Positions 1-64,000 of a stretch of 64,000 nucleotides of DNA are shown piece after piece. The position numbers and the translations under genes were made by a program. The notes beneath the pieces are model-generated. The model did no database searches. It saw nothing but the letters and a program-made list of their open reading frames with translations, and was not told the DNA's origin. This stretch comes from an uncultured Pelagibacteraceae bacterium (GTDB lineage Bacteria; Pseudomonadota; Alphaproteobacteria; Pelagibacterales; Pelagibacteraceae). The DNA lies in assembly GCA_902556505.1 (NCBI GenBank), contig CACDWM010000002.1, positions 90,451 to 154,450 of the forward strand, written 5' to 3'. Within the stretch, counting starts at the first letter, position 1, and each line of letters starts with the position of its first letter.

Positions 1-2623
1 AAGGTATTAAAGTTAGAGTAAAAAATAAATTTTCAGAAGGTTTCAAGTCGTTATCTTGATAAAATGTTTTGTTGTATTTGACTCCTGCTACTAAGCAGTC
101 ATTCTTATATTCATAACTGAAATTGTAGTATTCTGTGAGATCAATTTCTTTATTTCTTCTGGTTGAAAAAGATATAGAATTATTTTCATCAATTTCATAG
201 GAAGTATTGTTATAAAGTATATGACTATTTCCTATATTACCATTCTCTTCTAAATATGTGAATTCTGTTACGAAATTATTTATAGAAAATTTAGAACCTA
301 AAGAATGATAATCTACAGTTTCAAAATTGTTGTCTATTGAAAAATTATATAACAAATCAAAATTATCAAATAATTTATTGTTTAATGATCCAAATATATT
401 AGAGTTTTTTTTGTCTATAGTTGAGCTAGATGGTATTTTCGTTTCAACTTTGTCTCTTATTACTGTTGCTAATTTAAATTCAATATATTTGTCGGGATTT
501 AAAATTTTATAATTCTTTTTATTTTCTAAGACTTCAATATTATCTTTTTTATCTAGTTTGTAATTTATTCCCATTGTCAAAGACTTTCCTGCTTCAAAAG
601 TATCGCTTAAACCCAATCTATTAATTTCAAAAATATTATTTGCACTGATATTTTTATCTGACGTGCTGTAATCTTTCATATTATTTCCAGGATTAGCTCT
701 TATTGAAATTTTTGGGGTTAAAATTTCGTTATATGTATCACTGTTTTTAATCAGAGGGAAACTGCTTTGAATTTCAGCAATACCCATACCTTCTACCCTG
801 GGGGTTGATTTATAGGTTGGATCATTTTTTCCAAGGGAATTTAAATTTTTAAAATATAAATTATATTGATTTTTAAATCCATTTTCTGTGAAATAATTTA
901 TAGATTTGAATTCAATATCATTAACAACTGAAGTTCTTAAATTATTAGTATCTTTTAATTGATTACTTCCAGATGATATGAAATTAATTGATCCGTCAAT
1001 ATTTTCTATATTTAGATTTTTGTTAAAATTATATGATGGAAGAACATATTGATATCTATCACTTGATATTTTTCCCAAATCTTCAAAAACTTGAATATCT
1101 GCTGACAAATCATAATCTTGATGAGTTAATTCCAAATTTAATTCTGAGAGCATTATATCTTTATTTTTTGGTATAACCGGACTTTCAAATAGATTATTTT
1201 GAAAAACTTTTAAGTATGTATCATTATTTACTCTTTCAATCTTGGCTTCTAATTTGCTTTCGTTAAAATTAGGAAGATTTAACTCTTGCTCATAATTTAA
1301 GAAAAGATGATTAATATCTTTTTTCTTATCATTTACTGAAGATTGATAACCTTTTGTTAAACTAAAATCAGTTATTAAATACGAGTTATCCGTAATTTTT
1401 CTAAATTCATTTTGTAGAATGACTTTATCTTCAAAAATTGTTGGTTTAAAAGTGTAGTCTCTATCATCTCCTAAGGTTATAAAATACGGAATAAAAATTG
1501 AAGATCCTAAAGTCCTAGAACTATTTAATTGAGGCCTCAAAAATCCTGTCCTCCTATCTACAGTTGGATCAGGATGAAAAAACTTTGGGAAGTATAAAAC
1601 TGGGAAATCATAAATTTTTAATAATGCTTTTTCATAAATCATATCTTTCTTAATTTTATCATGGGTAATTTTTTCTGCTTCTATACTCCAAGGAGGGCAA
1701 TCTTCATTAATTTTGCAGCTGGTAAAAATTCCTTTATTTATTATTGTTTTGTTTTCATCACCCTTTGAAGATACACCATAGATTCTTGGATCTTGCTCAG
1801 AATTATTAAAAACTTCTTTGTGTATTTTTATTTTTGTTTCTTTTGATGCAAAACTTTTTTTATTAAAATCAAAAATCCCTTCTGAGAAAAAATATTTATC
1901 TTTATTTTTATTATCAACTTTTGAAAATACGTTTACATTTTTACCTGTTAGAATTTTATTATTTATTTTGTAAAGGAAATTTTCTAAATTATAAATATTA
2001 CCATTGTTGTCTTTGATTGAGGATCTCTCTAAAGATTCAAGAGTATCATCAATATTTGAATATTTTACATTTTTAGACTTAAATTCATATTTTTTTTCTA
2101 AAAATGCTGTAGTTTCACCTTCTGTAAAAATAATTTCATCGTTTTTTAAATATGTTGCATTATCAGAAAATATTAATGTTTCTTCTTTTATATCCTCAAA
2201 TTTAACATTTTTTTCTGCTTTCAAAATATTTTTGATTTTATCAAAATTAAATTTGTAGGCTGTAATCGTATTATTTTCACTTATTGCTTTAGAGTTTCCT
2301 TCAGTGAAGATAATCTCTTTATTCTTTAAATAAGTTGCTTTGTCTGAAAAAACTGTGATGTTATCATCAACACTAAATAATTTTACATTTCCAGAAACAT
2401 TCAAGATATTTGTAATTTTATTATAAACAAAATTCTCTCCTATTATTTCAAAACCATCATTAGTCACAGCTTTTCCACCCTTTGATCCAACAATTAGATT
2501 ACCATTCTCAGAAATGTTAATTTCGGTAACCTTAAAAACGAACTGCTCTTCAGCATTTAAATAACTAAAAAAATTTAAACATAAAAATAAATAAATGATG
2601 AATTTTGATAAATTATTTTTCAT
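1..2623 (-). CDS. lptD: LPS-assembly protein LptD (OstA/Imp), 3'-truncated by window edge
   Basis: Open minus-strand frame from ATG at 2623 running off the left edge (MKNNLSKFIIYLFLCLNFFSYLNAEEQFVFKVTEINISENGNLIVGSKGGKAVTNDGF...). Signal peptide, repeated OstA-type 'ATYLKNxEIIFTEG' units, then 'FPVLYFPKFFHPDPTVDRRTGFLRPQLNSSRTLGSS'. Next to lptG/lptF. Confidence 0.88.
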   Translation of the reverse strand, partial: MKNNLSKFIIYLFLCLNFFSYLNAEEQFVFKVTEINISENGNLIVGSKGGKAVTNDGFEIIGENFVYNKITNILNVSGNVKLFSVDDNITVFSDKATYLKNKEIIFTEGNSKAISENNTITAYKFNFDKIKNILKAEKNVKFEDIKEETLIFSDNATYLKNDEIIFTEGETTAFLEKKYEFKSKNVKYSNIDDTLESLERSSIKDNNGNIYNLENFLYKINNKILTGKNVNVFSKVDNKNKDKYFFSEGIFDFNKKSFASKETKIKIHKEVFNNSEQDPRIYGVSSKGDENKTIINKGIFTSCKINEDCPPWSIEAEKITHDKIKKDMIYEKALLKIYDFPVLYFPKFFHPDPTVDRRTGFLRPQLNSSRTLGSSIFIPYFITLGDDRDYTFKPTIFEDKVILQNEFRKITDNSYLITDFSLTKGYQSSVNDKKKDINHLFLNYEQELNLPNFNESKLEAKIERVNNDTYLKVFQNNLFESPVIPKNKDIMLSELNLELTHQDYDLSADIQVFEDLGKISSDRYQYVLPSYNFNKNLNIENIDGSINFISSGSNQLKDTNNLRTSVVNDIEFKSINYFTENGFKNQYNLYFKNLNSLGKNDPTYKSTPRVEGMGIAEIQSSFPLIKNSDTYNEILTPKISIRANPGNNMKDYSTSDKNISANNIFEINRLGLSDTFEAGKSLTMGINYKLDKKDNIEVLENKKNYKILNPDKYIEFKLATVIRDKVETKIPSSSTIDKKNSNIFGSLNNKLFDNFDLLYNFSIDNNFETVDYHSLGSKFSINNFVTEFTYLEENGNIGNSHILYNNTSYEIDENNSISFSTRRNKEIDLTEYYNFSYEYKNDCLVAGVKYNKTFYQDNDLKPSENLFFTLTLIP

Positions 2624-3686
2624 TAATTTTTAGTAGCATTGAAATATTAATTAAACTTAGCAATAATAAAGGTGTCCAAATTGCAAGTACCAATGGTATT
2701 TTTTCTGTATTTCCCATAACATTAAAAAAATTACTAATATAATAAATTATTACTGAAAAAAATAAGCCTATTACAATTTTTAAAGTGTTACTCTTAAAGT
2801 TCTTTGTATTAAACATAATTATTGCAGAAAATATAGTCATTAACATTAAGTATATAGGATAAGTTAAAATTTTATTTATTTGCATATTTACATCTACTAC
2901 TGAATAGTTAAGTGACTTATAATTATTTCGTAAATTAATTAATTTTAAGATCGATAGTGACGATAAGTTAGAGAACAAAGATCCTATAGTCTCTAAATTA
3001 AAATTAGTTTCAAATTCAAATAATTCAACGTTTTTATTAGTGTTATCTTCAATAATTGAAGCATCATAAATGAGCCATTTGTTTTTTTTTATATCAATTT
3101 TGTCACTTCTTATATTTCTTATTGGCTTAAAATTTTTGTCAAATGTAGTTATAAAAGTATCCTTTAAATACTCACCTTCCATTGTAGAGGAATTAATTAT
3201 ACTAATTTCTTCGTTTAAAATATCCTTAATCCACAACCCGTTTTTATTTATAACGGCTAAATAAGATTGATCATTTGAATATTGATTTTTTACCTCTAAA
3301 TAGTACTTCTGCAGATTTGAGGACAAATTATAAAATAAGGTAATTATTAGAATTCCTAATAAAAAGCTAAGAATACTAAGAAAAAATATAATTTTTATAT
3401 TTTTTAATCCAGAATATTTGAAAATGTTAATTTCGTTGTTGTTAAAAAGTTTAATAAAAAAAAATTGAGCTGATATTAAAAAAATAAATGGGAACATTTC
3501 AAAAATTACTGAAGGAGTATTCATAATCGACAAATAAATTGGATATAAAGTATTGACATCTTTATCATTAAAAAATTCAATTTCTTTAATAATATTTAAA
3601 ATTAAAACTAAACTTAACATTATTAAAAAAATATTAATAAAAGACTTAAAAAAACTAACGGTCAAAAATTTAATGTAAGTTTTCAT
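2613..3686 (-). CDS. lptG: LPS export ABC transporter permease LptG
   Basis: 357-aa YjgP/YjgQ-family multi-TM protein; overlaps lptF and lptD ends. Confidence 0.85.
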   Translation of the reverse strand: MKTYIKFLTVSFFKSFINIFLIMLSLVLILNIIKEIEFFNDKDVNTLYPIYLSIMNTPSVIFEMFPFIFLISAQFFFIKLFNNNEINIFKYSGLKNIKIIFFLSILSFLLGILIITLFYNLSSNLQKYYLEVKNQYSNDQSYLAVINKNGLWIKDILNEEISIINSSTMEGEYLKDTFITTFDKNFKPIRNIRSDKIDIKKNKWLIYDASIIEDNTNKNVELFEFETNFNLETIGSLFSNLSSLSILKLINLRNNYKSLNYSVVDVNMQINKILTYPIYLMLMTIFSAIIMFNTKNFKSNTLKIVIGLFFSVIIYYISNFFNVMGNTEKIPLVLAIWTPLLLLSLINISMLLKINEK

Positions 3687-4807
3687 GTTTGAATTCTAAA
3701 TTCTTTAAATTTAAATTTGAAGATTATAATCATGTACAGCAGCAAAATTATAATTATTGGAAAAGAAATTAAAAAAATATTTTTAGTAAAAGATTTTTGT
3801 ATATATCCAAGTGAACTTTCAGAAATAATTATTGCCGATAAACCAAGTGCAAATAGTGAAAACCTATATCTTAAATATCTAATATTTTCTTTTGATATAA
3901 AACAATTCATTGCAGAAATTAAAATTAATAAAGGAATATAAAAGGGTGTAATTAATCTTTTAAATAGTTCTTTGTATACGTTTCTTGGATTAGAAATATC
4001 GCAATTTAAAATTTTTTTTCCTTTTTGAAAATAAATATTTTCAATACAATCAATCAAACTTCTAGTAGACTGTTCTTGTAGTTTTCTATGAACTATCATG
4101 TGTGAGACCATATTTTCTAATCCAAAATCAGATTTCGAGAAATTGAATCTTGTTATTTTACCATCCTTACTGGTTAGATTTTGTCCATCGTATAGAACTA
4201 AAACTTTTCTGTTACCTTTATTTTTAAATATACCTTTCTTAGCAAAAGTAATCTGAAATTTATCCTTTGAAACTTTTTTAATATAAATATTTATAAATTC
4301 TTCTTTGTCATTTTTATCTTCTGCATATATTGTTAATCCTTTAACAGTATCATTAAATTTTTTTGGTTTAATGAGACCTTCAAAATAATCTACATCAGAA
4401 CTTCTTAACTGACTTCTTGCTATCTCTTGAGACTTAGGTACTAAAATTGTCAGAAGTAACATTTGAAAAAATAAAATTAATATTGAAAAAATAATAAAAA
4501 AATTAATTACACTTATTTTTTCTATTCCATGATTCCAAAAAATAATTAGCTCATTGTTCATCTCGTATTTAATAAAAATATATGAAAAGCTAAAAAAAAT
4601 ACAAAATGGGAGAACTTTACTTACAATTTTGGGTAGATTTAAAAGAGTATACCAAATATAAACATTATAATTTCTACCGTCCTCTATCATAATATCTAAA
4701 AAATTTACTGCCTGAAAGACCCATATAATTGAACTTATTCCTAGCAATGTAATTAAGAAGAAAATTACACAGTCAAATAAAAGCTTTCTAAAAATTATTT
4801 TTTTCAT
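3683..4807 (-). CDS. lptF: LPS export ABC transporter permease LptF
   Basis: 374-aa YjgP/YjgQ-family protein, 4-bp overlap with lptG. Confidence 0.85.
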   Translation of the reverse strand: MKKIIFRKLLFDCVIFFLITLLGISSIIWVFQAVNFLDIMIEDGRNYNVYIWYTLLNLPKIVSKVLPFCIFFSFSYIFIKYEMNNELIIFWNHGIEKISVINFFIIFSILILFFQMLLLTILVPKSQEIARSQLRSSDVDYFEGLIKPKKFNDTVKGLTIYAEDKNDKEEFINIYIKKVSKDKFQITFAKKGIFKNKGNRKVLVLYDGQNLTSKDGKITRFNFSKSDFGLENMVSHMIVHRKLQEQSTRSLIDCIENIYFQKGKKILNCDISNPRNVYKELFKRLITPFYIPLLILISAMNCFISKENIRYLRYRFSLFALGLSAIIISESSLGYIQKSFTKNIFLISFPIIIILLLYMIIIFKFKFKEFRIQT

Positions 4808-4868
4808 TGAAATAAGGTATTTTTATCCATATATAGCACTCTACACTTCCAGAGTGTATTTAAAATTT

Positions 4869-6323
4869 ATGAGTATTCAAATTTATTATAAAAACAGAGT
4901 TTCAAAAAAAAATAAACCCAATTTGGTTTTATTTGTTGATGAAAAGTTCAATATTTCGATCTTAAAGAAACATATTTCAGCCTCTGAATATAATTTTATA
5001 TTAGACTTGATCAAAAAAAGAGATAAAAAAAGGAAGATAATACCTTTTGATATAAGTTCAAAAAAAAAAATAATATTAGTTTCATTAAAAACAAATATCA
5101 CTAATTCTGAAGCAGAAAATTTAGGTGCAAAATTTTATGATCAATTTAAAAGCAAAAAAATAAACGAATTTAACCTAGAATCAGAAACTCTATCAATTCA
5201 ACAAAATAATATTTTAGGATATTTTGTACATGGTATAAAATTGAAATCCTATACATTTGAAAAATATAAAACAAAAAAAGACAAAAAAAATATTTCAATA
5301 ATAATAAATGGTAAAAATCAACCATCTGTTAAGGATCAAATCAAATTTAAAGCTATAGAAAATGGAACTTTTTATACTAGAGATTTAGTTTCTGAACCTG
5401 GTAACATTTTACATCCTGATGAATATGCAAAAAGACTAAACTCACTTAAAAAATATGGTTTAAAAGTAACTGTATATGACGAAAAAAAATTAAAAAAACT
5501 AGGAATGAATACATTGCTTGGTGTTGGTCAGGGTAGTGTAAGAGGATCATATCTAGTAACAATGGAATGGAATGGATTAAAAGATAAATCAAAACCTTTA
5601 GCTTTTGTTGGTAAAGGAGTTTGCTTTGACACAGGTGGAATATCTTTAAAACCTGCAAAATTTATGGAAGATATGACTTATGATATGGCTGGATCTGCTG
5701 TAGTTGTTGGCTTAATGAAAAGTTTAGCTTTAAGAAAAGCAAAAGTAAATGCAGTAGGTGTGGTTGGGCTTGTTGAAAATATGCCTGGTGGTAATGCACA
5801 AAGACCTGGCGATATAGTGAAGTCGTACAGTGGAAAGACAGTTGAAATTTTAAATACAGACGCTGAAGGAAGATTAGTATTAGCTGATGCTTTAACTTAT
5901 ACAGAAGAGAAGTTTAAACCAAAATTTATAGTAGACTTAGCAACTCTAACAGGAGCAATTATTGTTTCTCTTGGATCAGAGTATGCTGGTCTATTTTCAA
6001 ATAATGATAAATTATCAAATCAATTGATTAAGGCAGGTGAAAATGTTGAAGAAAAAGTTTGGAGAATGCCTCTGAATAAAAATTTTGATAAGTTAATTGA
6101 CTCAAAAAATGCAGATATGCAAAATATTAATTATGTTGGGGGAGCAGGTTCAACAACGGCTGCTCAATTTTTGCAAAGATTTATTTTAAATAAAACACCT
6201 TGGGCACACTTAGATATAGCAGGAATGGCATTTTCTAAATATGGAGGAGCATTAAATTCTGGCGGTGCAACAGGTTACGGAGTGAGATTATTAAACAAAC
6301 TAATAGAGGATAATTATGAGTAA
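4869..6323 (+). CDS. pepA: Leucyl aminopeptidase (M17)
   Basis: M17 signatures VGKGVCFDTGGISLKP, NTDAEGRLVLADAL; ATG at 4869 (MSIQIYYKN) preferred to the 4854 start in the ORF track. Confidence 0.93.
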   Translation: MSIQIYYKNRVSKKNKPNLVLFVDEKFNISILKKHISASEYNFILDLIKKRDKKRKIIPFDISSKKKIILVSLKTNITNSEAENLGAKFYDQFKSKKINEFNLESETLSIQQNNILGYFVHGIKLKSYTFEKYKTKKDKKNISIIINGKNQPSVKDQIKFKAIENGTFYTRDLVSEPGNILHPDEYAKRLNSLKKYGLKVTVYDEKKLKKLGMNTLLGVGQGSVRGSYLVTMEWNGLKDKSKPLAFVGKGVCFDTGGISLKPAKFMEDMTYDMAGSAVVVGLMKSLALRKAKVNAVGVVGLVENMPGGNAQRPGDIVKSYSGKTVEILNTDAEGRLVLADALTYTEEKFKPKFIVDLATLTGAIIVSLGSEYAGLFSNNDKLSNQLIKAGENVEEKVWRMPLNKNFDKLIDSKNADMQNINYVGGAGSTTAAQFLQRFILNKTPWAHLDIAGMAFSKYGGALNSGGATGYGVRLLNKLIEDNYE

Positions 6324-6726
6324 TTTAGAACAAACATTATCAATTATTAAACCAGATGCAGTGGAGAGAAATCTAGAGAACGAAATTAAAGAAATGTTTA
6401 AATCTAATGATTTTACAATTTTAAAAGAAAAAAAAATACAAATTGAAAAGTCAGAAGCTGAAAAGTTTTATAAAGTTCATGAAACCAAACCATTTTATAA
6501 TGATTTATGTGCCTATTTATCATCAGGTCCGATTGTTGTAATGGTTCTTGAAAAAGACAATGCAGTTTTAGGAAATAGAGAATTAATGGGTGCTACAAAT
6601 CCAGAAGATGCAGAAGAAGGCACTATTAGAAAAAAATACGGGATTTCAATAGACAAAAACTCTGTCCATGGATCAGATAGTGTTGAAAATGCTAAAATTG
6701 AAATAGATTTTTTCTTTAAAGATTAA
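6316..6726 (+). CDS. ndk: Nucleoside diphosphate kinase
   Basis: EQTLSIIKPDAVERN, GATNPEDAEEGTIRKKYG, NSVHGSDSVENA motifs. Confidence 0.95.
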   Translation: MSNLEQTLSIIKPDAVERNLENEIKEMFKSNDFTILKEKKIQIEKSEAEKFYKVHETKPFYNDLCAYLSSGPIVVMVLEKDNAVLGNRELMGATNPEDAEEGTIRKKYGISIDKNSVHGSDSVENAKIEIDFFFKD

Positions 6727-7297
6727 AAACTTTTAATATAGCTTTTGGGTAAAGTTTATGCTCTTCGACTAAAATTTTTTTAGCAAGAGAAGACTCAGTA
6801 TCTTTTTTTAAAATTTTTACTTTCTTTTGTAGAACAATCTTCCCTGAGTCTAATCTAGCATTTACAAAATGAACAGTGCATCCTGAGTATTTTTCCTTGT
6901 TTTTTAATACTCTTTGGTGAGTATTTAATCCTTTATATTTAGGTAGTAAAGAGGGGTGTATATTTAATATTTTTCCTTTAAATTTTTTTATAAAATTTTT
7001 TGACAAAATTTTCATAAATCCAGCTAGACAAATCATCTCAATATTATTTTTTTTTAAGATGGAAAGTAGCTTATTTTCACTTAATTTTTTATTTTTAAAA
7101 TTTAAAACTTTTTTTTTAATTTTAAATTTTTTGGCATAATTTAAACCTTTTGCCTTAGAGTTATTTGAAACAATAAAGTTAATTGATATAGGAGATATTT
7201 TAGTTTTAGAAAATTTAGCTAAAGATTTTAAATTACTACCTGTACCTGAAATAAATACAGCTGTTTTAATTCTATTGATACCAGTGGATAGAACCAT
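6716..7297 (-). CDS. purN: Phosphoribosylglycinamide formyltransferase
   Basis: GART family: FISGTGSNLKSL, LNIHPSLLPKYKGLNTHQRVL, GCTVHFVNARLDSG. Confidence 0.93.
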   Translation of the reverse strand: MVLSTGINRIKTAVFISGTGSNLKSLAKFSKTKISPISINFIVSNNSKAKGLNYAKKFKIKKKVLNFKNKKLSENKLLSILKKNNIEMICLAGFMKILSKNFIKKFKGKILNIHPSLLPKYKGLNTHQRVLKNKEKYSGCTVHFVNARLDSGKIVLQKKVKILKKDTESSLAKKILVEEHKLYPKAILKVFNL

Positions 7298-8303
7298 TTA
7301 ACTTAACTTTATTTTTACCATTAGAAATTTTTCCAATAACATATGGTTTGTATTCTTTTGAAAAAAATTTACTTATTCTTTTTAAATTTTTACTTTCAAC
7401 AATAAGACAAAAACCAACTCCACAATTAAATGTTTTAAGCATTTCTTTATCAGAAATTCCATTATTTTTAAGCCAATTAAATATTTTAGAAGTTTCAATT
7501 TTATCTAAATTTATATGTGCTGAGAGTTTATCTGGTATAATTCTTTTAATATTATCAGACAAACCTCCTCCAGTTATATTCGCACAGCCATTGATTAAGT
7601 TGTTGTTTATTAAATTCATTATTTCTTTAACATATATTTTAGTTGGTTTTAGAAGCTCAGATTTTAAAAATTTATTTTTTTTAATATTTATTTTTTTTTG
7701 TTTTAATAAATATCTTACAAGAGAATAACCATTAGAATGTAAACCACTGGAAGGAATTGCAACTATAAGATTATTTTTTTTTATTTTATTTTTATTTAAA
7801 ATTCTATTCTTTCCTACAACTCCTACAGCAAAACCTGCAATATCAAATTTACCTTTTTCATACGTACCTGGCATTTCAGCAGTTTCTCCACCGACGAGCT
7901 CACATTCTGATTGATTACAGCCTTTGTTAATCCCTTTTATTATTGCTTTAAGTTTTTTAAGATCAATTTTATTTATTGATATATAGTCTAAAAAAAGCAA
8001 AGGCTTAGCTCCTTGTACGATTAAATCATTTACACTCATAGCAACCAAGTCAATTCCAATGGTATCAAATTTATTTAATGTATTAGCAATTTCAATTTTG
8101 GTTCCCACACCATCTGTGCAAGCTACGATTTTAGGTTGTTTAATGTTACTAGGTATATTTGTTATTGAGCCAAACCCACCTATATTTGAAAACTTTTTTT
8201 TGCCTCTTTTTTTTGCTGAAACTGTAGAAATGAAATCAACAAACTTGTCTGCAGCTTTGATATTAACTCCACTTTTTTTATAGGTAAATTTTTTTTTATT
8301 CAT
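7272..8303 (-). CDS. purM: Phosphoribosylformylglycinamidine cyclo-ligase
   Basis: VACTDGVGTKIEIA, GETAEMPGTY, GLHSNGYSLVR; overlaps purN. Confidence 0.94.
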   Translation of the reverse strand: MNKKKFTYKKSGVNIKAADKFVDFISTVSAKKRGKKKFSNIGGFGSITNIPSNIKQPKIVACTDGVGTKIEIANTLNKFDTIGIDLVAMSVNDLIVQGAKPLLFLDYISINKIDLKKLKAIIKGINKGCNQSECELVGGETAEMPGTYEKGKFDIAGFAVGVVGKNRILNKNKIKKNNLIVAIPSSGLHSNGYSLVRYLLKQKKINIKKNKFLKSELLKPTKIYVKEIMNLINNNLINGCANITGGGLSDNIKRIIPDKLSAHINLDKIETSKIFNWLKNNGISDKEMLKTFNCGVGFCLIVESKNLKRISKFFSKEYKPYVIGKISNGKNKVKLNGSIHWYQ

Positions 8304-8314
8304 TAATATGTTTT

Positions 8315-9403
8315 ATGAAATTTATTTCTCAACTTTATAAATTAAGGCTTTTATATAATTTTTTTTTATTTCTTGCTTTAATAAATATTTTCTTTTCCAC
8401 AGAAAATAGTCATGCAAAGACATTTTCTATAAATGATATTGAAATATCAACACCTTTTGAAATAAATTTTAATAAAAATGAAATTATTGATAAAGGATTT
8501 TTAAAGGCATTTAATGAACTAATTTTTTCAATTGTCCAAAGTAAAGATCAAATAAAATTAAAAAAAACGCCAATAAATCAAATAAAAGGAATGATAGAAA
8601 CTTTCTCTATTAAGGAGGAAAAGTTTATAGATGAAATTTATTATCTTACCCTTAATGTTTCATTTAATAAAAAAATTATATTTGATTTACTAGAGTCAAA
8701 AAATGTATTTCCGTCTTTACCTGTAAAAAAAGATTTCTTATTCATTCCAGTTTTTGTTGATCAGAATAAAAATCAAGTTTCAATGTTCTCTGAGGATAAA
8801 TTATTTTCCAGCTGGAATGTAAATAACAAAAAAAAAAATCTTTTAAATTATATCTTACCCACTCAAGATCTTGATGATTTTAGTTTAATAAAAAGAAATA
8901 TTAATAATTTAGAAACTTATGACTTCAAAGAAATTATAAACAAATACAATATAAATGATCACATAATTATGATTGTGTTTAAAGATGATAATAAAATAAG
9001 AGTATTTAATAAAATTTTTTTCAATAAAAAAAAAAATATAAAGAATTTAAATTATACTGAAGTTAATTTTGATGATGAAGAAGAGTTATTTGAATTAATT
9101 GATAATATAAAATTAGTCTACGAAGATTTTTGGAAATCACAAAATCAAATCAATACTTCTGTAAAGTTATCTTTAAATATTTCTATTGATAACTCTAATA
9201 ATATAAAAATTAATAAATTTGAAAAAATTTTATCTGATATGGATTTGATATATAATTTTTCAATTTATAAGTTCAATAATCGAAATAATTTTTATAAAGT
9301 TATTTTTAATGGAACACCTGATAAGTTTTTAGAAGTTATGAGTGATCAAAATTATGATTTTGAAATTAAAAATAAAATTTGGGTTTTAAATGACAGATCT
9401 TAA
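8315..9403 (+). CDS. DUF2066-like secreted/periplasmic protein
   Basis: Signal-peptide-like N-terminus, 362 aa, located between purM and hda, a common alphaproteobacterial context for DUF2066. Confidence 0.6.
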   Translation: MKFISQLYKLRLLYNFFLFLALINIFFSTENSHAKTFSINDIEISTPFEINFNKNEIIDKGFLKAFNELIFSIVQSKDQIKLKKTPINQIKGMIETFSIKEEKFIDEIYYLTLNVSFNKKIIFDLLESKNVFPSLPVKKDFLFIPVFVDQNKNQVSMFSEDKLFSSWNVNNKKKNLLNYILPTQDLDDFSLIKRNINNLETYDFKEIINKYNINDHIIMIVFKDDNKIRVFNKIFFNKKKNIKNLNYTEVNFDDEEELFELIDNIKLVYEDFWKSQNQINTSVKLSLNISIDNSNNIKINKFEKILSDMDLIYNFSIYKFNNRNNFYKVIFNGTPDKFLEVMSDQNYDFEIKNKIWVLNDRS

Positions 9404-10052
9404 TCAGCAAATACTTAAATTTGATTATGATCAAAATTTTAAAGATCAGGATTTTTATGTTTCAAACAGCAACGAACACTCTTTTAGCCTTTTAAATAGC
9501 TGGCCAAAATGGGATAAAAATTTTATAAACTTAATAGGTGAAAAGTTTTCAGGAAAAAGTCATTTAATAAATATATTTTTAGAAAAGCACAGAGGAATTA
9601 AAATTAATGCAGAAGATATTAATAATGACTTTCTTCAAAAAATTAAAATATATGAAAATATTATTATTGAGGATTTAACTGAAAAAATAAATGAAAACTT
9701 ATTATTTACACTTATAAATATAATAGATCAGGATAATAAGTACTTAATTGTAACCTCAAAAATACCAATAGTTGACTTTAATTTTAAATTAAATGATCTT
9801 AATTCAAGATCTAATAATTTTATTTTATCTCAAATTGAAAAACCTGGTGACGATTTAATTTATGCGCTAATATTAAAAAATCTTTCTGATCGTCAAATAT
9901 CAATAGACCAAAAACTTATTGAATTTATAATTAAGAGAATTGATAGAACTTATGGCAAAATTTCTGATTTCATATATAAAATCGACGAAATTAGTTTAAA
10001 AAGAAAGAAACCAATCGATTTTAAAATTATAAAAGAAGCATTAGAGGTTTAA
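9390..10052 (+). CDS. hda: DnaA-related ATPase, HdaA/Hda-like regulator
   Basis: N-terminal clamp-like QQILKFDYDQNF, P-loop-like GEKFSGKSHL, small DnaA-like AAA+ protein. Confidence 0.7.
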   Translation: MTDLNQQILKFDYDQNFKDQDFYVSNSNEHSFSLLNSWPKWDKNFINLIGEKFSGKSHLINIFLEKHRGIKINAEDINNDFLQKIKIYENIIIEDLTEKINENLLFTLINIIDQDNKYLIVTSKIPIVDFNFKLNDLNSRSNNFILSQIEKPGDDLIYALILKNLSDRQISIDQKLIEFIIKRIDRTYGKISDFIYKIDEISLKRKKPIDFKIIKEALEV

Positions 10053-11837
10053 TTGAATAAATACAGAACACACAAGTGTAATGAATTAAGAAAAGAGGAT
10101 GTAGATAAAAAAATTTCTCTCTCAGGCTGGATAAATAAAAAAAGAGACCATGGGAATTTATTATTTATTGATTTGAGAGATAATTATGGAATTACCCAAT
10201 GTATAATTGATAAAGATAATAAATATTTTTCTGATTTAGAAAAAATGCAATTAGAAACAGTAATTAAAGTTGAGGGGAAAGTTGTTAACAGATCCAAAGA
10301 AACAATTAATTCTGAAATTGACACTGGTGAAATTGAGGTTGTTATTGAGCAGCATGAAGTTTTAGGTATTTGTAAAGAGCTACCAATGCCAATCTTTAGC
10401 GATCAAGAATATGCAGAAGAAATAAGATTGAAATATAGATTCTTAGATTTAAGAAGAAAAAAAATTCATGAAAATATTATTTTAAGATCCAAGGTTATTT
10501 CATACATCCGAAATGAAATGACTAAATTAGGTTTTTTAGAATTTCAAACACCAATTTTAACCTCATCTAGTCCAGAGGGTGCTAGAGATTTTTTAGTACC
10601 AAGTCGCTTAAATCCAGGAAAATTTTATGCACTACCTCAAGCTCCTCAGCAATTTAAACAATTAATAATGGTTTCGGGCTTTGATAGATACTTTCAAATT
10701 GCACCTTGTTTCAGAGATGAAGATGCGAGAGCGGACAGAAGTCCTGGAGAATTTTATCAATTAGATTTAGAAATGTCATTTGTTGAGCAGGAAGATGTAT
10801 TTAATGTAGTTGAGAAATTAATGGTTAATACATTTAAAAATTTTTCAACTAAAAAACTGATGTTTGATAAATTTCCAAAGATTTCATACAAGGAAGCAAT
10901 GCTTAAATATGGTACAGATAAACCAGATTTAAGAAACCCACTCGTTATAAATGATATAACTGAAATTTTTACAAGGGAAGATGTTTCATTTGAAATATTT
11001 AAAAAATTAGTAAAATCTGGATCAAAAGTCAGATGTATTATTGCAAAAAATACAAAAGATAAACCTAGAAGTTTTTTTGATAATATTGATAAATGGGCAA
11101 AAGAAGAAGGTGCCTCTGGTTTAGCTTATTTTACTTTTGAAAAAGATAAAGATATTTCAGCAAAAGGCCCTATAGGAAAATTTTTTTCTCAGGATGCATT
11201 GGCTGAAATTATGAAAAAAACAAACTGTGAAATAGGGGATAGTATTTTCATGGCTTGTGGAAAACAAGACGAATTAGAAAAAATTACTGCATTAGCAAGG
11301 GATAAAATTGCAAAAGATCTAGATTTAATCGACGAAAATGTTTTCGCATTTTGCTGGATTGTAGACTATCCAATGTTTGAAAAAGATGAGTCAACAAACA
11401 AGATTGAATTTAGTCACAATCCATTTTCAATGCCCCAAGGTAATTTAAGTGAAAAAGATTTTGAAAACCCATTAGATATACTTGCTTATCAATACGACAT
11501 AGTTTGTAATGGTATAGAATTATCTTCAGGAGCAATTAGAAATCATAAACCAGAACTTATGTATAAACTGTTTTCGATCGCAGGATATGATAAAAATCAA
11601 GTAGATGAAAAATTTAGTGGTATGATTAACGCACTTAGTTATGGCGCACCACCACATGGAGGAATAGCACCTGGTATTGATAGAATAGTAATGTTACTTG
11701 CTAATGAGAAAAATATTAGGGAAGTTACTATGTTTCCAATGAACCAAAACGCACAAGATTTGATGATGAATGCACCATCTGAGGTAAATCCAGATCAATT
11801 GAAAGAATTAAATTTAGCTTTAAAAGCAAAAAAATAA
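10053..11837 (+). CDS. aspS: Aspartyl-tRNA synthetase
   Basis: Class II aaRS: TPILTSSSPEGARDFLVPSRLNPGKFYALPQAPQQFKQ, FRDEDARADRSPGEFYQLD; TTG start at 10053. Confidence 0.96.
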   Translation: MNKYRTHKCNELRKEDVDKKISLSGWINKKRDHGNLLFIDLRDNYGITQCIIDKDNKYFSDLEKMQLETVIKVEGKVVNRSKETINSEIDTGEIEVVIEQHEVLGICKELPMPIFSDQEYAEEIRLKYRFLDLRRKKIHENIILRSKVISYIRNEMTKLGFLEFQTPILTSSSPEGARDFLVPSRLNPGKFYALPQAPQQFKQLIMVSGFDRYFQIAPCFRDEDARADRSPGEFYQLDLEMSFVEQEDVFNVVEKLMVNTFKNFSTKKLMFDKFPKISYKEAMLKYGTDKPDLRNPLVINDITEIFTREDVSFEIFKKLVKSGSKVRCIIAKNTKDKPRSFFDNIDKWAKEEGASGLAYFTFEKDKDISAKGPIGKFFSQDALAEIMKKTNCEIGDSIFMACGKQDELEKITALARDKIAKDLDLIDENVFAFCWIVDYPMFEKDESTNKIEFSHNPFSMPQGNLSEKDFENPLDILAYQYDIVCNGIELSSGAIRNHKPELMYKLFSIAGYDKNQVDEKFSGMINALSYGAPPHGGIAPGIDRIVMLLANEKNIREVTMFPMNQNAQDLMMNAPSEVNPDQLKELNLALKAKK

Positions 11838-11838
11838 C

Positions 11839-12663
11839 TTATTTTTTACCTTTTAAACTTATTTTTACATCTGAAAGATCAACTAGATTTTTTTTATAAT
11901 TATTTCTAACAAAACCTTTACTGGTAATGTCTTTTACAATTTTCAATAATTGATTTTGATCTTCAGAGCTTTGATCTTCTGTATTTGTGGCATCATTTCC
12001 TCCAATAGCTGGAGTATGTGCTAGATCTTCTCTATTTTGATATGAAATAGCTAATTCTCTGAAAATATAATCCAAAATTGATGTAGCACTTAAAATTCTA
12101 TCATTACCATGTACTTTGCCTGATGGTTCAAATTTTGTGCCAACAAATGCACTTATAAACTCATCTAACGGAACACCGTATTGAAGGCCTAAAGAAACAG
12201 CAATTGCAAAGTTATTCATTAAGGCTTTAACAAGTTCACCTTCTTTACTGGTATCAATAAATATTTCTCCAATTTTTCCGTCTTCATATTCTCCAGTATG
12301 TAGGTAAACTTTGTGGTCACCAATAGTAGCTTTTTGAATATATCCTTTTCTTCTGTCAGGCATGCTAAACCTTTTACCTAACTTCTCGTTAGCCATGTTT
12401 ATACTTGTTATTACACTTTCTTTAATTATTGGGTTTTTTTTATCCGTTTCGGTAACTACATCCACTTTGTTGTTTTCAAGGACTTTATTGTTTTTAGGAT
12501 CTAAACTTTTTGTTTTTCTATTATCAAGTTTTACGTCTAAAACCTCAAATTTACCATCATCTCTTTTTTCTAAATTTTTTAACTCTGTCTCATTAATATC
12601 ATCTAAATAATGATTTACTTTAAAGGTACAGGTATAATAAGTTTCAACTAAATACTTTGCCAT
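11839..12663 (-). CDS. Stand-alone protein resembling the C-terminal (TSCPD-type) region of B12-dependent ribonucleotide reductase NrdJ
   Basis: [79 protein letters not shown]...[16 protein letters not shown] resembles the alphaproteobacterial NrdJ C-terminus; no catalytic RNR domain. Confidence 0.75.
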
Positions 12664-12777
12664 TTGACCTCAATTTAAATTTTAATTTGAATAATGAATC
12701 AATTAATTTATATACATATTCATATTTTAGTCTAATTTAAATTTTACAATTTTTAATTGAATAAATAAAAAAATATT

Positions 12778-13137
12778 ATGTTGACACTCTTAAAGAAAAT
12801 TTTCACTTGGTGGAATCAAGATACTTTTGGAACAAGATTAAAAACTATTTTTTTTGGAAAACTAGTTGGCGCTGATGAGCTAGGTAATAAATACTATGAA
12901 AGTAAAAACGGAAAAAGATGGGTTATCTATTCAAACACAATAGACGCATCTAAAATTCCTGTTGAATGGTATTCTTGGATACATTTTACACCAAATAAAA
13001 TTGAGAAAAAACATACCTTAGAAAAATATGAATGGCAAAAACCACATCAAGAAAATTTAACTGGGACTGACGCAGCATATTATCCAAATAAAAATAAAGA
13101 TGGTATTAAAAAGAAATACTCAAGTTGGAAAGAATAA
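12778..13137 (+). CDS. NADH:ubiquinone oxidoreductase accessory subunit, NDUFA12 family
   Basis: FGKLVGADELGNKYYESKNGKRWVIYSN...VEWYSWIHFT typical of NDUFA12/B17.2. Confidence 0.88.
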   Translation: MLTLLKKIFTWWNQDTFGTRLKTIFFGKLVGADELGNKYYESKNGKRWVIYSNTIDASKIPVEWYSWIHFTPNKIEKKHTLEKYEWQKPHQENLTGTDAAYYPNKNKDGIKKKYSSWKE

Positions 13138-13507
13138 TTTTAAATTAATCTATTTAGTTTTTTTATTTTATTTTTGTTTAGTTTTAAACTTAAACGCAAA
13201 AAATAATTTAGAGGGAACTTTTACTGATATCAAAATTTTGGATAAAATAAGTTCAAAAAACACTTTACTTAAACTTAAAAATGGAGAATTAGTAAAGTTT
13301 AAAGATTTATCAATTAAAAGTCTGAAATGTAAAAATTCAGAATTTGATGATAATCCAGAAATAACTGCTTATATCCAAGTTAGAGATTTGACTAATAAAA
13401 ATAACGATGAAGTTTTTATTTTTAATGGTTGGATGTTTTCATCAAGTCCATCAATTGCACCTTTTGACCATCCTGTTTATGATGTTTGGCTTGTAAACTG
13501 TTATTAA
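13100..13507 (+). CDS. DUF2155 domain-containing exported protein
   Basis: N-terminal signal peptide; CTD 'FNGWMFSSSPSIAPFDHPVYDVWLVNC' typical of DUF2155; next to NDUFA12. Confidence 0.75.
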   Translation: MVLKRNTQVGKNNFKLIYLVFLFYFCLVLNLNAKNNLEGTFTDIKILDKISSKNTLLKLKNGELVKFKDLSIKSLKCKNSEFDDNPEITAYIQVRDLTNKNNDEVFIFNGWMFSSSPSIAPFDHPVYDVWLVNCY

Positions 13508-14841
13508 ACAATTGAATCTTTATCTAGCCAACTAACGTTAAAATCTGAATTGATAAATTTTTTGTGGTTTAGTAATTTTTTATGTAGAGGTATTGTTGTA
13601 GTTATTCCTTCAATTACAAATTCATCTAAAGATCTATTCATTCTTTGAATAGCTTCTGTTCTGTTTCTACCATGACAAATTAACTTACAAACCATACTGT
13701 CGTAATAGGGTGTTACCTTATAACCTTGAAATATTGCGCCATCTACTCTAGTTCTAAAACCAGACGGTTGATGACACATGGTAATAACTCCAGGCGAAGG
13801 CTGAAAGTTTTTAGTAGCATCCTCAGCATTTATTCTACATTCAATTGCATGTCCTCTAGGATTTATATCACTTTGTTTTAAAGCTGTTTCTCCTGAAAAA
13901 GTAATCCAAATTTGCTCTTTAATAATATCAATCCCAGTAACCATCTCAGTTACAGGATGTTCAACTTGAACTCTTGTATTCATTTCAAGGAAATAAAATT
14001 TTCCATCTTCATATATAAACTCAACAGTGCCAGCTCCCATATAGCCTATTTTTGCTACCATTTTTACTGTTCTCTCAAATAAATCTTTTCTTATTTTATC
14101 ATTTAAAACCGGACTTGGTGTTTCTTCTATTAATTTTTGATGTCTTCTTTGAACTGAGCAATCTCTTTCATGAAGGTGAACTACTCTATTTTTTCCAGCT
14201 AATATTTGAACCTCAATATGTCTTGGATTTTGAAAAAATTTTTCAATATAAACTTCGTCATTACCAAAGTATTTTTGTGCTTCTGATTTTGCAGTTGAAA
14301 ACAACGTTTCAAATTCTTTTTCCTCATAAACTATTTTCATACCTTTACCTCCACCTCCACCTGAGGCTTTAATTAAGACAGGAAAACCAATTTTTTTACA
14401 AAGTTCTTTTGCTTCAGAAACGTCTTTTACTCCTCCTTCAGAACCTTCAATAACAGGTAATCCATTTTCCTCAGCTATTCTTTTTGCTTGGATTTTATCA
14501 CCCATCATTTCAATATGTTTTGATGAAGCTCCTATAAAATTAATTTTATTCTCTTCTAAAATTCTTGCAAAATTTGCATTTTCCGAAAGAAAACCATAGC
14601 CAGGATGAACAGCATCAGCATTTGTAAGTTCTATTGCTGACATTAAAGCTGGAATATTTAAATAACTATTTGCTGGTTGATGAGAACCAATACATACACT
14701 TTCATCAGCCATTCTAACATGCATACTTTCTCTATCTACATCAGAATGAACAGCTACAGTAGGAATTCCCCATTCTTTACATGCTCTAATAATTCTAACT
14801 GCAATTTCCCCACGGTTTGCAATTAAAATTTTTTTAAACAT
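13504..14841 (-). CDS. accC: Acetyl-CoA carboxylase, biotin carboxylase subunit
   Basis: MFKKILIANRGEIAVRIIRACKEWG, HPGYGFLSENANFA, EMNTRVQVEHPVTEM. Confidence 0.96.
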   Translation of the reverse strand: MFKKILIANRGEIAVRIIRACKEWGIPTVAVHSDVDRESMHVRMADESVCIGSHQPANSYLNIPALMSAIELTNADAVHPGYGFLSENANFARILEENKINFIGASSKHIEMMGDKIQAKRIAEENGLPVIEGSEGGVKDVSEAKELCKKIGFPVLIKASGGGGGKGMKIVYEEKEFETLFSTAKSEAQKYFGNDEVYIEKFFQNPRHIEVQILAGKNRVVHLHERDCSVQRRHQKLIEETPSPVLNDKIRKDLFERTVKMVAKIGYMGAGTVEFIYEDGKFYFLEMNTRVQVEHPVTEMVTGIDIIKEQIWITFSGETALKQSDINPRGHAIECRINAEDATKNFQPSPGVITMCHQPSGFRTRVDGAIFQGYKVTPYYDSMVCKLICHGRNRTEAIQRMNRSLDEFVIEGITTTIPLHKKLLNHKKFINSDFNVSWLDKDSIV

Positions 14842-14844
14842 TAT

Positions 14845-15279
14845 TTATTCTAGGATAATAATAGTTTGACCAAATTCTACAGGTTGGCCATCTTCAACAC
14901 AAATTTCTTTTACTACACCATCTGCTGTTGAAGGAACATGATTCATTGTTTTCATTGCCTCAACAATCATTATTGTATCACCTTTTTTAATTTTTTTTCC
15001 AACCTCAACAAATTTTTTAGCACCGGGCTCTGGTGCATGATATGCTGTTCCAATTATAGGTGAAGTAATTTCAGTTCCTGATTTAGCATTTTGAGTTTGA
15101 ATAGGTGTTGAACTTGTTGCTGGTGATGAGGACGAAATAACTTGTGGTTGATTGCTAATTGAAACATTATTTTTTGATACTTTAATTTTTGTATCCTTTT
15201 CAGTTATCTCAATTTCAGTAAGATTAAATTCTTTTAAATAATCACTAAGTTCTTGAATTATTTTTTTATCTATTTTCAT
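14845..15279 (-). CDS. accB: Acetyl-CoA carboxylase biotin carboxyl carrier protein
   Basis: Biotinylation motif VEAMKTMNHVPS; next to accC. Confidence 0.95.
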   Translation of the reverse strand: MKIDKKIIQELSDYLKEFNLTEIEITEKDTKIKVSKNNVSISNQPQVISSSSPATSSTPIQTQNAKSGTEITSPIIGTAYHAPEPGAKKFVEVGKKIKKGDTIMIVEAMKTMNHVPSTADGVVKEICVEDGQPVEFGQTIIILE

Positions 15280-15715
15280 TTTGCAAAGTCTTTTGTAATG
15301 AAATTATGGCCAAAATATATCCTTCAGCACCTAATCCAAATATTCCTCCACTTACGACACCACTTATAAGTGATTTATGTCTAAATTCCTCTCTTTTGTA
15401 AATATTAGATAAATGTAGCTCGATAATTGGTTTTTTGAATAAATCTAGAGCATCTCTTATGGCCACAGAGGTATGAGTAAATGCAGCAGCATTTATAATC
15501 ATACCATCAAATTTTTTTCTAGCATCTTGAATTATATTAACGAGTTCTCCTTCAACATTAGATTGGGCAAATTCAACATCAAGACCAATTTCTTGCGCTT
15601 TTTTAGAACAATTTTCTTTAAGTTGGTCAAACGTAGTTGATCCATATTGTGATTGTTCTCTTTCTCCTAATAGATTAAGATTTGGACCATTAATAATAAT
15701 TATTTTATTATTCAT
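15266..15715 (-). CDS. aroQ: Type II 3-dehydroquinate dehydratase
   Basis: IIINGPNLNLLGEREQSQYG, IINAAAFTHTSVAIRDAL. Confidence 0.94.
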   Translation of the reverse strand: MNNKIIIINGPNLNLLGEREQSQYGSTTFDQLKENCSKKAQEIGLDVEFAQSNVEGELVNIIQDARKKFDGMIINAAAFTHTSVAIRDALDLFKKPIIELHLSNIYKREEFRHKSLISGVVSGGIFGLGAEGYILAIISLQKTLQNENR

Positions 15716-15731
15716 TCAGCATTTATATACG

Positions 15732-15950
15732 ATGAAAAAAATAAAAAAAATAAAAATTAAAATAAATGGTAAAATCAAATCTATAACTCAAAATTCTAAC
15801 CTTTTTATGGTGTTAAAAAATCTAAAAATACCATTAAATAAAGTAGCAATTGAGCTTAACGAAGAAATAGTAGATAAAAAAAAAATTAATAAAATAAAAT
15901 TAAATAAAAATGATAAAATTGAAATAGTTCATTTTATTGGAGGCGGTTAA
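15732..15950 (+). CDS. thiS: Sulfur carrier protein ThiS
   Basis: 72-aa ubiquitin-like protein ending VHFIGGG; followed by thiG. Confidence 0.9.
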   Translation: MKKIKKIKIKINGKIKSITQNSNLFMVLKNLKIPLNKVAIELNEEIVDKKKINKIKLNKNDKIEIVHFIGGG

Positions 15951-16725
15951 TTTGAAAAAAGATAGTCTAATTATTGCAAATAAAAAATTTAATTCCAGAT
16001 TAATTGTTGGAACGGGAAAATATAAAAGTATGACTGAGTGTGCAAAAGCAATTAAACTGTCTGGGGCAGAAATCGTAACAGTCGCCGTAAGAAGGGTTAA
16101 TATTTCAGACAAAAACAAGCCTTTACTGATGGATTATATTGATCCAAATAAAATAACATATTTACCTAATACTGCCGGATGTTTTAATTCAAAAGAAGCT
16201 TTAAGAACTTTACGATTAGCTAGGGAAATAGGTGGTTGGAAGTTGGTTAAATTAGAAGTTTTGGGAGATAAAAAAAATTTATTTCCTGATATGATAGAAA
16301 CTTTAAAATCCACAGAAGTTCTTGCCAAAGAAGGTTTTAAGGTTATGGTTTATTGCAATGATGATCCTTTAATGGCTAAGCGTTTAGAGAATTCAGGTGC
16401 TGACGCTATTATGCCTTTAGCTGCACCTATAGGATCAGGGCTAGGTATTCAAAACAAAATCAATATTCAAATTATTAGAAAACAAACAAAACTTCCATTA
16501 ATTATTGATGCTGGCTTAGGTCAGGCGTCGGATGCAACAATTGCAATGGAGCTAGGATGTGACGGAGTACTTGTTAATACTGCAATTGCTAAAGCAAAAA
16601 AACCTTTTGAAATGGCGCTCGCATTTAAGAATGCAGTTATAGCAGGAAGACAATCATATAAATCTGGGAGAATAGATAAAGTTTTAATGGGTAATCCATC
16701 CTCTCCAACAAAAGGAATTATTTAG
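15937..16725 (+). CDS. thiG: Thiazole synthase
   Basis: RLIVGTGKYKSM, EIVTVAVRRVN, LIIDAGLGQASDATIAMELGCDGVLVNTAIA. The true start may be the TTG at 15952. Confidence 0.94.
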   Translation: MEAVNLKKDSLIIANKKFNSRLIVGTGKYKSMTECAKAIKLSGAEIVTVAVRRVNISDKNKPLLMDYIDPNKITYLPNTAGCFNSKEALRTLRLAREIGGWKLVKLEVLGDKKNLFPDMIETLKSTEVLAKEGFKVMVYCNDDPLMAKRLENSGADAIMPLAAPIGSGLGIQNKINIQIIRKQTKLPLIIDAGLGQASDATIAMELGCDGVLVNTAIAKAKKPFEMALAFKNAVIAGRQSYKSGRIDKVLMGNPSSPTKGII

Positions 16726-18535
16726 TTGTTTTAAAACGTCTTTTTTTCTTAAAAATTTTTTTATTAATTTTCTTCTTCTCTTTATTTTCTGCTAATTTAC
16801 TTTCTTTATTTTGTATTTCCAAATTTTTCAATTTTTCATAATATTCTATTAACTCAATTGTTTTTTTTGATTTATTTTTAATATCTATGATGTACTCAGG
16901 TATAATTAAAGAATTATCACTAATAATGTCTATTGTTATTTTATTTTTTTTTTCAAAATAAGTTAAATCATTGACAAAGTTTTCTTTAAGGAAATCAGAA
17001 ATTTTCTCGCATACTTTTAATTCAACAAATTTAGCTTTGTTTATTACAGCTTTTAATTCAACAATTTTTAAGAGTTTTTGAGCGAAAGATTCATCTGTTA
17101 ATGTAACTTTCCATTTTATAGCACTTTCTCTTAGTCTTTGTCTTGACATTTCCAAAAGACCGAAGTTGCTTATTCTACCAATTTGAATTCTAGCTCTATC
17201 TGTCCTGCATTTTTCTTTAAGTTTTCTCTCTACCAATCTTCTATTTCCGTAACTAAGCATATCTATAAAATCAATAATTATTAATCCAGATAAATCTCTT
17301 ATTTTAATTTGTCTTGCTATTTCTTCAGCAGCCTCGATATTTGTATCCAAAGCAGTGCTTTCAACATTTTTTCCTTTTATTGAACTTCCAGAATTTATAT
17401 CAATAGAAACCAAAGCCTCTGTTGGGTTGATAACCAAATATCCTCCTGATTTAAGTTTAATTTCAGAGTCAAATATTTGATTTAACTTTTGTTCAATATT
17501 TTCTTGAATGAATAGTGGAATTTTCCCTCTATATTTTTTTACTTTTTTCACACTTGATGGCATCATAGTTTTCATGAACGATTGAGCTTTTTTATAACCC
17601 TCGTTACCTTCTATAATTATATTTTGGGTATTTTCATCAAACATATCTCTTAAAGTTCTTTTAATAATTTCACTTTCTTGGTGAATTAAAGAAGGAGCAA
17701 TAGAATTTATTGCATTTTCTTTAATTTGACCCCAGGTATTAATTAAAGTTGTTAAATCATTATTTATTTCATTTTTTGTTTTATTGCTTCCAGCAGTTCT
17801 CACAATTAATCCCATCTCCTTAGGTATTTCAATTTCATTTAAAATAGTTCTTATTTTTTTTCTATCAGCAGGATTAAATATTTTTCTTGATATACCTCCA
17901 CCTTTAGGAGTGTTTGGCATTAATACTATATATTTACCAGCAATAGAAATAAAAGTGCTTAAAGCTGCACCTTTTTGACCTCTCTCGTCTTTAAGTACTT
18001 GTACAAGAATTACTTGGTTAGGTTTAATTACTTCCTGAATCTTATATCTTTTAAATTTAAATCTATGCTCTTTTTTTTTTTCTCTTACATCATCTAAATT
18101 TTCTTTTTCAGAAATATTGTCTTTATTATTTGAATCTTCTTCTATTTGTTCTTCTGATATCTTTTCTAAAGGATCATCAATTTCTAGTTTTCCTTCAGCA
18201 ATATTTTCCTCTTCTTTAGCCTCAACTTCTCTTGAAAGTTCTTCTCTAGCTTTTTCTTCCTCCTCTTTAATTTTTTCTAAATCTGCTTTCGGTATCTGAT
18301 AATAATCTGACTGAATGTCATTAAAAGACAAAAACCCATGCCTCTCTCTTCCAAAATCAACAAAAGCTGCTTGCAAAGAAGGTTCAATTCTACTTACTTT
18401 GCCTAAATAAATATTATTTTTAATTAAGTTATTTTTTAAACCTTCGTACTCGTAATCTTCAATATTTTCACCTGATTTAAGAACAACTCTAGTTTCGTTA
18501 GGATGCGAGGCATCGATATATAAATTTTTTTCCAT
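16718..18535 (-). CDS. rne: Ribonuclease E/G family endoribonuclease
   Basis: S1-like N-terminus IYLGKVSRIEPSLQAAFVDFGRERHGFLSFND; GLIIIDFIDM; RISNFGLLEMSRQRLR; acidic insert in the S1 region; short C-terminus. Confidence 0.88.
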   Translation of the reverse strand: MEKNLYIDASHPNETRVVLKSGENIEDYEYEGLKNNLIKNNIYLGKVSRIEPSLQAAFVDFGRERHGFLSFNDIQSDYYQIPKADLEKIKEEEEKAREELSREVEAKEEENIAEGKLEIDDPLEKISEEQIEEDSNNKDNISEKENLDDVREKKKEHRFKFKRYKIQEVIKPNQVILVQVLKDERGQKGAALSTFISIAGKYIVLMPNTPKGGGISRKIFNPADRKKIRTILNEIEIPKEMGLIVRTAGSNKTKNEINNDLTTLINTWGQIKENAINSIAPSLIHQESEIIKRTLRDMFDENTQNIIIEGNEGYKKAQSFMKTMMPSSVKKVKKYRGKIPLFIQENIEQKLNQIFDSEIKLKSGGYLVINPTEALVSIDINSGSSIKGKNVESTALDTNIEAAEEIARQIKIRDLSGLIIIDFIDMLSYGNRRLVERKLKEKCRTDRARIQIGRISNFGLLEMSRQRLRESAIKWKVTLTDESFAQKLLKIVELKAVINKAKFVELKVCEKISDFLKENFVNDLTYFEKKNKITIDIISDNSLIIPEYIIDIKNKSKKTIELIEYYEKLKNLEIQNKESKLAENKEKKKINKKIFKKKRRFKTTK

Positions 18536-18635
18536 AATTTTGTAGATGTTAATTTCATTAGTAATTTAATTTTTAAAATTTTGTTTAATATTCTTGCCAT
18601 ATCTTTAACAAATTCCAAGATATAATGAAATTAAA

Positions 18636-20972
18636 ATGAATAAATTTTTAAGAAATATCTTTATTTTAATTACGTCTTTTATTCTATTATCAGCAATTTC
18701 GATAATAAGCATCTTATGGACTTATTCTAATGATTTACCAGATTATAAATTTCTTAAAAATTACAAACCTCCTGTTTCCAGTAAAGTTTACTCTGGTAAT
18801 GGTGATTTGGTGGCAGATTTCTCACAGGAAAAAAGAGTATTTGTTCCATTTAATTCAATTCCAAAAAATGTAATTAACGCATTTTTATCTGCTGAAGATA
18901 AAAATTTTTTTAAACATCCAGGTGTTGACGCTAAAGGCGTTATTAGAGCAGTAATAAACAATATTTCAAATATTTTATCTTCTAAAAGATTGGAGGGAGC
19001 ATCTACAATTACTCAGCAGGTGGCAAAAAACTTTCTACTAACAAATGAAGTAAGTTTAAATAGGAAAATTAAAGAGGCAATTCTAGCTTTTAGAATAGAA
19101 AGAGCTTTATCTAAAGAAAGAATTCTAGAACTTTATCTAAATCAAATTTATCTTGGAAGTGGAGCATATGGAGTAGCCGCCGCAAGCTTAGAATATTTTG
19201 ATAAATCCATTAAAGATTTGAATTATTCAGAAGCTGCTTTATTAGCAGCTTTACCAAAAGCACCTAGTAGATATAATCCTTATAGAGATCCAGATATAGC
19301 AAAATTTAGAAGAAATTTAGTTTTAAAAAATTTGTTAGATAATAATTATTTGACTTCACAGTGGTATGAAAAACTTTCACAAGAGGAAATAATTTTAAAA
19401 AAAAATAAAAAAATTTATTTAGAAAATGCTCAATATTTTATTGAGGATGTCAGAAAGGGTGTAATTGAAACTTTGGGATATGATAAAGTTTACAAACAAG
19501 GGTTTAATATCAATACTCCAATAGATTTAAATTTACAAACAATTGCTACAAAATCTCTACGAAATGGATTGATAAAATACGATAAAAGAAAGGGATGGAG
19601 AGGACCACTTACTAATAAGATTTATAATTCAGGATGGAAAAAAGATTTAGAAAAGTATAAATTAGAAAATTCAATCAATTGGAAATTAGCAATAGTTAAA
19701 AAAATAAATAAATTTTCAGCAGAAATAGAAACAGAAGATAATATTAAAGGTGTTATAGAATATCAGAGTATTTCTTGGACAAAGAAAGAATTTGATAAAT
19801 TATTAAAACCTGGTGATGTAATTTACGTTAAAAACGCTAAAGAAAATATTTTTAATTTACAACAACTGCCAAAAGTAAATGGTGGAATTGTTGTGATGGA
19901 TCCATATACTGGTAGAGTTTTAGCACTAAGTGGTGGTTTTAGTTTTAAGCAAAGTGAGTTTAACAGAGCTACTCAAGCTAAAAGACAGCCTGGATCAGCT
20001 TTCAAACCATTTGTTTATGCCTTAGCCTTAGAGAATAATTTTACACCAACATCATTAGTTCTAGATGCACCTCTGGTTTTAGATCAAGGAGATGATTTAA
20101 AAATGTGGAAACCAGAAAATTATGGAAAGAAATTTTATGGACCATCAACTTTAAGGGTGGGCTTGGAAAAATCTAGAAATTTAATGACAGTAAGAATAGC
20201 CCAAAATCTTGGTGTAGAGAAAATAGTTGATTTTTCAAAAGCATTAAAAATTTATGATAATCCAGAAGAGCTTTTATCTATATCTTTGGGATCTGCTGAA
20301 ACAACTTTATTAAAACTTACATCTGCCTATTCGGTTTTTGTTAATGGAGGAAAACTTGTTGAACCAATACTGATAGATAGAATTCAAGACAGTGAGGGAA
20401 ACACTATTTTTAATAATGATAAAAGAAAATGCATTAATTGTGATCAAATTTCTTATTTAACCAACGATTATCCAGAGATTAAAAATAACTACACTCAAAT
20501 TTTTTCTCCAGAAACAGCTTTTCAAATGACATCCATTTTAGAAGGAGTTGTTCAAAGAGGAACGGCTAAAAAACTAAAAGATTTAAATTTAAATATTGCA
20601 GGTAAAACTGGGACAACAAATAAAAATACAGATACTTGGTTTATAGGTTTTACCTCAAATGTACTAGTTGGTGTTTATGTTGGTTCAGATAATCCAACTC
20701 CATTAGGAAAATATGAAACGGGATCTAAAACAGCTTTGCCAATATTCAAAAGTTTTATAAGTGATTCTATAAACAAAAATGATGCAAGACCATTTAAGGC
20801 TGCTAAAGGCACAGTGATGATGGTTGTTGACCCTTTAACAGGTCAAAAAGCAAAATTTAACTCAAACAATACTATTATTGAGGTTTTTAAAAAAGAAAAT
20901 GTGGTTGATGGAAAAGTACTTTATACAAATTCAGATAGATTAGATTCAAATAATATATTAAAGTTTTATTAA
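18636..20972 (+). CDS. mrcA: Penicillin-binding protein 1A
   Basis: GT51 motif EDKNFFKHPGVD...GASTITQQVAKNFLL and transpeptidase motifs RQPGSAFKPF, GKTGTTN. Confidence 0.93.
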   Translation: MNKFLRNIFILITSFILLSAISIISILWTYSNDLPDYKFLKNYKPPVSSKVYSGNGDLVADFSQEKRVFVPFNSIPKNVINAFLSAEDKNFFKHPGVDAKGVIRAVINNISNILSSKRLEGASTITQQVAKNFLLTNEVSLNRKIKEAILAFRIERALSKERILELYLNQIYLGSGAYGVAAASLEYFDKSIKDLNYSEAALLAALPKAPSRYNPYRDPDIAKFRRNLVLKNLLDNNYLTSQWYEKLSQEEIILKKNKKIYLENAQYFIEDVRKGVIETLGYDKVYKQGFNINTPIDLNLQTIATKSLRNGLIKYDKRKGWRGPLTNKIYNSGWKKDLEKYKLENSINWKLAIVKKINKFSAEIETEDNIKGVIEYQSISWTKKEFDKLLKPGDVIYVKNAKENIFNLQQLPKVNGGIVVMDPYTGRVLALSGGFSFKQSEFNRATQAKRQPGSAFKPFVYALALENNFTPTSLVLDAPLVLDQGDDLKMWKPENYGKKFYGPSTLRVGLEKSRNLMTVRIAQNLGVEKIVDFSKALKIYDNPEELLSISLGSAETTLLKLTSAYSVFVNGGKLVEPILIDRIQDSEGNTIFNNDKRKCINCDQISYLTNDYPEIKNNYTQIFSPETAFQMTSILEGVVQRGTAKKLKDLNLNIAGKTGTTNKNTDTWFIGFTSNVLVGVYVGSDNPTPLGKYETGSKTALPIFKSFISDSINKNDARPFKAAKGTVMMVVDPLTGQKAKFNSNNTIIEVFKKENVVDGKVLYTNSDRLDSNNILKFY

Positions 20973-22073
20973 TGGATAATAATTATCAAAATTTAAAAGA
21001 AGAGATTAAAAAGATAAATCAAAAAATACAGGAGTATCTTTGAAAAAAACAATATCCACTCAAAACTTCAATCTTTAAATTCACAAATGCTTAGCGCCAA
21101 TTTTTGGCAAGATAAAAATAATTCTCAAAGAGTAATCAAAGAAAAGAAATTTTATGAAGATTTAACTAATTCTTTAAATAATAATATTGAAAAACTTAAA
21201 GATTTAGATGATTTGAATCAACTGGCGTTTGAAGAAGAGAATTTACAAGTTCAAAAAGAAGTTCTCCAAAATATAAAAGACTTAAGAAGTGAGGTTAAAA
21301 AAAATGAAATTAAATGTTTTTTATCTAATGAAGCAGACCCTTTAAATTGTTATATAGAAATACATGCTGGTGCTGGAGGCACAGAAAGTCAAGATTGGGC
21401 TGATATGCTGAGAAGAATGTATTTAAAATGGTCTGATAAAAAAAATTTTAAATCAAGTTTGATTAGTGAACATAGAGGTGACGAGGCTGGAATAAAGTCT
21501 GCAACAGTTAAAATAGATGGTGACTATGTTTTTGGATGGTTAAAAAAAGAATCAGGAATACATAGATTAGTTAGGATATCTCCATTTGACTCTGGAGCAA
21601 GAAGGCACACAAGTTTTGCAAGTGTTTGGATTTATCCAGTTGTAGATGAAAATATAAATATAGAAATTTTAGAAAAAGATTTAAGAATAGACACCTATCG
21701 TTCCAGTGGAGCAGGCGGCCAGCATGTTAACACTACTGATAGTGCAGTTAGAATAACGCATATTCCATCAAAAATTGTTGTTCAGTGTCAAAATGAAAGA
21801 TCTCAACATAAAAATAAAGAAACATGCATGAACATGTTGAGAGCGAGATTATATGATTATGAAATTAAAAAAAGAGAGGAAGAAAATCAAAATGTTGAAA
21901 GTTCTAAATCTGAAATAGGGTGGGGGCATCAAATTAGATCTTATGTTCTTCAACCTTACAGACTTGTAAAAGATAATAGAAGTAATTTTGAAAGCAGTAG
22001 TCCCGATAAAGTATTGGATGGGGATATTGACGAATTTTTGGAACAATCGCTTTATAAATTAAATGAAAAATAA
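20972..22073 (+). CDS. prfB: Peptide chain release factor 2, expressed by programmed +1 frameshift
   Basis: ORF0 from ATG 20972 (MDNNYQNLKEEIKKINQKIQEYL) stops at TGA 21041-21043 in context CAGGAGTATCTTTGA. The +1 frame continues EKNNIHSKLQSLNSQMLSANFWQ... into the tracked ORF (21087..22073) with GGQ motif 'SSGAGGQHVNTTDSAVRITH'. Confidence 0.95.
21031..21044 (+). promoter_or_regulatory. prfB programmed +1 ribosomal frameshift site (internal SD-like AGGAG + CTT TGA)
   Basis: aGGAGTATCTTTGAA, same layout as the E. coli RF2 site (AGGGGGTATCTTTGAC). Confidence 0.93.
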
Positions 22074-24492
22074 TATTTTAAAATATTTTATCCTGCTTCT
22101 GTCGGTGTTAGTTATTATAACAGTTTACCTTAGCTTTGTAGGTATAGAGACAAATAAATTTAACGATCAAATAAAAAAAAGAATTTCACTAATAAATAAA
22201 AATATAGATATAGATTTAAAAAAAATTAAATTAACTCTAGATCCTTTTAAACTAAAAATTTATGCAAAAACGATCGGTACCACATTATATTTTTCAAAAA
22301 GACCTTTAGAATTAGAAAGTATTAAAACGCAAGTTTCGCTAAGTTCTTTAATTAAAAATAAGATTTCATCATCGAATATAGAGATACAAACTAAGTCTAT
22401 ATTACTAAATGATTTAATTAAATTTATTCGAACCATAAATAACAAACCTCAATTATTTATATTAGAAAAAATTGTAAAAAAAGGTCATGTAATTATAGAT
22501 TTGAGTTTGAACATCGATGAAAATGGCAAATTTAAAAATGATTATAAAATTGAAGGTTTGATAAAAGATGCAAGTATAGATTTTTTAAATAAGGCTAATT
22601 TAAAGAATATAAATTTTAATTTTAATTTTCAAAAAGATAATTATCATTTTGATGAAATAAATTTTAACGTAGAAGAAGTAAATTTTATTTCAAAAACATT
22701 AAACATAAAAAAGAAAAAAAATAGTTTTTTAGTTGATGCTGTTATTGAAACCGATCAGTCAAGTTTAAATTTAAATATATTAAAATTATTAAATTTAAGT
22801 TTTGAAAATATAGTCATTGATGAAGCTAAATTTAAAACAAATAATGAATTTTCTTTAGAAATAGATGAAAAATTCAAAGTTAAAAATATTATATTAAGTT
22901 CTGATATAAATATTACCCAGTTAAAATATAAAAACTTAAAAATAATTAAAAACTATTTTCCAGAGGTCGATAACTTAATTTTACTTGATAATCACAAATT
23001 AAATTTAAATTATAAGGATAACAATTTGTCAATAAGCGGCGAGGGACAAATTAAGTTAAATGCTAACGAAGCAGATGAAATAAAATATTTAATTAATAAA
23101 AAAGATAAAGATTTAAGTATAGATTCAGAATTATTTGTAAAAAATATAGTTTTAGAACAACAAGATTCTTTAAAAATTTTCTTCCCTCAAATCAATAAAA
23201 AAATTGATTTTAATAATCAGAAATTAAGAATTAAATTTAAAAATAATAATCTTACTTTTTCAGGTTCTGGAAAATTTAAAATAGATAAAGATTTTGAAGA
23301 AATTGATTATATTATTGAGAAAAAAGAAAATAAAATAAACTTTAATACTAATTTAAATATAACAAATACAAAATTTACAATTGATAACATTAATTATCAA
23401 AAAAAAGATGGTAGTAACATGAATCTTCAAATTAATGGAGAATTAAAAAATAATAAAAATCTTAATATCAATAGCTTTGTTCTTAATGAAGAAGATAACA
23501 ATATTAAAATTAAGAATTTATCTCTAAACAATTTTAATCAATTAATTGAAATTGATCAGGTAAATTTTAATTATTTAGATACAGAAAATAAAAAAAATAA
23601 TTACAATATAAAAAAAATAGAAGGCCAAAAATATTTAATTGATGGCACCTCGTTTAATGCAAATTCTTTAATTTCGAATTTACTAGATGCTGATGATAAA
23701 AAAGAAAACAATTTCTTTGAAAACAACATAAGTATAGATCTAAATTTAGATGAAGTTTATTTTGATAAAATATATTTTGTTAAGGATTTAGATGGAAAGA
23801 TAAACATTAATAATAATAAAGTAGCAGAGGCAGATATTTTGGCTTCTTTTAAAAATTCACAAAATATAAAATTTACAATTAGAACAAATAATCAAGGTGA
23901 AAAAATTACTACTCTTACTTCATCTATGGCAAAACCCCTTGTTGACAGATATAAATTTATTAAAGGATTTAAAGATGGTAGGGAGGGATATTTAGATTTT
24001 TACTCGCTTAAAAAAAATGGAGTTTCAACTTCTAAATTAGTAATTGATAATTTTAAAGTTAAAGAAATTCCAGCGCTAGCCAAGTTGTTATCTCTTGCAT
24101 CTCTTCAAGGAATAGCAGATTTACTTACAGGAGAGGGTATTAGATTTACAGATTTTGAGATGAATTTTACTAATCAAGATAAGATTATGAAAATTGAAGA
24201 GCTATACGCAATTGGCCCAGCTATATCAATTTTATTGGAAGGTTACATTGAAGAGGATAAATTAATTAGTTTAAAAGGAACCCTGGTTCCAGCAACGACT
24301 ATTAACAGATCTATTGCCTCAATACCTTTGCTTGGAGATTTATTGATTGGAAAGAAAGTAGGTGATGGTGTTTTTGGAGTCAGTTTTAAAATAAAAGGTC
24401 CTCCTAAAGATTTAGAAACTACTGTAAATCCTATAAAAACTTTGACGCCTAGATTTATTACTAGAACTTTAGAGAAAATTAAAAAAAATTAA
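22063..24492 (+). CDS. Large AsmA/YhdP-like membrane-anchored protein
   Basis: N-terminal TM, long beta-strand-rich Asn/Lys/Ile-rich region, C-terminal FTDFEMNFTNQDKIMKIEELYAIGPAISILLEGYI...GTLVPATTINRSIASIPLLGDLL typical of the AsmA-like C-terminus. Confidence 0.72.
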   Translation: MKNNILKYFILLLSVLVIITVYLSFVGIETNKFNDQIKKRISLINKNIDIDLKKIKLTLDPFKLKIYAKTIGTTLYFSKRPLELESIKTQVSLSSLIKNKISSSNIEIQTKSILLNDLIKFIRTINNKPQLFILEKIVKKGHVIIDLSLNIDENGKFKNDYKIEGLIKDASIDFLNKANLKNINFNFNFQKDNYHFDEINFNVEEVNFISKTLNIKKKKNSFLVDAVIETDQSSLNLNILKLLNLSFENIVIDEAKFKTNNEFSLEIDEKFKVKNIILSSDINITQLKYKNLKIIKNYFPEVDNLILLDNHKLNLNYKDNNLSISGEGQIKLNANEADEIKYLINKKDKDLSIDSELFVKNIVLEQQDSLKIFFPQINKKIDFNNQKLRIKFKNNNLTFSGSGKFKIDKDFEEIDYIIEKKENKINFNTNLNITNTKFTIDNINYQKKDGSNMNLQINGELKNNKNLNINSFVLNEEDNNIKIKNLSLNNFNQLIEIDQVNFNYLDTENKKNNYNIKKIEGQKYLIDGTSFNANSLISNLLDADDKKENNFFENNISIDLNLDEVYFDKIYFVKDLDGKININNNKVAEADILASFKNSQNIKFTIRTNNQGEKITTLTSSMAKPLVDRYKFIKGFKDGREGYLDFYSLKKNGVSTSKLVIDNFKVKEIPALAKLLSLASLQGIADLLTGEGIRFTDFEMNFTNQDKIMKIEELYAIGPAISILLEGYIEEDKLISLKGTLVPATTINRSIASIPLLGDLLIGKKVGDGVFGVSFKIKGPPKDLETTVNPIKTLTPRFITRTLEKIKKN

Positions 24493-25718
24493 TTTAATTC
24501 AATTTTAATATGTCTTTTTTTTCCAAGGGAAAGTTTAAGATAGTTATCTTTAAATAAATTTTTATTGATTTCGAATTTTTCATCTGAAATGACACTGTCA
24601 TTTATTTTAACCGCATTCCCTTTTAAAAGTCTTCTGATTTCGCTTTTAGAGTTTTCTAGTTTAGATAATAAAACAAGGTCTACTATATTTATTTTTTCTT
24701 TTAATTTATTTGATTGAACATTAACTTTAGGCAAGTTCGAACCCAGAGCGTTTCCGGAAAAAGCCTCTTTTGCTGCTTGCTCAGAATTTTTAGCTGCTTT
24801 CTTTCCATGTAACATTTCTGTAGTTTTATTCGCAAGGAGTATTTTTAATTCATTTATATCTTTATCTTTAATTGTTTCTATTTCCTTAATTTCGATTTCA
24901 GTGAACATTTTTAAAAATTTAATTACATCTCTATCATCTACATTTCTCCAAAACTGCCAATAATCATAAGGTGATAAATATTTTTCATCCAACCAAATGG
25001 CCCCACTTTCAGTTTTTCCCATTTTAGCTCCAGTTGCTAGCGTAATTAAGGGCGTTGTTAAACCATAGGTTTGATTATTAGAATATCTTTTTATTAGCTC
25101 AACACCATTAACAATATTTCCCCATTGATCAGAACCTCCAATTTGTAATACACAATTTTCTTTCTTATTTAATTCAAGAAAATCATATGCTTGTAAAATC
25201 ATATAGTTAAACTCCATGTAGCTTAGAGATTGTTCTCTATCTAATCTGAGTTTTACACTATCAAATGTTAGCATTCTATTTATCGTGAAGTGTTTTCCGA
25301 TATCTCTCAAAAATGAAATATAATTTAAATCTTTAAGCCAAGTATAATTGTTTACAAATATTGGCTTTGTATTCGGATCATCATTATCTAAAAATTTTTT
25401 TAAAATATTTTTGATATTTTTAATATTTTTTTCTATTTCTTCTTCACTTAATATTTTTCTAGTTTTGTCTTTACCAGACGGATCCCCAATTCTTGTAGTT
25501 CCTCCACCAAGTAAAACTATTGGTCGATGCCCATTTTTTTGAAGAAGTCGTAAACACATTATTTGCAGTAAGCTACCTACATGTAAGCTTTCAGCCGTAC
25601 AGTCAAAACCTATGTAACCTTTAATATTTTCTTGATCTAATTGTTTAGATAATTCATCTTCACTTGTGCATTGATAGAAAAAACCTCTATCTTTAAATTC
25701 TTTTAAAAATTTATTCAT
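24489..25718 (-). CDS. tyrS: Tyrosyl-tRNA synthetase
   Basis: GYIGFDCTAESLHVGSLLQI, LQIGGSDQWGNIVNG, KMGKTESGAIW. Confidence 0.96.
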   Translation of the reverse strand: MNKFLKEFKDRGFFYQCTSEDELSKQLDQENIKGYIGFDCTAESLHVGSLLQIMCLRLLQKNGHRPIVLLGGGTTRIGDPSGKDKTRKILSEEEIEKNIKNIKNILKKFLDNDDPNTKPIFVNNYTWLKDLNYISFLRDIGKHFTINRMLTFDSVKLRLDREQSLSYMEFNYMILQAYDFLELNKKENCVLQIGGSDQWGNIVNGVELIKRYSNNQTYGLTTPLITLATGAKMGKTESGAIWLDEKYLSPYDYWQFWRNVDDRDVIKFLKMFTEIEIKEIETIKDKDINELKILLANKTTEMLHGKKAAKNSEQAAKEAFSGNALGSNLPKVNVQSNKLKEKINIVDLVLLSKLENSKSEIRRLLKGNAVKINDSVISDEKFEINKNLFKDNYLKLSLGKKRHIKIELN

Positions 25719-25763
25719 AAGTTTATAGTTACAATATACAAATTTTTTTTAAAAAACATATCA

Positions 25764-26906
25764 ATGAAAAAAAAATTATATACTGCAATTGGATTAATGA
25801 GCGGAACATCTATGGATGGTATTGATCTATCTATAATTAAGTCAGATGGATATGATGAATTTTCAGATATTTTAGATGATTATTATGAATACGATAAAAA
25901 TCTTCAAGATCAGTTAGTTCGATTAAGAGATTTAGTCATAACTAAGAATGATCTTTTACAAAATTCGGAAAAATTAAGAGAATTAGAGCGTAATTTAACT
26001 CTTTTTCATGCAGATGCAGTAAACCAATCATTAAAAAAATATAGAGATCCAATTGATCTGATAGGTTTTCATGGTCAAACAATCTTCCATAACCCACATG
26101 AGAAAATTACTAATCAATTAGGAGATGGAAAATTATTGTCCCAAATAGTCAAAAAAAAAGTCATATACGATTTTAGACAAGCAGATATTCAAAATAATGG
26201 TCAAGGTGCACCTTTAACACCAATTTTTCATCATATTTTATCAAAAAAAATCAATCAAAATTTTAATATTAAATTTCCAATATGCTTCTTAAATATTGGT
26301 GGTATAGCAAATGTTACAAAAGTTATTAATGACTCAGATAATTTTCAAAATAACCTTTCTGCTTTTGATATAGGTCCTGGCAATTGTTTAATTGATGAAT
26401 GGGTAAGAAAGAATTCCAATAAAAAATTTGATAAAAATGGCGAAATAGCTAATGTAGGGAAAGTTGATCAATTAATTCTAAATCAGGCAATAGATAATTT
26501 TAAAATAAATTCTTACTCCCAGTCATTGGATATTAAAAATTTTGATGTATCATTTGCTAGAGGATTATCTTTAGAAGATGGTTGTGCTACTATAACAGAT
26601 TTTACATCATATTTGATTGCAGAAGGATTAAAACATGTTAGTCAAAAAAAAAGTATTACATTTTTGCTTTGTGGTGGTGGTAGAAAAAATACTAATTTAA
26701 TTAATTGTATAAAAAATTATATATCAAATGAAAATAATATTACTTTGGAAATTATAGATAATTATAATTTAAATGGTGATTATGTTGAATCTCAAGCATT
26801 TGCATTTTTAGCTATAAGGTCTTTTTTAAATTTACCAATTTCTTTTAGCACAACAACTGGATGTAAAGACTTTACAGTGGGTGGAAAACTTGTAGAAAAT
26901 TTTTAA
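25764..26906 (+). CDS. anmK: Anhydro-N-acetylmuramic acid kinase
   Basis: GLMSGTSMDGIDLS, GFHGQTIFH, LNIGGIANVT, FDIGPGNCLIDEW. Confidence 0.93.
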   Translation: MKKKLYTAIGLMSGTSMDGIDLSIIKSDGYDEFSDILDDYYEYDKNLQDQLVRLRDLVITKNDLLQNSEKLRELERNLTLFHADAVNQSLKKYRDPIDLIGFHGQTIFHNPHEKITNQLGDGKLLSQIVKKKVIYDFRQADIQNNGQGAPLTPIFHHILSKKINQNFNIKFPICFLNIGGIANVTKVINDSDNFQNNLSAFDIGPGNCLIDEWVRKNSNKKFDKNGEIANVGKVDQLILNQAIDNFKINSYSQSLDIKNFDVSFARGLSLEDGCATITDFTSYLIAEGLKHVSQKKSITFLLCGGGRKNTNLINCIKNYISNENNITLEIIDNYNLNGDYVESQAFAFLAIRSFLNLPISFSTTTGCKDFTVGGKLVENF

Positions 26907-27559
26907 TATAGTGCAGTTTCTTTTTTTATATATTTATCAAGATGTTTAACTAAAGAGTCACTTGTTTTCGAAAAGAAATGATTAGCCTCTGATATTGCAT
27001 TAAATTCTACTTTAATTCCTTTTTGAGCACTTAATCTTTTATCTAATTCTGTAATGTATTCTACTGGTACTAATTCATCTTTTTTACCATAAGCAACTAA
27101 ACCAGAAGTTGGGCACGGAGATAAAAATGAAAAATCATAAACATTTGGTTGAGGTGAAATAGCTATAAATCTGTTTATTTCTGGTCTTCTCATTAATAAT
27201 TGCATTGCAATCAAAGATCCGAATGAAAATCCTGAAACCCAACATTGTGAATTGTCAAAATTTTCTCTTTCTAACCAATCTAAAGCCGCTGCAGCATCAG
27301 CAAGTTCGCCTTGACCATTATCAAATTCTCCATCGCTTTTACCAACACCTCTAAAATTTACTCTGCAAACAGAAAAATCGTTATCCATAAATGTATGGAA
27401 AGTATCTACTACAACTTTATTATTCATCGTTCCTCCATATTGAGGATGGGGTTGTAATACTAAAGCAATTGGTGAAGTATTTTTTTTACTTTTATAATAT
27501 TTAGCCTCAAGTCTTCCTGCAGGACCAGGTATAAATATTTCTAAAATTTTATTATCCAT
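26903..27559 (-). CDS. Alpha/beta hydrolase
   Basis: VCRVNFRGVGKSDGEFDNGQGELADAAAALDWL, WVSGFSFGSLIAMQL. Confidence 0.85.
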   Translation of the reverse strand: MDNKILEIFIPGPAGRLEAKYYKSKKNTSPIALVLQPHPQYGGTMNNKVVVDTFHTFMDNDFSVCRVNFRGVGKSDGEFDNGQGELADAAAALDWLERENFDNSQCWVSGFSFGSLIAMQLLMRRPEINRFIAISPQPNVYDFSFLSPCPTSGLVAYGKKDELVPVEYITELDKRLSAQKGIKVEFNAISEANHFFSKTSDSLVKHLDKYIKKETALY

Positions 27560-27643
27560 AAACGATATTGATTATTATTCTCAAAAAAAATGTACGTTTA
27601 TCACAAGTCAGCGACAATATGTTAGTTTTTTTTTATACTCTAA

Positions 27644-27664
27644 ACTTGACCATTTTGGTCAAGT
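27644..27664. promoter_or_regulatory. Perfect 21-bp palindrome over the putative iscR/suf promoter
   Basis: ACTTGACCA-TTT-TGGTCAAGT. TTGACC (27646-27651) can act as a -35 box with TATAAA (27668-27673) 16 bp downstream; 33 bp upstream of the Rrf2 ORF. Confidence 0.75.
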
Positions 27665-27696
27665 ATATATAAAAACCCACAATTTAAGGGTAAAAA

Positions 27697-28122
27697 ATGA
27701 AACTTACATCAAAAGGTAGATATGCCGTAATGGCTTTAGTTGATTTAGCTAGGTTTGATAACATCAATCCAGTATCACTAAGAGATATATCATTGAGACA
27801 AGGTATATCTTTAGATTATCTAGAGCAAATTTTTTCTAAATTAAAAAAAAACGAAATTGTTAAAAGTATTAGAGGAACTCAAGGAGGATATGTTCTCAAT
27901 AAAAATCCTAACGATATTAAATTAACAAATATTTTTAATGCTGTTGATGAAAAAGTAAAAACAGTTCAGTGTAAAAAAGAATCAAAAAGAGGATGTAACG
28001 GTAAAGCCACAAAATGTATAACTCACAATCTTTGGAATGAATTAGAAATTCACATAAATACATTTTTTGAAAATAAAAGCTTAAAAGATTTGTTAAATAA
28101 TAATAAAGAAACAAGAGTTTAG
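27697..28122 (+). CDS. iscR: Rrf2-family transcriptional regulator (IscR-like)
   Basis: [58 protein letters not shown], with a Cys cluster C-X(7)-C-X(6)-C; first gene of the suf operon. Confidence 0.88.
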
Positions 28123-28123
28123 A

Positions 28124-29566
28124 ATGGATAAAAGACAAAAAGAGATAAATAATTTAAAAGACTATAAATATGGTTTTTCGACAGATATAGAAAATATTCA
28201 AGCCCCAAAGGGTTTGAATGAAGATGTTATTAAATTTATATCTAATATTAAAAAAGAACCTACATGGATGCTTGAGTTTAGACTAAAAGCTTTTGAAAGA
28301 TTTAAAGTATTAAAAGAACCAGATTGGCAGAAACCTAAATTTCCAAAAATAGATTATCAAGATTTATATTATTACTCTGCACCAAAAAGCATGAAAGATA
28401 AGCCAAAGAGCTTAGATGAACTGGATCCTAAACTTTTAGAAACTTATAAGAAACTTGGAATTCCTTTGCAAGAGCAAGCGAGATTAAATGGAATAGCTGT
28501 TGATGCTGTATTTGATTCAGTTTCTGTAGCTACTACTTTTAAAGATGAATTAACAAAACAAGGAATTATATTTTGTCCTATATCAGAGGCAATTCAAAAT
28601 CACCCTGAATTAGTCAAAAAATATTTAGGCTCTGTAATCCCAACAAGTGATCATTTTTTTGCAACATTAAATTCAGCAGTTTTCACAGATGGTTCTTTTG
28701 TATACATTCCAGAGGGTGTTAGATGCCCAATGGAACTATCAACTTATTTTAGAATTAATGCATCTAATACAGGTCAATTTGAAAGAACTTTAATTATTGC
28801 AGATAAAGGAAGTTATGTAAGTTACTTAGAGGGATGTACAGCTCCAATGAGAGATGAAAATCAATTACATGCTGCTAATGTAGAGCTAGTTGCTCTCGAT
28901 GATGCAGAAATAAAATATTCAACTGTTCAGAACTGGTATCCAGGTGATCAAGATGGCAAAGGTGGAATTTATAATTTCGTAACCAAAAGAGGTTTATGCA
29001 AAGGTAAAAATTCTAAGATTTCATGGACACAAGTTGAAACAGGTTCTGCAATTACCTGGAAGTATCCTAGTTGTATTCTTAAAGGAGATAACTCTGTTGG
29101 TGAGTTCTATTCAATAGCTATTACTAACAATCATCAAAAAGCAGATACAGGTACCAAAATGATCCATCTAGGTAAAAATACTAAAAGTAAAATAATTTCT
29201 AAAGGAATATCAGCAGGTAGTTCAGATATGACATATAGAGGTTTAGTTGATATTTCATCAAAAGCTAAAAATTCAACTAATTATACTCAGTGCGACTCTT
29301 TATTAATGGGTAACAAATGTGGAGCTCACACTGTTCCTTATATAAAAAATAAAAACTCCGAGTCCAATATTGCTCATGAGGCTACCACATCCAAGATTAG
29401 TGAAGAGCAGCTACATTATTGTCAACAAAGAGGATTAAATCCAGAGGAAGCTGTTGGCTTAATTGTTAACGGTTTTTGTAAGGAAGTATTGCAACAATTA
29501 CCTATGGAATTCGCTGTAGAAGCGCAAAAACTTGTAGGCATCAGTCTGGAAGGAAGTGTGGGTTAA
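28124..29566 (+). CDS. sufB: Fe-S cluster assembly protein SufB
   Basis: [64 protein letters not shown]. Confidence 0.97.
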
Positions 29567-30302
29567 TATGCTTAAAATAAATAATTTAAATGCAACAATT
29601 GATAATAAGTCTATTTTAAACGGACTATCCTTAGATATAAATCCCGGTGAGGTTCATGCAATTATGGGTCCTAATGGATCTGGAAAAAGTACTTTGTCCA
29701 ATATTTTATCAGGAAAAAAAGGCTATGAAGTTTCAGGGGAAGTTCTTTTTGAAGAAAAAGATTTATTTGAACTTGAAACAGAGGAAAGAGCACACAAGGG
29801 TATATTTTTAGCTTTTCAATATCCTTTAGAAATTCCAGGTGTAAATACAAATATATTTTTAAAAACTTCTTTAAATGCTGTTAGAAAAGCTAGGGGTGAG
29901 AAAGAGCTTGATGCTATTGAGTTTCTAAAATTGGTAAAAGAAAAGTCTAAAGAATTAAAATTTGATGAGGAAAAATTAAACAGACAATTAAATGTTGGTT
30001 TTTCTGGAGGTGAAAAAAAGAAAAATGAAATTTTACAGATGTCGTTGCTAGCTCCAAAACTTTCAATTTTAGATGAAACAGATTCTGGTTTAGATATTGA
30101 TGCTTTAAAGATTGTTGCAGATGGAGTTAACACATTAAGAGATAAAAATAATTCATTTTTAATTATCACACATTACCAAAGATTACTTGATTATATAAAA
30201 CCTGACTTTGTTCATGTTTTGATGAATGGAAAAATTGTAAAATCTGGTGGTCCAGATTTAGCTTTAGAATTAGAGAAAAAAGGATATGAAAATTTTAATT
30301 AA
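29556..30302 (+). CDS. sufC: Fe-S cluster assembly ATPase SufC
   Basis: [44 protein letters not shown]. Confidence 0.97.
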
Positions 30303-31550
30303 ATGAAAGAACAATTACAAAAAGATTTTTATAATAGTATAAAAAATTTAAGTTTATCTCAAAAAGATATTGAGATAAAAAAATTTTGTTTAGATAATTT
30401 TATAGACAAAGGTTTTCCAAATAAAAAAGAAGAAGATTGGAAATTTTCAGATATTAATCAAATAATAAAAAATAATATTGGAGAACTTAGTTTTTATAAT
30501 GATCAAGCTTCTACTAATAAAGTTGATACCTCTGTATTTGTAGATGGATTAGAGCACAATAAAATAGTTTTTATAAATGGTAGAATTGAAAAAATTGATT
30601 TTGAATATGAAAAAAAAGATCAAATAGAAATAATTGATCAATCAGAAACTATAAATGAATTTGAAAATAGCAATTCATTATCTGATTTAAATAATGCCTT
30701 TACTAACAAATGTTTTAAAATATTGTTAAAAAAAGGTTATCAGTTAGCAAAACCTCTTATTATCTATCATACAACAAATTCAAAAATTTGGTCTAAAAAC
30801 ATTAATTTACGACTTAATTTTGAACTAGATAAAGATAGCTCATTAAGATTAATTGATTTGTTTAATGATGTATCTGAAAAGAATTTTTTAAATATATTTT
30901 ATAACTTTGAATTAAAGGAAAATGCTGTTTTAAAAAACTACAAAGTAGATAAATTAGAGAATAAAAATATTAAGTATTCTTTTAATAATATTGATCAAGA
31001 CAAGAACAGTATTTCTGAAACATTTATTTTATCTTCTGGATCAAATTTTTCTAAAAATGAGATAAACTGTAATTTAAACGGAGTTTATGCATCAGCTTTT
31101 GTTAATGGTGTTTTTTCATTAAGTAATGATAAACATCATGAAATTAGATCAATAATAAATCACTCAACTGAAAATACAAAAAGTTATCAATTAATTAAAA
31201 GTGTTTTAGAACAAAGCTCTAAAGCAGTTTATCAAGGCAAAATATTTGTAAATTCAGATGCTCAGAAAACTGATGGATACCAATTGAGTAAAGCAATATT
31301 GTTAAATAAAGAATCGGAGTTTAATGCCAAGCCAGAACTAGAAATTTATGCTGATGACGTTAAGTGTTCGCATGGTTCAGCATCAGGCAGTTTAAATGAA
31401 GACTCTATATTTTATTTAATGTCTAGAGGTTTAAATTATCAGCAGTCAAGGGAGTTATTGATTAATGGTTTTCTGCTTGACGTTGTGGAAAAAATTACTG
31501 ACTCAGAAATAAAAAACTTAATAAAAAATATGCTTGGAATTAAAGAATGA
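30303..31550 (+). CDS. sufD: Fe-S cluster assembly protein SufD
   Basis: KIFVNSDAQKTDGYQLSKAILLNKESEFNAKPELEIYADDVKCSHGSASG. Confidence 0.94.
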   Translation: MKEQLQKDFYNSIKNLSLSQKDIEIKKFCLDNFIDKGFPNKKEEDWKFSDINQIIKNNIGELSFYNDQASTNKVDTSVFVDGLEHNKIVFINGRIEKIDFEYEKKDQIEIIDQSETINEFENSNSLSDLNNAFTNKCFKILLKKGYQLAKPLIIYHTTNSKIWSKNINLRLNFELDKDSSLRLIDLFNDVSEKNFLNIFYNFELKENAVLKNYKVDKLENKNIKYSFNNIDQDKNSISETFILSSGSNFSKNEINCNLNGVYASAFVNGVFSLSNDKHHEIRSIINHSTENTKSYQLIKSVLEQSSKAVYQGKIFVNSDAQKTDGYQLSKAILLNKESEFNAKPELEIYADDVKCSHGSASGSLNEDSIFYLMSRGLNYQQSRELLINGFLLDVVEKITDSEIKNLIKNMLGIKE

Positions 31551-32764
31551 ATATTGATCAGATAAAAAAAGAATTTCCAATTTTTGATGAAAAAATTCAA
31601 AATAATGATCTAGTTTATTTAGATAGTGCAAATTCTTCACAAAAACCAAAAATAGTTGTGGATAGAATTAATGAATTTTATACCAAACAATTTTCTAACG
31701 TTGGAAGAAGTGTTCATTATCTTGCCGTAGCAGCAACAAATTTATACGAAAACACAAGATCATCAGTTCAAAAATATATCAACGCTAAAGATAAAAATGA
31801 AATTGTTTTTACAAAAGGTGCAACAGAAGCATTAAATTTAGTTGCTAATACATTAGGCCAAAGTTACCTAAAGGAGGGTGATGAAGTATTAATTACGGAA
31901 CTTGAGCATCATTCAAATTATGTGCCATGGCATTTCTTAAGAAAATCAAAAAATATAAAAATTAATTTTGCAGAAATAAATGAAGAAGGTGAAATTACAC
32001 TTGAAGAAATAGAAAAGAAAATAACTCCAAAAACAAAATTAATTTCTATTACTCATCTGTCGAATGTAACAGGTGCAATTTTACCCGTAAAAGAAATTAC
32101 CCAGCTTGCACATTCAAAAGGAATAATTGTTGTAGTCGATGGATGTCAGGGAGCACCACATTTAAAACTAGATATGCAAGATTTAGATTGTGATTTCTAT
32201 GCAATTTCATGTCACAAAATGTATGGACCTACAGGTTTGGGAGTTCTATATGGCAAAAAAAAATGGTTAGAAGAATTACCTCCATACCAAGGTGGTGGAG
32301 GAATGATAAATGAAGTTAAAAAAGATAGAATTTCCTATGGTGAACTACCTAATAAATATGAGGCTGGTACTATGGCTACAGCACAAGTAATTGCTTTTGA
32401 CCAATCAATAAAATTTTTAGAAAGCATTGGTATCGAAAATGTTATGAAACATGAAGCTGATTTAGTTGAATATGGGCAAGAACTATTACAAAAAAATAAC
32501 TCAGTTAAACTAATTGGAAATCCAAAAAATAAAGGAGGGGTTTTATCATTCACTATAGAAGGAGTTCACCCTCATGATATAGCAACTATCTTGGATGAAG
32601 ACGGGGTTGCAATAAGAGCAGGACATCATTGTTGTCAAATTCTACATGACAAATTAAATATTTCAGCTAGTGCTAGAGCATCGGTTGGTATTTATAATAC
32701 AAAAGAGGATTTAGATCAGTTGAATGAGTCAATTAACAACTGTAAAAAAATATTTAATTTATAA
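31547..32764 (+). CDS. sufS: Cysteine desulfurase SufS
   Basis: VYLDSANSSQKPK, ISCHKMYGPTGLGVLYG, RAGHHCCQ. Confidence 0.96.
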   Translation: MNIDQIKKEFPIFDEKIQNNDLVYLDSANSSQKPKIVVDRINEFYTKQFSNVGRSVHYLAVAATNLYENTRSSVQKYINAKDKNEIVFTKGATEALNLVANTLGQSYLKEGDEVLITELEHHSNYVPWHFLRKSKNIKINFAEINEEGEITLEEIEKKITPKTKLISITHLSNVTGAILPVKEITQLAHSKGIIVVVDGCQGAPHLKLDMQDLDCDFYAISCHKMYGPTGLGVLYGKKKWLEELPPYQGGGGMINEVKKDRISYGELPNKYEAGTMATAQVIAFDQSIKFLESIGIENVMKHEADLVEYGQELLQKNNSVKLIGNPKNKGGVLSFTIEGVHPHDIATILDEDGVAIRAGHHCCQILHDKLNISASARASVGIYNTKEDLDQLNESINNCKKIFNL

Positions 32765-33228
32765 TGAATTTAAAAGAACTTTACCAAGAAATTATATTAG
32801 AACACGGTAAGAATCCTAGAAATCTTAGAAAGACAGAAGGTTTTAATAAAGACGCTAAAGGTAATAATCCACTTTGTGGTGATAATGTTCATGTTTATTT
32901 AAAACTAAATGGACAAAAAATTGTAGAAGATGCATCCTTCGAAGGGAGTGGTTGTGCAATTTCAATGGCTTCAGCTTCTATAATGACAGATTTAATTAAA
33001 GGAAAAAATGAGCATGAGGCTAAAGAGATAGTTGAGGATTTTTTAGGAATGATTAAGGAAAATCCTGAATTAAAATCTAAGTATTTGAGTGAAGATGAAA
33101 AAACTAAACTAATGTGTTTATCTGGTGTTAAGCAATATCCAATGAGAGTTAAGTGTGCAACTTTATCTTGGCATACAATGGTTTCTGCTTTTGATGAAAA
33201 AACAGAGGAAGTAAAAACGGAAAATTAA
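32764..33228 (+). CDS. sufU: SufU/NifU-type Fe-S assembly protein
   Basis: HGKNPRNL, NPLCGDNVHVYL, FEGSGCAISMASASIMT, VKCATLSWHT. Confidence 0.92.
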   Translation: MNLKELYQEIILEHGKNPRNLRKTEGFNKDAKGNNPLCGDNVHVYLKLNGQKIVEDASFEGSGCAISMASASIMTDLIKGKNEHEAKEIVEDFLGMIKENPELKSKYLSEDEKTKLMCLSGVKQYPMRVKCATLSWHTMVSAFDEKTEEVKTEN

Positions 33229-33231
33229 ATT

Positions 33232-33531
33232 ATGTCAAAAAAAGAGCAGATAATTGAAGAAATAAGAAAAATTTATGATCCTGAGTTACCTGTAAATATC
33301 TACGAATTAGGTTTGATTTATGATATTAAGGTTGAGGACGATAAGTTTGCTAAAATTAAAATGACTTTGACCACACCAAATTGCCCAGTAGCTGAAAGTT
33401 TACCTAAAGAAGTTAAAGATGGTGCAATGCAAGTTGAAGGTATAGAGGATGTTGATCTTAAGTTAGTTTGGGATCCACCGTGGAATAAAGATATGATGTC
33501 AGAAGCAGCAAAATTGGAATTGAATTTATAA
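33232..33531 (+). CDS. sufT: MIP18/DUF59 family protein, SufT-like
   Basis: IYDPELPVNIYELGLIYDIKV, LTTPNCPVAESLP; within suf operon. Confidence 0.88.
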   Translation: MSKKEQIIEEIRKIYDPELPVNIYELGLIYDIKVEDDKFAKIKMTLTTPNCPVAESLPKEVKDGAMQVEGIEDVDLKLVWDPPWNKDMMSEAAKLELNL

Positions 33532-33866
33532 TGAACCCTATTATTAAATTAAGTGATAACGCAGCATTACGAATAAAAGAGATAATGTCTAATGCTGAAA
33601 AAGATTCTATCGGAGTTAGAGTATCAGTGAAATCTGGTGGTTGCGCAGGGATGTCATACGTGATGGAGTACACAAAAGAGTTAAATCCTAATGATGAGGT
33701 TATAGAAGATAAGGGCGTGAAAGTATTCGTTGATTCAGCCGCTATTATGTATCTGCTTGGCACTGAAATGGATTATAAAAAGGAGGAATTGTCCTCATCA
33801 TTTGTGTTCAATAATCCTAATGAAACTGAGCGTTGTGGCTGTGGAGAGTCTTTTAAAATATCATAA
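33531..33866 (+). CDS. sufA: A-type Fe-S carrier SufA
   Basis: VKSGGCAGMSYVMEY and C-terminal RCGCGESF. Confidence 0.92.
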   Translation: MNPIIKLSDNAALRIKEIMSNAEKDSIGVRVSVKSGGCAGMSYVMEYTKELNPNDEVIEDKGVKVFVDSAAIMYLLGTEMDYKKEELSSSFVFNNPNETERCGCGESFKIS

Positions 33867-33885
33867 GTTGTATTATCCCAATAAT

Positions 33886-33916
33886 TGCATATCTGTATTG
33901 CATTATATGCATATCT
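33886..33916 (+). repeat. Two direct copies of TGCATATCT (starts 22 bp apart), second inside ATATGCATAT; can also fold as a 7-bp stem-loop
   Basis: TGCATATCT at 33886-33894 and 33908-33916. TGCATAT (33886-33892) also pairs with ATATGCA (33905-33911). Confidence 0.5.
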
Positions 33917-33932
33917 AGTATATAGATTCTTT

Positions 33933-34103
33933 ATGAACAAATTTGAGTTTAAAAATCTTGTTAAAAACTTAAAAGACTCTTTAAAGGAAAAAACATTCTT
34001 TAAAGAACTACGTAAAGAAGTTGAAACCGGTGCGAACGGCACACAAGATTACGTAGTTAAAAAAGGTGTTAACAAAGATACAATTGCAACAACTAGACAG
34101 TAA
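33933..34103 (+). CDS. Small (56 aa) hypothetical basic protein
   Basis: MNKFEFKNLVKNLKDSLKEKTFFKELRKEVETGANGTQDYVVKKGVNKDTIATTRQ; in-frame ATG within a longer tracked ORF; sits between sufA and glnA. Confidence 0.5.
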   Translation: MNKFEFKNLVKNLKDSLKEKTFFKELRKEVETGANGTQDYVVKKGVNKDTIATTRQ

Positions 34104-34112
34104 TTAAATTTA

Positions 34113-35519
34113 TTAGCTACTGTAATACATCTCAAACTCTACAGGATGAGGTGCATGTTCAAATTTGTGAATTTCTTCAAACTTAAGAGCAATGTAAGCA
34201 TCAATCTGATCGTCAGTAAAGACACCGCCTTGAGTTAAAAACTCTCTGTCTTTATCTAAACTTTCCATTGCTTCTCTTAAAGAACCACAAACTGTTGGGA
34301 TAGCTTTAACTTCTTCAGGTGGTAATTCATATAAATCTTTATCAAAAGACTCACCAGGATGAATTTTATTTTTAATTCCATCAATTCCAGCCATCAACAT
34401 AGCTGCGAAAGTTAAATACGGGTTTCCGGCAGCATCAGGGAATCTAATCTCACATCTTGCACCTTTTTTGCTTAATGTGATCGGTATTCTACAAGAAGCA
34501 GATCTATTTCTTGCTGAATATGCAAGAAGAACTGGAGCTTCAAAGCCTGGAATCAATCTTTTGTAACTGTTTGTTGTAGAGTTAGCAAAAGCATTAATTG
34601 CTTTAGCGTGTTTTAGAATTCCACCAATATAATGTAATGCGGTTTCACTTAATCCAGAATACGCATCACCTGAAAACACTGGAGTATCACCTTTCCAAAT
34701 GGATTGATGGATGTGCATACCTGAACCATTGTCACCAGCAACTGGCTTTGGCATAAAAGTTGCAGTTTTTCCAAATGAATGTGTAACCATTTGAACAACA
34801 TATTTATATAATTGCACGTTGTCAGCTTGGTTTACTAAAGTTCCAAAATACATTCCAAGCTCGTGCTGACTAGGAGCAACTTCATGGTGATGTTTTTCAA
34901 CTTTAATACCAACTTCTTTCAAATTTTTAAGATATTCACCACGCATATCTTGTTCACTATCAACTGGTGGTACTGGGAAATATCCTCCTTTAATTTGAGG
35001 TCTATGACCCATATTTCCATTTTCATATTCTTTACCTGAATTGTAAGGACCTTCTTTACTATCTAATTTAAATCCACACTCATTCATATCATTTTTGATT
35101 CTTACATCGTCAAAAACAAAAAATTCGGGCTCAGGTCCAAAAAAAGCTTTATCACCTATACCTGAAGCTTTTAAATATTCTTCAGCTTTTTTAGCAACAC
35201 CTCTAGGATCTCTTTCATAAGGATCTTTTTTAATTGCATCTAGAATGTCACAAAACAAAACCACAGTATTATGAGACGTAAAAGGATCCATGAACATTCT
35301 TGCATTATCAGGTTTTAAAATCATGTCAGACTCATTAATTGCTTTCCAACCAGCAATAGACGAACCGTCAAAAAATACACCTTCATTCAACATACCTTCA
35401 TCAACTATTGAAGCATCCATTGTTAAGTGTTGAAGTTTTCCCCTTGGATCAGTGAATCTTAGATCCACAAATTCTGCCTCTTTTTCTTTGATAAATTTTA
35501 ATACGTTTGCTGCACTCAT
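34113..35519 (-). CDS. glnA: Glutamine synthetase type I
   Basis: [49 protein letters not shown]. Confidence 0.97.
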
Positions 35520-35656
35520 TTTGTCTCCTATGTAATTTTGTCTGGCCTAATTAGCAAAAAAATACTTAAAAATATTGCTTATTTAATAAATAACACCTAT
35601 GCAATTTTCACATAAGTAGTGTAATTAGTCACTAAAATAATAAATTAATTAAACTT

Positions 35657-36139
35657 GTGAATTCAATACTAAATAAAGAGCCAGTTATAAGGGCAGAAAA
35701 ATCTCTAAAACAATTTAACCCAGATCTTAAAGTGATTGTTTTGGAGCAAACTGCCAGAACAGCTAACGATGCAGCTACAGCTTTAGGTTGCAAAGTAGGA
35801 GCTATTGTCAAAAGCTTACTTTTTAAAGCAGGGGATAGTTTTGTTTTATGTTTAGTTTCTGGAGATAAAAGGTGTTCATTAAATAAATTAAAAAAAATTT
35901 TAGATGAAAAAGATGTTTCAATGGCGGATCCAGAAGATGTTAAAAAAATTACTGGATATACAATTGGCGGAGTATCTCCAACAGGACATTTAACAAAAAT
36001 AAATATTTTTATTGATGAAACTTTAAATAGATTTTCTTCAATTTTTGCAGCTGCAGGTCATCCTAATGCAGTATTCGAAATAAATTTTGAAAATTTAATT
36101 GCCTTAACCTCTGGTGAGATAAACGAAATAACAGAATGA
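35657..36139 (+). CDS. YbaK/ProX-type aminoacyl-tRNA deacylase
   Basis: AATALGCKVGAIVKSLLFKA..YTIGGVSPTGHL typical of the YbaK fold. Confidence 0.85.
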   Translation: MNSILNKEPVIRAEKSLKQFNPDLKVIVLEQTARTANDAATALGCKVGAIVKSLLFKAGDSFVLCLVSGDKRCSLNKLKKILDEKDVSMADPEDVKKITGYTIGGVSPTGHLTKINIFIDETLNRFSSIFAAAGHPNAVFEINFENLIALTSGEINEITE

Positions 36140-37023
36140 GAAAACCACAATTAGTTGATTATTTGTTGTTGACATTGTTGTCATTAATATGGGCGTCCGC
36201 TTTTTTTAATATAAAGATTGCGACATACTCATTTGGACCTATTACAATAGGTTTTTTAAGATCTTTTTTGGGTGCTATACCAGTTTTAATTTTATGTTTT
36301 TATAAAAATATAAAAATTGAAGCATTCTCAAAAGACTGGAAGTGGTTTGCAATCATTGGATTGGTAAATTTAGTTATTCCATTCATACTAATATCTTATG
36401 GAGTGAATTTTGTTCAAAGTAACTTAGCAGCTATCTTGATGTCCACAACACCATTAAGCTCAACAGTTCTAGCTCACTTTTTTTTAAAAGGAGAAAAATT
36501 TAACTTATTAAAAACAATTGGATTATTAATAGGATTTTCAGGAATAGTATTTTTGTTTTCAGATGACTTTTTAATTAATGAAAATAACTTTGTTGCTGCA
36601 CTTTTAATTCTACTTGGATCAACTTGTTATGTAATTGGAGGAGTAATAACCTTAAAAATAAGCAATAAAGAAAATGAAAATGTTACAGGTTCAATTTTAA
36701 TTTGGTCAACAATTATACTTCTTCCATTCACTTTAATTTTTGAAAAACCTTGGATGTTAAATCCTTCTATGGACTCAATTATATCCGTGATATATTTAGG
36801 AATTTTTCCTACCGGGATAGCATGGTTATTGAGATTCAGAATTTTAAAAACAAATGGTCTAATATTTCATTCACAGGTTTCATATATCATTCCAATATTT
36901 GGAATTATTTTAGGATACATATTTCTTAATGAAATAATTACCTCAAAAATTATTGTTGCATTAATTGCTGTATTTATTGGAATATATTTAGCAAGAAAAG
37001 CAGATTATAAAAACGTTACTTAA
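36136..37023 (+). CDS. EamA/DMT-family transporter
   Basis: Ten-TM protein, IWASAFFNIKIA...GPITIGFLR. Confidence 0.88.
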   Translation: MRKPQLVDYLLLTLLSLIWASAFFNIKIATYSFGPITIGFLRSFLGAIPVLILCFYKNIKIEAFSKDWKWFAIIGLVNLVIPFILISYGVNFVQSNLAAILMSTTPLSSTVLAHFFLKGEKFNLLKTIGLLIGFSGIVFLFSDDFLINENNFVAALLILLGSTCYVIGGVITLKISNKENENVTGSILIWSTIILLPFTLIFEKPWMLNPSMDSIISVIYLGIFPTGIAWLLRFRILKTNGLIFHSQVSYIIPIFGIILGYIFLNEIITSKIIVALIAVFIGIYLARKADYKNVT

Positions 37024-37921
37024 GGTTTGCGATTGCTTTTATGTGTGAAGGACTTGTTTCACAGCATCCTCCAAGAATAGTTGCTCCAGCGTCTTTAAAT
37101 TTTTTAGCAATTCCTTGAATTTTAATTGGTGTTAAATCTTGTCTTTTTCCTAAAATTTCATTTGGATTAGATTTTTTACCTAAAAAAACTGTTGTATAAC
37201 TTTGTTTTAGTTTAGTGGTAACAAAGCCATTCAATTTAAAACCAAAAGGTATGTTTAAACTTCTTAATTCTTCTAAATTTTTCTCAAAATTTTCAGGAGA
37301 CACGCACGACAACATTACTCCAAGAGCATGTTCATCAATTATATTTTTAATTTCTTTAATTTTTTCTCCACTTGGCAATTTTGTTCCTTTAGATATATGC
37401 AATCCAACTAAATAGGGTTTTTTAAACTCTTTTATTGCCTTAATACCACACTCAACTTCCTTAATACTGCTCCAGACATCAAAATAAAAAAAATCAACAT
37501 ATTGATTCAGAGCTTTTCCTTGAGAATAAATATTTTCAATGATTTCAGCTTTGTCTCTATCATCTGCTTCATATGTTGAATTTTGTGGCGGTATACCTCC
37601 AGCAACAAAAGTATTTGGATACTTTTTTTTTGCTAATTGAGCAATTTCTCCTGCTTTCTGATTTAAATATTCAAACTTATCTAAAAGATTGTTTTCTTTT
37701 AAACGTTTTTGCCGTGTTGCAAAAGTTGTAGTGACAATTATTTCTGCACCTGCCTCTATAAAATCAATGTGGGTATCCAAAACAAGCTGATGATAATTTT
37801 CATCTAGTATTGCATTAGCACTCCATAATGTTGAATTTGGCTTCATTCCTCTCGCAAGTAATTCTTGACCCATCCCACCATCTAAAATTCTAGTTTGTTT
37901 AAAATAATTTTTGTTAATCAT
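37016..37921 (-). CDS. Homocysteine S-methyltransferase family protein
   Basis: ILDGGMGQELLARG, Zn site GATILGGCCETSPSHI. Confidence 0.88.
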   Translation of the reverse strand: MINKNYFKQTRILDGGMGQELLARGMKPNSTLWSANAILDENYHQLVLDTHIDFIEAGAEIIVTTTFATRQKRLKENNLLDKFEYLNQKAGEIAQLAKKKYPNTFVAGGIPPQNSTYEADDRDKAEIIENIYSQGKALNQYVDFFYFDVWSSIKEVECGIKAIKEFKKPYLVGLHISKGTKLPSGEKIKEIKNIIDEHALGVMLSCVSPENFEKNLEELRSLNIPFGFKLNGFVTTKLKQSYTTVFLGKKSNPNEILGKRQDLTPIKIQGIAKKFKDAGATILGGCCETSPSHIKAIANLK

Positions 37922-38511
37922 TACTTTTTAAAAATAATCCTTGCATTAAAAGAAAATGATCTTCTTTCAGCATTAATATTAAACGGGTATGCAGTATGCA
38001 TTAAATAGTTTGGAAAAATTAATAGATCTCTTTCTTTCGGCACAAAATTAAAAATACTTTTACTTAAAAAACTCCTTTGTCCATTTATGAAATCAATAGT
38101 ACCGTTAGTTTTATCTTTTTTATTTTTTAAAAACTTATTTTTAGTCATATCTTTTGGAACTTTTAAATAACCAACGCCTGATATATCTCCATCATGATAA
38201 TGTATTGGGTTGTATTCGTCTTTAAATTGACTAACGACCCACAAGCTTAATATCTTAATATCTTTGATCTTTTTAATTTTTTCATTTTTAAGAAAATCTT
38301 TTATATTTTTTTTAATTTCTCTCTCCAAATTTTTTTTTAAAAAATTACTTGAAATTTTGATCTCTTTTTTAATTTGGCTTGCAAGTTTAGAACTGTAATC
38401 GTTATTACTTGTTAAAACTTTATTATCAATTTCTTTATTTAATACATTATAAAATTTTTTTGAAATTTTAGATTTTCCTATAGATGGACCAAATGGTTTA
38501 ATATTTTTCAT
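37921..38511 (-). CDS. Putative 2OG-Fe(II) oxygenase
   Basis: PIHYHDGDISGVGYLKVPKD..FVPKERDLLIFPNYLMHTAYPFN..RRSFSFNARI: HxD...H arrangement. Confidence 0.8.
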   Translation of the reverse strand: MKNIKPFGPSIGKSKISKKFYNVLNKEIDNKVLTSNNDYSSKLASQIKKEIKISSNFLKKNLEREIKKNIKDFLKNEKIKKIKDIKILSLWVVSQFKDEYNPIHYHDGDISGVGYLKVPKDMTKNKFLKNKKDKTNGTIDFINGQRSFLSKSIFNFVPKERDLLIFPNYLMHTAYPFNINAERRSFSFNARIIFKK

Positions 38512-38548
38512 AAGACTTTAAATATATCAAAAAAAATTATTATCAATA

Positions 38549-39295
38549 TTAGGAAATTAATTTAAACCCAATTCTTATTGCTACAAAAATTACCAAAAAA
38601 GAAGTCATTAGAGCTAACACTTTATTTGATAAAAATTTTATATTAAGAAAACTTCCAATTTGTCCACCGATTAAAACAGCAATAAAAAAAGGCCAATAAT
38701 TTAAAAATTCATTTAAAACCATATCTTTTGTCAGTTGTCCTGCTACCCCAAAAACTGAATTGATCAATATAAATAAAGATGCTGTGCTTGTTATATGTTT
38801 TGGATAACCGGCTTTAAGAAGAAATAAAATTGGACTTAAAAATATTCCTCCACCTATTCCTACTAACCCAGATATAAACCCAATAACTGAACCAATAAAA
38901 ATAGAAATAATCTTTGAGACCTGTCTAATTACAATCTGATTTTTATTGAAGGATTTACTTTTAAATAATAAAAAAATTCCTGCTATTAATAAGATAAAGA
39001 ACAGTAAAATCTCAAATAAATCTTTATCAATCGAAATAGATGCTCCAAAAAAAGCAAAAGGTATAGATCCAATTAAATAAGGCGTGAGTAAATTAATATT
39101 GAAATTTTTTGTCCTTAAAAAATTTATTGAATTACCAGTAACAACAATAATATTACAAATTAATGCAATAATTGGAAAAATATAGTAAGGGATATCCCAA
39201 ATTAACATTAAAGCAAGGTAAGTAGATCCACCTCCAAAACCAATGCTAGAGTAAAAAATTGCTGTTATAAAAAAAAATATTGTTAGTATAATCAT
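38549..39295 (-). CDS. TSUP (TauE/SafE) family membrane transporter
   Basis: FYSSIGFGGGSTYLALM...GFISGLVGIGGGIFLSPIL. Confidence 0.88.
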   Translation of the reverse strand: MIILTIFFFITAIFYSSIGFGGGSTYLALMLIWDIPYYIFPIIALICNIIVVTGNSINFLRTKNFNINLLTPYLIGSIPFAFFGASISIDKDLFEILLFFILLIAGIFLLFKSKSFNKNQIVIRQVSKIISIFIGSVIGFISGLVGIGGGIFLSPILFLLKAGYPKHITSTASLFILINSVFGVAGQLTKDMVLNEFLNYWPFFIAVLIGGQIGSFLNIKFLSNKVLALMTSFLVIFVAIRIGFKLIS

Positions 39296-39304
39296 TTGAA
39301 AATT

Positions 39305-39805
39305 ATGATTGTAAATATAGCTTTATTAACTGTAACAGATACAAGGACAATTGATAACGATAAATCAGGAGCAATTCTTGTAGATAAAATTGCTAAAGCT
39401 AATCATAAATTAATTGATAGAAAAATTTGCAAAGATAATAAAGATGACATTGTATTAATCTTAAAAGACTGGACAAATAACAAAAAGATTGATGTAATTA
39501 TTACGACCGGAGGTACAGGTTTAACTGGTAGAGATATTACTCCTGAAGCATTAGAGGAGATTGCTGATAAACATATACCTGGATTTGGTGAAGTTTTTAG
39601 AACAATTAGTTTAAAAACAGTTGGAACCTCATCAATTCAATCTAGAGCTTGTGCAATTTTATCCAATGGTAAATATATTTTTGCACTACCAGGTTCATCA
39701 GGTGGAGTAACTGATGCATGGGATGGTATTTTAAAACATCAATTAGATATTAATCACAAACCCTGTAATTTTGTAGAATTGTTTCCAAGACTAAAAGAAA
39801 AATAA
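39305..39805 (+). CDS. moaB: Molybdenum cofactor biosynthesis protein MoaB
   Basis: TVTDTRTIDNDKSGAIL, ITTGGTGLTGRDITPEAL, ALPGSSGGVTDAW; ATG at 39305 preferred to the TTG at 39296. Confidence 0.92.
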   Translation: MIVNIALLTVTDTRTIDNDKSGAILVDKIAKANHKLIDRKICKDNKDDIVLILKDWTNNKKIDVIITTGGTGLTGRDITPEALEEIADKHIPGFGEVFRTISLKTVGTSSIQSRACAILSNGKYIFALPGSSGGVTDAWDGILKHQLDINHKPCNFVELFPRLKEK

Positions 39806-40051
39806 CTATTTTTGATATTTTTCTTTCCATTCAGAATAAGGCATTCCATATACATGTTCTCTAGCTTCTAAATCTGACATGCTTACACCATTTTTTTCAC
39901 CTTCTTCTCTAAACCACCTTGATAAACAATTTCTACAGAAACCAGCAAGGTTCATTAAATCAATATTTTGAACATCCTTTCTTTCATCCAAATGTTTTAA
40001 CAATCTTTCGAAGGCTGCTGATTGCAGTTCTTTTTTTTGATTATCATTCAT
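39806..40051 (-). CDS. DUF1244 family protein
   Basis: AFERLLKHLDERKDVQNIDLMNLAGFCRNCLSRWFREEG..VYGMPYSEWKEKYQ; start MNDNQKKEL at 40051. Confidence 0.85.
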   Translation of the reverse strand: MNDNQKKELQSAAFERLLKHLDERKDVQNIDLMNLAGFCRNCLSRWFREEGEKNGVSMSDLEAREHVYGMPYSEWKEKYQK

Positions 40052-40167
40052 TATCAAATTATTAATCACAAAATAGAGAAGCACAAGATGTAGTATTGAT
40101 ACACTTATAAGTAGAAAGTTATATTTTAATAAATGGACTTTATTAGTGTTTATTTGTTTAATTAATT

Positions 40168-41904
40168 ATGGCTATTAAAAAGAAGAAAATAGCAAAATCA
40201 AAGACCAAGAAAAAAAAATTTAACTTGGTTAAATCTTCTAGAAAAACAAAAAAGAAAAAAAAAGTTGTGACTAAGACGTCTGCGACTAAGAAGCGTTCTA
40301 AAAAATCTAGAAAAAATAATAAACTTAAAAATAAAACTAACAAGAGAAAGGTTAAAAAAATGAGTGCAGAAGCTATGAAAGTGTCTTCAGTACTAGATAC
40401 ATCTCACTTAAATGTTAAATTTCCATTTAAAGCTAAATATGGAAATTACATTAATGGAAAGTTTGTTGAGCCATTATCAGGTAAATACTTTGATAATCCA
40501 AGCCCAATTTCAAACGAGATAATCTGTTCTGTAGCACGATCAAATGAAAAAGATGTTGAAGCAGCATTAGATGCAGCTCACGCAGCTTTTAAAGAGTGGG
40601 GAAAAACTGATATAACTACAAGATCAAATATTTTAAATAAAATAGCTGACAAGCTTGAGGAAAACAAAGATATGTTGGCTGTTGCTGAATGTTTAGATAA
40701 TGGAAAGCCAATAAGAGAATGTATGGCTGCAGATTTAGCACTTGTAATAGATCATTGGAGATATTTTGCAGGTGTAATTAGAGCAGAAGAGGGATCGGTT
40801 GCTGAGATAAGCAATTCTCAATACTCTTATAATATTCCTGAGCCACTTGGTGTAGTTGGCCAAATAGTTCCTTGGAACTTTCCGTTACTGATGGCAACTT
40901 GGAAATTAGCTCCAGCACTTGCAGCAGGTAACTGTTCAGTTCTTAAACCAGCAGAACAAACACCAGCCTCTATTATGGTAATGATGGAATTAATTGGTGA
41001 TTTATTACCTCCTGGAGTTGTTAATATTGTAAGTGGTTTTGGATTAGAAGCAGGTAAACCATTAGCATCATCTAAAAGAGTTGCTAAAGTTGCTTTTACA
41101 GGTGAAACAACTACTGGAAGATTGATCATGCAGTATGCTGCTCAAAATATAATTCCTATAACTTTGGAATTAGGTGGAAAATCACCAAACATTTTCTTTG
41201 AAGATATCATGGATAAAGATGATGACTTTTTAGATAAATGTGTTGAAGGTTTTGTAATGTTTAATCTAAACCAAGGTGAAGTTTGTACTTGTCCTAGTAG
41301 AGCATTAGTTCAAGAATCTATCTACGATAAATTCATGGAAAAATGTATTGCTAGAACAAAGGCAGTTGTGCAAGACAATCCTTTGAAAATGGAAACAATG
41401 ATTGGTGCACAAGCTTCCATAGAACAGATGGAGAAAATAAAATCTTATCTAGATCTTGGAAAAAAAGAAGGTGCTAAAGTCCTTGCAGGTGGAAATACAG
41501 CTAAATTAAATAGTGGTCTTGAAAAAGGAAATTATATTGAGCCGACTATTTTTGAAGCAAACAACAATATGAGAATTTCTCAAGAAGAAATTTTTGGTCC
41601 AGTTGTTTCTGTGATTAAATTTAAAGATGAGGCTGAAGCTCTAGAAATTGCCAATGATACTCTTTACGGTTTAGGAGCAGGTGTATGGACAAGAAATGGA
41701 AATATTGCCTACAGAATGGGTAGAGCAATACAAGCAGGAATAGTATGGACAAATTGTTATCACGCTTATCCAGCACACTCACCGTTTGGGGGATATAAAC
41801 AATCTGGAGTTGGAAGAGAAACTCATAAAATGATGCTTAATCATTATCGTCAGAATAAGAATCTACATGTCTCTTATGCTGAGAAAAAATTAGGCTTCTT
41901 TTAA
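40168..41904 (+). CDS. NAD-dependent aldehyde dehydrogenase with a lysine-rich N-terminal extension
   Basis: ALDH motifs [41 protein letters not shown]. The core starts near ATG 40360 ([13 protein letters not shown]); the preceding 64 in-frame codons are strongly Lys-rich. Confidence 0.9.
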
Positions 41905-41925
41905 TATAACATACAATAATATATA

Positions 41926-41954
41926 CTGGCCCATGATTCTAATTCATGGGCCGG
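41926..41954 (+). other. GC-rich intercistronic stem-loop between ALDH and DUF779 genes
   Basis: CT-GGCCCATGA-TTCTAAT-TCATGGGCC-GG: 9-bp perfect core extended by U-G and C-G on plus-strand RNA; ends 9 nt before ATG 41964. Confidence 0.8.
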
Positions 41955-41963
41955 ACATTAAAA

Positions 41964-42317
41964 ATGAAAGTATCTGCAACAAAATCAGCCTTAAATCTTT
42001 TATCTGAACTTCAAGCAAGATATGGGGAAAAATTAATGTTCCATCAGTCTGGAGGTTGTTGTGATGGAAGTGCACCAATGTGTTTTCCAGAGGGTGAATT
42101 TCCACTTGGAGATAATGATGTAAAACTGGGTGAAATTGGAGGAGTGCCTTTTTATATGAATGGTGATCAATATGAAAAATGGAAACATACAGATTTAACT
42201 ATAGATGCTGTGAGTGGTATTGGAGGAATGTTTTCATTAGATAATGGAACAGGAAAAAGATTTTTAACAAAATCTGAAATTTGCTTAGTAGTAGATAACG
42301 ATCAAGAAAATAAATAA
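41964..42317 (+). CDS. DUF779 family protein
   Basis: MLFHQSGGCCDGSAPMCFPEGEFPLGDNDVKLGEI; ATG 41964 (MKVSATKSAL) preferred, since the 41946 start lies inside the hairpin. Confidence 0.88.
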   Translation: MKVSATKSALNLLSELQARYGEKLMFHQSGGCCDGSAPMCFPEGEFPLGDNDVKLGEIGGVPFYMNGDQYEKWKHTDLTIDAVSGIGGMFSLDNGTGKRFLTKSEICLVVDNDQENK

Positions 42318-42319
42318 AT

Positions 42320-43006
42320 TTATACTTTATTTTTATATTTTTCAGAAACAATTTGTGAAATAATAGATAATGCTATTTCAGATGGAGATTTTCCTCCTAA
42401 TTTAATACCAATTGGTCCATTAATTCTCTCTATATCTGTCTTTTTAAATTTAGCATCTATTAATCTTAAGCATCTTTTTTCGTGTGTTTTTTTACTTCCC
42501 AAAGCACCAATATAAAAAAATTTATTTTTTAATGCATAGTGTAAGGCGTCATCATCAATTTTTGGGTCATGAGTTAAAGCAACCAAAGCAGTCTTTGAAT
42601 TAGTTTCTATTTCATTAAAAGCTTCATTGGGCCATTTATTTATAACTTTTGTATTTGGAAACCTTTCTTTCGATGCAAAATATCCCCTAGGATCAATAAT
42701 AATAATCTCAAAATTTAAATTTTTTGCAAAATCAATTAAATGCATTGAAATATCGACTGCTCCTACAATGATTACTTTAATTGGATTTTTAAACGTTTGA
42801 ACAAATATTTCTGAATTTTCTATTATACAATTTTTGTTTGAATTAAATGTTTTTTCTATTTCATTAAAATATTTTGAAAATATTCCAGTAAGATTTATTC
42901 CAGGAATAAATATTTCACTATCCCCATTAATTAAATTTGTAATAAGTGCAAATTCTTTTTTTAAAGATTTATTTTTTAAAGTTTCTCTAATTATTTCTAT
43001 TTTCAT
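42320..43006 (-). CDS. XdhC/CoxI family protein, Rossmann half
   Basis: KVIIVGAVDISMHLIDFAKNLNFEIIIIDPRGYFASKERFPNTKV; YIGALGSKKTHEKR; IGGKSPSEIALSI-type C-terminus. Confidence 0.87.
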   Translation of the reverse strand: MKIEIIRETLKNKSLKKEFALITNLINGDSEIFIPGINLTGIFSKYFNEIEKTFNSNKNCIIENSEIFVQTFKNPIKVIIVGAVDISMHLIDFAKNLNFEIIIIDPRGYFASKERFPNTKVINKWPNEAFNEIETNSKTALVALTHDPKIDDDALHYALKNKFFYIGALGSKKTHEKRCLRLIDAKFKKTDIERINGPIGIKLGGKSPSEIALSIISQIVSEKYKNKV

Positions 43007-43335
43007 TATTTAATTTCTTCAATATAAATTGAAATATCACCACCACAGGCCAAACCTATTTCCCATGCATTTTCATTGGAAACTTTAAAATCAATTTTTT
43101 TACAAACTTTTTTATTTTTCATTAATGATATACATTCTTCAATAACTTTAGCCTCTACACATCCCCCAGATACAGATCCTAAAAAATTTCCATCTTCACA
43201 TATTATCATCCTACTCCCTACTCCTAATGGTGATGAACCCCATGTTTGAATAACTGTTGCTAATGAAACTTTTTTATTATCTTTAATCCAATTATCAGCT
43301 TCTTCGAAAATTTTTTTTTCATTAAAATTAATCAT
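43006..43335 (-). CDS. XdhC/CoxI family protein, N-terminal half
   Basis: VSLATVIQTWGSSPLGVGSRMIICEDGNFLGSVSGGCVEAKVIEE. Confidence 0.87.
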   Translation of the reverse strand: MINFNEKKIFEEADNWIKDNKKVSLATVIQTWGSSPLGVGSRMIICEDGNFLGSVSGGCVEAKVIEECISLMKNKKVCKKIDFKVSNENAWEIGLACGGDISIYIEEIK

Positions 43336-43913
43336 TTATTAAATATTCTTTTAAAGTTTATTCTTAAAACTAGTAAAACTGATATCAAAAGAAAATAAAT
43401 TAATGGTTTAAAGTATATAGTTTTTGATAACCAAATAAAATGCAAAGAACCTAAAATTGCAATTACATATATTAATCTGTGTAATTTTTTCCAATTTTGC
43501 TTAAGTAACAGCATCATTTTTTGAGATGATGTTAATGTGAGTGGTATTAATAACATCCAAGCTGCAAATCCAACAAAAATATATTTTTTTTTAACAACAT
43601 CATCAAATATTGGCTGCCAGCTAAATCTATAATCTATGCCCACATAAGTTAATAAATGTACTGATGCATAAAAAAAAACAAATAATCCTAACATTCTTCT
43701 TACTTTTATCCAAAAATTAAAATTAGTTAATTTTTTTAAGGGACTCATTGATAAAGTTAGGAAGATAAAAATTAAAGTCCACTCTCCTGTAAAATGAGTT
43801 ATTTCTTTAACTGGTTCAGGGCCTAATTTCTTAAAAAAAATTTTATAAGTTATAATTAAAAATGGTATTGTGCTTAATATAAAAACACTTGGCTTAAAAT
43901 ACTTTATCATCAA
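43332..43913 (-). CDS. msrQ: MsrQ (YedZ) heme-binding subunit
   Basis: Six-TM ferric reductase-like protein with GEWTLIFIFLTLSMSPLKK; paired with msrP. Confidence 0.9.
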   Translation of the reverse strand: MMIKYFKPSVFILSTIPFLIITYKIFFKKLGPEPVKEITHFTGEWTLIFIFLTLSMSPLKKLTNFNFWIKVRRMLGLFVFFYASVHLLTYVGIDYRFSWQPIFDDVVKKKYIFVGFAAWMLLIPLTLTSSQKMMLLLKQNWKKLHRLIYVIAILGSLHFIWLSKTIYFKPLIYFLLISVLLVLRINFKRIFNK

Positions 43914-44815
43914 AAGTGCTTTTTTAAATCCATACCAGTATATAAATTTGCTACTTCATCACCATAGCCATTAAACATTAAAGTTTTAACCCTTGGAGCC
44001 CAAATACCTTCTCCAATTATTCTCTCTGTAGCTTGGGACCATCTTGGATGATCTACATTTGGATTTACGTTTGAGTAAAAACCATACTCTCTAGGTGAAG
44101 CCCACATCCATGAAGAGGTAGGCATATTTTCAACAAATTTTATTTTAACAATTGCCTTTGCACTTTTAAAACCATATTTCCATGGAATAAAAATTCGTAA
44201 CGGAGCCCCATTTTGATTTGGAAGTTTTTTACCATATAATCCAGTCACAACAGTTGTTAAAGGATGCATGGCCTCATCAATTCTTAAACCTTCATTATAT
44301 GGCCAGTTTAAAACAGGGTATCTTTGTCCTTTCATTTGAGCAGGATCATATACACTCTCAAATTCAACAAATTTTGCTTTATTTGTTGGATTTACTTTCA
44401 ATAGTAATTTGCTTAAAGAAAAACCCATCCAAGGAATAACCATTGACCAACCTTCAACACACCTTAATCGATATATTCTTTCTTCAGAAACAAACATTTC
44501 TGAGATTTCCTCCATAGATAATTTAATTGGTTTTTCAACTTCTCCCTCGATATCTATTTCCCATGGAGTTGTTTTAAATAATTGAGAATTTCTATAAGGA
44601 TCACCCTTTGATGTTCCAAACTCATAATAATTATTATAAGTCGTTATATCTTTATAACTTGTTAATTTATCTCTCTCACTTGCTAAAGATTTATTTACAA
44701 AAGGTATAGTGGACATAGCTAGTGAGCTTGCTCCAAGACCTATAGATTTAATGAAAGATCTTCTTTTTTTATAAATATTTTCTGGTGTAATTTCTGAATT
44801 TTTAAATTTTATCAT
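43910..44815 (-). CDS. msrP: MsrP (YedY) molybdopterin-dependent methionine sulfoxide reductase subunit
   Basis: RRSFIKSIGLGASSLA Tat-type leader; YRLRCVEGWSMVIPWMGFSLSKLL; NGAPLRIFIPWKYGFKSAK. Confidence 0.93.
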   Translation of the reverse strand: MIKFKNSEITPENIYKKRRSFIKSIGLGASSLAMSTIPFVNKSLASERDKLTSYKDITTYNNYYEFGTSKGDPYRNSQLFKTTPWEIDIEGEVEKPIKLSMEEISEMFVSEERIYRLRCVEGWSMVIPWMGFSLSKLLLKVNPTNKAKFVEFESVYDPAQMKGQRYPVLNWPYNEGLRIDEAMHPLTTVVTGLYGKKLPNQNGAPLRIFIPWKYGFKSAKAIVKIKFVENMPTSSWMWASPREYGFYSNVNPNVDHPRWSQATERIIGEGIWAPRVKTLMFNGYGDEVANLYTGMDLKKHF

Positions 44816-44816
44816 T

Positions 44817-45263
44817 TTAATTATTTAGAGATACTCCTTTCAACCACTGACTATCCTCATTTTCATAATGTTCTTTTTTCCAAATCGGAGATCTTTTTTT
44901 AATTTCTTCAATTATATATCTAGATAATACAAAAGCTTGATCCCTATGTTTGCAAGCTACACCAATAATGATGCTTTTTTCTTTTAAACCCACATATCCT
45001 TTAACATGCTCAATAAATACTGCTTTTTCTTTAATATTTAGCTTGTTATCAGCTTCTTTATAAATTTCTTCAAAACTTTTTATAACCATACTTTCTTTGG
45101 CATCATAGGTAATACCAGTAACTGTTTTATTTTCATTTAATTCTCTTACAGTCCCAACAAAATATATTACAGCACCAAATTTCGATTGATTTAAAAAATT
45201 TTCTGCTTTTGAAATTTCTATCTTCTCATTTTTTGAAGCATCAATAATTTTAGTATGTAGCAT
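44817..45263 (-). CDS. moaE: Molybdopterin synthase catalytic subunit MoaE
   Basis: GAVIYFVGTVRELNENKTVTGITYDAKESM; PIWKKEHYEN. Confidence 0.94.
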   Translation of the reverse strand: MLHTKIIDASKNEKIEISKAENFLNQSKFGAVIYFVGTVRELNENKTVTGITYDAKESMVIKSFEEIYKEADNKLNIKEKAVFIEHVKGYVGLKEKSIIIGVACKHRDQAFVLSRYIIEEIKKRSPIWKKEHYENEDSQWLKGVSLNN

Positions 45264-45532
45264 TAACCGCCTCCTATAGGAGGTATAATGCTAAAGTTTT
45301 GTTTTTTAACTATTTTATAATTGTCTGAGACAATTTTATCATCAGACGAACAAAAAGCAGATGATTTTATAATTTTTTTGAAAGTTTCATTCCCTTTAAA
45401 TTTAATATCAATAAACTCTATCATTTGGTTTCTAAGATCTTTTATTGAGGAATTTTCAATCAATTCAAAGTCTAAATGAGATTTTGTACTAAATTCTCTA
45501 GCTGCGCCAAATAGTTCAACTGATATTTTCAT
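45263..45532 (-). CDS. moaD: Molybdopterin synthase sulfur carrier subunit MoaD
   Basis: Ubiquitin-like, ends FSIIPPIGGG; next to moaE. Confidence 0.92.
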   Translation of the reverse strand: MKISVELFGAAREFSTKSHLDFELIENSSIKDLRNQMIEFIDIKFKGNETFKKIIKSSAFCSSDDKIVSDNYKIVKKQNFSIIPPIGGG

Positions 45533-46077
45533 TAAAAAATATTTTTTAAAAAATCTGGGAGACCATCAGGGTTTTTCCATAATCCACTTTTTCCACCTTC
45601 TTTAATTAATAATTTTACGTTACTAATTTTAAGATGTGGATTTACTATTTTGCTTAAATCATAAATTGTGATTAAGGCAGAGTTAACTCCCATTATAGCT
45701 TCCATTTCAACACCTGTTTTTGCTACTGCAGAAACTACGCAAAAAACTTCTAATGAACTGTCTAATTCATTCATAATTATTTTAGTAGCCGTGTGGTCAA
45801 TTGGAAGTGGGTGACATAGGGGAATAAGTTCACTTGTTTTTTTTACTCCCAACACAGCTGATACCTCGGCTAAAGTAATAGGATCTCCTTTGGGCATCTT
45901 CTTATTTCTAATTAGATCAAAAACCTCTTTTCCAACATAAATTTTACCTGAAGCAAGTGCTCTTCTAAAAGTTTCTTTTTTTGAAGAAACATCAACCATA
46001 TTGAAAGAGTTTTTTTGAAATATTTCTTTCGCCCAATCTTTAAGTTCTTCTTGATTTATAATTTTTAATTTTGACAT
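45532..46077 (-). CDS. moaC: Cyclic pyranopterin monophosphate synthase MoaC
   Basis: MVDVSSKKETFRRALASGKI; LIPLCHPLPIDH; TGVEMEAIMGVNSALITIYDLSK. Confidence 0.95.
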   Translation of the reverse strand: MSKLKIINQEELKDWAKEIFQKNSFNMVDVSSKKETFRRALASGKIYVGKEVFDLIRNKKMPKGDPITLAEVSAVLGVKKTSELIPLCHPLPIDHTATKIIMNELDSSLEVFCVVSAVAKTGVEMEAIMGVNSALITIYDLSKIVNPHLKISNVKLLIKEGGKSGLWKNPDGLPDFLKNIF

Positions 46078-47069
46078 TAGCCACCTGTGGTAGATAAATT
46101 TTTAGTTAAACCAGTTTCACCAAGTTCCAAATGGTGAGATTCTTTTTTAAATTTCATTTGACCCATTATAAGATCTTGCAATTCTTCAATTTGATCATCC
46201 TTTTGTAATAAATGTCTTATACTTATTCCAGTATTTCCAAATAGGCATAACCTTAAATCTCCTCTTGATGTAATTCTTAATCTATTACAGCTTCTACAAA
46301 AATTTTTAGAGTAGGGTGCTATGATTCCAAACTTTCCTTTATATTCTGGATTGATATAATTTAGTGATGGTCCTGCATCTTTACCTAGGGTTTGATAAAT
46401 CCAATTATTTTTATTTAAGTATTCTTTGAAGATTTTTGAAGATATATGGTATTTTTTAAAATAATCTAGGTTATCACCTGTTTGCATTAGTTCTATATAT
46501 CGAAAATCTACTTTATTCTTTTTTATAAATTCTCCCCAAGACTCAAAATCTTTTTCTGATGCATTTATTCCATTTAAAAGTACAGCGTTAATCTTAATAT
46601 TTTCAAAATATAAATCTTGAAGAATTTTAATTCCTCTCAAGATTCCAAGTAATCGATCATGACCTGTAACACTTTTGAATATATTTCTATCTAGACTATC
46701 AATGCTTATATTAATGCCATTTAAGCCACTTTCCACTAACTTCTTTGCTTTTTCATCTAAATGATAACCGTTTGTGGTAATTACAACTTTTTTTATTCCA
46801 GCCTCATTTTTTAAAATCTTAATTATATCAAAAAAATCTTTTCTTACTGTAGGTTCGCCACCAGTAAGTCTAATTTTACATACATTCAATCTTGAAAAAA
46901 CTTTTGCTAGACGTCTAATTTCCTCTAAGTGAAGAAATTTTCTATTATCGCTCTTATCAACTTGATAACCATTAGGTAAACAATACCCACACTTAAAATT
47001 ACATACATCAGTAATTGAAAGTCTTATATAGGGAAAAGTTCTACCAAAACTATCTCTTAACATTTTCAT
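46077..47069 (-). CDS. moaA: GTP 3',8-cyclase MoaA
   Basis: Radical SAM CNFKCGYCLP; LTGGEPTVRKD; C-terminal CRSCNRLRITSRGDLRLCLF. Confidence 0.95.
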   Translation of the reverse strand: MKMLRDSFGRTFPYIRLSITDVCNFKCGYCLPNGYQVDKSDNRKFLHLEEIRRLAKVFSRLNVCKIRLTGGEPTVRKDFFDIIKILKNEAGIKKVVITTNGYHLDEKAKKLVESGLNGINISIDSLDRNIFKSVTGHDRLLGILRGIKILQDLYFENIKINAVLLNGINASEKDFESWGEFIKKNKVDFRYIELMQTGDNLDYFKKYHISSKIFKEYLNKNNWIYQTLGKDAGPSLNYINPEYKGKFGIIAPYSKNFCRSCNRLRITSRGDLRLCLFGNTGISIRHLLQKDDQIEELQDLIMGQMKFKKESHHLELGETGLTKNLSTTGG

Positions 47070-47123
47070 TTAAGTTAAAGCTATCATAATTAATAAAATT
47101 AATCATGATAGAATTAACTTAAA
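47069..47123 (-). other. Long intercistronic stem-loop between the GYD gene and moaA, abutting the moaA start
   Basis: Plus strand TTTAAGTTAA ag CTATCAT a ATTAAT aaa ATTAAT c ATGATAG aa TTAACTTAAA. 23 Watson-Crick pairs of 26 positions, plus a G-U pair on minus-strand RNA, with a 3-nt loop. Confidence 0.88.
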
Positions 47124-47131
47124 ATCTAGCT

Positions 47132-47458
47132 TTAACCTGCTGGTTTATAATTAGCCATAGCTTTTGATGCCATGCCAGCAGCTTTACCCATATCCATTTC
47201 CTCTAATATGGTAAAATTTGTTATAGCTCCAGAAGCTTCAACTGCTAGCTTAACTGCTGCTGCACCTTCAAATCCAATACTACCACTCACAACTCCTACA
47301 AAATCATAAGCTCCTCTTGTGATCATAAAAGATTCCATCTTTCCTCCTACTGCCTCTGATAAAGCAGTAGCAGCTGCAGCTCTGTCTTGGTCTGGATTAC
47401 CTATAAATCCTTTAAAAGCTTGAGCTGTATAATTGCCCATTACTATAAATTTAGCCAT
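47132..47458 (-). CDS. GYD-domain-like small protein
   Basis: MAKFIVMGNYTAQAFKGFIGNPDQDRAAAATALSEAVGGKMESFMITRGAYDFVGVV; start at 47458 preceded by a strong SD. Confidence 0.75.
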   Translation of the reverse strand: MAKFIVMGNYTAQAFKGFIGNPDQDRAAAATALSEAVGGKMESFMITRGAYDFVGVVSGSIGFEGAAAVKLAVEASGAITNFTILEEMDMGKAAGMASKAMANYKPAG

Positions 47459-47462
47459 AGTT

Positions 47463-47469
47463 ACCTCCT
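47463..47469 (-). promoter_or_regulatory. Consensus Shine-Dalgarno AGGAGGT upstream of the GYD gene
   Basis: Minus strand AAAGGAGGTAACTATGGCT: full AGGAGGT 4 nt before ATG. Confidence 0.8.
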
Positions 47470-47667
47470 TTTTATAAATTAACATTATAGAAGAAAAACA
47501 ATTAATGAAAAAATTAAATATTAGTTATGTTGATTTTAAATATATTAATTTCAACTATTACTAGACACTTTAGTGCATTAAAATACTATAAAACTTAACT
47601 TCTATAAAAATAGCGATCCTGTTAAAGGTAAAATATTTTCAACTTTGTTTGAAAGAATTTAATTTAA

Positions 47668-48681
47668 TTAAAATATAACTTTTTCAAATTTTTTAGATTT
47701 TAAAGACCTTTTTGCACTTTCTGCTAGTATAAGAGATTTTCTACCATCTTCAAAATTAGCTAAAGGTTTAGAATTTTTTTTACAAATTTTTACTAAGTCA
47801 TCCAGTTGAATTTTGTAGGCTTTAGAATATCTTTCAATAAAAAAGTTTTTTAATTGAGTTTTTTTGTCAGTTGAATTTTTTGAATACAAAACTGTTTCCA
47901 AATCTCTTTGATTATCTGAAATGATCATTCCTTTAGATCCAAAAAGCTCTATTCTTTGATCATAACCAAAACTACAATGCCTAGAATTAGTAATAATACA
48001 CTGCACTCCTTTTTTAGTTTTCATAATTACAGTAGCTAAATCTAAATCATTTATTTTTTTTAGTTTTCTATCCGAGAAACGTTGCCCGGTAGCAAATATG
48101 GACTCAAATTCATCATTTCCAGCATAAAATCTTGCTAAATCAAAATCATGAATCATCATATCTTTAAATATACCTCCAGATGTCTTTAAATAGTTTATTG
48201 GTGGAGGCTCCGGGTCTCTGCTAGTAATAATTATTTTTTCTAATTTACCGATTCTACCCTTGAGTAAATTATGATTTAAAGAATTATGCGCTGGGTCGTA
48301 CCTTCTATTAAATCCGAGTTGAATTTTAGGTTTATATTTAGAAATTCTTTTTTTACACTTGTTAATTTTATTTAAATCAAGGTCTAAAGGTTTTTCACAA
48401 AATACAACTTTCTTATTTACAACTGCTTCTTCAATAAATTTTAAGTGTGTGTTTGTGCTTGATGCAATAAATATACATTTAATATTTTTATCTTTAAATG
48501 CAATTTTTGGATTTTGAATATCAATAGAGTTATACTTTTTGGATAGTTTTTTTGATAATTTTTGATCTTTATCAAAAATATATTTCAGATTAAAATCTTT
48601 ATGATTTATCAGGTTATTGGCGTGCATTTGACCAATTCTTCCAAGTCCAAATAGTGCAATATTAATTATATTTTTACCCAT
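47668..48681 (-). CDS. iolG: Gfo/Idh/MocA oxidoreductase, inositol 2-dehydrogenase-like
   Basis: ALFGLGRIGQMHANNL; FCEKPLDLD; GFNRRYDPAHNSL typical of IolG. Confidence 0.75.
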   Translation of the reverse strand: MGKNIINIALFGLGRIGQMHANNLINHKDFNLKYIFDKDQKLSKKLSKKYNSIDIQNPKIAFKDKNIKCIFIASSTNTHLKFIEEAVVNKKVVFCEKPLDLDLNKINKCKKRISKYKPKIQLGFNRRYDPAHNSLNHNLLKGRIGKLEKIIITSRDPEPPPINYLKTSGGIFKDMMIHDFDLARFYAGNDEFESIFATGQRFSDRKLKKINDLDLATVIMKTKKGVQCIITNSRHCSFGYDQRIELFGSKGMIISDNQRDLETVLYSKNSTDKKTQLKNFFIERYSKAYKIQLDDLVKICKKNSKPLANFEDGRKSLILAESAKRSLKSKKFEKVIF

Positions 48682-49811
48682 CTTTTTCTTCTTGAGGAAA
48701 TTTTACACGCACTAATAAATTTTGCTGTTTCTAAACCCTCATCTTCATTTGGATAAAAGTATCTTTTTTTTGTTTTGTTCTTCAAAGAATCGGCAAACTC
48801 TTTATAAATATTAGCAAACGCATCAAGGTATCCCTCTGGATGACCAAATTTTATTCTAGAGAATTGCTTTGAAAATTCTGAATTATAAAATCCTCTTTCT
48901 AATAATTTTACAGCACCTTTTTCTGGATTTAATTTAAGATAATTTGGATCATTTTGAACCCACTCTAAACTACCTTTAGCACCAAATATTCTAATTCTTA
49001 AACCATAAACACCACCTTTGGCCATTACACTTGTCCAAAACATTCCTTTTGCACCATTGTTAAAATTGATCATGACCTGCGCATTATCATCCATTTTAAT
49101 TTTTTTTGATATTTGCTTTATATCTGCAAAAACTGTTTGTCCTTTCAAACCTGAAATATAAGAGGCTAGATGGTACGCATGAGTTCCAATTTCATTTAAA
49201 ACAGCGGATACTCCAACTATTTTATTATCAATTTTCCATTTAAGTTTTCTTTTTGCATTTTTTGAATTAATTTTTGTTCCACCAGACCAATCTTGAATAT
49301 ATTCAACGTTAATATATTCAACTTTACCAATTTTACCCTTTTCAACTAATTTTTTTGCTTCTCTCACCATTGGATAAGCGGAATAATTATGAGTTAGCGC
49401 ATATTTTATTTTTTTATTTTTTTTAATTGATTTGAAAAGTTTTTTTGCTTGATCTAAATTTCCTGCAAAAGGTTTATCAGAAATTATATTTATATTTTTT
49501 GAAATAAATTTTTCAGCAATAATTTGATGACTTGATGGTGGTGTCATTATAGCAACTACATTAATTCCATCTTTTCTCTTAGCTTCTTTCTCAGCCATAT
49601 CTTTATAATTTGAGTAACATCTATCAGATGAAATCCCTATACTTTTTCCAAACTTAGTAGAAATTTTTACATTTCTTGAAAAAACTCCTGCTACTATTTC
49701 ATATTGATCATCAAATCTAGATGAGATTCTGTGAACATGACCAATCCATGATCCAGGACCACCCCCAACTATTCCTAAACTTAATTTTTTAGTTTTATTT
49801 GATTTAAACAT
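48666..49811 (-). CDS. Gfo/Idh/MocA family oxidoreductase
   Basis: LGIVGGGPGSWIGHVHRIS; ISDKPFAGNL; start MFKSNKTKK at 49811 rather than 49889. Confidence 0.85.
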   Translation of the reverse strand: MFKSNKTKKLSLGIVGGGPGSWIGHVHRISSRFDDQYEIVAGVFSRNVKISTKFGKSIGISSDRCYSNYKDMAEKEAKRKDGINVVAIMTPPSSHQIIAEKFISKNINIISDKPFAGNLDQAKKLFKSIKKNKKIKYALTHNYSAYPMVREAKKLVEKGKIGKVEYINVEYIQDWSGGTKINSKNAKRKLKWKIDNKIVGVSAVLNEIGTHAYHLASYISGLKGQTVFADIKQISKKIKMDDNAQVMINFNNGAKGMFWTSVMAKGGVYGLRIRIFGAKGSLEWVQNDPNYLKLNPEKGAVKLLERGFYNSEFSKQFSRIKFGHPEGYLDAFANIYKEFADSLKNKTKKRYFYPNEDEGLETAKFISACKISSRRKRWVKI

Positions 49812-49839
49812 TGAATATATCTTAGCAAAAAAAATATTT

Positions 49840-50742
49840 ATGTCAGTAAAATTAGGAATAGCACCAATTGCATGGAGTAATGATGACATGCCAGAACTTG
49901 GGGGTGATACACCTTTGGAACAATGTTTGTTAGAAGCAAGTCAGGCAGGATTTATAGGTATAGAGTCGGGTGGAAAATTTCCAAATAAGTCAGAGGAATT
50001 AATTCCTAAATTAAATGAGTTTAACTTAAACCTTTGTTCTGGTTGGTATGGTGCAAATTTAAGAAAAAATACAGTAGAAGAGGAAAAAAAAGCTATACAA
50101 GATCAATTGAAATTATTTAAAGATTGTAATGCACCTTGCATTGTTTTTGCAGAAGTTGCTGGATCGATTCAAGGAGATCCAGACAAAAAGCTTTCGACTA
50201 GACCAAAAATGGATGAAGAAGAGTCTAAAAATTACTATAAAAAAATTTCAGAAGTGGGCAAATATTTACAAGATCAAGGCATGCCACTTGCTTACCATCA
50301 TCACATGGGGACAGTTATAGAAACCGAAGAAGATACTATAAAATTGCTAGAGAATACTGATGATAGTGTAAAACTTACTTTAGACACTGGTCATATGCTC
50401 TTTGCTCAAGGTAACTCTCTTGAAATATTAAAAAATTTTAGTGATAGGGTTATTCATATGCATTGCAAAGATATTAGAAAAAATGTTTTAGATAAATCAT
50501 TAAAAGAAGATTTGAGCTTTAGAGGTGCATTTTTAGAGGGTGCTTTTACCGTACCTGGAGATGGCTGTATTGATTACAAACCTTTATTTGATGTGTTAAA
50601 AGAAAAAAATTATTCAGGTTGGTTGGTTGTTGAAGCAGAGCAAGACCCAGCAAAAGCAAATCCTTTTGAATATGCAAAGATTGGTTATAAATATCTATCT
50701 GAAACTTTAAGTAGAAGTAATATCCAGATCTATAAAAATTAA
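49840..50742 (+). CDS. iolE: myo-Inosose-2 dehydratase
   Basis: LGIAPIAWSNDDMPELGGDTPLEQCLLEASQAGFIGIESGGKFP; YHHHMGTVIETEEDT; LDTGHMLFAQGN; HCKDIR. Confidence 0.93.
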   Translation: MSVKLGIAPIAWSNDDMPELGGDTPLEQCLLEASQAGFIGIESGGKFPNKSEELIPKLNEFNLNLCSGWYGANLRKNTVEEEKKAIQDQLKLFKDCNAPCIVFAEVAGSIQGDPDKKLSTRPKMDEEESKNYYKKISEVGKYLQDQGMPLAYHHHMGTVIETEEDTIKLLENTDDSVKLTLDTGHMLFAQGNSLEILKNFSDRVIHMHCKDIRKNVLDKSLKEDLSFRGAFLEGAFTVPGDGCIDYKPLFDVLKEKNYSGWLVVEAEQDPAKANPFEYAKIGYKYLSETLSRSNIQIYKN

Positions 50743-50750
50743 ATAACTAA

Positions 50751-50775
50751 AAACATAAGAAAGTTTTTAATTTCC
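50751..50775. terminator. Imperfect inverted repeat between convergent genes, possible bidirectional terminator
   Basis: AAACATaAGaAA ... TTTCCTAATGTTT with a T-rich loop, in the gap between convergent stops at 50742 and 50782. Confidence 0.3.
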
Positions 50776-50781
50776 TAATGT

Positions 50782-51744
50782 TTATAATTTTACTATTTTA
50801 GATTTTTCTAATTTTTCTTCAAAAAAATCAATAATATTTTGAATTGTTTCTTTTCCCATCCTAGTCATACATTCTTCTGTGAATGCAGCAGTATGTGGAC
50901 TTAAAAATACCTTATTATTTTTTAATAAAGGATTATTTGGTTCAGGTGGCTCAATCTCAAAAACATCTAAACCAGCTCCAAGAATTAAATTCTCATTTAA
51001 AGCTTTATCTAGATCAATTTCATTTATCACACCACCTCTTGAAGCATTAATCATAATGCAATTTTTTTTCATATTTTTTAGCAAGTCATAATTGATAATA
51101 TTTTTTGTTTTTTCATTAAGTGGAACATGAAGAGATATTGCGTCCATAACTTTTGAGGCTTCCTCTAAACTATCGACTTTTATACCACCGTGCTTTTCAA
51201 TTATTTCTTTAGATACAAATGGATCATACACAAAAACTTTCATTTCAAATCCCTGACATCTTTTTATTAAAGCCTGTCCAATACGACCAAATCCAGCAAT
51301 CAATATATTTTTATTCCACAATTCAACAGTTTTGGGCAATTTATTTCGGTCATTGAATTTACCACTTTTAACAGTTTCATCGTACATATTTCCTTTTTTG
51401 GAAATATTTAGCAGCATAAACATTACATGCTCAGCTACAGCTACTGCATTTGCGGTTGCCGTTATTGCAAGAGTAATGTCATTTTTTTTTGTGCTTTCTA
51501 AGTCTATATTGTCATAACCAACACCATGTCTTGAAATAATTTTAAGTTTATTTGCGCTATCAATTACTTCTTCAGCTAGTTTTGCAGTTCTAATTGAAAC
51601 GCCATCACAGTCTTTTATTTTTGTTTTAAGAAATTCAATATCTGTATTTTCTATAACCTCAAATTCGTAATCTGGATTATTTTTAATAAGCTCTATTCCA
51701 GCTTCATGTATAGGTTGGATTACTAATATTTTTTTCATAAGCAC
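50782..51744 (-). CDS. D-isomer-specific 2-hydroxyacid dehydrogenase (SerA-like)
   Basis: ISRHGVGYDNIDLEST; ILIAGFGRIGQALIKRC; INASRGGVINEIDLDKAL; SPHTAAFTEE. The start could be the ATG at 51738. Confidence 0.9.
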   Translation of the reverse strand: MLMKKILVIQPIHEAGIELIKNNPDYEFEVIENTDIEFLKTKIKDCDGVSIRTAKLAEEVIDSANKLKIISRHGVGYDNIDLESTKKNDITLAITATANAVAVAEHVMFMLLNISKKGNMYDETVKSGKFNDRNKLPKTVELWNKNILIAGFGRIGQALIKRCQGFEMKVFVYDPFVSKEIIEKHGGIKVDSLEEASKVMDAISLHVPLNEKTKNIINYDLLKNMKKNCIMINASRGGVINEIDLDKALNENLILGAGLDVFEIEPPEPNNPLLKNNKVFLSPHTAAFTEECMTRMGKETIQNIIDFFEEKLEKSKIVKL

Positions 51745-51762
51745 TTATACACAAATATAAGT
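51743..51762 (-). other. 7-bp perfect stem-loop at the start of the SerA-like gene
   Basis: ACTTATA-CACAAA-TATAAGT between the PhyH-like gene (upstream on the minus strand) and the SerA-like start. Confidence 0.5.
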
Positions 51763-51780
51763 TTTATAAAATATTTATTA

Positions 51781-52767
51781 TTAAATTAAATTAGATAAAT
51801 CTCTTTTATTATTTTTGAAAGTAGGCAGAGGATATTTAAAAGCAAATTTTCTTGGAATACATTTTTCTTTAGCTTTTTCCCAAAGAGCCAGCCATTGTTT
51901 AAAATTTTTAATTTTAAGATTTTTTTTATTTTTACTTCTAACGTAAAAATTGGGAAGGGGCTCTCGTCCTGATGGCTGTCCAGCAACATTATACCTTAAA
52001 TCAGCACTTATTCTAAAATCATTTGATCTATTTGGTAAAGAACAATGTATTGAATGTTTGTGCAGAAGTATCACATCGCCAATGTTAGCCTCTAAATAAA
52101 CATGTTTCATGTCATCTAACAATTCACTGTTTTTTAATTCTACTTGTCCTCTGTATCCTGAAACGTGATTTAGTAATCCTATTTTATTGATCTTTTTAAC
52201 AGTAATCATACATCCATTTTTTTTAGTAGTTCTAGTAAAAGGAATCCACACAGTAACCATGTCAGTTAATTTTTGCCCTTTTGTATTTAATACAGCCGCA
52301 TCCTGATGCCAAGGCGTTCTTCCACTTAGACCATCATGAATTGAACCCTTTGGTAATTTTTTTTCAGGCTGTTTAATTCTAGTATTTTGAACAGGGTTAG
52401 ACATTATTTCTTTTCCCAAAATATTTTCTACAACATCTAAAATATTTTTATTTGTAATTAAATTCCATAATGATTGAGTAGCAAAATAATCACTATCTTT
52501 TTTTACGTGGTCTCTTGGTAATCGTGTATTAAAATATTGATCCAAATCATAAATATTAAGTTTGGAAATATAAGAGTATTTTTTTTTAAAATCGAAATTA
52601 AGAACTTTTTTAATGTCTCTCTTTTTTGCATATTTTTGGATGAGACAATCCATAACAAATTCCATATCATTTAGAATTGGTTTTAAGTCTCTTCTAAAAT
52701 TAAGTACATTTTTAACAATCAAGTACCCATTCTCATATAATTTTTTTTGAAGACTATTTGTCATCAT
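51781..52767 (-). CDS. Phytanoyl-CoA dioxygenase (PhyH) family protein
   Basis: GRTPWHQDAAVLNTKGQKLTDMVTVWIPFTRTTKKNGCM; GDVILLHKHSIHCSLPNRSNDFRISADLRY (HxD...H). Confidence 0.9.
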   Translation of the reverse strand: MMTNSLQKKLYENGYLIVKNVLNFRRDLKPILNDMEFVMDCLIQKYAKKRDIKKVLNFDFKKKYSYISKLNIYDLDQYFNTRLPRDHVKKDSDYFATQSLWNLITNKNILDVVENILGKEIMSNPVQNTRIKQPEKKLPKGSIHDGLSGRTPWHQDAAVLNTKGQKLTDMVTVWIPFTRTTKKNGCMITVKKINKIGLLNHVSGYRGQVELKNSELLDDMKHVYLEANIGDVILLHKHSIHCSLPNRSNDFRISADLRYNVAGQPSGREPLPNFYVRSKNKKNLKIKNFKQWLALWEKAKEKCIPRKFAFKYPLPTFKNNKRDLSNLI

Positions 52768-52795
52768 TAAAATTTATTTTATCATTCACAATATT

Positions 52796-53665
52796 TCAAT
52801 GTTTTGGTGCTGCGGTTAAATAGTTCGCATCATGAAAAGAGGTTAACATTCTTTTTTTGGTATTAATTATGTGAGGATAATACGAGATACCTTTGTAATT
52901 CCATATAACTGGTTTATTTAATGCATAACTTCCATAAATAAAAAAACGCTTTGGACAGTTTTTTTCTACAAAGCGCTTCACTCCATGATAAGAATTTGGA
53001 GTAGATTGGAAAAAAACAACAGTTCCTTTTTTGGGTGTAAAAGATTTGACTATTTCAAGCTCAGTTATTTTTGGAAATCTTCTAAAACTTTTTCTTAAAT
53101 TTTTTTTTGCTTTTTTTCTATAGATAGTAAGAGAGCCGCCATTCTTTTTTGGAATGTCTGTTAAATAAATTAAGAAATTATATAATCTAGTTATATCATC
53201 TCGATGAGGTCTTAATCTATACCCTCCCTTTGATACTGAAAAGTCTATATCTAAATTTACTTTAGGATTAGTATAATTGTTACCCAACATTTTTTTTAAT
53301 TCACTAGAATTTAATTTTTTTTTAATAGTGAACTTTTTAGGATTAAATGATTTTGGTTTATGTAAATTTATCCACGATCCATCCCTAAAATTTTTTGTAA
53401 AAAGATTTTCAATTTTTTTATAAAAAGACTTGCTATTAAAAAGCTTAAAAAGTTTTGCAGAGTTAATTGAATTTTTAATATATAAATTAAAATTTTTAGA
53501 ACCTTTATTAATCCTGCTTCTACCCCCCATAATCATATCATCAAATGATTTTGAGTTACTTATTTCTTTAATTAATAAATTACAGATATTTTTTGAAACA
53601 ACGTTATCTCCAACTAAAACAGGAAAGTTACTTTTAATTTTTTTTAATTTATTTGTACTGAGCAT
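52796..53665 (-). CDS. Putative Fe(II)/2OG-dependent oxygenase
   Basis: RLRPHRDDITRLYNFLIYLTDIPKKNGGSLTIYRKKA; VFFQSTPNSYHGVKRF (HxD...H). Confidence 0.82.
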   Translation of the reverse strand: MLSTNKLKKIKSNFPVLVGDNVVSKNICNLLIKEISNSKSFDDMIMGGRSRINKGSKNFNLYIKNSINSAKLFKLFNSKSFYKKIENLFTKNFRDGSWINLHKPKSFNPKKFTIKKKLNSSELKKMLGNNYTNPKVNLDIDFSVSKGGYRLRPHRDDITRLYNFLIYLTDIPKKNGGSLTIYRKKAKKNLRKSFRRFPKITELEIVKSFTPKKGTVVFFQSTPNSYHGVKRFVEKNCPKRFFIYGSYALNKPVIWNYKGISYYPHIINTKKRMLTSFHDANYLTAAPKH

Positions 53666-54610
53666 TTAGCTGTACATTCCTTCTTTCACTTTAATCATTT
53701 TATACATTAGATCGTTTAAAGGTGTTTTAATCCCATGTTTTTTACCTATTTTTGAAACAGCGCCACTAATAAAGTCTATTTCAGTCTTTCTCTTATATTG
53801 AACATCAAAAGCCATAGACGACTTGTTAGTTTGCATTGAGTCTACAATTTTATTAAACATAAATAAGCACTCATCTTCTGAAACATTAACTCCATCTGCA
53901 AGCGCCACTTCTCTCGTCTCTAAAATTATTTCTTTACCCAAACCTCTAGATACTTCGTTTGCTTTATTGTTTATGTATAAATCAGTATGATGAAGATCAA
54001 AAATTGCAGATAATGGTCCAATTGCTGTTAAAGCAAAAAGTTTCATCCATTTTCTTTTCTTTACATCTTCTGCAGCAATCATTTCAAGATTATGTGCTGT
54101 AAAAGTATCTGCTATTTCTTTAATTCTATCAGTAATTCCCCCCTCGTACTCACCAATCCAAGATGGTAACGAACCATGATTCATTATATGACCCGGTCCT
54201 AAAATGTTTGAAGCTTGAGTAGTTGTTCCACCTATTACTTTTTCATTACCCACAATACCTTGAATAATTGCTTCATGACCAATACCATTTTGAAAAGACA
54301 TGAATACTGTTTTGTCTCCAATGATATTTTTAATACTATTTAATGCCGGTTCTAAAGCTGTAGCTTTACACATAACTATTACAGCATCTACTTTATCCAA
54401 CGAGGATGGATCTGAAGTAGCTTTAACTTTGATTATACGATCTCCGCCATGACCATCCATTTTCAAACCATCTTTATTAATTGCATCTACATGTTCTTTC
54501 CAAACATCAATTAAAATTACATTTAAACCTTTTTCAGCAAGCAAACCGCCAAACAAGCAACCCATTGCTCCTGCACCAAGAACAGTTACTTTCAAATCTT
54601 TATTAATCAT
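53666..54610 (-). CDS. Ketopantoate reductase family (ApbA/PanE-like)
   Basis: VTVLGAGAMGCLFGGLLAEKGLNVILIDVWKEHVDAI; FMSFQNGIGHEAII. Confidence 0.87.
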   Translation of the reverse strand: MINKDLKVTVLGAGAMGCLFGGLLAEKGLNVILIDVWKEHVDAINKDGLKMDGHGGDRIIKVKATSDPSSLDKVDAVIVMCKATALEPALNSIKNIIGDKTVFMSFQNGIGHEAIIQGIVGNEKVIGGTTTQASNILGPGHIMNHGSLPSWIGEYEGGITDRIKEIADTFTAHNLEMIAAEDVKKRKWMKLFALTAIGPLSAIFDLHHTDLYINNKANEVSRGLGKEIILETREVALADGVNVSEDECLFMFNKIVDSMQTNKSSMAFDVQYKRKTEIDFISGAVSKIGKKHGIKTPLNDLMYKMIKVKEGMYS

Positions 54611-54698
54611 CGTTACCTTATTTAAAATTATTTATGTATAGAAATTATATATATTATCTATAGACATTATGCAAAATAAATTATAGCTTATTAACATC

Positions 54699-55676
54699 AT
54701 GCAATTAAAAATAGAAAAAGGAACTTTTAAAAATTACTCACTAGAAGATATTTCAGATGCATTAAGAAGAGGCTTGTCTGAAAATTTCAAAAATGTTGAA
54801 GTAGAAGTGGTAGAGTGCCCTAATCTTAGAGATTGGGATTGTCCATCAGAAGGAATAAGTGGAAATCAAAAAATAATAGACGTTGGTGGAGAGCCTTATA
54901 TGCATGATCCAAAATTTATTGGTGTAGAGTTTGACTATCAAGAAATATCTAAAATGATTGACTCTGAAAAATCTTATGCTTTAGGAGCTGGATCAGGTGC
55001 AATGACATGTTTAAATGGTCATTGTGGAGAATTAGTTATAAATGAAAATTTAATTACGGATGAGTCAAAGTCAATAATAGCAAGAGTAAGCCCAGACAAA
55101 AAATGTATTGTTGAAAAGTATTCTGCAAAAAAACATGGTGGACTTGGAAACATTTATTACACAGATGGTAAACAAGGAAAAGTTATTAAAATAAAAATCA
55201 AAGGTAGAAATGGAGAACAAGGTTCTTTGCCCCAAGCAATAAGGTCTTCTTTATCAAAAAATTTAAAAATTAAAGATAATGAACACTTGTCACTTGCGGG
55301 AGTATTTAGAGTACTAAATGGAAAAATAAGATCACACGTGCAACCTGATTATAAAGATATTAAACATGAGTATTATGATCCAAAACAAATGAAATGTGTA
55401 AAAGATTTTCTTCAATTTTATGAACCTGTTGGACCAAAATTACAATGCTATACTGTTCTTTGGACTGGTGATCCTACTGGCGGAGAATTAAATCTAAGAG
55501 AGTCCGGTGAACATACTCACTTTCATTCTTATGAACATGAAAGAGATGCAGGACATTATCATTTTGACGTAACACCTGAAGAAATAGAATATGAAGGTTA
55601 TTTTAATACTGCTTTAGAAGTACATAGAGTAAATAACATTTATAAAGAGCTACTAAGTAAAAATAGTATTGAATAG
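54699..55676 (+). CDS. DUF1907 / C11orf54 (PTD012)-like putative metal-dependent ester hydrolase
   Basis: CPNLRDWDCPSEGISGNQKIIDVGG; GAGSGAMTCLNGHCGEL; His-rich HTHFHSYEHERDAGHYHFDVTPEEIEYEGYFNTALEVHRVN. Confidence 0.72.
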   Translation: MQLKIEKGTFKNYSLEDISDALRRGLSENFKNVEVEVVECPNLRDWDCPSEGISGNQKIIDVGGEPYMHDPKFIGVEFDYQEISKMIDSEKSYALGAGSGAMTCLNGHCGELVINENLITDESKSIIARVSPDKKCIVEKYSAKKHGGLGNIYYTDGKQGKVIKIKIKGRNGEQGSLPQAIRSSLSKNLKIKDNEHLSLAGVFRVLNGKIRSHVQPDYKDIKHEYYDPKQMKCVKDFLQFYEPVGPKLQCYTVLWTGDPTGGELNLRESGEHTHFHSYEHERDAGHYHFDVTPEEIEYEGYFNTALEVHRVNNIYKELLSKNSIE

Positions 55677-55704
55677 AAAACTCAATAAGTTTAAATTTAA
55701 TTAA

Positions 55705-56121
55705 ATGAAAAGACAGTTCAAGTACCCTAAGCACTTTGAAGAACAAAAAAAAATACCAAAACTTACTCAAAAAAGAATTCAATTAGCAGAAATATCACTT
55801 GGCGATTTTGAAGGAAGATTAGCCAATGAATTATTGAATTGGTTTTCTTTAACTCCACAACATTGGATAATGTTGCATATGGTTATGCTTGCTTATTACA
55901 AAAATAAATCAATTACTAAAAATCAATTACTTAAAGTGATTGAGAAATCATATTTAACCTCAAATGTTTATATCGATACTGCAATTAAAAAAGGATATTT
56001 TAGAATTATAAGAAATGAGCGAGATAAAAGATCTATATTTATATTACCTTCAGTAATTACCATTAAAACCTTTGAGGAATTTATTGATAGGAGAGATATT
56101 CTTTATAAAGGTGTTAAATAA
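55705..56121 (+). CDS. Putative MarR-like winged-helix regulator
   Basis: 138 aa; LTPQHWIMLHMVMLAYYKNKSITKNQLLKVIEKSYLTSNVYIDTAIKKGYFRIIRNERDKRSIFILPS. Confidence 0.55.
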   Translation: MKRQFKYPKHFEEQKKIPKLTQKRIQLAEISLGDFEGRLANELLNWFSLTPQHWIMLHMVMLAYYKNKSITKNQLLKVIEKSYLTSNVYIDTAIKKGYFRIIRNERDKRSIFILPSVITIKTFEEFIDRRDILYKGVK

Positions 56122-56936
56122 TGAAAAATATCTATACTTGGGCTGCTAAACCGGCAAAACGAACTTTGACTGTTGGGGATTTAAAAGCAGCAAAAGGAAA
56201 AAGAAAATTTACACAAGTTACAGCGAATAGTGTTGAAGAAGCCGAGGCAGCTGAAAAGGCAGGATTTGATATGATTATATCAAATGCAAAAAATGTAATT
56301 CCTGTAAGAGAAGGTTCAAAAAATTTATTTTTAACAGCTGCTTTAGTTTTAAATGAGTTTGTAACTGCAGAGGATGTTATGCGTGGAGCTTTTAAAGCGT
56401 TGGAGAATGGTGCAGACGCAGTTATGACACCAAGAAGTATGGATATAGTTGAAATGCTGGCTAAGGAAGATGTTCCAGTAATGGGGCATTTAGGTTTAGT
56501 TCCAAGAAAATCTACTTGGATTGGTGGCTTAAGAGCCGTAGGTAAAACTGCTGATGAAGCGTACGAACTTTTTCAAAAGTTTAAAAGATTAGAAGATGCA
56601 GGTGCTTTTTCGGCTGAGTGTGAAGTAATACCCGAAAATGTAATGGGTGAAATTTCAAAGCGTACAGACATAGTTACTGTTTCATTAGGTTCAGGTAAAA
56701 ACGCTGATGTAATGTATTTATTTATGGAAGATATCTGTGGCGATACAGAAAATCTCCCAAGACATTCAAAAGCGTATGGAAATTTATTGAAACTTAAAAA
56801 TGAAATAAAACTAGAAAGAGTAAAAGCTCTTAAGGCTTTTAAAAAAGATTCAATGAATGGAAAATTTCCAGGAAAAAAACAATCTTCAAATTTAGAAAAA
56901 AAACAATTTGAAGAATTTATAAATCAACTAGATTAA
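56121..56936 (+). CDS. PanB-like (ketopantoate hydroxymethyltransferase / PEP mutase superfamily) protein
   Basis: LTVGDLKAAKGKRKFTQVTANSVEEAEAAEKAGFDMIISNAKNV; DVPVMGHLGLVPRKSTWIGGLRAVGKTADEA. Confidence 0.72.
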   Translation: MKNIYTWAAKPAKRTLTVGDLKAAKGKRKFTQVTANSVEEAEAAEKAGFDMIISNAKNVIPVREGSKNLFLTAALVLNEFVTAEDVMRGAFKALENGADAVMTPRSMDIVEMLAKEDVPVMGHLGLVPRKSTWIGGLRAVGKTADEAYELFQKFKRLEDAGAFSAECEVIPENVMGEISKRTDIVTVSLGSGKNADVMYLFMEDICGDTENLPRHSKAYGNLLKLKNEIKLERVKALKAFKKDSMNGKFPGKKQSSNLEKKQFEEFINQLD

Positions 56937-57724
56937 TAAGCTTTAGACTCTTCTTTTTTTGAAGAACCTTTCATTTTTTCTACAACTGCTTTTGCACCAG
57001 CACTTAAAGCTCTCTGATCAGCTCCAATAGTAACGAAATTAAAACCTTTACCTATCATTTTTTGTGCATATTCAGGTGTACCATTATGAATACCTGCAAA
57101 TATATTGTTCTTCTTTGCATGCTCTAATATTCTTAATATTTCCGAATAAGCCTTTGTGTTTTCTGCTCTATCAAAACCAGGCTCCTCACCTATTGCTAAA
57201 CTTAAATCAGCTGGTCCAATATAAATTCCATCAACGCCAGGTGTTGACATAATTTCATCTAGCTTTTCTAAAGATTCTTTTGTTTCTATCATTGCTAGTT
57301 TAAGCATTTCATCATTTGCATGTTTTGCATAATCTGAACCTCCATAGATTAATCCTCTAACCGGACCAAAACTTCTATAACCATGAGTAGGGTACATGCA
57401 AGCTTGAACAAATCTTTCTGCTTCTTCTTTATTACTTACCATTGGACATATAATTCCATAACAACCCGCATCTAGAATTTTCATTATTTGACCTGGCTCA
57501 TTCCAGTTTACTCTAGCTAAAGGAGTTACATCTGTTGTTGAAATTGTTTGAAGCATTGGGAGTGCATTAGTGTAATCAACTAAGCCATGTTGCATATCTA
57601 TTGTTAGAGAATCCCAACCTTGATGGGCCATTACTTCAGCTGAAACGGTACTAGGTATTTGAAGCCAACCATTAATAACAGGTTTCCCTGCCTTCATCAT
57701 TTCTTTAACTTTATTTTTTCTCAT
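56933..57724 (-). CDS. HpcH/HpaI aldolase family protein
   Basis: VINGWLQIPSTVSAEVMAHQGWDSLTIDMQHGLVDY; VDGIYIGPADLSLAIGEEPG. Confidence 0.9.
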   Translation of the reverse strand: MRKNKVKEMMKAGKPVINGWLQIPSTVSAEVMAHQGWDSLTIDMQHGLVDYTNALPMLQTISTTDVTPLARVNWNEPGQIMKILDAGCYGIICPMVSNKEEAERFVQACMYPTHGYRSFGPVRGLIYGGSDYAKHANDEMLKLAMIETKESLEKLDEIMSTPGVDGIYIGPADLSLAIGEEPGFDRAENTKAYSEILRILEHAKKNNIFAGIHNGTPEYAQKMIGKGFNFVTIGADQRALSAGAKAVVEKMKGSSKKEESKAY

Positions 57725-57726
57725 TT

Positions 57727-59169
57727 TTAGATTTTTAAGCCCATGTGAGTATATTTCACATTTAGATAATCTTTGATTGCACCTGACCCACCTTCACGAC
57801 CATAACCAGTTTGTTTTATTCCTCCAAAAGGTGCTTCAGCAATAGCAACAACTCCAGTATTAACCGCAACACAACCAGACTCTAGTTTTTCAGATCCAAT
57901 ATGAGCTTTATCCATAGAATTTGTATAAAGGTAACTGCACAAACCTAAGTCGTTATCATTTGCTCTTTCAATTACCTCATCAAAGGTTTTAAAAGTTAAT
58001 ATTGGAACTAGTGGACCAAAAGGTTCTTCTTTCATTATCGTAAAATTATCTTTTACATCATCAAAAACAGTTGGTTCGTAATAATATCCTTTATTAAAAC
58101 CAGAAGGTCTTTGTCCACCCATTAATACTTTTGCTCCTTCTTTTTTAGTAGTTTCAACTAGTTTTTCTATTTCTTCCAATCTTTTAGCGGTAGTTAAAGG
58201 TCCAAGATCTACACCTTCGTCCATACCGTTTCCAATTTTTAATTTTTTTGCTCTTTCAATAAAAGCATTAACAAAATCCTCTTTTCTGTTTTCTTGGATA
58301 TAAAATCTATTAGGTGAGATACAGACCTGACCGTTATTTCTAAATTTACCAGTTATTGCTATATCAGCTACTTTGTTCATATCTACATCTTCACACACAA
58401 TAAAAGGCGAGTGTCCACTAAGTTCCATAGTAACTCTTTGAACTTTATCAGCTGCTTTTTTTAAAATTATTTTACCAACTCTAGTTGATCCAGTAACTGA
58501 AACTTTTTTAATTATATCCGACTCCATTAATTCATTTGATATTTCAGCAGGATCGCCTGACAAAAGACTAACGACACCATCTGGTACACCTGCTTCTTTG
58601 CAAATATTTACTAATTCCATTACAGCGCCAGGAGTAATTACATCTGGTTTACAAATTACTGAACATCCTGCAGCTAGGGCAGTAGAAATTTTTCTAGATG
58701 CTAAAACTATTGGGAAATTCCAAGGAACTAAAGCCGCAACAACACCAACAGGCTGATAATAAACATGAACTCTAGTATCTGGAAATCTACTTTGTTGTGT
58801 TTGACCATAAATTCTTTTTGTTTCTTCAGCATTCCACTCAAAAATATCTGCTCCACCACCAACTTCACCAACAGCTTCTGCAAGAGGCTTTCCAACTTCA
58901 AGAGTTAACCATTTTGCTATAACATCTTTTTTCTCTCTCATCATGTCTGCAATTTTTCTAAGCACGTAAGCTCTTTGCCATGGTGCAGTGTTTTTCCAAA
59001 CTTCCAAACCTTTTTCTGCAGACTTTAATGCTTTTTGTACTTCAATAGATGAAGCTTTTGATGCTTTTCCAATAACTTCTTCTGTTGCAGGGTTGATTAC
59101 GTCGTAAGTTTCTTTTTTTTCTGCTTGTTGCCACTTACCATCAATGAATTGTCCAAATTTTTCGTACAT
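57727..59169 (-). CDS. Aldehyde dehydrogenase (succinate-semialdehyde dehydrogenase-like)
   Basis: VPWNFPIVLASRKISTALAAGCSVICKP; TMELSGHSPFIVCEDVD; GQVCISPNRFY. Confidence 0.9.
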   Translation of the reverse strand: MYEKFGQFIDGKWQQAEKKETYDVINPATEEVIGKASKASSIEVQKALKSAEKGLEVWKNTAPWQRAYVLRKIADMMREKKDVIAKWLTLEVGKPLAEAVGEVGGGADIFEWNAEETKRIYGQTQQSRFPDTRVHVYYQPVGVVAALVPWNFPIVLASRKISTALAAGCSVICKPDVITPGAVMELVNICKEAGVPDGVVSLLSGDPAEISNELMESDIIKKVSVTGSTRVGKIILKKAADKVQRVTMELSGHSPFIVCEDVDMNKVADIAITGKFRNNGQVCISPNRFYIQENRKEDFVNAFIERAKKLKIGNGMDEGVDLGPLTTAKRLEEIEKLVETTKKEGAKVLMGGQRPSGFNKGYYYEPTVFDDVKDNFTIMKEEPFGPLVPILTFKTFDEVIERANDNDLGLCSYLYTNSMDKAHIGSEKLESGCVAVNTGVVAIAEAPFGGIKQTGYGREGGSGAIKDYLNVKYTHMGLKI

Positions 59170-59261
59170 AGAATTTATTTTTAAGTTTACTTAGTTAGGT
59201 TTTTTATTTTATAAATAGAATTATATATAAACACTATACATATTAAAAGATAAACATATTA

Positions 59262-61106
59262 ATGAAAAAAATTACTCTCACATGTGCGCACGCGATAGTA
59301 AAATATTTGATTGCTCAGAAAATATTAATTAATGGTAAAAAAGAACCGTTATTTCCAGGTGTCTTTGGGATCTTTGGACATGGAAATGTAGCGTGTCTAG
59401 GTCAAGCACTAGAGGAAAATCAAAAAGAACTTCCAACTTATAGAGGGCACCATGAACAAAATATGGCTCTTACAGGAATTGGTTATGCCAGAGCAAAAAG
59501 AAGACAACAAATTTTTGTAGCAACATCCTCTGTTGGACCTGGGGCAACAAATATGGTTACAGCTGCTGCAGTTGCTATGAGTAACAGATTACCAATTTTA
59601 TTTTTACCTGGAGACACTTATGCAAATAGAATGCCGGACCCAGTATTGCAACAAGTTGAGCATTTTAATAACCCTGGAATTACAGCTAATGATGCATTTA
59701 AACCAGTTACAAGATATTTTGATCGAATAACAAGACCAGAGCAAATTATTCAATCATTCCCGGCAGCAGTTCAAACAATGTTAGATCCTGCAGATTGTGG
59801 TCCTGCATGTATCGCTTTAAGTCAAGATATACAAGGTCAAACTTTTGATTATCCTGAAGAATTTTTTAAGGAAAGAGTCCACGCGATCAGAAGACCAAGA
59901 CCAGATGAATTTCAAATCAAAGAGGCAGCAGAAAAAATTAAGTCATCAAAAAATCCAATTATAATTTCTGGTGGTGGAGTTTTTTACTCAGATGCAATGG
60001 ATGAGTTAAGTCAATTTGCGATTAAACATAATATACCAGTCACTCAAACTGTAATGGGATATTCTACAATGAAAAGAAATCATTCTCATTTTGCAGGCCA
60101 GATTGGTGGTTTAGGTGGAAAAAATACAAATACATTAGCAAAAGAAACAGATTTAGCAATTGCAGTTGGAACTAAACTTGCAGATTTTACAACTGGATCA
60201 TGGGCAAATTTTGAAAACAAAGATTTTAAACTAGTTTCAATAAATGTATCAAGATTTGATGCTAACAAACATTTAGCACAAGCTGTCATTGGAGATGCTA
60301 AAGTTTCATTAACAGAGCTTTCACAAGTATTAGGTAGTTGGAAAGCTGGGGAAGAATGGAATAAAAAATCTCAAATTGAACTCAAATCATGGAATGAACA
60401 TATAGATAAAGAGAGTGCGCCGACAAATCAAGAAGTTCCAAGTTATGTTCAGGTAATTGGTGCAATTTATAGAAACTCTGACCCAACAGATATTGCAGTT
60501 ACCGCAGCAGGAGGCTTAGTTGGTGAGGTTGTTCAAGTTTGGAGACCTAGAGAATTAAATACTCATGAAACAGAGTGGGGCTTTAGTTGTATGAGTTATG
60601 AAATTTCAGGAGCACTTGGAATAAAAATGGCAAATCCAGATAAAGAAGTAATTTCTTTTGTAGGAGATGGTTCTTATCTTCTAAATAATACAGATATTTA
60701 TTCTTCAGTTATTACAAAAAACAAATTAATAATTATAGTTTGTGATAATGGTGGGTTTGCAGTTATCAATCGACTTCAACTATTTAAAGGCGGTAAAGAA
60801 TATAATAACTTATTAAAGAGCTCTAATACTCCTGGATTGGTTGATGTTGATTTTGCAAAACATGCAGAAAGTATGGGAGCTAAATCTGAACATGTTAATT
60901 CAATTTCAGATCTTGAAGCTGCATTTAAGAGAGCAAAAGCATCTGATGTAACATACGTTATTTCAATTAAAACTCATGCTTATAAGTGGGTTGAGGGCTC
61001 TGCTTTTTGGGATAGTCCAACACTTGAAATTCCTAAAACTAAAGAAAATGAAGAGGCTTTAAAACTTTATAAAGAAGGAAAAGATAAACAAAGACAAGGC
61101 GTATAA
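59262..61106 (+). CDS. iolD: 3D-(3,5/4)-trihydroxycyclohexane-1,2-dione acylhydrolase
   Basis: ThDP enzyme: FGIFGHGNVACLGQAL, YRGHHEQNMALTGIGYARAKRRQQIFVATSSVGPGATNM, GDGSYLLNNTDIYSSV. Confidence 0.93.
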   Translation: MKKITLTCAHAIVKYLIAQKILINGKKEPLFPGVFGIFGHGNVACLGQALEENQKELPTYRGHHEQNMALTGIGYARAKRRQQIFVATSSVGPGATNMVTAAAVAMSNRLPILFLPGDTYANRMPDPVLQQVEHFNNPGITANDAFKPVTRYFDRITRPEQIIQSFPAAVQTMLDPADCGPACIALSQDIQGQTFDYPEEFFKERVHAIRRPRPDEFQIKEAAEKIKSSKNPIIISGGGVFYSDAMDELSQFAIKHNIPVTQTVMGYSTMKRNHSHFAGQIGGLGGKNTNTLAKETDLAIAVGTKLADFTTGSWANFENKDFKLVSINVSRFDANKHLAQAVIGDAKVSLTELSQVLGSWKAGEEWNKKSQIELKSWNEHIDKESAPTNQEVPSYVQVIGAIYRNSDPTDIAVTAAGGLVGEVVQVWRPRELNTHETEWGFSCMSYEISGALGIKMANPDKEVISFVGDGSYLLNNTDIYSSVITKNKLIIIVCDNGGFAVINRLQLFKGGKEYNNLLKSSNTPGLVDVDFAKHAESMGAKSEHVNSISDLEAAFKRAKASDVTYVISIKTHAYKWVEGSAFWDSPTLEIPKTKENEEALKLYKEGKDKQRQGV

Positions 61107-61112
61107 ACCTTT

Positions 61113-62267
61113 ATGAATAAAATTTTTAAGGTCGGTCTTATAGGCTGTGGTCACATCGCCGAGACATACTTTAGAGGGCAACAATATTTTAATAATTTTA
61201 AAATAATTGCTTGTGCAGATATTGATCAAAAAGCAGCTGATAAATGTGCAAAATTATACAATATTAAATCTAAAACAGTATCAGAAATTTTAAAAGACAA
61301 CGAAATAGAAGTTATTTTAAATTTAACAATTCCACAATCTCATTATTCAGTATCAAAAAAAGTTTTGAACTCAGGTAAACATGTTTATTCAGAAAAACCA
61401 CTAGCAACTTATTTTGCAAAAGGTAAAGAACTCGTCTCACTAGCAAAAAAAAATAAACTTTATCTTGGAAATGCTCCAGATACATTTTTAGGTGGAGGAA
61501 TTCAAAAAGCCAGAGAATTAATTGATTCAGATTTGATTGGAGAGATTAAACTTGGTAATGCAATTTTCGCATTTCCTGGAGTAGAGTCTTTTCATCCAAA
61601 ACCTGAGTCTTGGTATAAAAAAGAAGGAGGTCCAGTAATAGATATGGGACCATATTTTTTTACAACCTTAGTAAATTTACTTGGACCTGCAAAACAAGTT
61701 CAAGGAAGAACATTAACTGCTTTTAAAAAGAGGATTTATGGAGTCGGACCTAAAAAAAACAAATCATTTAAAGTGGAGACACCTACAACATATTTAGCAA
61801 CTATTCAATTTCACAGTGGTGCTATAATTCAGGTAACACTCTCATTTGATGTAATTAATCATCAAAGAAACCATATGGAGCTTTATGGTACAAAAGGATC
61901 GATTATTGTTCCAGATCCTAATATGTTTGGGGGTTCTGTTTTTATTTCTGTTACAGAAGGTGGAAAATGGGGTGAACATAAAACAGACAAGATGCATTTA
62001 GGAAAAATTAATATAACTTCATCTAGTGGAAGATCAAATGAAGCTGCTACAAATGCAAATTATCGGAGTGTTGGTTTATCTGAAATGTTATATTCTATTC
62101 AGAAAAACAAAAAACATAGGTGTTCAGGTGATTTATCTTTACATGTATTAGATATAATCGAGTCAACCATGAGGGCAGCTAACACAGGAACTCCTCAAAA
62201 AATACAAACAAAATGTGATAGACCAAAAAAATTTACTGAAGAAGAAGTAAAAAAAATTTTAATTTAG
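61113..62267 (+). CDS. Gfo/Idh/MocA family oxidoreductase
   Basis: VGLIGCGHIAETYFRG; VYSEKPLATYF; GNAPDTFLGGGIQKARELID. Confidence 0.88.
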   Translation: MNKIFKVGLIGCGHIAETYFRGQQYFNNFKIIACADIDQKAADKCAKLYNIKSKTVSEILKDNEIEVILNLTIPQSHYSVSKKVLNSGKHVYSEKPLATYFAKGKELVSLAKKNKLYLGNAPDTFLGGGIQKARELIDSDLIGEIKLGNAIFAFPGVESFHPKPESWYKKEGGPVIDMGPYFFTTLVNLLGPAKQVQGRTLTAFKKRIYGVGPKKNKSFKVETPTTYLATIQFHSGAIIQVTLSFDVINHQRNHMELYGTKGSIIVPDPNMFGGSVFISVTEGGKWGEHKTDKMHLGKINITSSSGRSNEAATNANYRSVGLSEMLYSIQKNKKHRCSGDLSLHVLDIIESTMRAANTGTPQKIQTKCDRPKKFTEEEVKKILI

Positions 62268-63290
62268 ATGTCAAAACCAATTGTTATATCTGATCCTTTT
62301 CCAAGAACATTGGATCTGATTTTTACAAAAAAAAAATTAAAAGAATTAAAAATAAAATATAAAGTTTTAATAGCACCTAATAAAAAAAAAAGACAATTTT
62401 ATGAAAAATATATTAATAAAGCTACTTTCATTATGGGTCAGCCAGACTTAGATAAAACAATTTTGTCAAAAGCAAAAAAATTAAAAGCAATAATAAATGT
62501 TGAAAGTAATTTTATGAATAATGTTGATTATACTTATTGTTCTCAAAAAGGAATCCATGTAATTGCAACCTCTCCAGTATTTTCAAAGCCTGTAGCAGAA
62601 ATTGCATTAGGAATGACACTTTCTTTATTAAGAAATATTCATAATGCTCATTTTGATTTTGTAAAAGGTAAAGAGAAATATGGATTAGAAAGTAATTTAA
62701 AATCATCACTTTTATCAGGAAAAAAAATTGGATTATTAGGATTTGGCGATCTAGCAAAATCTTTATATCCAATGTTGCTGCCTTTTACTAAAGATATAAA
62801 TGTTTATGACCCTTGGTTGTCTAAGAAAAAAATAAAAAGCTTTGGATTTAATCCAGTTAGCTTAAATAATATGTTTAAAACATGCGAAATTATTTATGTA
62901 TTAGCAGCAGTAACAACTAAAAATAAAAATTTAGTAAATAAACGTTTAATTAATAAAATGAAAACAAACTCGTTATTTATATTGATGAGTCGAGCAGCAG
63001 TTGTAAATTTTAAAGACTTGATCACTAGAGTTAAAAAGGGGGATATTTATGTAGCTACAGACGTATTTCCTGAGGAGCCAGTGAGAAAAAATGACCCAAT
63101 CAGAAAAATTAAAAATATTTTGTTTTCAGCACACAGAGCTGGAGCTTTGACAGAGGCTTTTTTTGCTATGGGGGACATAGTTTTAAAGGACATGCATTTA
63201 ATATCAAAAAATTTAAAACCTAAATTTTGTAAAAAGGCTGAATTAAAGACAGTAGGATTATTAGCTTCAAAACCAGTTGCAATTAATTGA
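62268..63290 (+). CDS. D-isomer-specific 2-hydroxyacid dehydrogenase family protein
   Basis: IGLLGFGDLAKSLYPML; LFILMSRAAVVNFKDLITRV; FSAHRAGALTEAF. Confidence 0.83.
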   Translation: MSKPIVISDPFPRTLDLIFTKKKLKELKIKYKVLIAPNKKKRQFYEKYINKATFIMGQPDLDKTILSKAKKLKAIINVESNFMNNVDYTYCSQKGIHVIATSPVFSKPVAEIALGMTLSLLRNIHNAHFDFVKGKEKYGLESNLKSSLLSGKKIGLLGFGDLAKSLYPMLLPFTKDINVYDPWLSKKKIKSFGFNPVSLNNMFKTCEIIYVLAAVTTKNKNLVNKRLINKMKTNSLFILMSRAAVVNFKDLITRVKKGDIYVATDVFPEEPVRKNDPIRKIKNILFSAHRAGALTEAFFAMGDIVLKDMHLISKNLKPKFCKKAELKTVGLLASKPVAIN

Positions 63291-63312
63291 TATTTTAATA
63301 ATTTTATAATTT

Positions 63313-64000
63313 ATGTCATCAACTAGCAATCCACTACTTGAAGCAAAAGGAATAACAAAATATTTTGGAACCATAACAGCATTGGAGAACGTAAACTTAA
63401 AAGTTCATGCAGGAGAATGCTTAGGAGTTGTTGGAGATAATGGAGCTGGGAAATCAACTTTGATGAAAGTATTATCTGGTCTTTATAAACCTAGTGCAGG
63501 CTCATTATTCTTTCAAGGTAAAGAGGAAATTTTAGAAAGTCCAAGAGACTCTCAAAACTTAGGATTAGAAATGGTTTATCAAGATCTTGCGCTAGCAGGT
63601 AATTTACCAATAGGAGAAAATATATTTCTTGGAAGAGAACCCACTAAAAATTTAGGATTTATAAAATTATTAGACTTTAATAAAATAAAAGAATTAACGA
63701 ATGCTCATCTAGATAAATTAAAAATAAATGTAAAAAGTGCAGATCAAAAAGTAGAGGAACTTTCGGGTGGTCAAAGACAAGCAGTTGCAATTGCAAGATC
63801 TACAGCTTTTAATGCTAAAGTAGTAATTATGGATGAACCAACTGCTGCATTAGCAATCAAAGAAGTGGGCAAAGTATTAGATTTAATTAATAGTTTAAAA
63901 AAAACAGGTGTTGGAGTGATTGTAATAAGTCATAGAATGGATGATATATTTACAGTATGTGACAGGGTGATGGCTTTGTTTCAGGGAACAAATTTTGCAG
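63313..64000 (+). CDS. Sugar-type ABC transporter ATP-binding protein (3'-truncated by window edge)
   Basis: Frame from ATG 63313: MSSTSNPLLEAKGITKYFGTITALENVNLKVHAGECLGVVGDNGAGKSTLMKVLSGLYKP...VEELSGGQRQAVAIARSTAFNAKVVIMDEPTAALAIKE. Not in ORF track because it has no stop in the window. Confidence 0.92.
   Translation, partial: MSSTSNPLLEAKGITKYFGTITALENVNLKVHAGECLGVVGDNGAGKSTLMKVLSGLYKPSAGSLFFQGKEEILESPRDSQNLGLEMVYQDLALAGNLPIGENIFLGREPTKNLGFIKLLDFNKIKELTNAHLDKLKINVKSADQKVEELSGGQRQAVAIARSTAFNAKVVIMDEPTAALAIKEVGKVLDLINSLKKTGVGVIVISHRMDDIFTVCDRVMALFQGTNFA

What the first reader, a model, noticed from the sequence alone, without database searches (positions are those of the whole stretch)
47069..47123. 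Long stem-loop wedged between a GYD-protein gene and moaA
55-nt inverted repeat with 23 of 26 positions Watson-Crick and a 3-nt loop. The A88/C104 mismatch (plus-strand numbering 47088/47104) becomes G-U only on the minus-strand RNA, so the structure looks selected in the GYD-moaA transcript. The stem's 3' arm runs into the moaA ATG and there is no U-tract, arguing against a simple intrinsic terminator. Possible roles: translational control of moaA, an RNase processing or 3'-stabilising element that lets GYD protein outpace the Moco operon, or an undescribed Moco-linked leader.
Basis: partly seen in the sequence, partly recalled or inferred. Interest (0 to 1): 0.62.

Follow-up and report, generated by a model that had tools for sequence, protein, structure and literature searches.

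The report
GYD-gene 3' hairpin overlapping moaA promoter
In a SAR11 ocean bacterium, a 55-base hairpin sits at the end of the gene for a small GYD protein and, in the same bases, appears to hold the start signal of the next gene (moaA, cofactor synthesis), so it is probably a compact shared end-and-start signal and not a new RNA switch for the cofactor.

Summary
The hairpin is real: 24 pairs, -22.7 kcal/mol, z -5.9, one copy in the genome. Comparison with several hundred SAR11 (Pelagibacteraceae) genomes changes its meaning.

(1) It belongs to the GYD gene. Nearly every GYD gene in the genus has a strong hairpin just after its stop codon, whatever lies downstream. The usual stem is AACTTCYRG…CYRGAAGTT, with compensatory changes. 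In a 61-genome scan this pattern occurred once in each of 11 genomes, always at a GYD 3' end.

(2) Its 27-bp inner core is also moaA's own promoter region. TATGAT lies 13 nt before the ATG. The core recurs upstream of moaA in relatives with no GYD there, and differs by 1.8% where moaA fourfold sites differ by 37%. Across the genus moaA has no Shine-Dalgarno (0/37) and a -10-like box close to the ATG (25/37 against about 11 expected). GYD always has a Shine-Dalgarno (28/28).

(3) The full stem forms only where GYD is upstream (mean -21.5 against -11.7 kcal/mol).

Best reading: a GYD mRNA 3'-end hairpin superimposed on the promoter of a near-leaderless moaA. The Moco-leader reading finds no support. 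The 3'-stabiliser reading survives. There is no covariation within the element itself, and no RNA data were available.

The parts
47069..47123 (-). the hairpin: 10-bp outer stem, 2x2 internal loop, 14-bp inner stem, 3-nt loop; lies at the 3' end of the GYD transcript
   Evidence: fold -22.7 kcal/mol, z -5.94; single copy; full stem in 17 distinct GYD-moaA sequences, 23.7 of 24 pairs on average
47083..47109 (-). 27-bp dyad core ATCATGATTAATTTTATTAATTATGAT, read as the moaA promoter region
   Evidence: 1.8% divergence against 36.8% at moaA fourfold sites between GYD-linked and ABC-linked groups; only upstream of moaA, apart from one 3-mismatch hit, in 399 genomes; 23/28 match to a PhyH-moaA divergent promoter, above all 4100 shuffles
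47083..47088 (-). TATGAT, predicted -10 box of moaA, 13 nt before the ATG; its first T (47088) is the U of the G-U pair
   Evidence: present in all distinct members except L043/G358; same box in moaA upstreams L116/L177 and L187 that have a separate GYD hairpin; position enrichment in the genus
47132..47458 (-). GYD-domain protein gene (108 aa; start set by its strong Shine-Dalgarno)
   Evidence: PF08734 E 5.9e-14; Shine-Dalgarno in 28/28 distinct relatives
47464..47469 (-). Shine-Dalgarno AGGAGG of GYD
   Evidence: sequence
47484..47511 (-). GYD promoter-like site TTTTCA-16-TATAAT
   Evidence: 10 of 12 matches; the scan as a whole is not above shuffles
46077..47069 (-). moaA, first gene of moaA-moaC-moaD?-moaE
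   Evidence: PF04055 and PF06463; the first ATG (47069) is the start, because relatives lose the second ATG

Best explanation
The 55-nt hairpin is the 3'-end hairpin of the GYD mRNA, physically superimposed on the promoter of moaA. At the RNA level it ends or protects the strongly initiated GYD message: a barrier to 3' exonucleases and/or an inefficient terminator, with little read-through. At the DNA level its inner core (about -35 to the TATGAT -10) starts a separate moaA message only a few nucleotides before the ATG. moaA is therefore translated as a near-leaderless mRNA and not from the long transcript, where its start would lie at the foot of the stem. Shown here: the structure, its GYD linkage, conservation of the core without GYD, absence of a moaA Shine-Dalgarno, and position enrichment of -10-like boxes. 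Inferred: the transcription start site, termination or stabilisation, and leaderless translation. Also inferred: the hairpin was rebuilt when a divergent gene (PhyH) between GYD and moaA was lost, joining a remnant of the usual GYD hairpin's right arm (GCTAGA...AAGTTAATT) to the moaA promoter.
For: GYD genes in 28 protein/context clusters (78 distinct 3' ends) almost all have a hairpin directly after the stop, whether the neighbour is moaA, convergent PhyH or another gene. The usual stem covaries: C-G to U-A at one pair (18 and 11 of 31 sequences), A-U to G-C at the next. In a 61-genome scan it was found only beside GYD genes, once in each of 11 genomes (places compared). The core of the window's hairpin is kept upstream of moaA in 8 distinct sequences where GYD is replaced by a divergent MalK-type ABC ATPase, with 1.8% against 36.8% divergence at fourfold sites. 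There the stem is weaker, -11.7 against -21.5 kcal/mol. moaA has a Shine-Dalgarno in 0/37 and a near -10 box in 25/37 (null mean 10.8, maximum 18 in 200 shuffles); GYD has a Shine-Dalgarno in 28/28. The core resembles PhyH-moaA divergent promoters (L051 23/28; L077 21/28). In L187 and L145 the right arm of the GYD hairpin also abuts moaA's TTATGAT.
Against: One genome (G358, L043) has TGTGAT in place of TATGAT while keeping the RNA pair, which favours RNA over promoter constraint at that base (could be a single-cell amplification error). No good -35 box is recognisable, and the consensus scan does not call this promoter. The GYD-present against GYD-absent contrast rests on two related clades. 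No compensatory changes above shuffles occur within the element. No transcript data were available.
Confidence: 0.6

Rival explanations
1. The dyad is a DNA operator at the moaA promoter, bound by a dimeric regulator; the RNA hairpin is a by-product.
For: The 27-bp core is almost invariant with and without GYD and resembles older PhyH-moaA divergent promoters. In the ABC context only the inner 12-bp half-sites are fully kept.
Against: There is no second site in the genomes at up to 3 mismatches, so no regulon. The dyad is asymmetric at 47104/47088. The outer 10-bp stem and the two closing pairs are complete only where GYD is upstream, which an operator does not explain. GYD genes have a hairpin there anyway.
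Confidence: 0.2
2. Plain partial intrinsic terminator of GYD, with moaA expressed only by read-through.
For: Strong hairpin directly after GYD in most relatives; some GYD hairpins are followed by T-runs (L023, L020, L123).
Against: No U-run after the window stem (UGAAAAUGUU). Across other GYD hairpins the next 10 nt hold 4.4 U on average, close to what about 72% A+T gives. Read-through would leave moaA without a Shine-Dalgarno and with its start at the stem. moaA keeps its own -10 box.
Confidence: 0.12
3. 5'-leader of moaA: translational control or a Moco-responsive RNA.
For: The stem reaches the moaA ATG and lies before a Moco operon.
Against: Confined to two related clades of moaA. No Shine-Dalgarno to sequester (0/37). 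Not the Rfam Moco motif. In the ABC context the stem is weak and variable in its outer part. No covariation.
Confidence: 0.06
4. Dispersed repeat or mobile palindrome.
For: None found.
Against: Single copy per genome and found only at moaA, apart from one 3-mismatch hit in G167.
Confidence: 0.01

Closest known systems
3'-UTR stabilising hairpins of bacterial mRNAs (for example malE-malF REP-type or puf operon intercistronic hairpins; from general knowledge)
   Same: A strong hairpin between a strongly initiated upstream gene and weaker downstream genes of the same strand, without a U-tract
   Different: Gene-specific single copy; the same bases carry the promoter of the downstream gene; stability was not measured
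Rho-independent (intrinsic) terminators
   Same: Hairpin directly after the stop codon of GYD
   Different: No U-tract, A+T-rich long stem, no gap to the next start codon
MOCO_RNA_motif (Rfam RF01055) and other moaA leaders
   Same: Lies upstream of moaA
   Different: Simple hairpin, no Rfam match, absent from most moaA upstreams in the genus, own promoter inside the element
SAR11 single-hairpin motif between a hypothetical gene and rhtB (PMC2704228)
   Same: A lone conserved hairpin in a SAR11 intergenic region, possible terminator
   Different: Different genes and context; that motif is a bulged hairpin followed in about half of cases by 6-9 U
Leaderless mRNAs with a -10 box just before the start codon
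   Same: No Shine-Dalgarno, -10-like box 5-19 nt before the ATG in most moaA relatives
   Different: Transcription start not mapped here

Membership tests
Intrinsic terminator | Stable stem-loop after the upstream stop codon | tested here: met
Intrinsic terminator | U-rich tract directly after the stem | tested here: not met
   UGAAAAUGUU follows the stem; the terminator scan does not call it
mRNA 3'-end stabilising hairpin | Hairpin consistently at the 3' end of the same gene, independent of the downstream gene | tested here: met
   78 distinct GYD 3' ends in three contexts, 68 at -15 kcal/mol or better
mRNA 3'-end stabilising hairpin | Raises half-life or abundance of the upstream mRNA | not testable with these tools
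   needs RNA-seq or a reporter
Moco RNA motif / moaA leader | Match to the covariance model | tested here: not met
   no Rfam match at E up to 1
Moco RNA motif / moaA leader | Structure conserved upstream of moaA orthologues with covariation | tested here: not met
   two related clades only; covariation not above shuffles
Promoter of a near-leaderless gene | -10 box at a short distance before the ATG and no Shine-Dalgarno | tested here: met
   25/37 against null 10.8; Shine-Dalgarno 0/37
Promoter of a near-leaderless gene | Mapped transcription start at or near the ATG | not testable with these tools
   no TSS data
DNA operator | Dyad recurring at several promoters of a regulon | tested here: not met
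   one site per genome

The most novel reading that the evidence does not exclude
SAR11 GYD genes carry a so far undescribed, gene-specific 3' RNA hairpin family (AACTTCYRG...CYRGAAGTT, no relevant Rfam match in the loci tested) that controls the fate of the GYD mRNA. In the window's clade it has been rebuilt from moaA promoter DNA, so that one 55-bp sequence works as an RNA 3'-end signal and as a promoter, with the moaA start masked in read-through RNA.
Probability: 0.35. Interest if true: 0.5.

Novelty: new variant of a known kind. Interest (0 to 1): 0.36.

Why it matters
SAR11 are among the most abundant cells in the ocean and have very few regulators and tiny intergenic regions (median 3 nt in Cand. 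P. ubique, PMC2704228). If true, this shows how a streamlined genome packs an mRNA 3'-end signal and the next gene's promoter into the same bases, and gives a gene-specific 3' hairpin that can be tested directly in marine metatranscriptomes.

Tried and rejected
Rfam search of the window region and of eight relatives: nothing relevant. Dispersed repeat: rejected. Covariation within the hairpin: not above shuffles. First orientation pass mis-handled minus-strand loci and was redone. Canonical GYD hairpin in the window's own genome: absent, replaced by the present one. Literature on GYD in Pelagibacter: none found. Consensus promoter scan: finds a GYD promoter-like site but not the moaA one.

Full report
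OBSERVATION. The inverted repeat at 47069-47123 is as described. On the minus strand it folds to -22.7 kcal/mol (z -5.94, none of 200 shuffles as good), with 10 + 14 pairs, a 2x2 internal loop and a 3-nt loop; on the plus strand it folds to -18.6. It is single copy. In the 64-kb window only one other listed gene end with a gap of 25 nt or more, that of an aldehyde dehydrogenase at 40168-41904, has a comparable hairpin.

CONTEXT. Window genes on the minus strand: GYD protein (PF08734), then moaA, moaC, a small gene in the moaD position without a Pfam match, moaE, and an Mo-cofactor oxidoreductase. The relatives with record titles are Pelagibacteraceae (SAR11), many of them single-cell genomes.

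THE HAIRPIN TRACKS GYD. GYD genes were collected from 399 genus genomes plus the moaA-anchored loci. Among 78 distinct 3' ends, 68 fold to -15 kcal/mol or better within 75 nt of the stop: 31/39 with moaA downstream, 14/16 with convergent PhyH, 23/23 with other neighbours. The weak cases with moaA downstream appear to be mainly the L123/L125/L132/L138/L145/L148 clade, where the left arm has decayed. The usual stem is TTAACTTCYRG…CYRGAAGTTAA. In 31 distinct examples one pair is C-G in 18 and U-A in 11, and the next A-U in 25 and G-C in 4, the rest of the upper stem being nearly invariant. The pattern occurs once in each of 11 of 61 genomes, each time directly 3' of that genome's GYD gene (coordinates compared), and not in the window's genome. 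So a hairpin after GYD is the rule and needs no moaA. The window's clade has a different one in the same place.

THE CORE TRACKS moaA. The 27-bp core ATCATGATTAATTTTATTAATTATGAT occurs in 22 of 399 genomes upstream of moaA, plus one 3-mismatch hit (L192/G167) unrelated by flanking sequence. In one set GYD is upstream; in the other (L120, L121, L122, L124, L126, L131, L133, L141 and duplicates) there is no GYD, and a divergent MalK-type ABC ATPase lies upstream. The five sampled genomes of that set (G173, G223, G238, G295, G343) are not among the GYD-positive genomes. Between the sets moaA fourfold sites differ by 36.8% and the core by 1.8%. The core also resembles PhyH-moaA divergent promoters (L051 23/28, maximum of 4100 shuffles 21; L077 21/28, p 0.0024). 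It contains TATGAT at 47088-47083, 13 nt before the ATG. The same box precedes moaA in L116/L177 and L187, which have a separate GYD hairpin. Over 37 distinct moaA upstreams the best -10-like hexamer lies 5-19 nt before the ATG in 25 (null mean 10.8, maximum 18 in 200 shuffles) and none has a Shine-Dalgarno; all 28 GYD upstreams have one. moaA thus looks near-leaderless throughout the genus, with its promoter inside the hairpin here.

BOTH AT ONCE. With GYD upstream the stem keeps 23.7 of 24 pairs and -21.5 kcal/mol on average; without it 20.5 pairs and -11.7, the losses lying mainly in the outer stem and the two pairs that close the inner stem. This fits an RNA role for the outer parts only when GYD is transcribed into them. 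It is a contrast between two related clades and not independent replication, and covariation inside the element is not above shuffles.

ORIGIN (inference). GYD-hairpin-convergent PhyH-divergent moaA is one common arrangement (L044, L047, L157). In the window's clade the bases after the GYD stop (AGCTAGATTTTTAAGTTAATTC) resemble the right arm of a canonical hairpin (GCTAGAAGTTAATT), followed by a promoter that still reads CATGAT where PhyH starts in L047/L051. Loss of the hairpin's left arm and of PhyH would join the two and let AAGTTAA pair with TTAACTT before moaA. This resemblance was judged by eye for the right-arm part and not tested statistically.

MECHANISM. GYD is strongly initiated (TATAAT-type box; AGGAGG). 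Its RNA would end at, or be trimmed back to, the hairpin. There is no U-tract; for other GYD hairpins the next 10 nt hold 4.4 U on average, near composition, so exonuclease protection or Rho-plus-trimming is at least as likely as intrinsic termination. moaA would start from its own promoter. Read-through RNA would hold the moaA start at the foot of the stem with no Shine-Dalgarno, and be poorly translated.

LIMITS. No transcript data; many genomes are incomplete single-cell assemblies; L043 (TGTGAT) argues against the -10 in one genome; no -35 is evident.

Noticed in passing
window 41905-41970 (+): A second strong 3' hairpin (CTGGCCCATGA...TCATGGGCCGG, -20.8 kcal/mol with flanks) follows an aldehyde dehydrogenase gene, 41 nt before the next same-strand gene and without a U-run: the same architecture as GYD-moaA.
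   Followed up: no
L012, L017, L023, L029, L044, L047, L116, L157 and others, directly 3' of GYD genes: A gene-specific hairpin with conserved stem AACTTCYRG...CYRGAAGTT occurs once in each of 11 of 61 SAR11 genomes, only after GYD genes; no relevant Rfam match in the eight loci tested.
   Followed up: partly
L123, L125, L132, L138, L145, L148 (GYD-moaA junction): The canonical GYD hairpin's left arm has decayed while its right arm (CTAGAAGTTA), just upstream of the moaA -10 region, is kept: possibly the right arm is held by the moaA promoter.
   Followed up: partly
moaA and PhyH upstream regions in the genus loci: Neither moaA (0/37) nor the divergent PhyH gene (0/19) has a Shine-Dalgarno, while GYD always does: leaderless-type starts may be common in SAR11.
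   Followed up: partly
upstream of moaA, many loci: The gene upstream of moaA is highly variable between close relatives (several GYD types, PhyH, an ABC ATPase, others), a local hot spot of gene exchange.
   Followed up: no
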